This document shows positions 1 through 46,540 of a DNA stretch of 46,540 nt, one piece after another. Position 1 is the stretch's first letter; each line of letters starts with the position of its first letter. A program made the position numbers and the translations under genes. This DNA is from Actinomycetes bacterium (GTDB taxonomy: Bacteria > Actinomycetota > Actinomycetes > Nanopelagicales > Nanopelagicaceae), in NCBI GenBank assembly GCA_025354785.1, contig JANXME010000184.1, positions 1 through 46,540 on the forward strand, in the 5' to 3' direction. A model generated the notes under the pieces. That model searched no databases. It saw nothing but the letters and a program-made list of their open reading frames with translations, and was not told the origin of the DNA.

Positions 1-1
1 T

Positions 2-2580
2 GTTCCTGAGGGTTGGTTTTCTCTAGTAATTCAAGAGCGTGAGCCAGTCGTTGATTGGCTGCCAGCTTACCCAGACTTTGCACGTTCCGTAGCGCGCCCA
101 GTTAACGAAGGTGGTGTATTTAGAACCCACCTTGAATACGAACCTACAGACTGGTTCCCCACCTACCCAGACTTCGCCCGTGGCCCACAGCGCCCTGTTA
201 ATGAAGGTTGGCTTGCATTTATAGACAGAGACGTGGCGCCAGTTTTGTCCTGGCTGCCTACCTACCCAGACTTTGCAGGTCGTTCCGCCCTTCGCCCAGT
301 TGGTGAAGGTTGTTTTACTTTTGTCAACAGAGATGTCGCACCAGCGCTTTCTTGGCTGCCAGCTTACCCAGACTTTGCACGTTCCGTAGCGCGCCCTGTT
401 AATGAAGGTGGAGTATTTAGAACCCATCTTGAATACGAACCTACAGACTGGTTCCCCACCTACCCAGATTTTGCTCGTGGTCCACTTCGCCCAGTTGGTG
501 AAGGTTGTTTTACTTTTGTCAACAGAGACGTAACCCCAGCACTCTCTTGGGCACCTACCTATCCAGACTTTGCAGGTAGATCCGCTCTTCGCCCTGTTAA
601 TGAAGGTTGGTTTACATTCGTAAGTCTAGATGTCGCACCAGCGCTTTCTTGGCTGCCAGCTTACCCAGACTTTGCTCGCGGACCACTTCGCCCAGTTGGT
701 GAAGGTGGTATTTTCCGCACCCATCTTGAGTACGAGCCAACTGATTGGTTCCCCGCCTACCCAGATTTTGCAGGCCGCGCTGCTTTTCGCCCTGTTAATG
801 AAGGTGGAGTATTTAGAACCCACCTTGAATACGAGCCAATTGTAGATTGGCTACCCACCTACCCAGACTTTGCTGGGCGCGGATTACTGAAGCCAGTTGG
901 TGAAGGTTGTTTTACTTTTGTCAACAGAGACGTAACCCCAGCACTCTCTTGGGCACCTACCTATCCAGACTTTGCAGGTAGATCCGCTCTTCGCCCTGTT
1001 AATGAAGGTGGCATTTTCCGCACCCACCTTGAGTACGAACCAACAGACTGGTTTCCAAGTTACCCAGACTTTGCTGGTAGATCCGCTCTTCGCCCTGTTG
1101 GTGAAGGTTGGTTTACTTTTGTCAACCTCGATATCACACCTAAATTGTCTTGGTTGCCCACTTACCCAGACTTCGTTCGCGGACCACTTCGTCCAGTTGG
1201 TGAAGGTGGAGTATTTAGAACCCATCTTGAATACGAGCCAACTGATTGGTTCCCCACCTATCCAGATTTCCCAGGCCGTGGCCCACTTCGCCCTGTTAAT
1301 GAAGGTGGAGTATTTAGAACCCACCTTGAATACGAGCCAATTGTAGATTGGCTACCCACCTACCCAGACTTTGCTGGGCGCGGATTACTGAAGCCAGTTA
1401 ACGAGGGTGGATACTACTTCCAGCGATTCACACCACTGGTCGTTGCTCAACTCTGGTATCCAGATTACCCAGACTTCGTTCGCGGACCACTTCGCCCAGT
1501 TAACGAAGGTGGTGTATTTAGAACCCACCTTGAATACGAGCCAACTGATTGGTTCCCCACCTATCCAGATTTTGCTCGTGGCCCACTTCGTCCAGTTAAT
1601 GAAGGTGGCGTATTCCGCACCCACCGTGAGTACGAACCTACAGACTGGTTCCCAAGTTATCCAGATTTCGTTCGTGGTCCACTTCGTCCAGTTAACGAAG
1701 GTGGTGAGGTCTTCATTAATCGCGATGTTGCGGTTAAGTTGTCATGGCATCCAACATATCCAGATTTCCCAGGCCGTGGTCCACAGCGCCCAGTTAATGA
1801 AGGTGGAGTATTTAGAACCCATCTTGAATACGAGCCAATTGTAGATTGGCTACCCACCTACCCAGACTTTGCTCGTTCCGTAGCGCGCCCAGTTGGTGAA
1901 GGTTGGTTTACTTTTGTCAACAGAGACGTAACCCCAGCGCTCTCTTGGTTGCCCACTTACCCAGACTTTGCTCGTTCCGTAGCGCGTCCAGTTGGTGAAG
2001 GTTGGTTTACTTTTGTCAACAGAGATGTAACCCCAGCGCTTTCTTGGCTGCCAGCTTACCCAGACTTTGCACGTTCCGTAGCGCGCCCAGTTAACGAAGG
2101 TGGTGTATTTAGAACCCACCTTGAATACGAACCTACAGACTGGTTCCCCACCTACCCAGATCGAATCTGGTCAAAGCCAACACCAGTCGGCGAGGGTTGG
2201 TTTACATTCGTAGATCTTGACATAGTACCAAGATTGGCATGGTCCCCGGCATATCCAGACTTCGCCCGTGGCCCACTTCGCCCTGTTAATGAAGGTGGAT
2301 TAGCCCCATTTGTTAATAAGGAAACCTCACTTCTAACTACGTGGCTGCCTACCTATCCAGACTTTGCCCGTGGCCCACGGCGCCCAGTTAATGAGGGTGG
2401 ACTTTCATTCTTAGATCCAGATTATATACCAAAACTGACGTGGCTGCCTACCTATCCAGACTTTGTCCGGTCGCCGACGAGGCCGACATATAACGATCAG
2501 TACTCAATCGATGTGGCGCCAGCTGTGGCGCCCACTCTATCTTGGTCGCCGACCTACCCGGATTTCGTTAGAGTAGCCCC
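2..2580 (+). repeat. Coding tandem repeat array, 26 YPD units of about 96-105 nt
   Basis: YPDF(A/V/P)...RPV(N/G)EG...W(F/L)P(T/A) recurs 26 times. Exact DNA repeats: 786-898 = 1287-1399 (113 nt) and 491-607 = 893-1009 (117 nt). Confidence 0.9.
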
Positions 2581-2830
2581 ACATCCGTTAATAGAAATGG
2601 AATGTAGCACTCCGTTCCAATCCAGAGTCTATAAAAATATAGTCTTAACTGTGACTAGTAATCAAGCACCTCTAGCTCGTAGCATCATCGGTGTTGAAGA
2701 GAGTGCGGGTGTTGCCGGGTCAAAGACCGAAGGTAGTATCACTTCTAAGACGGAAATACAAATTAATGAATCTGAGCCAGTTAAATTGAGCACATCTGAT
2801 ATGGCTCCGATAAAGATAAAAGACGATTAG
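2..2830 (+). CDS. Hyper-repetitive virion-associated protein, 26 WxPxYPDF-type repeats; 5' end outside the window
   Basis: Frame 2 is open from nt 2 (VPEGWFSLVIQEREPVVDWLPAYPDFARSV...) to the stop at 2830. The track start at 233 is an internal GTG (Val of RDVAP). About 32-35 aa repeats, then a unique C-terminal tail. Confidence 0.85.
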   Translation, partial: VPEGWFSLVIQEREPVVDWLPAYPDFARSVARPVNEGGVFRTHLEYEPTDWFPTYPDFARGPQRPVNEGWLAFIDRDVAPVLSWLPTYPDFAGRSALRPVGEGCFTFVNRDVAPALSWLPAYPDFARSVARPVNEGGVFRTHLEYEPTDWFPTYPDFARGPLRPVGEGCFTFVNRDVTPALSWAPTYPDFAGRSALRPVNEGWFTFVSLDVAPALSWLPAYPDFARGPLRPVGEGGIFRTHLEYEPTDWFPAYPDFAGRAAFRPVNEGGVFRTHLEYEPIVDWLPTYPDFAGRGLLKPVGEGCFTFVNRDVTPALSWAPTYPDFAGRSALRPVNEGGIFRTHLEYEPTDWFPSYPDFAGRSALRPVGEGWFTFVNLDITPKLSWLPTYPDFVRGPLRPVGEGGVFRTHLEYEPTDWFPTYPDFPGRGPLRPVNEGGVFRTHLEYEPIVDWLPTYPDFAGRGLLKPVNEGGYYFQRFTPLVVAQLWYPDYPDFVRGPLRPVNEGGVFRTHLEYEPTDWFPTYPDFARGPLRPVNEGGVFRTHREYEPTDWFPSYPDFVRGPLRPVNEGGEVFINRDVAVKLSWHPTYPDFPGRGPQRPVNEGGVFRTHLEYEPIVDWLPTYPDFARSVARPVGEGWFTFVNRDVTPALSWLPTYPDFARSVARPVGEGWFTFVNRDVTPALSWLPAYPDFARSVARPVNEGGVFRTHLEYEPTDWFPTYPDRIWSKPTPVGEGWFTFVDLDIVPRLAWSPAYPDFARGPLRPVNEGGLAPFVNKETSLLTTWLPTYPDFARGPRRPVNEGGLSFLDPDYIPKLTWLPTYPDFVRSPTRPTYNDQYSIDVAPAVAPTLSWSPTYPDFVRVAPHPLIEMECSTPFQSRVYKNIVLTVTSNQAPLARSIIGVEESAGVAGSKTEGSITSKTEIQINESEPVKLSTSDMAPIKIKDD

Positions 2831-2864
2831 TACCCACTTGCACCATTAATTATACTATTTATTT

Positions 2865-3947
2865 ATGTCGATATCTATTTTAGCAAATAATGTAACTACC
2901 TTACTCAATACGACTGAGCGAGTATCAATAACCGTCCAGGATACTACTGTAAGTCCAGTAGTTAATGTTGATCCATATAGTCTAAAATTAACCATAACTG
3001 GTATTGGTGGAGATGTGAGGGTGTTCGATTCTTGGCCAGCGCCGAACAATAGGATCGTGCACGGTGCCGTTGGCGAGTTTTACATCGATTTTGGTCCGCC
3101 CACAGCCAATCTTGGGTCGTCATATTCAGCTGGGACGTTAGTGCTAAATATTGTTGATGCCGTGCCGAGCTCCACCACTGCATGGCCGCTGACTGGCGAC
3201 GTTATTTTAGATTATGGTAATGCTGATTTGCAAGAAAAGGTGTCATACACCGCCATTAGCTTGATCGCTGGCACGGGAACTATCACGCTCAGCATGCCAA
3301 CTCTCAAGCAGCATCTGTCTGGCTCAACTATGTTTGGTCCGGCTCGTGAGACATGCGGATTAGAAGATATTCTATTTGATTGGCGTGTGCAAGCGGCTCC
3401 ATCTGGACAAATAATAAACACTATTCAGAAAATGAGTATCATATCTCATCGAGCGATGTCATTTATTCCAGAGCTGAGGTTGCTTATTGATAAGTCGCGC
3501 AAGGTTACCGCGCCTGAGTCTGACTGCTTCTTGGGCTACTCAGATAGTCAACTAATTGCATTTCTACAAGGTGGTTTGCAAAACATAAACGCATACCAAC
3601 CGTCATTAACGCTGTCTCTTGAAAATTTTCCGATTGAATTTAAGCAGATCTTGATTGATGCTTCGTTGATTACGGGTGTGATGAGTCAACAGCTATATGC
3701 TATTGACACGGACATTCCTAACTATAATGATCAAGGTACGTCATTTGTAATCACTCATCAACAGCAGCTAGCCGGGTTTCTAAATCAAATTACAGCTAGG
3801 CTTGACAGATTAATACCAATGATGAAGTTGCAACTAATTCAGCCAGGAACTCTACACATTCAGATGGGGCCGAGTTTCCGTTTGCAGACTTTGATGTCTG
3901 CAGCCCCGCAAGGCTCAATATTTCGTAACGTCTTCTTCAAAGGCTAA
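2865..3947 (+). CDS. Putative virion structural protein, unknown function
   Basis: 360-aa ORF, tightly packed between structural genes, ATG start. Confidence 0.6.
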   Translation: MSISILANNVTTLLNTTERVSITVQDTTVSPVVNVDPYSLKLTITGIGGDVRVFDSWPAPNNRIVHGAVGEFYIDFGPPTANLGSSYSAGTLVLNIVDAVPSSTTAWPLTGDVILDYGNADLQEKVSYTAISLIAGTGTITLSMPTLKQHLSGSTMFGPARETCGLEDILFDWRVQAAPSGQIINTIQKMSIISHRAMSFIPELRLLIDKSRKVTAPESDCFLGYSDSQLIAFLQGGLQNINAYQPSLTLSLENFPIEFKQILIDASLITGVMSQQLYAIDTDIPNYNDQGTSFVITHQQQLAGFLNQITARLDRLIPMMKLQLIQPGTLHIQMGPSFRLQTLMSAAPQGSIFRNVFFKG

Positions 3948-3949
3948 TA

Positions 3950-5713
3950 ATGGCTTCCAAATTAATAAACATCACAGCTGTTACGACTGTGTTATCACAG
4001 CCTTCCCCAACATATGCATTGGTGGTTGATAGTACGTCCGGCATTGTTGTAAACGATTATATAAGCGATAATGAGGGCGGAGTCTATCATATAACAATCA
4101 TTAGCGATGCAACAAATCTGACGGCGATAGATGACACAGACATAACACCAGAAGGCGTACCGGTCATTGGCGTGGGATCATGTTTTACGCCTACAAATGC
4201 ATTAAAGTTATCTCAGGCGCCATTCAATACTCCAGGTTGGGGTGAAATAGCACGTCGAGACATGCGGGCGATTGACGCGGGCGCGAATAGTTCTACCAGA
4301 TCTGCTACATCTGCATCGATTACGTATTATGTAGATCCAGCAGGTAGTGATGTCACAGGTAGCGGCTCTATAACACTGCCATTTCGGTCAATCCAATATG
4401 CCCTAGACAGCATACCCAAACGTGTACGGCATATAGTCAATATTAAAGTCAGTGCTGGAACATACAATGGTTTTACTTTAAATGGATTTGTGTTCGACCC
4501 AATCATCCCTGGTAGTGCTACGGGCATCAGCATATTAGGAACGTGGGTCAATTTCGCTCCTGCGACGGGAGCGGCTACTGGAACATTGTCTTCAGTTGCG
4601 GCTGGCACAAGCAATCCAGTTACGTGGGCAGTTCTAACCGATGCAGGCCAGACTTGGACCACAGACAATTTGAAAGGCAAGTTTATAAATATACTTACTG
4701 GTACGAGTGCTGGAACGATTTTGCCGATAGCATCAAACACGGCTACCAATCTTGCTGTAATAAGTTCTAGTGCATTAGGTTCGATCGGCGGCACATATGC
4801 GATTATAGATTCTGCTTCAATTGTAAATACTCCAGTCGAGGTGCCGAATAGTTTGCCCGCTGTGCAAGGTACACCCACGATAGCAGCCGCGCACGCTACT
4901 ATTAACGTCTATGGCAATATAGGATCAGCTGTTAACAACTCATTAATTAGATTCGAAGCCTTGAAGACGGCGGCGGCGGCGTTTTATGGATTTTTCACGG
5001 AAGGTAATCAGGCAATCACTATTGCACGCTGTCAGATTACTGGTGCGGTTACTGGCTCTGGATTGAGTATGCTTGGGCCGGGCAGAACAACTTTAACTCA
5101 ATCGATAGTTAATTTGACCACTGGAAGTGGAACATCGATTGCCGCTGCTGCCGGAGCCACCCAGACCAGCGTCATTTCTACACTAACAACTTGCACCACT
5201 GGTGGCATAGGTAATAATGCAATCACTGTTGGAAGTATTAGCGGCCCTTTTTCATCCACCACCTTAGTTCAAGTGCAGATAGATTCGCATTTAGTCGGAA
5301 TTTTATCTGCGGGCAATGTGGCTATATCATTGTCTTCCGTTAGAATTAGTGGGGCGGGCGGCCAGCTTATTAAGGCAGATCCGGCACACAATGCTCAAGC
5401 TCAAACAATCATCGTAGTTGCATCTGGGCTAGATCTTAGCAATTCAGGAGCAAGCACTGCCGTCCAATTGGGAGGCCCGCAAGCGTTCCTAACTTGCGTT
5501 GTGAGTGCTTCGACTGGAACGATAACAGGCTCTGGCAACTCAATCGCTTTTGCGGTGGAACAAGGAGCTAGAGTTCAGGTGTCAGCTGCGTCCACCATAA
5601 CTGGCACCACTGAGATTTTATTGGATAGTATGCCGCATACTTTAGCTGAAATGAGAGCACAATCACCTAAAGTACTTAATAACCTTAGTTATTTTTCTTG
5701 TGTGTTTGAGTAA
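3950..5713 (+). CDS. Pectin-lyase-like (right-handed beta-helix) virion/tailspike-type protein
   Basis: 'YYVDPAGSDVTGSGSITLPFRSIQYALDSIP...' is typical of the N-terminal strand of phage pectate-lyase-fold proteins; followed by long beta-rich repeats. Confidence 0.7.
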   Translation: MASKLINITAVTTVLSQPSPTYALVVDSTSGIVVNDYISDNEGGVYHITIISDATNLTAIDDTDITPEGVPVIGVGSCFTPTNALKLSQAPFNTPGWGEIARRDMRAIDAGANSSTRSATSASITYYVDPAGSDVTGSGSITLPFRSIQYALDSIPKRVRHIVNIKVSAGTYNGFTLNGFVFDPIIPGSATGISILGTWVNFAPATGAATGTLSSVAAGTSNPVTWAVLTDAGQTWTTDNLKGKFINILTGTSAGTILPIASNTATNLAVISSSALGSIGGTYAIIDSASIVNTPVEVPNSLPAVQGTPTIAAAHATINVYGNIGSAVNNSLIRFEALKTAAAAFYGFFTEGNQAITIARCQITGAVTGSGLSMLGPGRTTLTQSIVNLTTGSGTSIAAAAGATQTSVISTLTTCTTGGIGNNAITVGSISGPFSSTTLVQVQIDSHLVGILSAGNVAISLSSVRISGAGGQLIKADPAHNAQAQTIIVVASGLDLSNSGASTAVQLGGPQAFLTCVVSASTGTITGSGNSIAFAVEQGARVQVSAASTITGTTEILLDSMPHTLAEMRAQSPKVLNNLSYFSCVFE

Positions 5714-5716
5714 GTC

Positions 5717-6580
5717 ATGACATTTCCAGTAACTCTAGCTACTACAGCGGCAATTACATACAACGTATCGGCTTCTGGTAGTGATGTTACTGGAGATGGG
5801 TCTGTTACCCTACCTTTCGCAACCATACAATATATACTAGATCAGTTGCCGAAGATACTTCGTCATCAAGTTACGATCAAAGTTGGAGTGGGCAATTTCC
5901 CTGGAGTGGCTATCCATGGGTTTGTTTCCGATCCTGCAAACAACACCCTTCCGACTGGTTTACTCATACAAGGCACTTTAGTAAATGCTACAGTAGCAAC
6001 AGGAACAGCCACCGGCACCTTTACCAATAAGGTGGCTGGAGCAACAACATCAGCCACCTTCGTTGTTCTTACAGATAGCGGTCAGAGTTGGACGACAAAC
6101 GATCTTAAAGGTAAATTGCTTGAGGTTCTCACGGGCACCAATGCCGGAGTCATCTATCCGATAGCTAGTAACACGGCCACAACAGTCACGTTAACCAAAG
6201 ATTCTACTGGTGGTATTGGTGGCATATATGCAATACGCGACTGGGGCGTTCTTGTTGGAGACAGCCATGATGGAAATACCGCTGGTGGATACGTTAATGC
6301 AACAGCAGTAGATTTTAACAATTGTGGTGTTATGTTTCAGCAGGGTGGTGGACACCTACAAGTATCATCTTGTTCCGGCGATGCGCTTGGCAACATTATT
6401 CGCAATTTAGGTGGTGGCATGGCTAATTTTACTGCTGCTGGTATGGCTGCCACATGCTCAACCTGTAGTACAACAAGTATTATTCTTGGTGGGAATTGGA
6501 ACGGTAGTTTTGTGGACATTGGTGGCGCTGGATATTGTGTTTCGTCACTCACCGACAGAGGAACTGTATGCGAAGATTAG
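5717..6580 (+). CDS. Pectin-lyase-like protein, shorter paralogue of the preceding gene
   Basis: 'TYNVSASGSDVTGDGSVTLPFATIQYILDQLPK' and 'VLTDSGQSWTTNDLKGKLLEVLTGTNAGVIYPIASNTAT' align with 3950-5713. Confidence 0.7.
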   Translation: MTFPVTLATTAAITYNVSASGSDVTGDGSVTLPFATIQYILDQLPKILRHQVTIKVGVGNFPGVAIHGFVSDPANNTLPTGLLIQGTLVNATVATGTATGTFTNKVAGATTSATFVVLTDSGQSWTTNDLKGKLLEVLTGTNAGVIYPIASNTATTVTLTKDSTGGIGGIYAIRDWGVLVGDSHDGNTAGGYVNATAVDFNNCGVMFQQGGGHLQVSSCSGDALGNIIRNLGGGMANFTAAGMAATCSTCSTTSIILGGNWNGSFVDIGGAGYCVSSLTDRGTVCED

Positions 6581-6924
6581 TTTTTGTTTGTTTGCTCATA
6601 GCATCTTCGGTGTTTGCTGGCCCAATTGTATTGCGGCATACATTTATGACTGATGGCGGTGTAATACTAAATGGCCCCAGCGCTCCGCTAAATGTAGGTG
6701 AGGCCGGCATCTCAACAGATGGCGGTATTGCCATCGTAGCCCAAACATTGCCTACGTGTTCCGTGGCTATAGAGTTTAAGATGGCATCAGATATATTGTC
6801 TGGCATAAATACGGGCAAACGATCTAAATTATGTATGTGTACATCGAATGGTTCAGCTGTATATGCCTGGCAGAATATGGCCACCGGAACCATAGGTACA
6901 TCTACAACATGTGGCACTGAGTAA
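6568..6924 (+). CDS. Small secreted Cys-containing protein with N-terminal signal peptide
   Basis: Internal ATG at 6568 gives MRRLVFVCLLIASSVFAGPI (basic n-region, hydrophobic core, SVFA-G cleavage site); overlaps the stop of the upstream gene at 6580. Confidence 0.65.
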   Translation: MRRLVFVCLLIASSVFAGPIVLRHTFMTDGGVILNGPSAPLNVGEAGISTDGGIAIVAQTLPTCSVAIEFKMASDILSGINTGKRSKLCMCTSNGSAVYAWQNMATGTIGTSTTCGTE

Positions 6925-6932
6925 TATTTAGG

Positions 6933-8033
6933 ATGGCGAATAAATTTAATGTCGTTAATGGTCGAGCTCCCGGATATTGGGGGCGGGATATTCGTTGCCG
7001 TATTGCCTCAGAATTTACGGTAGATAAAGTGTTATCTCAAAATTACGACAAGATTGTGGCAATGGGTCTACCATATGCTCTTTGGCGCGAGGCCACAAGC
7101 GTATTGGACAATCCGATAAAATGTACGTGCTTTAAAGATACTGCAAAGCAGCCAGATGTTCCTTGCCTTCAGTGCTATGGCACTGGCTTCATACCTGGAT
7201 ATTTAAAATTTGGCACCCAGAATTTTTGGAGTGAAGCAAGTTCTGATGGTACAGGTGGATTTGGCACAGGTGGATTTGGTCAGGGTGGGTTTGGGGAGAT
7301 AGGTAGCTGGAGCATGACCAATACTGTCTTAGACAAGACCAACCGTCCGTTTAGAATTATGTTAGAACCAAATGCGACTACTGGCACGGCCATCTCTCCA
7401 AATTTGATTATTGGCCCAGCGGATATAGCTAAGAAAGTAGGACCATGGGAAGCTAAGGCAGATGCTTTTACTCGTGACGGTGGCGCCAATAGCACGATTT
7501 TAGTCGAAGCATCTAAAGATGCCGGATTTTCATGGTTCGCCCTATCTGCTTTAGAAGCTCAGGCGCCGACCACGCAATTGCAATTCAGAGTTACGCTGAC
7601 CAGAACTTCTATTTCTGTCAAGACGCCGATGTTCGAAATTGTTCGGGCTAGGTTTTCAGTCATGAGAGATTTGGTATATGGTCTAGCCGGAGCGGTCAAT
7701 GAGCCGGTCATTCGGGTAATACCTACCTGGGATCAGGAGCAGGAAACACGTCAGAATATTGGTGATAAGATGGAAAATGCCAATAAGCGTTTCTGGACGC
7801 TGCCGCTCACATTTTTTAATCTGCTGCTGTCCAAGGAAACACCGATGGCAAGGGTCATGGATGACTGTCTTGTTGAAGTCAGATATGGTGGCGAGATCGG
7901 GTTCAGATATGCTCTAAATGATTTTGCATACTCAGACACGTTTGGTAAGTTTACGCGCCAAGAGTTTGGTCTACGTAGGATCGCAGGTAGTCCAGGGCAA
8001 TTACCTGGAGAGGTATACACGAAAGTATTTTAA
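6933..8033 (+). CDS. Putative neck/connector-region virion protein with zinc-binding-type motif
   Basis: CTCFKDTAKQPDVPCLQCYGTGF (CxC...CxxCxGxG) and GGFGTGGFGQGGFGE; located upstream of the sheath. Confidence 0.5.
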   Translation: MANKFNVVNGRAPGYWGRDIRCRIASEFTVDKVLSQNYDKIVAMGLPYALWREATSVLDNPIKCTCFKDTAKQPDVPCLQCYGTGFIPGYLKFGTQNFWSEASSDGTGGFGTGGFGQGGFGEIGSWSMTNTVLDKTNRPFRIMLEPNATTGTAISPNLIIGPADIAKKVGPWEAKADAFTRDGGANSTILVEASKDAGFSWFALSALEAQAPTTQLQFRVTLTRTSISVKTPMFEIVRARFSVMRDLVYGLAGAVNEPVIRVIPTWDQEQETRQNIGDKMENANKRFWTLPLTFFNLLLSKETPMARVMDDCLVEVRYGGEIGFRYALNDFAYSDTFGKFTRQEFGLRRIAGSPGQLPGEVYTKVF

Positions 8034-8056
8034 TATGATTATTATAGAGTTTTCTA

Positions 8057-9184
8057 ATGTCAGTTAATGACCGCCAAGATATAGTGCAGCAAGCAACTGT
8101 TCCAGACAATCTGGATCAGGGACCACGATTTGGTACTGTTACCGAATTGGTGAAGGACGTGTTTGTATTAGAACTTAGACATTTTTTCAATACTGCATAC
8201 ACGCAAGTTCGTAATGGCGAACTTCCCAGAATAGACAAGTATTCGGTTGCGGTTGATGTGACAACCGATCCGCTTGAGACTGCTGTTAGTTTGATCAGAA
8301 GTTATCCAGACATCACTGAAGATATGCCTTTAATTGCCGTTTTGGCTACTACAGGCAGGAATATGCGTCTGAGCATTAGTGACCATCTTACATCTATAGT
8401 TGTGCCCAATGCTAAGGTGATCAGTAATGTGCATGGCTCATATGCACTTACCGACGGTATGACCCTAATAGTAGAATCTCAGCCCGATGGTGTTGTGTCA
8501 AGTATACGTCAGTCAACATTTAAATTTCCCGCATTCATGTTTCAAAATATCGCCGCAGCCACCGTGGATGAGATAGTGTCTGTCATCAATTTTCAGGCGC
8601 TGTATGTGACTGCCTACAAAGAAAATGTCGGTGGTGAGATCAGGTTAGCTATTAAGGCCGGCGGGCCGAATGGAACTCAATTTCCAAATAAGATAACTAT
8701 TAAGACAGGTGGTACTGCCACAGCCATACTAGGATTTGCAGTAGATCAGACAGATCAGAATTATGGTGTGGGCAAGAAGGCAATGTTTAGACACCATACA
8801 TGTTCAGATGTGACCATGGCCATAGAGGTGGTTGCAGAATCGGAAAATATTAGGACTGAGCTCACAGATTTGCTAGTTAGTTTTTTGACATATGTGTTGG
8901 CAGATCGCAAATATACATTTTATGGTCGTAGCACATATGATAGTACTATCCAAGATGAAACATATCAAATAATTATTCGCGATAATGAAATAAGCTTGTC
9001 TGGTGAATCAGAGATACCACGTCAAGGTGACATGCGTGATAAAATATATGTCAATCGCATAACTGTTCCAGTAACAGCGCTGCAATTTTCAGACCGTACC
9101 GCCACAAATGCTAATGGGTCTATTACAACGCCGTTGGTGCAATTACTTATTCAACCAAACGATAGTTTGCCAGAGCCTAACTAA
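8057..9184 (+). CDS. Putative neck/tail-completion protein
   Basis: 375-aa ORF before the sheath region; function inferred from position only. Confidence 0.45.
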   Translation: MSVNDRQDIVQQATVPDNLDQGPRFGTVTELVKDVFVLELRHFFNTAYTQVRNGELPRIDKYSVAVDVTTDPLETAVSLIRSYPDITEDMPLIAVLATTGRNMRLSISDHLTSIVVPNAKVISNVHGSYALTDGMTLIVESQPDGVVSSIRQSTFKFPAFMFQNIAAATVDEIVSVINFQALYVTAYKENVGGEIRLAIKAGGPNGTQFPNKITIKTGGTATAILGFAVDQTDQNYGVGKKAMFRHHTCSDVTMAIEVVAESENIRTELTDLLVSFLTYVLADRKYTFYGRSTYDSTIQDETYQIIIRDNEISLSGESEIPRQGDMRDKIYVNRITVPVTALQFSDRTATNANGSITTPLVQLLIQPNDSLPEPN

Positions 9185-9219
9185 TTACTGGATGTGGCAT
9201 GGGTCGGTATCATTTATCT

Positions 9220-9708
9220 ATGCAGAACCACAAAGAGAAAGTATGCTCTAAATGTAATATTCCCAAAAATATTTCATGCTTTGGGAAAAGATCTAGTAGG
9301 AAATCGGGCGTGCGATCGGCCTGCAGGCAATGCGAAAGTTTGTATCAAAAGACTCCACAGGCTAAAGCGAGTAAAAGTCGCACATTTAGAAACAATGGTA
9401 GATATATACATGTCGTATTGGCTGCTAAGCGGCGTGGATTGGAGTGGACAATAACTAGAGAAGATTTCAACCGTTTGATGCTAGGTGTATGTACTTACTG
9501 TGGCGATTCTATAGCTGGCACCGGATCAAGTCTTGACAGAGTAGACAATACTAACGGCTACACACTAGATAATATTGTTCCATGTTGCAAAGATTGTAAT
9601 TGGGCACGTAGTGACCGGTTTACTTATGCCGAGATGAAGACACTAATGGGTCCAGCAATACGTGAGATTAAATTATTACGTATGACAAACGCCGATGGAG
9701 TAATATAA
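9220..9708 (+). CDS. HNH endonuclease (putative homing endonuclease)
   Basis: CSKC...CRQC zinc motif, then CTYCGDSIAGTGSSLDRVDNTNGYTLDNIVPCCKDCNWAR (HNH core). Track start 9199; MQNHKEKVCSKC at 9220 preferred. Confidence 0.88.
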   Translation: MQNHKEKVCSKCNIPKNISCFGKRSSRKSGVRSACRQCESLYQKTPQAKASKSRTFRNNGRYIHVVLAAKRRGLEWTITREDFNRLMLGVCTYCGDSIAGTGSSLDRVDNTNGYTLDNIVPCCKDCNWARSDRFTYAEMKTLMGPAIREIKLLRMTNADGVI

Positions 9709-9709
9709 T

Positions 9710-12181
9710 ATGTCTCTCGAAATAACCCAGTACACGGACCCCGGCGTCTATCAGGTAGAGCGGGTAGTGCCCGGCACCGCCAATGTTAGTTCAGTACCGT
9801 TAACCCTTACACTATTAGGCATAGCTAGTCGGAATAAGCGGGTAAGTAATGAGGCACTCACGCGCGGTCGTGTTTCTAATGAAGCTTTAACTGTAGGAGC
9901 AACTCCTGGAGCTCACACGTCGACGCTAATTAGTATTAGCAATCGTAAGAGCGCCCAGATGACGATTACTAAAGATGGGACTGCGCTAGATAGCACCCAA
10001 ATAGTATATCTTGCACCATTTAAGGCGGGCAACACCCTTACAACTTTAGATTTTACCACTAACAATAAGATCGCTCTTTCGTTTGATGGTAAGACTGACG
10101 TAACCATTGCGATTACAACTGGTGGCGCCGATCTGACCACGATCACTGGCGGTCTAATTACCCAACGTCTGCTTGGTTTGACCATTGGTGCTGTTACCGC
10201 TGCTCAGATTGCCGATGGTATTAACAAGGCGCTTAATGGCGCATCATCTTTGGGATATGGTTCAGCATATGCTGCGGTCGCCACGGTTAATACAAACGTA
10301 GTAACTTTAACTTCACCGACTAACAATTCTGCTTCAGACTTGCGCTTGTTTGTTGCCTTCCCAGCAGCGCAGTCTCAGACTGTCGCTGTAATGGGCGGTT
10401 CGATGCCATTTCAGGCACCGACAGTAATCAACATCAACAACGCTTCTTACTCTTCCCTCTCAACCTATATTGCATCTTACGTTGCGACAAATACTGATGT
10501 TGACGTATTGGTTAACACAAACGTGCAAGCTATGGTACGGGTTGGTTCATTTGCTGGAGTTACATCATTTATCGAGAATGTTGACTACACCCGTTCTAGC
10601 TCGAACTTGGATTTCTCAATTGATGCTGCCTCAGTATTTACCTCAAGTGTCGCCTCTGCCACCAAAGATATAAGCACCAACGATTCATTCCTAATTTCAC
10701 TAGATGGTCGCGCTTCAATCGCCATTGATCTAAACGCGCTCGCATCACCTCCTCCTGGCTACGCCAATCCAGGCTCTCCAGCTGCAGCCACCAATGCGGA
10801 AATTAATATTAATATAAACGCTATTTTAGCAAATAGCTCTGTATATGGACCGCGTTATGCTACTGTTGCGAGTGTTTCAGGCACACAGCTGGTATTAACT
10901 TCGCCAACTCAGGGCATCGCGAGCTTTGTCTCTATTGCAGCATCTCCTACGGTTAGTGCTGTAACAGCGCTATATGGTTTATCAGCGGGGCAACTACCAT
11001 ACACCCAAGCGGGCACCGGAGCTCGTCCATCCGCTGGCGCTATCTATTTTGCAAGCTACGATTACACCCGTCCATCTACCGACTACAATGCGCTCAAGAG
11101 ATATTTCACTCCTGACCAGGTATACGCAGACGTTGGGTTCCCAAGTGCAACCAATACTCTAGCCTTAGCTGCTGGTATCGCATTTGAGAACAATGCTCCA
11201 TCAGTAATTGTTTGTCAGGTAAATGACACCAGCTTTCCCGGCTCACCAACTCAAACTGAATTTTTGACTGCCCTCACCGCCACGAATTCATCTTCATCTG
11301 CAACCGACATTTGTTTGTTAACTACTGCATTGGCTTCGCAGGTTGATTTGTTAAACAACATCGTCAATCAAAATTCTCCAACAGAGAAAAATCCTCGGCG
11401 TGGTTGGTTTGGCATGGCACGTAACACCTTAGTCGGTGACAAAGACACTGCTGGTACATTCATCTATGCGTCAACTCGTACGCTTCAAGTTCCAGGCGAT
11501 TCGCCCGGTCGTGGTCGTATGATTTTGGCGGCTCCAGCGAACGTGTCTCGTGATATTACGCTATCGGATGGGTCGGTTGTTAATGTTCTCTTGGACGGCA
11601 CATACGTTGCCGCCGCTATTGCAGCGAAGATGACTTCGTTCAACAGTCCATCAGATACTTTAACACGCAAAAATATTTCTGGTTTCAAGATTGAGACTTT
11701 TCAGACATATCTCAAGCAAGAACGCGGGCTCTTGGCGAGCAATGGTTGTACCGTTGTTACGCAAGATGCGGGTCGTTTGGTTCTTCTTGATCCGATGTCT
11801 ACTGAGGGTGGTGGTGGTAAGGCCATTCAGTTCCAAGAAATCTCTGCTTCAACACAAAAGGACTCGGTTGTTGTTGGTATCAATGAGTCGCTCAACGCAA
11901 ATCTAGTTGGTGTTGTTCCATCCGACTTGGCCAACTTCATTCTAACTATCAAAGGATATCTTGGTGGAGTTATTCGTGCTTTGATCGCTCAAGGTGCAAT
12001 CGCTCCATATAAGACTGACGCTGGCGTGACGCGCGATATTGATTTTTCTAAGGATATTCAGGTGTTTCAGGATGCGACTGACCCTACCAAATATAGCTTT
12101 AAATACTTCTTCAACCTGAGATACCCGGCGAAGCGGTTCTTTGGCGAGTACTCTGTTGACAACCCTTTCTTTGGCACCTAA
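9710..12181 (+). CDS. Tail sheath protein
   Basis: N-term 'YTDPGVYQVERVVPG'; C-term '...ANFILTIKGYLGGVIRALIAQGAI...YSFKYFFNLRYPAKRFFGEYSVD' typical of contractile sheath proteins; 823 aa. Confidence 0.88.
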   Translation: MSLEITQYTDPGVYQVERVVPGTANVSSVPLTLTLLGIASRNKRVSNEALTRGRVSNEALTVGATPGAHTSTLISISNRKSAQMTITKDGTALDSTQIVYLAPFKAGNTLTTLDFTTNNKIALSFDGKTDVTIAITTGGADLTTITGGLITQRLLGLTIGAVTAAQIADGINKALNGASSLGYGSAYAAVATVNTNVVTLTSPTNNSASDLRLFVAFPAAQSQTVAVMGGSMPFQAPTVININNASYSSLSTYIASYVATNTDVDVLVNTNVQAMVRVGSFAGVTSFIENVDYTRSSSNLDFSIDAASVFTSSVASATKDISTNDSFLISLDGRASIAIDLNALASPPPGYANPGSPAAATNAEINININAILANSSVYGPRYATVASVSGTQLVLTSPTQGIASFVSIAASPTVSAVTALYGLSAGQLPYTQAGTGARPSAGAIYFASYDYTRPSTDYNALKRYFTPDQVYADVGFPSATNTLALAAGIAFENNAPSVIVCQVNDTSFPGSPTQTEFLTALTATNSSSSATDICLLTTALASQVDLLNNIVNQNSPTEKNPRRGWFGMARNTLVGDKDTAGTFIYASTRTLQVPGDSPGRGRMILAAPANVSRDITLSDGSVVNVLLDGTYVAAAIAAKMTSFNSPSDTLTRKNISGFKIETFQTYLKQERGLLASNGCTVVTQDAGRLVLLDPMSTEGGGGKAIQFQEISASTQKDSVVVGINESLNANLVGVVPSDLANFILTIKGYLGGVIRALIAQGAIAPYKTDAGVTRDIDFSKDIQVFQDATDPTKYSFKYFFNLRYPAKRFFGEYSVDNPFFGT

Positions 12182-12217
12182 GAATCGTTAGTAAGCTTTA
12201 ATTAATTTACCGGTGAC

Positions 12218-12244
12218 TCTCCTGTGTTATTTATTCACAGGAGA
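12218..12244 (+). promoter_or_regulatory. RNA hairpin sequestering the Shine-Dalgarno of the downstream HNH gene
   Basis: TCTCCTGTG (12218-12226), TTATTTATT loop, CACAGGAGA (12236-12244). SD AGGAG 12239-12243 is in the 3' arm, 6 nt before GTG 12250. Confidence 0.7.
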
Positions 12245-12249
12245 TAACC

Positions 12250-13080
12250 GTGTCAAAAGAAACTCAAAAACAATTGTATGCTCAGCGTGTGGCTGCTGGA
12301 CTTTGTACACGCTGTAGTAGCAAGGTTGAGATTGTCGGCAAGAAGAAGTGCGACACTTGTGCCACTTCTTATAGGTCGATGCGTAAAAAGATCAAAGATG
12401 CTGGCTTGTGTGGGCACTGTCTAAAGAATCCAATCGTTGATGGCTATAAATCATGTCAGACCTGCATTGACAATAGACGTGAAGAGTACGATAGTTCTGC
12501 AGAACAGACATATCGACATGACTTAAGAAATAGACATAAAGATGCTGGCTTATGCATCACCTGTGCCAATCCTCATAAGACAGATTCTGTTCAGTGTCAA
12601 GCCTGCATTGATGTAACAGTCACCAAAAATAGCCATAGGAGAATGGATCGGATTTTGAAGAAACTTTGTGTTATGTGCGGGAAAGGTACTCCCATTGATG
12701 GCAAGATTACCTGTGAATTGTGCATCGGCAAGAGTAAAGTACGGTATATTGCAGACATAGAACATCGCAGAGCCCAGGCCAGAATAAACTATCATTCTCG
12801 ATACACAGCCCTCAAAGTCGCTGTGTACCACGCCTATGGTGATATGTGTAAATGTTGTAAATCTGTCGCAAATGAATCATTTACTCTTGATCACGTGAAC
12901 AATGACGGAAATGCTCATCGTGACATATTGTCTACTAAAGGTGGGGAGACTATGTTACGTTGGATTCGCGACAATGATTTCCCATCGTCTATTCAGCTTT
13001 TGTGTGGCAATTGTCATCTTGCTAAGACCAGACAATTGCCATGTACGCATTTGCTGGCCGTTTCTAAGGCCAGCATTTAG
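12250..13080 (+). CDS. HNH endonuclease with four N-terminal CxxC...CxxC zinc modules
   Basis: CTRC..CDTC, CGHC..CQTC, CITC..CQAC, CVMC..CELC, then CKCC...FTLDHVNNDGNAHR...LLCGNCHLAK (HNH); GTG start. Confidence 0.85.
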   Translation: MSKETQKQLYAQRVAAGLCTRCSSKVEIVGKKKCDTCATSYRSMRKKIKDAGLCGHCLKNPIVDGYKSCQTCIDNRREEYDSSAEQTYRHDLRNRHKDAGLCITCANPHKTDSVQCQACIDVTVTKNSHRRMDRILKKLCVMCGKGTPIDGKITCELCIGKSKVRYIADIEHRRAQARINYHSRYTALKVAVYHAYGDMCKCCKSVANESFTLDHVNNDGNAHRDILSTKGGETMLRWIRDNDFPSSIQLLCGNCHLAKTRQLPCTHLLAVSKASI

Positions 13081-13161
13081 AAAGTATTACCATTTTGATT
13101 TATTTCTAGGTGCCGTATCTGCAGTATTATCCTCTTGACCTACTCACCAAAGAGTTAAGAG

Positions 13162-13641
13162 ATGCCTCCTACATACCCCAAAACACAGTATAATCCGCCA
13201 GATACGCTGGTTCGTACAAGCCACTCCTTAACCATCGTTGTTAATGGTAAGTCGATCGGTCTGATTAATGGTTGGAACCCCAATCAGACCCGCACTATCA
13301 CGCCTATCTACGAATTGAATGCCGAAACATCGGGATTGGTTCTTGAAAACATTCCAGGCAATATGGGTGGATTGACTGTTTCTGTAAGTCGGTACGATAT
13401 CTGGCCGACTAGAATGGAGGAGGTCTTTGGCACAGTTGATCTAACCATGTTGAGCAACCAACAGACGCCTTTCTCTGTTCAAGAAAGATGGAACTCGCCT
13501 ACCGGTGGTCTAGAAGTATGGCAGTATGAAGGATGCTGGTTTTCTTCAATCGGAAGGTCATTCCGCAGTGATGACACCCGGATTGTTAACGTAAATGCTA
13601 CACTATCGTACGTATTTCGTTCGAAGATCCAGGGTTTGTAA
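13162..13641 (+). CDS. Tail tube protein
   Basis: 159-aa protein downstream of sheath; 'IGLINGWNPNQTRTITPIYELNAETSGLVLENIPGNMGGLTVSVSRYDIW' is tube-like. Confidence 0.7.
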   Translation: MPPTYPKTQYNPPDTLVRTSHSLTIVVNGKSIGLINGWNPNQTRTITPIYELNAETSGLVLENIPGNMGGLTVSVSRYDIWPTRMEEVFGTVDLTMLSNQQTPFSVQERWNSPTGGLEVWQYEGCWFSSIGRSFRSDDTRIVNVNATLSYVFRSKIQGL

Positions 13642-13791
13642 AAATTATTTACAACATCTGTTTTCATTACTGATAGCAATGTGATTACAATTATTAGCTA
13701 ACCTCGGTTACTCTCCGAGAGGGCGGCTAAATGCGTATTAATAGTTACTCGGCACGTGACGCTCATTATACTCTAACAAGAGGATGATCCC

Positions 13792-14247
13792 ATGGCTGAC
13801 TATCAAGCAAAAAGAAGTCCCGTATTAGAGAACCTGCGCAAAGATCTTGCGAAGGGCTTTTTAGACGAATCTGTTGAAATTGCTGGGCATAAGTATAAGC
13901 TAACTACTCTCACTGAAGATGAAGAGACTTGGGCGGACACATATACCCGCACTAATAGTCCAGCATCTATGTTCTCTTCACGCCGCGCCCCGCGCCTAGC
14001 GGCGTCAATTAAAGAATTAGATGGTGTGTTGGTCCAGGATTTGTTTTTATTGCCTGACGATATGCCAGAACCAGTAAAGAAGCGATATAACGAAAATCCA
14101 ATTGACAAGCGTTACTGGATTCGTGATCAGATGCTCATGTTCTTGCTGGAAGATGGCAATCGCAAGTATGTAACCGATCTCTACGAAGTCTTGAATCGTT
14201 TAGATGAGAAACGTGATTCAGCGGTTAAAGAAATCCCAAAAGCCTAG
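13792..14247 (+). CDS. Tail assembly chaperone, short form (gpG-like)
   Basis: 151-aa ORF between tube and tape measure; SD AAGAGGA; ends at a -1 slippery heptamer. Confidence 0.65.
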   Translation: MADYQAKRSPVLENLRKDLAKGFLDESVEIAGHKYKLTTLTEDEETWADTYTRTNSPASMFSSRRAPRLAASIKELDGVLVQDLFLLPDDMPEPVKKRYNENPIDKRYWIRDQMLMFLLEDGNRKYVTDLYEVLNRLDEKRDSAVKEIPKA

Positions 14248-14777
14248 ACGAGGATTATAGATTGGGCGTCCAGGCATATGTTTTGGCCAGGAAAGGCATT
14301 CTCGTCAGTAATCCCGACGTAAAGAATATGACTTGGACTCAGTGGATGTTTGAGTATCATGCCCTCAGACAAAAGGAAGAATCTTATTTTAAAATTGCGC
14401 ATACGACTTTGCGCAAGACCATCGTTAGCACTCTCGGCCTCAACTTGTTACGTCCCACGACTGAAGATGGGGTGCCGAAGAAGGATGCCGATATGACCGA
14501 GGAAGAACGCGAGATGTATATGCCGCTAGTAGCATGGTGTGGCCGCGTTGAGATGCTAAAAGATGTACAAGAGCAATATGGTGCTGAGGCTGGGTTTGAT
14601 AAGGCTGCAAATCCAGATGCCGAATACGAACAACAGATTGCCGCGATCGATGCTGGCGGTGACATGGAACCAATTGTGCAAATGGTTAGTGTAACCGGTA
14701 GGCCATCAGATCCCCGAATAGCTATCCAAGAAAAATTATTGGTACAACCTGTTGTAGATGTTAGTGGGAAGGTATAA
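13792..14777 (+). CDS. Predicted -1 frameshift tail assembly chaperone fusion (gpGT-like), about 328 aa
   Basis: CCCAAAA at 14235-14241 in phase C CCA AAA; -1 frame open (K-S-L-D-E-D-Y-R-L-G-V-Q-A-Y...) to TAA 14777. ORF2 has no in-frame ATG before 14328. Confidence 0.65.
14235..14241 (+). other. -1 programmed ribosomal frameshift slippery site CCCAAAA
   Basis: X XXY YYZ heptamer 4 nt before the zero-frame TAG (14245-14247); possible stem GCCT-A-GACG (14242-14250) / CGTC-C-AGGC (14267-14275). Confidence 0.65.
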
Positions 14778-16840
14778 TGGCAAACGAGCACGAAGAACTG
14801 GCCAAAACTCTAAAAGAGATAGTTGATAGTCTTAAGAATGTTAGCCAATACGCCAAGGATCTATCTAGTGCAGTCGCCGCAGCCAATCGGCCAATGCAGC
14901 AGATGAATGATTATGCCAAGGCTATAAATGAAAATATGGAGAATGCGGTCAAGTCTGAAACAGAGTCGGTAAATCAACTTGAAGCTGCCAAGACGCGTTT
15001 AATCGACCAAAAAACTGAGACTGAAGCATTACGTGCAGCATTTATTGCTGTACAAGTAGAGCAGGGTAAGGTCTGGACCGAGGAAACTAAATCTGGTAAA
15101 GCAAGAAATGAAGCCTTAAAGGACACGGCGACTCTTTGGGAAAAAATTAAAAGAAATATTACTGAGGCACACACAGCTGACGAAGCAGGACGTGTCAAAT
15201 CGTATACTTTTGGTACTCATAGCAACACAACGGCTCAGGCATTAACTGGAGCTCAAAATGTGGCCGGTGGACTATCTACAATTGTTAGCTCAATTAGCTC
15301 ATTGATGCCAGTTGCTGGAGGTCTTGGTGGTCTTTTGGGTATGATGATGTATGGTAAAATGAAAGAGGCAGAATTTAATGCTCTTGGTCAGGTCGCCGCT
15401 CAGCAATTTGATCAGGTTGGTGGATATACAGATGCTTTTGCAGGACGCCTAACCGGACTTACTCGTAGATTATCGGTTGCAGGCATAGCCGCTAAAGAGG
15501 ATATTGCTAAGGTTACGAGCGCAATGGTTGAAACCGGCCTGACTGCTAAAGACGCTGAGACTAAAATTCATGGGTTTACATCGGTCGCTGGCAATGACTT
15601 CTTGGCATTGACTTTATCGATGGACAAAGCGTTTGAAATGGCTGCCGGGACCGCCGCGAAATTCGGTGGCACATTGGTACGTGATTTTAATATGTCAACC
15701 GAGAGAGCCGCTGAAAATCTCGTGTTAATGGCGAAAGCGGCCCAGGATACTGGCGCCAATGTTGCTGTTTTCATGCAACAAACCATGGAAGCATCAAGTG
15801 CGTTGCGTTTATTGAATGCTAATCAAGAAGCGGTATTTAACACCCAAGCACGTGCCTCTAAGGCATATCAAAAGGGCGGCATCTTTGGTAGTTCATCAGC
15901 GGCAAATGAATATGCCGCTAAAGGCACTGGCGAGTTAACGGGAGCAATTGGCGGCGGCATGAACGAGGGCGTAAGAGCCATAATCGCTCAACGCATGTTT
16001 GGCGGCGATGCACTAGATGCCCTATATAAACTGCAAAGCCCTGTTGCGCGTGGTGGGAAAGAATTAGATGTAAACAATTTTATGCAAGAGATGGGCAAAA
16101 TCATGAAAGATGCCGGTGTTCGCGGACAGGGTGCGCAATATAAATTTGCAGAGAGTGTATTTGGTATTGGTACAGCCGGCGTTGATGCCTTCATGAAGGC
16201 GATTGCAGAAACTGAGCAGCCGGGTGGTATGACAGACGAAACTAAAGCTAAAATATCTAAGGGGCTCTCAGGTGAAGGCAGTAAAATGAGTATGCTCATG
16301 AGAATAGTTGAAACCATAAAGGATGCTGTGGCCAACACTATGGTTGGTTTGCTCGGCATGGTTGTCAATGGCCTAAAGTTAGTATATCATGGACTCATGG
16401 CTGGATTTTATGATCTAAAATCGTCAAAAATATTCGGTGGCGGGGAATATGAAGCAGATCTAGCCAAGCGTCATCGCTCTAAAATGTCAGAAGCGGAGAC
16501 TGGTGCTGGTAAAAGCTTTGATCTTGCTACTGCCGGATTTAATGAAGGGTCTGGCGCATTTAAGGAGGCACTATCTGCACTAGGTGGCGGCGGTTGGGCG
16601 CTCGCAGATTCTAAAGAAGACAAGGCAAGGTGGGCCGCAGAAACGACAGCAAGAGCGAAGATGAGCACCACAGAAAAGGCTGTAGATGCCTTAGATACTA
16701 TTGTTACTGTCACTAACCCTGCTGCCTTAGCGGCGGCAGCTTTAACGCAAGCCGCCAAAGCGTTAATTAAGTTAGGTCAACACGAAGATGATAAATCAGA
16801 TTCAGACAAAAACTATAGTGGCACCGAGAAGGTGAAATAA
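14777..16840 (+). CDS. Tail tape measure protein
   Basis: 687 aa, Ala/Gly-rich helical with hydrophobic stretches; directly after the tail chaperones with TAATG overlap. Confidence 0.75.
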   Translation: MANEHEELAKTLKEIVDSLKNVSQYAKDLSSAVAAANRPMQQMNDYAKAINENMENAVKSETESVNQLEAAKTRLIDQKTETEALRAAFIAVQVEQGKVWTEETKSGKARNEALKDTATLWEKIKRNITEAHTADEAGRVKSYTFGTHSNTTAQALTGAQNVAGGLSTIVSSISSLMPVAGGLGGLLGMMMYGKMKEAEFNALGQVAAQQFDQVGGYTDAFAGRLTGLTRRLSVAGIAAKEDIAKVTSAMVETGLTAKDAETKIHGFTSVAGNDFLALTLSMDKAFEMAAGTAAKFGGTLVRDFNMSTERAAENLVLMAKAAQDTGANVAVFMQQTMEASSALRLLNANQEAVFNTQARASKAYQKGGIFGSSSAANEYAAKGTGELTGAIGGGMNEGVRAIIAQRMFGGDALDALYKLQSPVARGGKELDVNNFMQEMGKIMKDAGVRGQGAQYKFAESVFGIGTAGVDAFMKAIAETEQPGGMTDETKAKISKGLSGEGSKMSMLMRIVETIKDAVANTMVGLLGMVVNGLKLVYHGLMAGFYDLKSSKIFGGGEYEADLAKRHRSKMSEAETGAGKSFDLATAGFNEGSGAFKEALSALGGGGWALADSKEDKARWAAETTARAKMSTTEKAVDALDTIVTVTNPAALAAAALTQAAKALIKLGQHEDDKSDSDKNYSGTEKVK

Positions 16841-17658
16841 TGGCTATACCAACAGCAGCACAGTTTTTGGAGCGAATAGTAACTCCAACAATCTCCGGTA
16901 ACGGCCTTACACGTCGCATTCCATTTACGTTCACATCTACTGCTAGATTAATCCAATCTGGAAAATTGGCAACGCTCGGCAATGATTTTGCCGCAGCCCA
17001 GGCGCAAACAGATCAAGATAATGTATTAAAAACAATCGAGGAAGAGACTAGGCCAATTAGTACCACCTTTACAGCCGGCAAGGATTTACTATCTTCTATT
17101 CTTCCAACACAAGGTGTTTCGCCAGTAATTTCGATGGCCGTAAATCCGCATAGTGTTAAATGGACCCAACCTAAACGTTTTTCAAAGCGTGACACCATGG
17201 CTGGTTCGGTGTTTTTTCATTTCACAAACACCGCCGATCAAAACAATGATATCCTAGTATGTACATTTAGCGGACGCACAGGAAACATTAATACACATGT
17301 TAATCCGGTTGCGGCGTTGGACATTGGATCAAATCAAAAGTTACGTATCTGGCATGATCTATATCATCTCTCACGGGAAGGTTTACTACTAAATAAAGCA
17401 AATACTGGTGCAACAGTTCCAAAGGGCCTACGGAACGAATTTTTCATAGCTTATCGAACAACGTTAATGCCAGTACCGATCACATTAATTGGATTCTTTA
17501 ATTCTGCACTGGAATTTACAGAGGACGCATCTGATCCATTTAATCGCATGTATTCATTTTCATTTACAGTCACAGACACCAGCCCCAAACTAGATGACTT
17601 AGCAGGTCAGCTAAGTTCTACACTTGTTGCCCAAAATATTGTGAGCACCTTCTTATAA
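16840..17658 (+). CDS. Tail/baseplate protein following the tape measure
   Basis: 272-aa ORF ('AVNPHSVKWTQPKRFSKRDTMAGSVFFHF...'), synteny. Confidence 0.5.
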   Translation: MAIPTAAQFLERIVTPTISGNGLTRRIPFTFTSTARLIQSGKLATLGNDFAAAQAQTDQDNVLKTIEEETRPISTTFTAGKDLLSSILPTQGVSPVISMAVNPHSVKWTQPKRFSKRDTMAGSVFFHFTNTADQNNDILVCTFSGRTGNINTHVNPVAALDIGSNQKLRIWHDLYHLSREGLLLNKANTGATVPKGLRNEFFIAYRTTLMPVPITLIGFFNSALEFTEDASDPFNRMYSFSFTVTDTSPKLDDLAGQLSSTLVAQNIVSTFL

Positions 17659-19829
17659 TGTCAGACACAACCAAAGAACAGGCGCGCTATGCATACCCAC
17701 GCTATAAGGTATTTATATTTGGCGTTGAAGTGACAGATGACACAATTGGTATAACCATGAATGAGCATGATGGCGGAGCTCCAAACACCTGTCAGATAAC
17801 ATTGCTCAATGAATTTGATAAATATATTATAACAACAGATGATATGGCCGCCATATCTAAAATACCTGGTGGAATACTTAATATTCCATGGATGAAGGGC
17901 GCTCAATCTAACGGCCAAGGACCAATTAATACAGCTGACAAAAATTCGACCACCCCCACCATTACGTCGCCGCGTAAGGCTGCAATTTTGCAGACCAAGA
18001 ATGTGGTAACTCAGAACGTATCTATAAGTGCTCGTAGTGGACCCACTGGTACGCCAATATCAGACACGAATTCGACAAACTATTATGGCACATCTATCAA
18101 GAGATATCCGATGGCAGATGGAGCCCCTATATTCAATTCGATGGATCCAGTGCGCGTCGCAATGCGTGACCCATTTGATCCAAGTAGGTGGTACTGGCAT
18201 TTTAGCGGTTTTGTCTCCGACATGGTTGATAACACCAACGAAAACAACGTAAAGACATTAACAATTGTTGTCGAGGATCCCACCAAATTATTTAGATACA
18301 CACGTGTGTTCTTAAATCCAGGCATCATTGATGCACAGGCAGCCATCACCCAAGAAGATCTACGTGCGCAAACATTTTTTGCGAATTTCTTACGCGGACT
18401 TACTTTACCGGAGATGTTTTTTACGCTATTCTTCGGCCCAGATAAAGCTGGGACTGAAAAAATTTTACAAAAGAATGTGTCGGCATCTGGTGAATCAAAT
18501 TTGTCAACTAAGTTGCGTGGCATCGGACACTTCGCGCTAGATTCGTCATCTTATTTTCTTTTTGGTCCAGACGCGGAAACTGTTAAAGAAGGTGATGATA
18601 ATGCCGAATCTGGTCTTATCGATATAAAGCCGCCAGTGAATCTTGGCAATGATCTACAGATCTGGCAATCATTGATTGACCATGAAGTACAGCCATCAGA
18701 TTTATATACGATGGCAACAGAGGCGGATCGAGCTAGCAGTAACAATACGATCTTAGATCGCGGTGACTACATAACATCTAATGGCGGCAAACTTGACATT
18801 GAGGGTGTTATTGACTGGATAGGCACACATCCGCAAGATTATCTAGTGGATGGCGGTCGACTGATGATGCTGATTCCCAATAGTCTTGGAGCAGACAATC
18901 GTAAAATTGTGGTTGAAGATATTATTCAATCATATGCCATGAATAGCGAATGGCACTCAGCTGGCGAAATTATGCAGGAAACTGTAGATAGAATCCAGTT
19001 TATAATGTATGCCACACCCAAAGGTGATGTTGTAATTGAGCCTCCATTGTATGATTTTAATCCAAATGATTTCGGAATTGCTCAGATGTCGGCGGATAAA
19101 TTGATTGACACATTGCCTAAATCGAAACCGGGCACGTCAAATGCTTCGACCGAATTAATAGCTGGCGAACGTATGTTTAGAGGTAATCCTCGTGGACCAT
19201 ATGGAACTAATTATGTAATACGAACGCGTGACACATATAATTGGGAATCAGCGTTCGTAGACGAAAAGGTGTATACCATGGCCATATGCCCACATTCAAT
19301 CGTGCAACAGTGGGAGAGCGTGGGCAATACATCAATTATTGGCGACTTGGCCGTCGTGAAGCTTCTAGATTTAATACCACTATACGGAGTACGTCCTGTA
19401 CCTATTGAGCCGCGAGGATTTCTTAATTCACGTGAGGGTGCGACATTGTTTGCCAGTATAACATTAAACAAACTTAATGCAGATTCACATACATGTAATA
19501 TATCGCATGTACCGAATATTGCGCTATGGATAAATCGTCCGTTGTACGTTGAGGGCAGAAATTTCATAGGCACAACCAAACAATTAACACAGACAATAAC
19601 TTGGGGTGCCAGCGGCGACATGTCGACCACTACTGATTTGTATGCGGTGCGCACCTGGAATGGTCAGGTCGCAAAAAATAATCCGACAGAACCTATATTT
19701 ACAACCATAGGTGGTCAAGGGTCTAAACCTCTAGACTATTCCATATTATGGAAGAAGGCTGTTGTACCTGCAAAAGATAAGGGTGATGTTGCACGTAATA
19801 GTGATTTGTTGACGCCATTTACATTTTAA
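17658..19829 (+). CDS. Putative tail hub/baseplate protein
   Basis: 723-aa ORF; N-term 'YPRYKVFIFGVEVTDDTIGITMNEHDGGAPNTCQITLLNE' is hub-like; position after the tape measure. Confidence 0.5.
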   Translation: MSDTTKEQARYAYPRYKVFIFGVEVTDDTIGITMNEHDGGAPNTCQITLLNEFDKYIITTDDMAAISKIPGGILNIPWMKGAQSNGQGPINTADKNSTTPTITSPRKAAILQTKNVVTQNVSISARSGPTGTPISDTNSTNYYGTSIKRYPMADGAPIFNSMDPVRVAMRDPFDPSRWYWHFSGFVSDMVDNTNENNVKTLTIVVEDPTKLFRYTRVFLNPGIIDAQAAITQEDLRAQTFFANFLRGLTLPEMFFTLFFGPDKAGTEKILQKNVSASGESNLSTKLRGIGHFALDSSSYFLFGPDAETVKEGDDNAESGLIDIKPPVNLGNDLQIWQSLIDHEVQPSDLYTMATEADRASSNNTILDRGDYITSNGGKLDIEGVIDWIGTHPQDYLVDGGRLMMLIPNSLGADNRKIVVEDIIQSYAMNSEWHSAGEIMQETVDRIQFIMYATPKGDVVIEPPLYDFNPNDFGIAQMSADKLIDTLPKSKPGTSNASTELIAGERMFRGNPRGPYGTNYVIRTRDTYNWESAFVDEKVYTMAICPHSIVQQWESVGNTSIIGDLAVVKLLDLIPLYGVRPVPIEPRGFLNSREGATLFASITLNKLNADSHTCNISHVPNIALWINRPLYVEGRNFIGTTKQLTQTITWGASGDMSTTTDLYAVRTWNGQVAKNNPTEPIFTTIGGQGSKPLDYSILWKKAVVPAKDKGDVARNSDLLTPFTF

Positions 19830-19837
19830 GAGTACAC

Positions 19838-21214
19838 ATGCCACACTATGGAAGACGAAATAACCCAACTGAACATAACATTGGCGATGTTATTGGTCAA
19901 AGACATGTTCTTGACCGAACAATTCGCGCGCAAGTACGTTCAGTAGACGCTGAAAACGGTGTCGTTATACTTATCTATGAAAATATGCCAGGCGGGGGTA
20001 AATATACAACCATTCAGCCGCTTTGGATGTCTTTCCCAGATACCAAGATAGGTAATCCTGCATGGGGTCGTTTCATACCTCAAGAAGGTGATCTGGTTCG
20101 TGTCTCGTTTGACTACGATGATCGTCCCGTTATTGTTGGTCATGATATTGCTGCCGAGTCGGCTAAAGTAGCTGACGGTCTTTCCGGTTGGCCTGCCATC
20201 AATGACCAATATAAAGTGTCAAAGGGGTCCAATGCTCCAAAATCCAAAGCGAAATTTGCCCAATTTATTCCACTTAAGCCGGGCGAGTATGATTTTATGT
20301 CTTCAGGTGGTGCATACATATATGGCAACAATCAAGGTCGCTTGTATATGGCTGGTGGCAATGTCTCCGTTACGTTAATTAAAAATGATTTAAGAATTGC
20401 TCAACGCGCACAACTGTTGTCACATTCCGCTGATCATTGTGAGTATCGGCTTGGGCAGGTACGTAGAACCGACGCATCTTCGCAACTTGATAAGACAATC
20501 TCAGCGGATTCAAACGGCGTGTATAAAGAGTTCTCAGTCGTTTTACGCAAGACCATTGATGCACAAACTAGCATGGATGTCTCAACATTTAAAATTGGAA
20601 ATGTTGTAGCGGAAGATGGTAGTGTTATTGGTCCAACGAATCCATATAGATTTTTATATCAATCATTCGGAAGTTCCGGTTCGGAAGTTTGTAAGATGGC
20701 AATTGACAATCTTGGCAATTGGGATGTTCTCGCATCAAGTGATGCAACAATCGGCGTCACTTTTGATTTTAGCAGCGGTGATTGGACTACCAAATTTAAG
20801 ACCGCAACTCATACCAATTCGTCTAAGACGTCAATTGATTCTCCAGATATAAATTTAGGCGCAGTTGATGCACCAGAAAAGTTAATCTTGGGTAATACGT
20901 ATGGTAATGCTGAAAAAGATTATGTGTCTGACATGGCCACTCAGAACCAAAATGCGGTAACATCAACAGGCAACATAGCTAGCGCATTGCAAACATTCGC
21001 AATATCGGTCAGTGCGGCTACCGCACCAGCTGTCTCTTTACCAACGTTGATAGCGGCTATGAAAGGCATAGGTGTAGCCGCAACAGCGCTCCAAGTTGCT
21101 GTTGCTGCCGAAATACCTAATGACTCTCAAATATCATCACAGATTAGTCAGGTGGCGTCCACTTTCACTGATGCATATGATACATATTTATCTAAGATAA
21201 GTAAGACGAAATAA
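19838..21214 (+). CDS. Baseplate spike protein (OB-fold, gpV/gp5-like)
   Basis: 'RAQVRSVDAENGVVILIYENMPGGGKYTTIQPLWMSFPDTKIGNPAWGRFIPQEGDLVRVSFDYDDRPVIVGH' is a spike OB-fold pattern. Confidence 0.6.
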   Translation: MPHYGRRNNPTEHNIGDVIGQRHVLDRTIRAQVRSVDAENGVVILIYENMPGGGKYTTIQPLWMSFPDTKIGNPAWGRFIPQEGDLVRVSFDYDDRPVIVGHDIAAESAKVADGLSGWPAINDQYKVSKGSNAPKSKAKFAQFIPLKPGEYDFMSSGGAYIYGNNQGRLYMAGGNVSVTLIKNDLRIAQRAQLLSHSADHCEYRLGQVRRTDASSQLDKTISADSNGVYKEFSVVLRKTIDAQTSMDVSTFKIGNVVAEDGSVIGPTNPYRFLYQSFGSSGSEVCKMAIDNLGNWDVLASSDATIGVTFDFSSGDWTTKFKTATHTNSSKTSIDSPDINLGAVDAPEKLILGNTYGNAEKDYVSDMATQNQNAVTSTGNIASALQTFAISVSAATAPAVSLPTLIAAMKGIGVAATALQVAVAAEIPNDSQISSQISQVASTFTDAYDTYLSKISKTK

Positions 21215-21224
21215 TGGAGATAGT

Positions 21225-21674
21225 ATGGCTTGTGGAATAGTTTGCGCTAAAGTGGTGTTCGCTCAGGTGCCCCCAGAAGCTTTGAAGGCAATTAAAGACG
21301 TGTGCGCAATTGCCAAACAATCATTGGCCACCCTCAAAATTGCCAAACAGGCCATGTCTATAAACATGGATGTTTCATTAATACCGCTCCAGGCCAAGAA
21401 GCAAATCTTGGAGGCGGTCATATCTACTGTCAGAGACAAGACACACGTAATTCCTGGAGAGCTCGTTTTACAATGCCCTCAGGTAGGTGCGATCAACACC
21501 CTACTCGAATCCTCTCTTATTGGAGCAATTGAGGGGGTGTCAAATATGATATTTGATATAGATCGTCTCGAATCCCTCAAGTTGGCGGTATCTGCTGACA
21601 TAGAGCAGATAGATGTGGCGGTGGATTTTTTTACTGAGATAGTAGATTGTATTGAGGAAGTCTTAAATAGTTAG
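21225..21674 (+). CDS. Hypothetical baseplate-region protein
   Basis: 149-aa ORF with GGAGATAG-type SD; synteny. Confidence 0.5.
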   Translation: MACGIVCAKVVFAQVPPEALKAIKDVCAIAKQSLATLKIAKQAMSINMDVSLIPLQAKKQILEAVISTVRDKTHVIPGELVLQCPQVGAINTLLESSLIGAIEGVSNMIFDIDRLESLKLAVSADIEQIDVAVDFFTEIVDCIEEVLNS

Positions 21675-21735
21675 TAGATATATCTTCAATTGCAATCTAA
21701 GATAACTATTAAGTTACCCTAAGTTGGAGTGAATA

Positions 21736-22155
21736 GTGGCCCAAACATTTAAGATAGTTGACGGCGATTGGGTTGCAAATCCGGCCACGGGTAGGCCGGG
21801 ACTTATTTCTGGCTCCGCCAAGCTTAAACAAGATATAAGTGAGTTTTTTACAATACAAGTTTTACCAAATGGATTCGGGTCAGGTCTTGAACAATTAGTT
21901 GGGGTAGTTGAAGTTAGTCCAGACATATTTACATCAATTACCGACAAGCAGATTAGAGAGGGGTTGAGCGTATTTGTCGGCCTAATACGATCTAATTCAA
22001 CCATACCGAGGACTGCTGGTGAACGCATAGTCGGAATGTCAAATCTATTGGTATCTGCGGACCCGACCAATCCAACCACTTTCATATTTAGTGTAAATAT
22101 AATTACTGAGAATGGCTTGTCCACTCAACATGTAAATTCAATTTCAGTGTCCTAA
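21736..22155 (+). CDS. Putative baseplate wedge protein (gp25-like)
   Basis: 139 aa, GTG start; 'LKQDISEFFTIQVLPNGFGSGLEQLVG'; immediately upstream of the baseplate-J-like gene. Confidence 0.5.
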   Translation: MAQTFKIVDGDWVANPATGRPGLISGSAKLKQDISEFFTIQVLPNGFGSGLEQLVGVVEVSPDIFTSITDKQIREGLSVFVGLIRSNSTIPRTAGERIVGMSNLLVSADPTNPTTFIFSVNIITENGLSTQHVNSISVS

Positions 22156-22163
22156 GGCGAATT

Positions 22164-23576
22164 ATGACCATCTCACGTAAAACAGCTGACGAATACGCTC
22201 AAGAGATCAAAGATGCTATTAATTCGCGTAATGGCAGCTATGATACAGAGATAGGGCCAATTCCTGATTTAGCGATTGTGCCAATGTCTAGCGTATTTGA
22301 GTTGCAGAATGAACGTATTAGATCAGTTCAACAGCTACTATCTTTAATTAATGATGGTTCATTTTCCGACGCTGACTTAGATGATTTTATATTTAACGAA
22401 CAATTGATTCGCTTGCCGGGGGCGAAAGCGCAGGTCACTTTAACTTTTTCAAGAGCCACAGTGCCGACATCGAATATAACAATTAAAGCCAACTATCCAG
22501 TTGGCACACTGCCAGATGAAGATACTGGTCAAGCATTTACGTTTTTGACTTTAACTAACACCACGCTTGTCGCAGCCAATGCACCTGCATATTTTAACAA
22601 CACCAGTCAACGTTATGAGTTAAATGTCGCTGCCGAGGGTCTTGTCGGATCTCAATCTAGCAATGTGGGTCAGAATCGTATTACACGTCCTTTGCGCCCA
22701 TTGGTTGGATTTGATAGTGTCACCAATCAGACGGTTGCCACCGGAGGTCGTGATCTTGAGACGAATGCTGAAGCCATAGATAGGTATTTCTTATCCTTAA
22801 TGGGTACATCGCCAGATGTAGTTAATGGAATAAATAAAATTGTTCGCGACATCTTTACATCTGTCGTTGATTCTAATGTTGTTTTCGGAAACAATCCTCT
22901 TAACGTGAGATCTGCTGACGATGGCGGGGCCGTTGATGTGTATATCATAGGCAACACACCCTCTGCAGCCATAGACACAATTGTGTTTCCAGGTGTTGAT
23001 CAAGTTATACCGCTTTTACATCAGCCAGTAAATAGCATTATTTCAGCTGGCTCGTTTATACAGGGCGTTGACTACGTCCTAGTTAAAGATATTAGTGGTA
23101 ATAAAGGTAGTATACGCGCTGCAGATGGTATTAAATGGTTGCCGGGTGCAGCCGCACCAGTTGTTGGTGCGGTCGTCATTGTCACATATACCTATAATGT
23201 ATTGGTACAGGTTTTGCAAGACGGATTCACAACTGATGATAAAAATGCTCCAGGTCGAGACATTTTATTTAAAGTAGCAGATCAAATTGATATTACGTTG
23301 GCTGCGAATATTAAGATTCGTCCTGGATTTGATGTACAGACGGTAGTTAATGCGTGTAGTAATGCCATTTTGAGCTTGATCAATAGCGATCTATTAGGCG
23401 CATCTGTTGAAGCGTCTGACATTCAAGCAGTTGTGAGAAGTTTTAGTAGTGTAGATAATTTCGTCATAACCAATTTGGCCAAGGTCGGTTTCACTGGGTT
23501 GGTTGATATTCCCATTGGACCCAATGAATATCCAAGAATAGCTACACCTGATCTGATTCTAACCCCGGTGTCATAA
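22164..23576 (+). CDS. Baseplate J-like protein
   Basis: 'AEGLVGSQSSNVGQNRITRPLRPLVGFDSVTNQTVATGGRDLETNAEAIDRYFLSL' is a baseplate J pattern. Confidence 0.75.
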   Translation: MTISRKTADEYAQEIKDAINSRNGSYDTEIGPIPDLAIVPMSSVFELQNERIRSVQQLLSLINDGSFSDADLDDFIFNEQLIRLPGAKAQVTLTFSRATVPTSNITIKANYPVGTLPDEDTGQAFTFLTLTNTTLVAANAPAYFNNTSQRYELNVAAEGLVGSQSSNVGQNRITRPLRPLVGFDSVTNQTVATGGRDLETNAEAIDRYFLSLMGTSPDVVNGINKIVRDIFTSVVDSNVVFGNNPLNVRSADDGGAVDVYIIGNTPSAAIDTIVFPGVDQVIPLLHQPVNSIISAGSFIQGVDYVLVKDISGNKGSIRAADGIKWLPGAAAPVVGAVVIVTYTYNVLVQVLQDGFTTDDKNAPGRDILFKVADQIDITLAANIKIRPGFDVQTVVNACSNAILSLINSDLLGASVEASDIQAVVRSFSSVDNFVITNLAKVGFTGLVDIPIGPNEYPRIATPDLILTPVS

Positions 23577-26500
23577 TGGCTTCCTCTAGTGTACGCATAA
23601 ATGGTTCTGCAACACCAATTGAGAATATTGTAATTGGTGCAACAGCTACACTTACCAATTTTAATGACACAGGTGCCACCACTTGGGCCTGGGTTATACT
23701 TTCCAAGCCTAACGGCTCTACTGCAACGATAGCTGCACCAACCGCATCAACAACCACGTTCACAGCCGATCTAGAAGGTACATATCTAATCCAATTGACA
23801 GTAAATGGATCATTAGTTAGCACTGCTGTTGCACGTGTATTAGCTTTGCACACTGGTATTAAAATATTAGGTCATAATGAAATTGATGAAGGTGATTCGG
23901 CCGGATTGAATGGATGGGCGCGACCGTCGCGCGATTCTGCGTTATTATTGGATAAGCGGCTTGGACTTGCAACTCGTAAAACTGTTAAATTTACAGGCGC
24001 AAATACTACAGGGCCACTACTATTAAAGATTACCGGGTCTGCAACATTAGGTAATGGTGACGCAGTGCCAACTGTAGATCTAGCTGCTAGTTTAGCTGGC
24101 TATGGTGCATTAGTCTTCTTTGACAAGACTGTTGGTATAAATGCCAATGATGTTGTTTCAGTCGTTGTGTCAGGATTCACTGATTTATTTACAAATCCTG
24201 ACACACTTATATTAGAAGATAAGGTATATACGAGCTCCACACCTGGAGCTCTAACAAAAACGCAAGCATCCGACAACGCCGTGATTGTCGGATACTGTGC
24301 TATTGTGTCTGGCGGAAATGTTCGGTTGTGGTTCGGCGCTGGCCAAAAGGCAGGGGCTCAGGCTCTCACATTGTCAGCGTTTGGTTCTGCACCAGATGCC
24401 AAGGGTGCCACATTAACCGGATATGCACTTCAGTTGCAACCGACCGATGGAACGCACCCTGGTCTGGTATCACTTGCAGATCAAGTGATGGGTGGTGGCA
24501 ATAAGACATTTGGTGGCGAGGTCATCTCCACATACGCAGGCGTTGGTGGTGCAGCCACAGGACACGCGAATTTCAGCGTACCCAACAACCCCGCCAACTC
24601 TTCGCCCGCACTGGCAAACTTCAACTCTGCACTTGAACTCGGTGGTAGGTATTACTCATCAGTATCTGACGGCAGCGCCTGCATTTATTTGGGCGCACTC
24701 TGCAACAAGACTGCCGGGCCGATCCTGACTGTGCTGAACAGTTATGGCGGGATCGGCGGGACGGAACACTCGGTTTGCGATGTGAATTGGAACGGCGATA
24801 CAAAGATCGGCGGCTCACTCTACGTCGGGCAGTTGGGCGGTAGTTCAGGGCGCGTGATTTCCCCTGATTACCTCTACCTTGATGCGCTGAATACGCAGAT
24901 CGTTGCTAATCACGGCTCGAACACCAACAATATTATTGAGTGGTATTCCGGGGTCGGGTTCACGCTCAAAGCAACGCTGTCTAACGCGGGCACGTTCGCC
25001 ACGGCCATCGCCAGCGGTAGCGACGCGTTCAAGATGCTCGACGGGGCGCGGGTCAATTTCTCGACGGCCGATGCGAGTGCCTATCTGTACCGCTCAGCGG
25101 CGAACACGATCTCCACGCCCGGCGCGCTTACTGCCGACTCCGTCACTCTGGCCGCCGTGTCTGCAATCAATCTCGGCGCGACAAGTAGGATTATTTGGGG
25201 AGGCGGTAACTACATTTCGAACAACGCCGGGTCTGGCTGCCTAGCCAATACGTCGGGCTACGAATCGAGCATCGCCAGCGGTAGCAACGCGCTCAAGATG
25301 CTCGACGGTGCCCGGGTCAACTTCTCGACGGCCGATTCTGCCTGCTACATGTGGCGTGGTGCGGCTAACGAAATTCACTCTGCCGCGTTCCTCGTAGCCG
25401 ATGGGGCGAGTTCTGGTTTCTGGGATAAGGCTGGTAACGGTTATTACGTAGACGCGGGAGGAACCAAGCGCCTTCACTACACCGGCACTCAGATCGCCGT
25501 TAACGGATCTTTCGTTATCGAAAACGGTGGCATGGACGTTGCGAACGCGCAAGACATTCGAATGCGGGACGGCGGAAAGCTGAACCTTTCAACGGCGGAC
25601 GCGAATGCGTACTTTTACCGTTCTGCAGCAAACACGATCTCCACGCCCGGTTCCATGGTCGTTACCGGAACGATGGGAATCGGGCACACCCTGACGTTAA
25701 CGGGCGGTGCACTGTCGCCGGTTTCACTGTCCGCGAACATTGACAGCAACTTCTTTTATTGCTCTACGTCGCTTCGCTCTAGCGTAAACATCTATGCCGA
25801 CGGCAAGATCTACGGTGGGGTTGCATCCGGTTCAAACCAGTTCGAACTTAACTCCGGGGCTCGCCTCCACTTCGCGCCGGGAGAAAACGCCTATCTGTAT
25901 CGTTCTGCTGTCGACACTATTACCACTCTCGGAGATTTTCGCGCAGCCAATTTAACCCTAACTGGTGGTGCTGTGGTCACTCCGACAGGAGCGTCCACGC
26001 TGGCTGGTGTTGCCTTGACAGCCACTAGCGGCGCAGGTGGTGCTGGTTCTGGAGTCACAGCTGGCGGCGTTGGTGGAGCGGTCAGCATTACGGCTGGCGC
26101 TGGCGGAGTTCAGGGGACTGGCGTCGGTGGGGCAGGTGGTGCGATTGCCATCACATCTGGTGCTGCCGGTGCTGCAGGCGGGGCAGCGGGCGGAGCCATG
26201 ACTCTGCTCTCTGGAACAGGTGGGTCTTCCGATGCATCTCATGGTTCCAGCGCGGGCGGGCTCTTTACGATTGCTGGCGGAACAGGAGGTTCTGCAGCCG
26301 CAGGAGGTAACGGCAACGGTGGCGGCCCCGTCCTCGTAAGCGGTGGCACCGGAGGTTCCAATGATGCAGCCAATCACGGTGGCGGAACTGGTGGAGATCT
26401 TACTCTCAAATCTGGCAATGGAGGGCCGTTGAACGGAGGTGCTACAGGAAGCTCTGCTGGCGCTGTTTCTCTCGATGCCGGAGTGCTGACTGGTTCAGCA

Positions 26501-26869
26501 GCACGCGCCACCATTACTATCGGCGGGACCAATGCTGGGAATATAAAGCTTGGTGTGGTCGGACAGGTGTTCAGCATCTCCGCAATCCCGTCACTACCAG
26601 ACTATACGGATGACAGCGCGAATACTGGTAGCCGTACTGTCAATAAGACCCAAGGCGTTAGCGCCTTTGCCACCGCCACTCAGACTATTACGATCACCAA
26701 TTCGCTCTGCACCACCAATTCCATTGTCTATGGAGTTCTGCTTACTAATGACGGCACTACTGGAGCCCTTAAGTGCATCATTCCCGCGAGTGGCAGCTTC
26801 GAAATCCGCCTGACTTCCAATGCCAGTGGCACAGTGAAGGTAGCGTGGTTTATTATGAACCACAACTAA
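23576..26869 (+). CDS. Tail fibre with Ig/PKD-like N-terminus, internal repeats and Gly-rich C-terminal region
   Basis: 1097 aa; repeated 'FKMLDGARVNFSTADASAYLYRSAANTISTPG'; GGTGGS-type C-terminal section. Confidence 0.7.
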   Translation: MASSSVRINGSATPIENIVIGATATLTNFNDTGATTWAWVILSKPNGSTATIAAPTASTTTFTADLEGTYLIQLTVNGSLVSTAVARVLALHTGIKILGHNEIDEGDSAGLNGWARPSRDSALLLDKRLGLATRKTVKFTGANTTGPLLLKITGSATLGNGDAVPTVDLAASLAGYGALVFFDKTVGINANDVVSVVVSGFTDLFTNPDTLILEDKVYTSSTPGALTKTQASDNAVIVGYCAIVSGGNVRLWFGAGQKAGAQALTLSAFGSAPDAKGATLTGYALQLQPTDGTHPGLVSLADQVMGGGNKTFGGEVISTYAGVGGAATGHANFSVPNNPANSSPALANFNSALELGGRYYSSVSDGSACIYLGALCNKTAGPILTVLNSYGGIGGTEHSVCDVNWNGDTKIGGSLYVGQLGGSSGRVISPDYLYLDALNTQIVANHGSNTNNIIEWYSGVGFTLKATLSNAGTFATAIASGSDAFKMLDGARVNFSTADASAYLYRSAANTISTPGALTADSVTLAAVSAINLGATSRIIWGGGNYISNNAGSGCLANTSGYESSIASGSNALKMLDGARVNFSTADSACYMWRGAANEIHSAAFLVADGASSGFWDKAGNGYYVDAGGTKRLHYTGTQIAVNGSFVIENGGMDVANAQDIRMRDGGKLNLSTADANAYFYRSAANTISTPGSMVVTGTMGIGHTLTLTGGALSPVSLSANIDSNFFYCSTSLRSSVNIYADGKIYGGVASGSNQFELNSGARLHFAPGENAYLYRSAVDTITTLGDFRAANLTLTGGAVVTPTGASTLAGVALTATSGAGGAGSGVTAGGVGGAVSITAGAGGVQGTGVGGAGGAIAITSGAAGAAGGAAGGAMTLLSGTGGSSDASHGSSAGGLFTIAGGTGGSAAAGGNGNGGGPVLVSGGTGGSNDAANHGGGTGGDLTLKSGNGGPLNGGATGSSAGAVSLDAGVLTGSAARATITIGGTNAGNIKLGVVGQVFSISAIPSLPDYTDDSANTGSRTVNKTQGVSAFATATQTITITNSLCTTNSIVYGVLLTNDGTTGALKCIIPASGSFEIRLTSNASGTVKVAWFIMNHN
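25006..25937 (+). repeat. Four diverged repeats within the tail fibre gene
   Basis: Approximate starts 25006, 25271, 25557, 25832: SGS(D/N)xxKMLDGARVNFSTADxxxYxxRxAANxIxxxG. Confidence 0.7.
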
Positions 26870-26918
26870 ACAGTGGCGGACAAGATCATTTACATAACAA
26901 GCAGAGAGTTGACATAAT

Positions 26919-27872
26919 ATGACAGGATTTGGCGGATTTTCATACGGAGGTGGTCCATACGGTGGCATTCACATACCCGCGCCACCACCTGCACCTACAT
27001 CTCTGCTTGTTCAGCCGTCAACAACTTTCATAGGGAATCCGATATTGGTAGCTAGTACCTCTGGAACTATTACAGACACGTCCAGAGATGATTCTTTTAT
27101 CAGCGGATTCGATTCTTTAAAATGGTCTGAGACTATTGTTGGCACAGTTGACACAAGTGGGGCCAATGGCCTTACCATAGAATTGCATAAGAATGGGGCT
27201 AGTTCGCTTACGCTTACCAGCATAGATGCATATTTGAGTGGCGACATAAGTTTAGACTACGATTTATTGTCAGACTACATGTCTGACCAGCCTGTGGACG
27301 AAATTGTGTACGTTGGTCTACAGATGGCTTTCGTTGGCGGCAACACTTTTACAATTAAGCGCAAAATACATCCAGGATTTAATGGCCAATCGATACAAGC
27401 CGAATTTTTATCTGATGGAAATTTTGCCGGTGGCGCCAATGTTTTAACAACACAGTCGTCGGGGTCATTCAGATTAATTAAGCACAATAATGTTATTGCT
27501 GCCATACATGACGGCGAGTTAGTATTCTCCACGACTATTAATGCGACTAACAATTTCAGTGTTAAACTATTTAGCACGACCAATGGTCAAAATGGGTATT
27601 TAAAAGCAAGATATAAAGCCTATAGATCAACTACTGGTATATTATTTGGCACATCCCCTTTGGTCGATAGAACATTATCATCTACATCACGCATACTGGG
27701 TAATATTCCATATAGTTCAAGTATTGGTTTAGTAGATGTACAATCATTTAATCACAATGGCATAACAGGCGAACTTGTAGACGGATTCGAGTATCCATTA
27801 ATACTTGGACAGGCATTATCTAATAATGCCGGTGTAAATGGTCACGTTCAAAATGATGTCAGCATAAGGTAA
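26919..27872 (+). CDS. Virion/fibre protein with putative concanavalin-like lectin domain
   Basis: 'DDSFISGFDSLKWSETIVGTVDTSGANGLTIELHKN' resembles DxFxGxxLDxxKW of ConA-like domains. Confidence 0.45.
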   Translation: MTGFGGFSYGGGPYGGIHIPAPPPAPTSLLVQPSTTFIGNPILVASTSGTITDTSRDDSFISGFDSLKWSETIVGTVDTSGANGLTIELHKNGASSLTLTSIDAYLSGDISLDYDLLSDYMSDQPVDEIVYVGLQMAFVGGNTFTIKRKIHPGFNGQSIQAEFLSDGNFAGGANVLTTQSSGSFRLIKHNNVIAAIHDGELVFSTTINATNNFSVKLFSTTNGQNGYLKARYKAYRSTTGILFGTSPLVDRTLSSTSRILGNIPYSSSIGLVDVQSFNHNGITGELVDGFEYPLILGQALSNNAGVNGHVQNDVSIR

Positions 27873-27875
27873 AAT

Positions 27876-28916
27876 ATGGCCCTAGAAAAAGTATATCAGT
27901 ATCAATTTGACGATCTCGGTACACCACTGACAAACGCAGCCACAGTGTTAGATATAACAGGCAATGTTCTTTGGTACTGGAAAGCGTTTTTGATGTCGCA
28001 GATTCAAATGAAGACCCAAGCTGGCGCGACCGTAGCAATCGGCGCAGCAACCGGCAAGTGGGACATGGACTATTCATGTGACGGTCTTACGGCTGGCACT
28101 CCCGGCGATGGCGTAGACAGACTAGGCACGACAGTTTATCCCGGCAGTGCTATAGTTCCGGGCGCTGGTGGATTGTTTGTGTACGCAACGGCTGGTACTG
28201 CCCATTCGTGGTACGTGTTAAAACGAGTCATAGGTATATACACCCATCGGATTTTAGTAAGCTGGGAAGGATCCAATTCCTATCAGGCCCGTATCAGTTT
28301 TTCAAGGAACGCATTTGCTGGTGGCAGCGTAACGGCCCGTCCTACAAGTACGAACGAAGCTGTTCCGGCGCAAACATCAATTCAGGTCGGTAAAAGTTCT
28401 GGAGCGACCGCATTCAATAAGGGTCATGGTGCCTTGGCAGCGGATGGTTCTTTCTTCTTGAATATGAGTCAAGACGGATCTGGTAAATTCTTTCAGATGT
28501 TCAATTGGGGCCCGCTTACGGATATTCGCACCAACGACAGCCAAGGCTATCACTGCCGTATGTACGTCGAAGGAAATGACGCTGGAGCATCTTCGTTTGG
28601 TGTTCCCAACAATATTAATTATGGAGCAGGCAGACACTTTGACGGAAGCGTGTGTGGTCAGGTGGCTATTATCGCTCCACAACACAATGGTAGCGTCTAC
28701 TCATTAGACGTTATTGATGCAACAAGCAATAATTATGCGGAATTTCCAATGTTCTTCAGAACTGAAGGTCCTTCTTCGTTTCGAGGACGTATTCAGGATT
28801 GGAAATGGGCCACCGCAACGCTGGCAGATGGAACATACGACCTGTTGGCTCCTTCAATTGACAGATACTCTGTTGGCGACACTACACGTCCTGCCCGCGC
28901 TGCTCCGGGTCTATAA
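27876..28916 (+). CDS. Putative fibre/virion protein
   Basis: 346-aa ORF in the fibre cluster. Confidence 0.5.
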   Translation: MALEKVYQYQFDDLGTPLTNAATVLDITGNVLWYWKAFLMSQIQMKTQAGATVAIGAATGKWDMDYSCDGLTAGTPGDGVDRLGTTVYPGSAIVPGAGGLFVYATAGTAHSWYVLKRVIGIYTHRILVSWEGSNSYQARISFSRNAFAGGSVTARPTSTNEAVPAQTSIQVGKSSGATAFNKGHGALAADGSFFLNMSQDGSGKFFQMFNWGPLTDIRTNDSQGYHCRMYVEGNDAGASSFGVPNNINYGAGRHFDGSVCGQVAIIAPQHNGSVYSLDVIDATSNNYAEFPMFFRTEGPSSFRGRIQDWKWATATLADGTYDLLAPSIDRYSVGDTTRPARAAPGL

Positions 28917-28919
28917 TCC

Positions 28920-29954
28920 ATGGGTGGCGTTAATTTCGAAGGCATTGTAGTTCCTCTTCCGGAACCTACAGACATAAAAGGAGGGTTAGGTGCTCAGATT
29001 GAGTATGTACAGATCAGTGGTGGTAGCGTGGTGCCGACTCCGCCCGCCCCACCATGCATATGTCCCCAAATAATTGTTGTAAAAGGCGCGCTTCATGGAG
29101 GCAACTCATTCTCTCTACTTAATACAGGTATCAGTGTTTTAAGTCTTGTAGACATATTTAGCGGCGTCATCTTAGATGCGACTAAATGGATAAATGTGAG
29201 CAGTGGTGGTGCTGTGTCGGTAAATAACAATCTTATATTATCAACACCTTCCACTGGTGGTACTTCAGCCATACGCAGTATTGGCACTTGGCAAAATTTT
29301 GATGTGTCCGCCACCTACACAACCACCCAGAGTGTGACACAATTTTCTCCGTCTGCTGAGATCATATATTTTAGAATGTCAGCGCGGATCAATTCTACCA
29401 ACTATTTCATCGTTGAACATTTGTGGGATCCAACACGTGGTGATACGCTGCGCACTAGCATAACAACTGCTGGTAGCACTTCGATTATATCGCGAGACTC
29501 GGTTAAATCGTCCGCCAGACTTCTACGACTTGTTAGGTACAATGGTCGTGTTAAGGCATATTCTGGAGCCAATTTGTTGGTTGATTATCGTGGCTGGCGT
29601 ACCGACGATGTTCAAATAGAGATGTCTAACACTTGCACATCGTCACCAGCTAGCATTTCGACAACAGTGTCGACATTTATGCCTAAAGTTGTTGTTACTT
29701 TTGGTGACGAGATCTGTGCGTCAGCTGCTGAAATCTCCACTAGGATTATTGGTTCAACTCCAGCCGCTATTTTGCCTGGACTTGTCTCAGTTGTAGCCTG
29801 GGGAGCTAATTCATCACAGAGTTTGGGCAATATATTTGAGTATGTCGCACCGCTACAATTAACAGTTGCTTCTTCAACTAATGTGTCCATAGTTGTGAAT
29901 AACGATGGTGTATTAAGAGATACTGGTCCAACAGTGGCTGGATTAAGGTTGTAA
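28920..29954 (+). CDS. Virion/fibre protein with putative concanavalin-like lectin domain
   Basis: 'VDIFSGVILDATKWINVSSGGAVSVNNNLILSTP...FRMSARINSTNYFIVEHLWD'. Confidence 0.5.
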   Translation: MGGVNFEGIVVPLPEPTDIKGGLGAQIEYVQISGGSVVPTPPAPPCICPQIIVVKGALHGGNSFSLLNTGISVLSLVDIFSGVILDATKWINVSSGGAVSVNNNLILSTPSTGGTSAIRSIGTWQNFDVSATYTTTQSVTQFSPSAEIIYFRMSARINSTNYFIVEHLWDPTRGDTLRTSITTAGSTSIISRDSVKSSARLLRLVRYNGRVKAYSGANLLVDYRGWRTDDVQIEMSNTCTSSPASISTTVSTFMPKVVVTFGDEICASAAEISTRIIGSTPAAILPGLVSVVAWGANSSQSLGNIFEYVAPLQLTVASSTNVSIVVNNDGVLRDTGPTVAGLRL

Positions 29955-29955
29955 A

Positions 29956-32900
29956 ATGACTATTAGTCTTGTAAATCGTTACAAGCAGATGTTGAGCACG
30001 ATACCGAAAGGATCGTTTTATGATTCAGAGGGACAAGTCTTGCCTTTTCGTGGCGAGTCTCCATATGAACTTAGAATAACCACTGCCCAACCAAATAGGC
30101 AATATGGTGTTTTTATAAATGATCAATATACGACGCTGATCACTACCAATGCTCAAAGTGTTGCGTTAATTGTTACCAAGTTGACAAAGGGCCGTAATGA
30201 CATCCGTCTAGTTGATTCTGTTGATCAAACTACTACTATCGCATATATTACGACTAGAGATTATGCAACAATCTTGGCTGCCGAAGCACAGGTTGTCGAA
30301 GGTATCGATACTGGAGTTGAGCAGGTTCTATTAGACTCTCATCTGGCCACGTCTTCGATTGGATTGATTGAGCAAGTGTTCGGCAAAACGGTAGAAACCG
30401 GTAATAATTTTGGTTATGATCTAGACACCTATCGAGAGTTGCTTGGTGAATTACGCACTGCATACAGATATTGGGGCGGCACGACTGAAGGTATAGCTCG
30501 GGCGGTACGCGGGTTTACACAAATCAGCCCGCTGGTCTATCCGGCTAGTTTTGGTCCGAGATGGATCTTAGGCAAGGACATACTCAGTCCGAAGAATAGC
30601 ACGTCAAGCCGTACATATTACTCGACATCAGCACTTACAAATTTCAACGCCAACGGTGCTGGCGCAACATTGACATTCCAGAACACAAATGGTGTTGGCA
30701 CTGGCATCCTGAAAAGATATTCTAGTGGTGGTTTTGGTGTTATCAAAAACCTAACATGGACTCCACCCAATGGTGTGGAAGGTGCGCAGGTAAATATTAG
30801 TGCAATTCTTGCAGCGCAACATGGATCAGCAACTTTGTATGGTGCTGACTATTTTGATCCTATTGTTGGGTTCCCAGGTCCATATAACATCATTGCGAGC
30901 CGCAATGATGTATTTACGCTAGATATTGACGGCCATGGTTTAATTGATATAACTTTGACTACTGGTGGAGCTCGTACTGCCGCGCAGATCGCAACTGATG
31001 TTAACACTGTTTTGGCCGCCGACCTTAGATATGGCGTTGGCTATAATGCCGTTGCTGACTCATACGATGCATTCACATCTGGCACTCCGATGATAAGACT
31101 CACTACGCCAAACGGTGCGTCTGGCGGGTTAATTAAGCTTATGCCGCGTACTGGCGCAGATGCAACGCAAACATTATTTGATCTGCCCATAATTCGTGGT
31201 GGGTTGGCAAATGATTATGCGATTGGGGCTACGTCGATAATCCTTGGCGCCACTACTGACATGACTTCATGGCCAAGTCCAACAGTAGATAATCCGATCA
31301 AGGTTGTAATGGGTGGCACGCTGTTTAATCCAACCGGCACACCAAGCACAACCACCACGATTACTGCCGCAGAGGTTGTTACGGTCACTGCTGTTGATCA
31401 TGCATCTAAGACTCTTACACTACAGAATCCATTAACAATCGCACATAATCGTAGAGAACTGGCATATGTTCAGGGTGAATGGCCATATTTAAGAACAAGT
31501 GCGCATAATTCTCGCGGAGTTACAATAACGATTGGTAATGGCAATCTAGGTACGCTACCAGGCAATACGACCGATAACGTCGTAATTAGTGGAACAGGCG
31601 CTCCAGATGGTTGGATTGTAACGACTAATGCAGGCGCCGCAGTAACACCAACTCCATATGCAATGCATTCATATTTCGAACTTGACCGCGACGTGTCGTT
31701 TGATTTAAATGCAAACGGCATGGTCACTTTGCCAGTTCCAGACGAAATATTGAAGTACAAAGGATTTGATATTGATATTACGATTTGGGGTCGGATTGAT
31801 GATCCGTCAAGAGCGGCTACACAATCAACCATAAATAGTATTGATCTATCGTTTGACAATCAAGTTTCTTATACGTCGGCTGCGCCAGTTGTCTCTGGTC
31901 CTGCTGTTAACTCAGAATGGCGTCCCCGGCAATATACAAGAGTTATACGTGTTCCCGTCGACGCAACTAAGATGTGGGTTCGAGTGAAACTAAGTGGTGC
32001 TGGTGTTGGCAATTTTACAATCCATAAAGTTCGTGTGACCGTTCCGGGTATCCATGACGGGCTATTTCTTGGCGATGGAACAATACCTCGTGGTGAAAGT
32101 AAAATTAAACAGGGTAACTTCATGTATGTGTGGAGTAATGATCAATTAAGCTCATATGAAGATGCATCTCTTGGTTTGACTAATGTAACACAGGTAAATC
32201 CAGGCCACATAGATAAAATTGCACCCACTCAGGCATGGCTTGAAAAATTTGATGTGTCTGAATACGATGGTAGCGGGAATGCTATAAATATAAAAGGCGT
32301 TTTTACCGAGACAGATATCATAGCTGGCATATCTACTAATTTGGATCTGGTATTAAGAACACCCCCGCGTTTTAGCCATCTTAAGCCTCATTTGCTCAAT
32401 GACACCACACAAACTGTTGTGTTTAATCCAACTCCCGCATACACTGGAACACTTACGATCGCGTCAAATCAAGACATTACGACTTCAATATTGACGCAGG
32501 ATGGCGTTCCATTAACCAAAGATACTTGGCAGTACAATAGTTCAACACAAATTGAATTGTTAATTCCACCATCACCATCCAGTGTATATTCATTTACATA
32601 TGAAGCATTGTTGCGATTTGAAAGCACATCAATTGACTTAGGAACAACATATGCCAACTATATTTGGTTTGTTGACTATGATGTTTGGCAACGCCCTGAG
32701 ATCAAACCGACTATAGTGTCGATTACATCTGGTATCCAATTTGATGTATCCGGCATTGCATCGCTTGATGAACGTTCGATACAGGACAAATCGTCAGCTG
32801 CGCTTATAGAAGATACTGGTTTAACTCAGCGCATCATACCATCTAGTCAATGGAATTTTTTAGATGCGTCGCGAATACAGATAGATCTGGGTGTATTTAA

Positions 32901-33189
32901 CACTCAAAATATATATTCATTTAGATATATGTCAGAGACAAATCATCCAGATACGGATGTTATCGTTAAGGTTGAGCACAAAGCAGCTGCCACAGGCGGT
33001 GCGTTGGGTGCTGCAACATATTCAGAAATTGTACACAATCAAGTAATTGATGGATCTTTAAGATATCACCAAATGCGTGTAACATTATCAGGTGTACGCG
33101 ATATCAGAGATGCAAGAATTCAATCATTGGTATTAAAAGGACTAAATGCATTCGGTATCGGTGGCACTATTCCGGTGCTGAGGCCATAA
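29956..33189 (+). CDS. Large baseplate/tail protein, tail-protein-I-like N-terminal region
   Basis: 1077 aa; 'LGELRTAYRYWGGTTEGIARAVRGFTQISP'; internal flagellin-IN-like segment. Confidence 0.55.
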   Translation: MTISLVNRYKQMLSTIPKGSFYDSEGQVLPFRGESPYELRITTAQPNRQYGVFINDQYTTLITTNAQSVALIVTKLTKGRNDIRLVDSVDQTTTIAYITTRDYATILAAEAQVVEGIDTGVEQVLLDSHLATSSIGLIEQVFGKTVETGNNFGYDLDTYRELLGELRTAYRYWGGTTEGIARAVRGFTQISPLVYPASFGPRWILGKDILSPKNSTSSRTYYSTSALTNFNANGAGATLTFQNTNGVGTGILKRYSSGGFGVIKNLTWTPPNGVEGAQVNISAILAAQHGSATLYGADYFDPIVGFPGPYNIIASRNDVFTLDIDGHGLIDITLTTGGARTAAQIATDVNTVLAADLRYGVGYNAVADSYDAFTSGTPMIRLTTPNGASGGLIKLMPRTGADATQTLFDLPIIRGGLANDYAIGATSIILGATTDMTSWPSPTVDNPIKVVMGGTLFNPTGTPSTTTTITAAEVVTVTAVDHASKTLTLQNPLTIAHNRRELAYVQGEWPYLRTSAHNSRGVTITIGNGNLGTLPGNTTDNVVISGTGAPDGWIVTTNAGAAVTPTPYAMHSYFELDRDVSFDLNANGMVTLPVPDEILKYKGFDIDITIWGRIDDPSRAATQSTINSIDLSFDNQVSYTSAAPVVSGPAVNSEWRPRQYTRVIRVPVDATKMWVRVKLSGAGVGNFTIHKVRVTVPGIHDGLFLGDGTIPRGESKIKQGNFMYVWSNDQLSSYEDASLGLTNVTQVNPGHIDKIAPTQAWLEKFDVSEYDGSGNAINIKGVFTETDIIAGISTNLDLVLRTPPRFSHLKPHLLNDTTQTVVFNPTPAYTGTLTIASNQDITTSILTQDGVPLTKDTWQYNSSTQIELLIPPSPSSVYSFTYEALLRFESTSIDLGTTYANYIWFVDYDVWQRPEIKPTIVSITSGIQFDVSGIASLDERSIQDKSSAALIEDTGLTQRIIPSSQWNFLDASRIQIDLGVFNTQNIYSFRYMSETNHPDTDVIVKVEHKAAATGGALGAATYSEIVHNQVIDGSLRYHQMRVTLSGVRDIRDARIQSLVLKGLNAFGIGGTIPVLRP

Positions 33190-33213
33190 ATAATTATTAT
33201 TATTATAACCTAA

Positions 33214-33221
33214 TATAAATA
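33214..33221 (+). promoter_or_regulatory. Candidate T4-type late promoter TATAAATA
   Basis: Exact TATAAATA in a 47-nt AT-rich intergenic gap just upstream of SD GAGGA (33227-33231) and ATG 33237. Confidence 0.35.
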
Positions 33222-33236
33222 TATTAGAGGACACAC

Positions 33237-36200
33237 ATGGCAAATAGAAGCGTATACAATGAAGGCGTCGAAGTTCATCAGCGTCATCTGCAGAACACAG
33301 AGGCTCAAAGAGCAGCCGGCGATAATCAGATCTTATCTGACATAACATCACGTGGTGTTATGTCAGGACTTGGCGTCACGGTCGGTGGCACTAATACCCG
33401 TATTAGTATTGATGCAGGCACTGCCTATGCGCCAAATGGCGAATATATGTCTTTGGCGGCTGGGCAGACTAATGTACAGTTAGCCAGCGATACCTTAGGT
33501 GTTATTAATTATGTTCTATTGGTGTATGATGAGACATATTCGTCAACTGAGTCCCATGAAACAGATGGCACAACTTTAAATACTAAAGCGACTGTGTCTC
33601 CACGGATCGCAGTACTAACCGCTACCGCATACAATGCTTTGACTGCGAGCGATCCAGTTTTATCCAACAATGATCGTAATAGATCGGTGGTGTTGGCCAG
33701 AGTAACTGCAAATGGTCCAGCCGTTCCCTTAACGATCGGTTCCATTGAGCTACCATCATTACAGCCAGCGGCATTAACGTCAGGACAACCAGTGAATATA
33801 ACTGGTATAACGATCATTTCTGTTGACTCACAAACCGCCCCCGGCACAGGTACACTAACTTACGCGTTTGGAGCTCAAACATTAACATGGGCAGCCCCCG
33901 GCGATTCTGCCGGTGCGACCGTACCATTGCTTACTAGTACCACATATATAATTACTTCGACCAATGGTCGTACCATCTTAGTAAGAGTTTCATTTTCGAC
34001 GTTGCCTGGATCAAATAAGAGCGATTCAATCTTAATCACTAATATATATGCTCAAAACATAGTCCGTCAAACAGCATTAGATGCTCAACACCGTTCCATG
34101 CTTGGAACTGGCGAACCTACACCACACAATCCGCATGGCATGACGTTGGCCGATTTGGCACCGGGCCAACAAACCGCTGTTGAAGAGCACCAAGATGTTA
34201 TGCATCATAATGGTCTTGCGCGATTTAACAATGTTAACACACTAAAATTAATAGTTAACACAGCCCCAGCGCCCGACACATTGTCTGTAACCAATTTTAC
34301 AGCCGGTGATTATGCATACGTAAATGGATTCAAAATAACAACTCTGGTTAGCTCCCCAACTGTTGTTTTCGACGCACCAGAAGGCACGCAAGTGTCGACA
34401 TGGGGTATCTATCTTAACCAGGATGGAACTATCCTAAAGACCAAGCGTACGTCATTTGCTGGGACTGTGTTGTTTGATAAACTTCAAATAGTCAATATGT
34501 CTGACGGCATGCCAGCAGGTAGCACTACCATTACGTGGACCAATACTGGTCTAATCGACGCGGGCGGCCAAACAATTGCTGCGCCTACTGTTGATTCTGT
34601 TGTTCGTCTAGATATTGGTGACTCTGTCAACTGGCTCGATTGTTATGTTAAAGGCGGGGCGACTCCCGGTGGCACTCAGACCGACACAGTCACTAGATCG
34701 ATAGAGCCAGTGGTGGAAGAAAACATTCTATTGGGATATGTGCAATGGAGTGGATCAGCTTCTGGTTTCTTGGGTTACGGGTTTGGAATTGCTTCAGCAG
34801 GCAATCTAACAATAGATCGTAGACCGTTTGGCACATTAGGCTCTGCTGAAATGGCAGATGAGGCTGGGTATACTTCTCCAAGCGATATTGCCCATGTGTT
34901 ATTTGGTGATGGCATTGCTCCTCACACGCAGGGTGTTGACTATAGTCCTGTTGGGCAATTGTCTGCCCAAACGGCGGTGGTCAATCAATTTAAGTTAAGT
35001 ACGGTAACAACCGGTAACGCGACATTAACTGGTGGCATTGCATATATAGATGGAAAAGAGTTGAAAATGCCTGCGACCACATTTGCCGGCATTAGTGCAG
35101 GTGGCACTACCAGATTTTGGATTGACCACACTGGCGCATATCAGGCAACTATTAATTCATGGGATGGCATAATTGGTTCTCAAGCTGGCCAATCAATAAT
35201 ACGTATTGCCGATGTGATAACTAATGGGTCTGCTACTGAGACAAGTCGTGTTGACCGTCGTGTTTATGTCGGCGCCAAACACGATGTTGAGGGCGGTGTC
35301 TTAGGTCTAGATAGAGACAGACGCGCGGTCGTTACCACTCAACCGGCGACTGCGGTGGGTGGCTCGGCTTTAACTGTCCAGGCGTTAGGCACCAATGTGA
35401 ATGGTGTCACAGCAATTGTGTTTGGCACTGGTATTGGTCTGACCGCTTTTGGTGGTGGAACTGGTGGAAACGCCATAAAGGGCCAGGGTCTTTTTACCGG
35501 CAGTGTTGGTGGTGAATTCATTGGTGGTCCGGGCGGAAATGCTGTTATTGCGACCGGGAATGCGAGTGGGTCTGGAGCGTTTGTTCTCGGTGGTACGACG
35601 GATGGCTCCGCTGGCCTAACCGCCACATCGTTAGCAACGAATGGGAATGGCGCACGTATCGATGGTACTGGCACTGGTTATGGTGCTCAGATACAGAGTG
35701 GAACAGGCGCAATAGGCGATGCGGCAATAATTCGCGCCGTCTCTACAAACGGAAATGGTGCAAAATGTATTGGCACTGGTACAGGCGCAGGTGTGTGGGC
35801 GCAAGGCGCAACAACGGCGCAGATGGTCGCAAAAGTAGACGGCTGGGCAGATTTTAATGGCGCAACCAATCCTGCTCCAAATAGCGCCGTTGTAGCAGGT
35901 AATACTATTACACCGATGAACATTTGTAAGGCGTGGGGTGAGATTGTGTGTGGCAGCGCCATACCAGTTCTAGCCGGCATCAATGATGGATTCAATATTG
36001 ATACCGCCTCGTGCATATTTTTAGATCCAAATACGGCGCGTATAGTATTTAAAAATCCAATGGCTGCCGCGAGCTATTCTGTTAATGTTCAGGCAAAATA
36101 TCATGGCGCTGTGTTTATTGCGGTGCCGCTTGGAACTTCTAGCACAAGTTTTGACTTTATAGTGTACGACACTTCTTTCAATCTGAAATTGATAGACGTC

Positions 36201-36248
36201 ACTGGCACAAATTATCATGTATATTTCCAGGTCTTCGCGAGGCAATAA
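33237..36248 (+). CDS. Tail fibre / baseplate-attached protein with Gly-rich repeats
   Basis: 1003 aa; 'GVTVGGTNTRISIDAGTAYAPNGEYMSL', later 'GNGARIDGTGTGYGAQIQSGTGAIGDAAIIRAVSTNGNGAKCIGTGTG'. Confidence 0.6.
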   Translation: MANRSVYNEGVEVHQRHLQNTEAQRAAGDNQILSDITSRGVMSGLGVTVGGTNTRISIDAGTAYAPNGEYMSLAAGQTNVQLASDTLGVINYVLLVYDETYSSTESHETDGTTLNTKATVSPRIAVLTATAYNALTASDPVLSNNDRNRSVVLARVTANGPAVPLTIGSIELPSLQPAALTSGQPVNITGITIISVDSQTAPGTGTLTYAFGAQTLTWAAPGDSAGATVPLLTSTTYIITSTNGRTILVRVSFSTLPGSNKSDSILITNIYAQNIVRQTALDAQHRSMLGTGEPTPHNPHGMTLADLAPGQQTAVEEHQDVMHHNGLARFNNVNTLKLIVNTAPAPDTLSVTNFTAGDYAYVNGFKITTLVSSPTVVFDAPEGTQVSTWGIYLNQDGTILKTKRTSFAGTVLFDKLQIVNMSDGMPAGSTTITWTNTGLIDAGGQTIAAPTVDSVVRLDIGDSVNWLDCYVKGGATPGGTQTDTVTRSIEPVVEENILLGYVQWSGSASGFLGYGFGIASAGNLTIDRRPFGTLGSAEMADEAGYTSPSDIAHVLFGDGIAPHTQGVDYSPVGQLSAQTAVVNQFKLSTVTTGNATLTGGIAYIDGKELKMPATTFAGISAGGTTRFWIDHTGAYQATINSWDGIIGSQAGQSIIRIADVITNGSATETSRVDRRVYVGAKHDVEGGVLGLDRDRRAVVTTQPATAVGGSALTVQALGTNVNGVTAIVFGTGIGLTAFGGGTGGNAIKGQGLFTGSVGGEFIGGPGGNAVIATGNASGSGAFVLGGTTDGSAGLTATSLATNGNGARIDGTGTGYGAQIQSGTGAIGDAAIIRAVSTNGNGAKCIGTGTGAGVWAQGATTAQMVAKVDGWADFNGATNPAPNSAVVAGNTITPMNICKAWGEIVCGSAIPVLAGINDGFNIDTASCIFLDPNTARIVFKNPMAAASYSVNVQAKYHGAVFIAVPLGTSSTSFDFIVYDTSFNLKLIDVTGTNYHVYFQVFARQ

Positions 36249-36251
36249 GAC

Positions 36252-36794
36252 ATGATAATTACTCCAATTGATGCGTGGAAAGAAGTTGTTCCGGCGGTCG
36301 TTAATACGCCCGGCACACGTAATTCAGCATTATATTGTGATGTAATTAAGCAGTTTGACGTTGTCAATAATGTCAGATATAAACCAAGTAAGCTTGGATT
36401 TGGCGAGACTTATTGCAACATTTTTCTTTGGGACTGTACCAAAGCGTTAGAATGTGAGATTCCGCATTGGGTTGATACATTCGGCAATCGTGTTGATGTT
36501 GGTAAGGGTAAGGAAAATAATGCCAACGCACTGGTCGATTGGCTTATTGGAAAAGGATTTAACGATCTTGGGTGGATGGCCGTTTCTGACAACACAGCTA
36601 TAAAAAGAGCAAGTTACGGCTTCCCTACCGTGGTCGTTTGGAAGAACCCAGGCGGCATTGGACACGTTGCGATGGTGATGCCTTCTACTTCTGGCGTTCG
36701 GATATCGCAAGCGGGAGGCACTAATTTGTATGATAGCGAGCTCGTTCATGGGTTTGGACATATTCAACCCTTGAAGTTTTTCACACACGAATAG
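36252..36794 (+). CDS. Putative cysteine peptidoglycan hydrolase (NlpC/P60- or CHAP-like), candidate endolysin
   Basis: Cys motif 'GETYCNIFLWDCTKALECEIPHW' and His motif 'GGIGHVAMVMPS', then 'QAGGTN'. Confidence 0.6.
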   Translation: MIITPIDAWKEVVPAVVNTPGTRNSALYCDVIKQFDVVNNVRYKPSKLGFGETYCNIFLWDCTKALECEIPHWVDTFGNRVDVGKGKENNANALVDWLIGKGFNDLGWMAVSDNTAIKRASYGFPTVVVWKNPGGIGHVAMVMPSTSGVRISQAGGTNLYDSELVHGFGHIQPLKFFTHE

Positions 36795-36830
36795 TCGACT
36801 AAATTACTTATACTCATCTTCGCAGTAGAA

Positions 36831-36836
36831 TATAAT
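36831..36836 (+). promoter_or_regulatory. Candidate sigma70-type -10 element (TATAAT)
   Basis: TATAAT in the 83-nt gap before the metallophosphoesterase ATG at 36878; no convincing -35. Confidence 0.25.
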
Positions 36837-36877
36837 ACAACCGAGACGCACACGAGTTATGAAGTTAAAACTAAACT

Positions 36878-37843
36878 ATGACAAAATATACACGTCCATT
36901 ACCTAATATAGAAGTAGTAATACAAGATATCGAAGATGCGCTAGCAGCAAGTCAAAAGAGCAGAAATTCATTTACCCTAGATAACTACAAGAAATTTGGT
37001 GGTCTGTTCGATGGCCGCTCATTACGCAGATATGGTGGATTTGAATTTCTCAAGCGGAATAGCAATCTCGATTACAGTGGCGACGAGCCGATTATGCGCT
37101 CCACCACAACTGAATTGAAGAAGGTGTTATTTATACCAGACTGTCATGTACCCTATCATGACGCTAAGGCATGGAACCTTATGATGGCGGCGGCACGTGA
37201 ATTTGAGCCGGATACGATCGTCATTCTAGGCGACTTTGCGGACTTTTACGCGGTCAGCGCGTATGAGAAGGACCCCCGGCGCCCCAATGATCTGTCTGAT
37301 GAACTCGCGATCGTAGAAGAAAAACTCGACGAGCTAGACGCTCTGGGCGCGTCGAAAAAGATTTATATTTGTGGGAATCACGAGGACCGTCTCGAAAGGT
37401 ATCTAATTTCCCGCGCTCCAGCACTCTTTGGCAGTGTGACCATCCCAGCCACTCTACATCTTGCAGAACGCGGCTGGCAGTTCATACAATATAAGAGATC
37501 ATTTAAGCTTGGCAAGTTACATTTAACCCACGACACTGGGACTGCTGGCATTAACGCTCATCGTCAATCAATGGCTGCATTCCAAGGCAGTGTAATCATT
37601 GGTCACACACACCGCATGGAAGTATCGGTCTTGGGTAATGCCGCTGGTGCACCGCAAATTGGTGCAATGTTTGGTTGGTTGGGCGATTTTGACAAGGTTG
37701 ATTATATGCATGCGATCAAAGCCCGTAGAGATTGGGTCCACGGATTCGGCATCGGCTATCAAGAATCGAACGGTGTTATTCATCTACAACCTATTCCGAT
37801 CGTCGAAGGTACTTGCGTAGTAAACGGCAAGCTTATTCGCTAA
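36878..37843 (+). CDS. Calcineurin-like metallophosphoesterase
   Basis: FIPDCHVPYHD, ILGDFADF, GNHEDR, HDTG, GHTHR metal-binding motifs. Confidence 0.85.
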   Translation: MTKYTRPLPNIEVVIQDIEDALAASQKSRNSFTLDNYKKFGGLFDGRSLRRYGGFEFLKRNSNLDYSGDEPIMRSTTTELKKVLFIPDCHVPYHDAKAWNLMMAAAREFEPDTIVILGDFADFYAVSAYEKDPRRPNDLSDELAIVEEKLDELDALGASKKIYICGNHEDRLERYLISRAPALFGSVTIPATLHLAERGWQFIQYKRSFKLGKLHLTHDTGTAGINAHRQSMAAFQGSVIIGHTHRMEVSVLGNAAGAPQIGAMFGWLGDFDKVDYMHAIKARRDWVHGFGIGYQESNGVIHLQPIPIVEGTCVVNGKLIR

Positions 37844-38461
37844 CTATTGAGCGATCATGTTGTTTGCTGAGCAGGCTGCTAGACGACCCACCCATGGACT
37901 TAGGCAGCCTGTCATCAAAGTAGTCAAAGTAGCTGGTAGTAGGCGCATATTGGGCGTGATGATTACTACATCGCCGTCCTGAATAATACCTCTACAACTA
38001 CATGGACACTTTGGATCTGGAATAAGACCCTTTTGTTCACAGCGGAATGTGCCGATATCGCATGAGAATAGTTGCTCACCACTACATGGCGAAATGTGCC
38101 AGTCAGGAGCGACTTTAATTGTCATGCAGGATTTAATAGCCGGATCTATGATTCTGGTATAGCACTCGCCTTGGATAAATTCTTCCTCGCTGAAGCCGCC
38201 GTCAGCGATAGCCAATACACATTCAGAAACATTGCGAACTGTCTGGTCAATCCGTCCGAGGTCGAGCTCGTGTTTAGGATCATCTATGCCTATTGCATAG
38301 ATGGGTGTGCGAGTTGTTACGGATATTGTATAAGATGTAAAATTACTGAATCCATAGTCAGTGTAACAAGTATCATGTCCTGGGCAATTAGTTAAAAATA
38401 CTAGTGCGCACCAAGCCCACAACCTTTCTCGATGTGATATAATGGCATATTTTGTAGACAA
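37844..38461 (-). CDS. Putative secreted/lipoprotein-like Cys-rich protein
   Basis: Hydrophobic N-term 'LWAWCALVFLTNC', many Cys; start codon uncertain (TTG candidates). Confidence 0.55.
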   Translation of the reverse strand: MSTKYAIISHRERLWAWCALVFLTNCPGHDTCYTDYGFSNFTSYTISVTTRTPIYAIGIDDPKHELDLGRIDQTVRNVSECVLAIADGGFSEEEFIQGECYTRIIDPAIKSCMTIKVAPDWHISPCSGEQLFSCDIGTFRCEQKGLIPDPKCPCSCRGIIQDGDVVIITPNMRLLPATLTTLMTGCLSPWVGRLAACSANNMIAQ

Positions 38462-38643
38462 TATGCAAATGATTCTTGCTTACACACCTCTCTGGCAATT
38501 TGATCGTTGCCAGCCCGGTTTAGACACCACATCAATCGTGTCTCTGCACTACGTCTGATTCCACTTATGTCGGTGGCGGCACAGTCACAACAAAGAATGA
38601 CCGCCCCCAATACACCTGCTAATGCAACTGTTCTAATACTCAT
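38401..38643 (-). CDS. Small lipoprotein-like Cys-rich protein
   Basis: ATG 38643 overlaps the upstream stop as ATGA; MSIRTVALAGVLGAVILCCDCAATD signal sequence. Confidence 0.6.
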   Translation of the reverse strand: MSIRTVALAGVLGAVILCCDCAATDISGIRRSAETRLMWCLNRAGNDQIAREVCKQESFAYCLQNMPLYHIEKGCGLGAH

Positions 38644-38915
38644 GTTCGCCAATTTTTCCAGGTGGTGTGAGCACCTTTAAGGGCAACCAACTGTCGCTTG
38701 GCCACCCGCTGACCATTACCGCCACATCCTACACAATCTTTGTGTCCGGAATATTCAGTACCGAGCCATGTTTCTCCGGTACCTTCGCAATCATTGCATT
38801 TGCCCTCACACTTTGGACAGACTACAATACGAGTGTCAAATTCGGTCAGGGGCACCGACTCTTCAAATACGTTTCCACAATCGGCATTAGTACAGCTGAA
38901 ATCATAAACTGGCAA
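38640..38915 (-). CDS. Zinc protein: FmdB-like ribbon plus two DnaJ-type CxxCxGxG motifs
   Basis: TTG start at 38915 preceded by AAGGAG (38922-38927 complement); MPVYDFSCTNADCGNVFEE...VVCPKCEGKCNDCEGTGE...CVGCGGNGQ. Confidence 0.65.
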   Translation of the reverse strand: MPVYDFSCTNADCGNVFEESVPLTEFDTRIVVCPKCEGKCNDCEGTGETWLGTEYSGHKDCVGCGGNGQRVAKRQLVALKGAHTTWKNWRT

Positions 38916-40206
38916 GTTGTGTCTCCTTGGGCAAGTCAACTTCTTCGACCACAGCAAGTTTCAGCAATTCGGCGCTCACTGCTTCGTTATAGTTACCTAG
39001 ATTCTTGAGTGTCGCGTCGCCTTCTATGCCCTTAAGTTTGCCCCAGCTACGAATAACCAGATCTTGAATTAATTCTTGCGCAGCCTTTTCAGCAAACCAA
39101 CGAATGACCGTGCCACGGTCGACAACAGCTTCGCCATTCAGTAGCTTGCCATCTGCAAATTTAGCTACCAATTCTTCTTCTGTACTTGTATATGTGCGTG
39201 CTTCTCGATAAAGGTCTTGACCCTTCAGGCGCAGCCACTCAATCGGCAACGGCTCTACGTCAATTACCCCTGGGTTCGCTAGTGCATTTAGAATCTGCAT
39301 GCGTTTGGTCTTCTCCCGCACTTCTATAATCTTCTTCTTCAACCCAACCGCTAAGGTTTGTTTGAAGATCTCTAAGGTGTCGTATCCATTGGTTTTGGCG
39401 AGATCGTCGTCGATCTTGGGCTGATCCAGACGCAATACTTGTTGGATTTTAAATTCTGCAGAAACAGTTTTGCCTGCATCAGCACCAAATTTATCGTTAA
39501 GTGTCATAACTATCGATCTCACGTCGCCCTTTACAGCCCCCAATAAGACATCCACGAGCTCTGGTTGTTTTAATTCCTCATGTGCAATCAACCATTTTTG
39601 CATAGTAAAGCATCCGAGGGGCCATCTTTCTAACGACTTATCTGGCTTTACTATGGCGGATTGTCCATCAACAACAGCAACACAACCTAGTTCTACTTTG
39701 GCGTCGTCTGGCAACGGAACCAAGATCGTCGATTCAGCCTGTTTACGTCGAAGGTCTTCTTCAACCAAAAGTTCGATTAGGTTTGGTGGTTCCTTTGCGA
39801 TCTTGATCACCAAAGGTTCGTCAATTCCAGGCTTCTTCTTCCATGATATACTCGGTTCCAAAAATACTGAGGCAGATACTGTAATACTACCAGTTGATTC
39901 ATTCTCTCGCATGCCTACACTATTAAAGGCGATGGCTTGCTTCTCCTGGGTCGCCAAATAATTTTCCACTGTTTGAGTTAGAACTGGGGCATAGAAGACA
40001 TCTGCGCCGCCAGCAACTTTCACAACACGCTTACGTGTCACCTTACGGAATCCACCCTTTAACGCCGCCTGGGTTAGATGATTTGGTAGTATGTCTTTGA
40101 CTTCATTCCAATACTTGTCAAATAGAGGCGTTAATTCAGTCTTTGAAATATTGACATCAATAGAATATGCCGTAGCTTGCTGCTTCATTTCACCAGTGAT
40201 TGTCAT
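38902..40206 (-). CDS. Trigger-factor-like chaperone (Tig homologue), divergent
   Basis: 434 aa; 'LKGGFRKVTRKRVV' matches the TF GFRxGK loop region; 'GKTVSAEFKIQQVLRLDQPKIDDDLAKTNGYDTLEIFKQTLAVGLKKKIIEVREKTKRMQILNALANPGVIDVEPLPIEWLRLKGQ' matches the TF C-terminal chaperone domain. Confidence 0.72.
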   Translation of the reverse strand: MTITGEMKQQATAYSIDVNISKTELTPLFDKYWNEVKDILPNHLTQAALKGGFRKVTRKRVVKVAGGADVFYAPVLTQTVENYLATQEKQAIAFNSVGMRENESTGSITVSASVFLEPSISWKKKPGIDEPLVIKIAKEPPNLIELLVEEDLRRKQAESTILVPLPDDAKVELGCVAVVDGQSAIVKPDKSLERWPLGCFTMQKWLIAHEELKQPELVDVLLGAVKGDVRSIVMTLNDKFGADAGKTVSAEFKIQQVLRLDQPKIDDDLAKTNGYDTLEIFKQTLAVGLKKKIIEVREKTKRMQILNALANPGVIDVEPLPIEWLRLKGQDLYREARTYTSTEEELVAKFADGKLLNGEAVVDRGTVIRWFAEKAAQELIQDLVIRSWGKLKGIEGDATLKNLGNYNEAVSAELLKLAVVEEVDLPKETQLASL

Positions 40207-42305
40207 TTAGTATCCAAAGTGCTCATGTGATTATGTTTAGTGACTGTCCAGATCTGATCGAATTTAACTTGATGTTTTATATGGTCGTTATGTGTGACGA
40301 TAAATATACTACTCTTGCCGTTCGTACGCATGTAGTCCAAATAATTGAACACATTGCCTGTATTGTATTCATCCAGTGGACCAAAAATTTCGTCTAAGCA
40401 CATGATATTGACGCCTGCCCCACATTGAGAGGCAAGCTGCCAGAATGCACCGATAAAGGCGAGCGTGATCTGTTGACGTTCTCCACCGCTATATAATGCG
40501 AACGGAACCTCGTGTTTGTGTCCTTCCCGTACAACAATTTGCAAGTCTGATGCCAATTCACCATCCGCTTTTTCGCGATACTGAGAAACCCAGACCTTTA
40601 CACTGCCATCTGATATGATATCTATATATTTATCTAGTGATTGGTTTAGTATGGATAGAACATTATCTAACTTAAATGCTTTGATGCCTTTATCGCCAAA
40701 TAGACGCTCTAATACTCGCATGTGCTTAACTTCATATTCTGCAGCATGTATTTTATCTTGCGTAAGGCTAACTACTGTATTGTAGTCGTCATATCTTTTG
40801 GCCGATGCTTCCCAGTTTTTAAGCTCAAGCTCTTTAGACGACTTTTGAGCTAATAATGCCAATCTTTGTTGTTCAACCCCATACTGTATTGAATCTGGGC
40901 GTGTCCCCAATACATCATCTTTCTTCTGCAACAATCCAAGTCGAGCATTACAGTCTGCTATATCTTGACGATATACTTTCATTAATTCTAATAACGGAGC
41001 TACGTCATCACTATTCTTTTTAGCCCTGAGATCTAATTTTAGCAAGACATCTGTTTCGCAATCTTTGACAATTATCTCAAGTTTATTTTTATTAGATTGT
41101 ATTCTTTCGGCCAGCGATGTAAGCTCCATGTTGATCAATTCTCTGTGGCGTAGTATATGTTCTATAGTTACATTGGTGCGACATCTAGAACATTTGCCAG
41201 CGCCAACCATAAGCTGTTCTAGATCAAATCTACGAGCAATGGTTTGCCCATTTAACTCGGCAATTTCAGTTTCATATTGAACAATGGCGTATGGACGTGG
41301 CTCTTGACGTATCAGATCGCAATCTTGTGAGTATGTTCCATACAATGTATCCAACATGGTTTGTGTCTTGAGTAGATTTTGGTCTGTTGCTCTAATATTA
41401 TTAATTACTTCTGTAACATCCAATTTAATGGCATATTTGTCAGCGTCCCAGTTCTTCTGCAATATACTAATTGACGTAAGCTTGATGTCACAATTTGACA
41501 TCTGCAGATCTAATGAATCAATGGACGATTGAAGTAATGTTTGGTCTTGACTATTGGGTTTGGTAAATGTTATTTGGCCTAAACCATCGAGTTTAGATTC
41601 CAGACGCGATAATTCCGACTCAGCAGTAGATATGTCTTCGCGAATTTTCACTATACGTGTATCCCATGCTTTTAGATCGCTTAGTTCGGCAATAACTTGC
41701 ATGCGCTCTTTATGCGCGCCACCTATAAATCTTAATGTTTGCTGTTGGGCTAAGTATGCTACGGACATAAATTGTTCATAGTCCATGTCGATTATGTCCA
41801 ATATCTTTTTGCGCGTGGCTTTTAGATCGAGTCTGACATCACCAACTCCGCGATTCGAGCTTCGTTCATCGATCCAGATATTTTCATTCCAGCGTTCAAG
41901 ATATACATCAGTACCACTTAGACGTAGGCCAGAATTGTGCATTTCAGATGGTCCACCGTCGTCACCTGACAATTTTTCGTCTGGATATTTGTCAGTTTTG
42001 CGCCATTTTCGCGCATCTGTTATACGCCATTTAGCGCCATTTTTGTCTAAAAGTACGAGTTGACCAAAATATTTACCAAGAAATTCATTGATAACTTTAT
42101 CGGCGCCACAACCAGACGGGTTTTCACCAAATAGTATGTGGCATATAGCATGAAATAAGCTCGATTTGCCGCTTCCATTACTGTTTCCGTTGCGATCCAG
42201 ATTGACACCCTCTAACAACACGGACCCCTGCTTGTCTAGCTGAATGGTCTTATGTATGCCATAGCTAAACAAGCCACTTGGATTGATACTTATTATTTTA
42301 AACAT
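40203..42305 (-). CDS. Rad50/SbcC-like recombination nuclease ATPase (T4 gp46-like)
   Basis: Walker A GNSNGSGKSS, coiled coil with CSRC zinc hook, SGGERQQITLAFIGAFW signature, CLDEIFGPLD Walker B. Confidence 0.88.
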   Translation of the reverse strand: MFKIISINPSGLFSYGIHKTIQLDKQGSVLLEGVNLDRNGNSNGSGKSSLFHAICHILFGENPSGCGADKVINEFLGKYFGQLVLLDKNGAKWRITDARKWRKTDKYPDEKLSGDDGGPSEMHNSGLRLSGTDVYLERWNENIWIDERSSNRGVGDVRLDLKATRKKILDIIDMDYEQFMSVAYLAQQQTLRFIGGAHKERMQVIAELSDLKAWDTRIVKIREDISTAESELSRLESKLDGLGQITFTKPNSQDQTLLQSSIDSLDLQMSNCDIKLTSISILQKNWDADKYAIKLDVTEVINNIRATDQNLLKTQTMLDTLYGTYSQDCDLIRQEPRPYAIVQYETEIAELNGQTIARRFDLEQLMVGAGKCSRCRTNVTIEHILRHRELINMELTSLAERIQSNKNKLEIIVKDCETDVLLKLDLRAKKNSDDVAPLLELMKVYRQDIADCNARLGLLQKKDDVLGTRPDSIQYGVEQQRLALLAQKSSKELELKNWEASAKRYDDYNTVVSLTQDKIHAAEYEVKHMRVLERLFGDKGIKAFKLDNVLSILNQSLDKYIDIISDGSVKVWVSQYREKADGELASDLQIVVREGHKHEVPFALYSGGERQQITLAFIGAFWQLASQCGAGVNIMCLDEIFGPLDEYNTGNVFNYLDYMRTNGKSSIFIVTHNDHIKHQVKFDQIWTVTKHNHMSTLDTK

Positions 42306-43422
42306 TGGAGATGTATTTTAATCCGAGTTTTTCAACATATGCCACATCCACCTTATCCATGTCGCCAGACTTGGTTGCCAGGAATGTCTTCCATTCATCT
42401 GCGTCGGACATGGGTCCAGATGTGTTTGGCGCGCTAACAGTAGTATCGTAACTGAGCTTTATGTCTATCGTGCGCGCTTTAGCGCTTGCCGTCAGTTTAG
42501 TTTTCCATTGGTCTAAATCGAGATCGTTTAGAAGATCACTAGGTCCGAATATGGTCAATTTGATTATATTGTCCGCCCAATCGTCAATACCTTCAGTGGC
42601 GGCAAATATCAATTGTTCGATTGTGTCAGCTTTCCAGCTAACCTTCATAAATCTTGGTGCGACAGTATGCGCAAGACTATGCGCGGTAATTGTTGTACTG
42701 GCCGCATCACCTAGTTTAGATAGTGAACCCCACATATATCCACGATCAGAGCCTTCATCGCCCCAATTGTGTTGCATTGGCGCTCCTATATAATACCCTT
42801 CGCAATCGCTGAGTCCAACGATCTTTTGGTATTTATGATTATCCCCCGCCAATACCAGATCAAATCCTTTTTTGTCAAAAGAAGAAACAGAGAGGCCCTC
42901 TTGTGCCTGCGTCCCGTTGTGATACCATGATCCAAGAATGATGCCGTGAAATACGCATATGTTCCAATCAGCATCTGGAGATATTACAAAATCTTTTGGT
43001 TCATGTCCAGCCGGTACAGCATGTATGTCTACTATATTTCCAGTTTTGGTTTCTAGACGATATACTTTACGCTGGTCCATTATGGTTATGTTTGGTAGGT
43101 CTTTGGAGTACATACCCACATGGCTCATTGTGTGCATTTTGAAATCATTCTTAGTTAGACGGTCATGGTTGCCTACTAATGCATAGAATGGTATGCCTGA
43201 TTCAGATATCTTTTTGAGCATTGTGTCAGACATAAGCGCAGCCTCATACATTGGATTGCGACTCATGTAGCGGTCACCGCCAAATAGTATAAAGTCTGCA
43301 CCAAGCCTGATAGCACTATCTAGAATTTGTTCCTCGACAGCAGCAACATCCTCTAGTCTAACGCCATTAGTATAATGATGATAATGTATGTCTGAATATG
43401 CTATGAAATACAAGGAATTCAT
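42298..43422 (-). CDS. Mre11/SbcD-like nuclease (T4 gp47-like)
   Basis: YSDIHYHH, FGGDRY, VGNHDR, FHG, AGDNHKYQ motifs; paired with the gp46-like gene. Confidence 0.85.
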   Translation of the reverse strand: MNSLYFIAYSDIHYHHYTNGVRLEDVAAVEEQILDSAIRLGADFILFGGDRYMSRNPMYEAALMSDTMLKKISESGIPFYALVGNHDRLTKNDFKMHTMSHVGMYSKDLPNITIMDQRKVYRLETKTGNIVDIHAVPAGHEPKDFVISPDADWNICVFHGIILGSWYHNGTQAQEGLSVSSFDKKGFDLVLAGDNHKYQKIVGLSDCEGYYIGAPMQHNWGDEGSDRGYMWGSLSKLGDAASTTITAHSLAHTVAPRFMKVSWKADTIEQLIFAATEGIDDWADNIIKLTIFGPSDLLNDLDLDQWKTKLTASAKARTIDIKLSYDTTVSAPNTSGPMSDADEWKTFLATKSGDMDKVDVAYVEKLGLKYISNV

Positions 43423-43619
43423 TCAATGCCTTCAGTCGTTTTAATCAAATGAGGCTTCACTATCAATTTGTTGTCTAATGGCAATGCATTTAATACGATA
43501 TTGAAACCACCATCACCGTTCTTATGTGGGAAAGCTCTACCAATCTTAAGCCAAAAATCTGGCTTATCTTTCGTTTCAATAACGGTGAATACGTCCATAA
43601 ATTCCGTAGCCATACACAC
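43419..43619 (-). CDS. Small conserved-type hypothetical protein
   Basis: 'FWLKIGRAFPHKNGDGGFNIVLNALPLDNKLIVKPH'; overlaps the start of the gp47-like gene by 4 nt. Confidence 0.55.
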   Translation of the reverse strand: MCMATEFMDVFTVIETKDKPDFWLKIGRAFPHKNGDGGFNIVLNALPLDNKLIVKPHLIKTTEGIE

Positions 43620-43823
43620 CTATTTGTTTAAATTTTGCTGTTTGATGTCCTGTGCTTTACGCCAGTCAATTCCCCAACATAAAGTCTCGAACACTTCTTG
43701 GCGTAGACCTTTACCACCATTTTCGATAAAAGCAGTCAATATGTTATTTACGCAATAGTCCCTCAAGTCTGTGAGAGGAGTATTCACTAGATCGACCGTG
43801 CCGTCTTTTGCAAATTTGAGCAT
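43620..43823 (-). CDS. Hypothetical protein
   Basis: 67-aa ORF packed between neighbouring minus-strand genes. Confidence 0.5.
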   Translation of the reverse strand: MLKFAKDGTVDLVNTPLTDLRDYCVNNILTAFIENGGKGLRQEVFETLCWGIDWRKAQDIKQQNLNK

Positions 43824-43824
43824 A

Positions 43825-44058
43825 TTATTTGTTCAAGTTCATATTGATCATTTCGCGGCGAACTGTGATATAGTAGTCGCAATTTGGACACTCAATCGTT
43901 ACGTCGCCGCCATTATGCTTCTGTTTAACATACATATAATGATCGTCGCCGGAACAAGTTGTGCACTTGTTGGCCGTCATTGTGTAGTATTTGCGGCCCT
44001 TCACAACAACTTTACGCTCATCGCCAACTAAGTCGCCCATCGGGATATTGTCACTCAT
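43825..44058 (-). CDS. Small zinc-ribbon protein
   Basis: CTTC...CPNC; packed in the operon. Confidence 0.55.
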   Translation of the reverse strand: MSDNIPMGDLVGDERKVVVKGRKYYTMTANKCTTCSGDDHYMYVKQKHNGGDVTIECPNCDYYITVRREMINMNLNK

Positions 44059-44315
44059 TCTTCCACCTCGTCCATGTTAAAATTCTTAAGCATATCTCTG
44101 TAGCTTTTGCTGTTTTCTATTAGCTTTAATGTAATAGATATATCTTTAGTAGTATTAATTACCTTAGGCAGTAATGCGGTTACACTTCCGCTAATAGTTG
44201 CATCGCCTATATATTCCATATTACTCATTATTTGATGTACATTGTCTAATGTTGACATGTAGGAGCGTAATTTGCGTACTGTGTCTAAAATGTCTGCGTC
44301 TGTAATGTTGTTCAT
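44055..44315 (-). CDS. Hypothetical protein (corrected start)
   Basis: ATG at 44315 (MNNITDADILD...) directly after the polymerase stop (44317); track start 44411 lies inside the polymerase gene. Confidence 0.6.
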   Translation of the reverse strand: MNNITDADILDTVRKLRSYMSTLDNVHQIMSNMEYIGDATISGSVTALLPKVINTTKDISITLKLIENSKSYRDMLKNFNMDEVEE

Positions 44316-44316
44316 A

Positions 44317-46539
44317 TTATAGTGACAGCATGAAGTGTGCACGTCCACAGCGGTTAAGCTCCTGGACTTGCTCGGGTTTAATGTAGGCGTTGTCTTTGAG
44401 TAATACAGCATGTCCTCTGTTTAGCATCTTATCTGAGATACTGGATGCTGTTGTATTGAGCATGGTCAGAATACGATTTGCAGTGGGCATATCTTCTGCA
44501 TAAAAAGCGTTGATTGGAACTCCACTTATTGCATTGATTGGTAGAATTGAGTTGACATTTAATTGATTACCACCTGCCCAGAACTTGTCTTCCTTGATAA
44601 CCCCTGACATAATAGCTAGTTGTCCGTCGATTAGACTAGGATATATTGAAGCCGCTAGCGGACTCCACACCATCTGTGTAAAACTACCCATTTGATCGCC
44701 ATACTTTAATTGTAAATAGGGATTTCCATTGGCGGCGGTTTTCATTATCTTAGATTCAATTAATCCAAGCACAATGGCATGTGAGCCGACTTGTTGCTCA
44801 TTCATTTGGCTTGGTGTAATAAAATTTATATTGGGGAATAAGTTAAATAATGCCTGATACTGCAATACAGGATGCGAAGAGATGTAGAAATTGAGCACCG
44901 CCCTCTCTAGATCTAACTTTTCTTGTTCAGTGTAGTCACTCAGCGCGGGTGCTACCATAGACTCAACTTCTAGCCTTATCTCGTCAGGTGGCATTTTATC
45001 TTCAAATTTTTTAATAATCTTTTGCATTAGCTCGCAGTTGTCAATCTTGGTGCGCATATCATATTGTTTATCCCAATTGAATGCGCCAGATTTAACTAGA
45101 TTTTCTTTTACTAATTTGTTGACGCGCCCATGTTTCGATATGCGCATATGGAAATCTAAATAATCCTTATAAGGGCCATTAGTTGTACGATCGCTTATGA
45201 TTAGTTCTAGCGCTGTGTCGCCCAATTGGCGTATAGACAAAAGCCCCATATATATTGACTGACCGTCTGTTTGAAACATTGGACCAGAATGATTGATATG
45301 TGGCGGAAGTAATTTAACACCCTTTTGTATAATAGCAGCCAACAATATCTTGAGCTTATCATTGTCGTCAAGATTCACATTAAGCAATGTGGTATAGTAT
45401 TCCATTGGATAATGGGTTTCCAGATGGGCAGTTGCAAAAGATATATATGAATACAACGCAGCGTGTGACTTATTCCAGTTGTATCTTGCTGAACCAGCAA
45501 GTTTGCGTGTTGTCTCCGTCATGAATTCTTGACTAAATCCATTGGCGACACCTCTTTCAACTAGTTTATCTTGAACTGCTTTGAATTTACCAGCATCCTT
45601 CTTACCAATCGCGACACGATATTCGTCAGCTTCTTCATCTGTGAATTTGCCGACGATTTTAGACAGAGCCATGATCTGTTCTTGATACATCGGGATGCCG
45701 AACGACTCCCTAAATGTTTCTTCTAGCAATGGGTGCCATACTTCTACCGGTTCGCGTCCATGGCGGCGATCGAAGTAGTTAACCATCATTGATTTGCCAC
45801 CAGAGCCAGATTTCGGAAGCATCGGGCCTGGACGGTATAGGGCATTTAGTGCCATCAAGTGGTCAAATTTGTCTGGCGCCAAAGCTCGTGCAGCACCTCG
45901 GATGCCTGAACTGTCATACTGGAAGACTGACACAAAGCGTCCACCGGCAATGGTAGCATAGGTGGCTGGGTCTTGACCGGGCCAAATTGGAAAGTTATGG
46001 AAATCAAGTGTGACTCCGTGGCGTTTTTGGATTAGGGCCATGGTTTGGTGCACTAGATCCATTGTTTTCAGACCCAACATGTCTAGCTTAAGTAAGCCGA
46101 GTTCTGCTAGGTCACCCATGTCATATTGGGTGACAAGGAAGCCTTCTTTAGAGTCACGGATCAAAGGTACATAGTCAAGCAACGGCTCATTCGAGATCAC
46201 AATGCCGGCTGCGTGCGCACCAAGGTTGCGAACGTTGCCTTCCAACTTCATAGAAACGTCGATCCAGTCTTTGTGCTCCGACATTTTTTCTCTGACTCGT
46301 GGATCGTCTTCTAGAATGTCTTTCAGGGTGGTGTCCGCATCAACATCGCCAATGAGTTTCCCGATTGCATTTCGTACTGATGATGGTATGCCTAGCGCTC
46401 GACCAACATTGTCAGCAGCACCTTTGGATGCCATCGTCTGAAAGGTTACTATTTGAGCAACCCGGTCCTTGCCATATTTATTAACTAGGTATTCAATGAC
46501 TTCGCCTCGACGTTCTTGGGAGATGTCTGTGTCAATATC
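44317..46539 (-). CDS. DNA polymerase III alpha-like (C-family, DnaE-type), 5' truncated by window edge
   Basis: Frame open to the edge: DIDTDISQERRGEVIEYLVNKYGKDRVAQIVTFQTMASK; then LGAHAAGIVIS, LGLLKLDMLGLKT, ALYRPGPM, YQEQIMALSK, FNKSHA-like 'WNKSHAALYSYISF'. Confidence 0.9.
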   Translation of the reverse strand, partial: DIDTDISQERRGEVIEYLVNKYGKDRVAQIVTFQTMASKGAADNVGRALGIPSSVRNAIGKLIGDVDADTTLKDILEDDPRVREKMSEHKDWIDVSMKLEGNVRNLGAHAAGIVISNEPLLDYVPLIRDSKEGFLVTQYDMGDLAELGLLKLDMLGLKTMDLVHQTMALIQKRHGVTLDFHNFPIWPGQDPATYATIAGGRFVSVFQYDSSGIRGAARALAPDKFDHLMALNALYRPGPMLPKSGSGGKSMMVNYFDRRHGREPVEVWHPLLEETFRESFGIPMYQEQIMALSKIVGKFTDEEADEYRVAIGKKDAGKFKAVQDKLVERGVANGFSQEFMTETTRKLAGSARYNWNKSHAALYSYISFATAHLETHYPMEYYTTLLNVNLDDNDKLKILLAAIIQKGVKLLPPHINHSGPMFQTDGQSIYMGLLSIRQLGDTALELIISDRTTNGPYKDYLDFHMRISKHGRVNKLVKENLVKSGAFNWDKQYDMRTKIDNCELMQKIIKKFEDKMPPDEIRLEVESMVAPALSDYTEQEKLDLERAVLNFYISSHPVLQYQALFNLFPNINFITPSQMNEQQVGSHAIVLGLIESKIMKTAANGNPYLQLKYGDQMGSFTQMVWSPLAASIYPSLIDGQLAIMSGVIKEDKFWAGGNQLNVNSILPINAISGVPINAFYAEDMPTANRILTMLNTTASSISDKMLNRGHAVLLKDNAYIKPEQVQELNRCGRAHFMLSL

Positions 46540-46540
46540 A

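Follow-up and report, generated by a model that had tools for sequence, protein, structure and literature searches.

The DNA analysed here, referred to as the window, comprises 46,540 nucleotides and encodes on its minus strand a run of replication and recombination genes together with a trigger factor-like gene. The phage's DNA polymerase III alpha subunit, DnaE (positions 44317–46539, recognised with Pfam), runs off the contig; an ORF of 1258 residues is similarly placed upstream in L085, the contig carrying the nearest relative of the protein under study. Further along the same strand follow an SbcD-like nuclease subunit (42298–43422; phrog_100, E = 5.8e-25; Pfam Metallophos), an SbcC-like nuclease subunit (40203–42305; phrog_77, E = 1.6e-63), the trigger factor homologue P0001 (38902–40206, 434 amino acids) and a zinc-ribbon protein (38640–38915), such that SbcC, SbcD and, further off, DnaE all lie upstream of P0001. 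A reading frame of this length had been reported by the first-pass annotation with its strand unstated; it is real, with 434 codons open on the minus strand and a plus strand that is riddled with stop codons in the same interval. The stop codon of the sbcC-like gene and the start codon of P0001 overlap by four bases (ATGA), and the 3' end of P0001 is overlapped by the zinc-ribbon gene, which probably starts with TTG at position 38915, is preceded by AAGGAG and, with this start, reaches 41.9 bits against Pfam Zn_ribbon_8, above the cut-off. On the basis of these overlaps, the gene arrangement suggests that translation of P0001 may be coupled to that of sbcC and of the zinc-ribbon gene.

The plus strand is occupied by a long tail module including a tail sheath, a baseplate J-like protein and others. 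The tail sheath is 48–50% identical to that of Virus Rctr197k. Two proteins with cysteine pairs and, by eye, HNH-endonuclease-like motifs break up this module (9199–9708 and 12250–13080, plus strand); Pfam searches at 1e-3 returned no match for either. In Rctr197k an annotated putative homing endonuclease adjoins the sheath gene. A second metallophosphoesterase besides SbcD is encoded on the opposite strand (36878–37843, plus strand; phrog_221, E = 4.5e-37), and positions 2–2830 (plus strand) encode a protein of tandem repeats of about 33 residues (YPDFARGPLRPVNEGG...; DNA period about 99 bases) with only a weak MORN-like match in Pfam.

With regard to the relationship of P0001, the NCBIfam profile tig (TIGR00115) matched with 43.4 bits and E = 2e-11, residues 75–317 aligning with profile positions 60–292 of 410, while the equivalog cut-off of 180.2 bits was reached neither by P0001 nor by its best-scoring relative (115.6 bits). 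Direct comparison with bacterial trigger factors yielded a significant core at approximately residues 215–318. Among the first six family members from phage contigs, five matched tig (best E = 1.5e-33), and a profile built from these six sequences retrieved eight sequences from the PDB, all of them trigger factors (1w26, E = 1.2e-13); with 13 members, the profile retrieved ten, again all trigger factors (1t11, 1.5e-21; 3gty, 4.6e-20; 1w26, 9e-20). In hhalign, run as a single comparison against bacterial trigger factors, residues 12–334 of P0001 aligned with residues 11–316 of the Escherichia coli protein at a probability of 99.7% and E = 1e-25. Profile matches were significant for the trigger factor superfamily and for no other family. 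P0001 is thus homologous to bacterial trigger factor over the N-domain, the FKBP-like domain and the start of the C-domain, as shown by computation. That the similarity is due to chance or convergence might be argued from the single-sequence searches with P0001 against Pfam and, with phmmer, against the PDB, both of which were empty; as independent profile and structure searches all lead to trigger factor alone and the family profile refutes it, this explanation is ruled out and its probability is practically nil.

Two AlphaFold models based on alignments of the phage family had mean pLDDT values of 80.2 and 84.5 and pTM values of 0.60 and 0.61. The predicted N-terminal, ribosome-docking-like domain (residues ~1–122, positions 39841–40206, minus strand) has a beta-beta-alpha...beta layout, with strands, a helix at residues 22–39, short helices at 42–49 and 58–64, a helix at 73–86 and strands at 91–116, and it is here that the hhalign match sets in, at residue 12 against residue 11 of E. 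coli trigger factor. After a helix at residues 143–158 follow an FKBP-like domain at the position of the PPIase domain (residues ~159–259, positions 39430–39732, minus strand), with FKBP-type strands forming the predicted sheet, and a C-terminal helical domain corresponding to the arms or cradle (residues ~260–434, positions 38905–39429, minus strand) with long helices at 278–309, 322–340 and 364–391; Pfam Trigger_C was matched by three relatives. The order of elements is that of trigger factor. Foldseek retrieved eight PDB chains below 1e-3, all of them bacterial or chloroplast trigger factors, followed by mostly FKBP and SlyD domains, while no similar structure was present in the viral structure library BFVD. 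The alignments with E. coli trigger factor and 3gty span about 470 columns and thus nearly the full length. TM-scores of the best full-length matches were 0.35–0.45, low global values that may be due either to different inter-domain angles or to poor prediction of these angles (pTM 0.6). Computation thus shows a predicted trigger factor-like fold with arms, in which the three-domain layout of N-domain, FKBP-type domain and helical arms is present and the relative placement of the domains has low pTM.

The first-pass annotation had proposed a phage-encoded, full-length trigger factor homologue and had quoted several strings in its favour, all of which are present in the protein (GGFRKVTRKRV at residues 51–61, VELGCVAVVDGQ at approximately 171–182, LGCFTMQKWL and the GKTVSAEFKIQQVLRLDQPKIDDDLAKTNGYDTLEIFKQTL transition). 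The homology to trigger factor is borne out by tig, the family profile, hhalign and Foldseek alike. Its extension over the full length holds by sequence up to about residue 334 and, beyond that, mainly by predicted fold. A missing profile match together with a fold lacking the arms had been named as grounds for giving up the idea; profiles and predicted fold point only to trigger factor.

Relatives were reached via the tail sheath shared with Rctr197k, which identified 21 related IMG/VR contigs. No relatives emerged from single-sequence scans with P0001 of viral contigs and genome contigs, with SbcC of viral contigs, or with the sheath of genome contigs, and Rctr197k itself has neither a trigger factor-like nor an SbcC-like ORF according to the family profiles. 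Five of the sheath-related contigs contained an SbcC match, and all five carry a trigger factor-like gene, three of them recognised also by the tig profile with up to 115.6 bits. A scan with an SbcC alignment then yielded 80 loci. Altogether, 15 IMG/VR contigs, a number of them with the related tail sheath, have a trigger factor-like gene at a distance of 0–3.4 kb downstream of sbcC; among 3149 ORFs in 107 loci no further one matched the trigger factor-like profile at E < 0.1. A weak tig match in contig G079 was rejected as a low-complexity repeat, and a search for close pairs with L094 as query returned identical copies only.

The relatives also encode small cysteine-rich proteins. Zinc-ribbon-like genes lie between sbcD and sbcC in L083 (1589–1777), L084 (6089–6271) and L087 (4913–5125), and one follows the trigger factor-like gene in L085 (7356–7550), as does the zinc-ribbon gene in the window; the Pfam search of such genes covered those of L085 and the window. 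Another cysteine-containing protein is encoded 3' of the trigger factor-like gene in L084 (11766–12362), L086 (5323–6210) and L083 (6082–6699). Weak helix-turn-helix matches in two of these indicate that it is possibly a transcription regulator.

Phylogenetic analysis placed 13 phage proteins apart from 17 bacterial sequences with a support of 97/100, P0001 standing beside the protein from L085; the rows of L177, L083 and L087 are long or odd in composition, such that their placement is unsure. The SbcC tree recovered the same groups as that of the trigger factor-like proteins, i.e., the window with L085, L083 with L087, L086 with L092, L090 with L094 and L100 with L101, in sequences that are divergent and partly on long branches. 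This agreement points to joint vertical inheritance and constitutes good, if not final, evidence that the trigger factor-like gene has been stably inherited beside sbcCD in one phage clade.

The same data bear on whether P0001 could be an ordinary bacterial tig, either a host gene or a mis-assembly, on a mis-binned contig. The contig (G000:C49) is binned in a bacterial MAG of 1.95 Mb, and its GC content of 45%, compared with about 50% for the two pieces of the MAG that bear tig, is not decisive on binning. Against this stand the canonical tig that the MAG already has, in two contig-end pieces of which the second adjoins clpP, and the affinities of P0001, which scores at best 79 bits with phage proteins vs. 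51 bits with the bacterial trigger factors tested and falls inside the phage clade. A bacterial origin is therefore very improbable, and it is refuted by the phage relatives with the same gene order. The gene is phage-encoded, as had been proposed, in view of the tail sheath, baseplate J-like protein, SbcCD and DnaE on the contig and the homologues on phage contigs.

In the docking loop, the family departs from bacterial trigger factors. Among the clear bacterial proteins compared, GFRxGK is kept throughout and the final proline in nearly all, whereas GFRxGKxP is kept by none of the 13 phage members and GFR by two, P0001 and the protein from L085. P0001 reads GGFRKVTRKR, with the remnant GGFRK at residues 51–55 (40042–40056, minus strand), and GFRQGTP occupies this place in L085, while most other members have a segment rich in lysine and glycine, e.g., KGKKAKGG, and L083 is without it; within the loop, the alignment could be off by a few residues. 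The absence of GKxP from P0001, recognised by the first-pass annotation, is therefore a property of the whole family. With the motif missing from every one of the 13 members, there is no ground for presuming ribosome association, and P0001 is not filed as a canonical trigger factor because the defining docking feature was looked for and is absent. We regard it as a trigger factor homologue that is not canonical and probably works like trigger factor.

In the FKBP-like domain, a joint alignment places L, D and A of P0001 at the sites of F198, Y221 and F233, respectively, of the E. coli protein. By computation from the aligned sequences, the FKBP pocket is predicted to be degenerate in the phage family, with the aromatic residues mostly lost. 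The actinobacterial-type trigger factors compared, including those of the relatives of the host MAG, are also non-aromatic at these positions, so the pocket residues alone do not rule out catalysis. The protein from L085, with 343 amino acids, lacks just the block corresponding to residues 159–259 of P0001, which argues that the PPIase block is dispensable in the phage lineage.

We consider it likely that P0001 is a phage-lineage trigger factor homologue acting as an ATP-independent cradle chaperone whose ribosome docking is altered or lost. The cradle-type, ATP-independent action is suggested by the trigger factor fold, and phage proteins are the presumed clients as the gene is phage-encoded; a dedication to large repeat and fibre proteins, as put forward by the first-pass annotation, is speculative. 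The N-domain and the C-terminal arms would bind unfolded segments of phage proteins during and just after synthesis, PPIase catalysis would be dispensable, and ribosome docking would either proceed via a re-made basic loop or have been given up. That ribosome contact is retained is somewhat less likely than not.

The conserved place of the gene in a recombination cluster could also point to a client other than structural proteins. P0001 would then be an off-ribosome chaperone dedicated to assembling the neighbouring SbcC-SbcD and a Holliday resolvase rather than serving new phage proteins in general. The overlap with sbcC, the missing docking motif and the retention of the gene near sbcCD, with RuvC- or RusA-like resolvases in between in relatives, are consistent with such a role, but adjacency of phage genes often reflects shared timing only, and among the relatives the trigger factor-like gene lies anywhere between 0 and 3.4 kb from sbcC, the genes in the gap not being the same, which makes this explanation rather unlikely. 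Still less probable is that P0001 competes with the host trigger factor or serves as its decoy, or that it modifies ribosomes much like plant Tig2: proteins derived from trigger factor can take such roles (PMC11731035), and the basic lysine- and glycine-rich loop at the docking site of most relatives could touch rRNA, but the arms and the C-domain are retained and would be needless for a simple decoy. Within the preferred interpretation as a cradle chaperone, we put forward, with some reservation, that the phage lineage possesses its own stably inherited trigger factor chaperone, in which the docking signature has been swapped for another basic loop or the protein has moved off the ribosome, the PPIase domain is optional, and phage proteins may fold without recourse to the first chaperone of the host.

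Phages are known to carry tRNAs, ribosomal proteins and chaperonins. In the open-access literature, no earlier report of a phage trigger factor was found: a Southern Ocean virus survey could not detect an analogue of trigger factor among its viral proteins (PMC8407431), and the term is absent from the full text of the huge-phage paper (PMC7162821). A canonical trigger factor query against the phage collection INPHARED matched 34 records, of which those with readable neighbours are mostly bacterial tig-clpP/X stretches. MT839851 and CAKLQH020000005 were rejected as pieces of bacterial chromosomes with tig-clpP-clpX, and L173, L175, L176 and L177 because ClpP and/or ClpX are encoded nearby. L174 and L178–L180 have no ClpP/X within the stretch; L178 and L179 start like lipoproteins and may not be trigger factors. 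The natural variants in the phage family, all without the docking signature and one also devoid of the PPIase domain, put the importance of the individual parts of trigger factor to the test, and the family raises in concrete form the question of whether co-translational folding is taken over by phages.

Compared with bacterial trigger factor (tig, TIGR00115; PDB 1w26, 3gty and 1t11), P0001 has the same domain order and a similar length and is alignable over residues 12–334 by sequence and over nearly the whole length by fold. On the other hand, identity in the profile alignment is only 12–13%, GFRxGKxP is absent, the FKBP aromatic residues are mostly gone, and the gene resides beside sbcCD and not beside clpPX as does bacterial tig. 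PHROG 26774, a family of unknown function, is matched end to end by bona fide trigger factor, and P0001 aligns with it collinearly, though weakly (E = 0.067); it resembles canonical trigger factor, possibly stems from bacterial contamination of phage records and is not linked to members of the phage clade. Chloroplast TIG1 (PDB 7zgi), a Foldseek match of P0001, likewise consists of three domains and is about 18% identical to E. coli trigger factor (PMC5587573), but it is organellar and has a marked putative ribosome-binding site (PMC5587573), whereas the phage family is without the motif. Plant Tig2 is similar to P0001 in being derived from trigger factor with altered domain content; it consists of the ribosome-binding domain only and has a role in ribosome biogenesis (PMC11731035).
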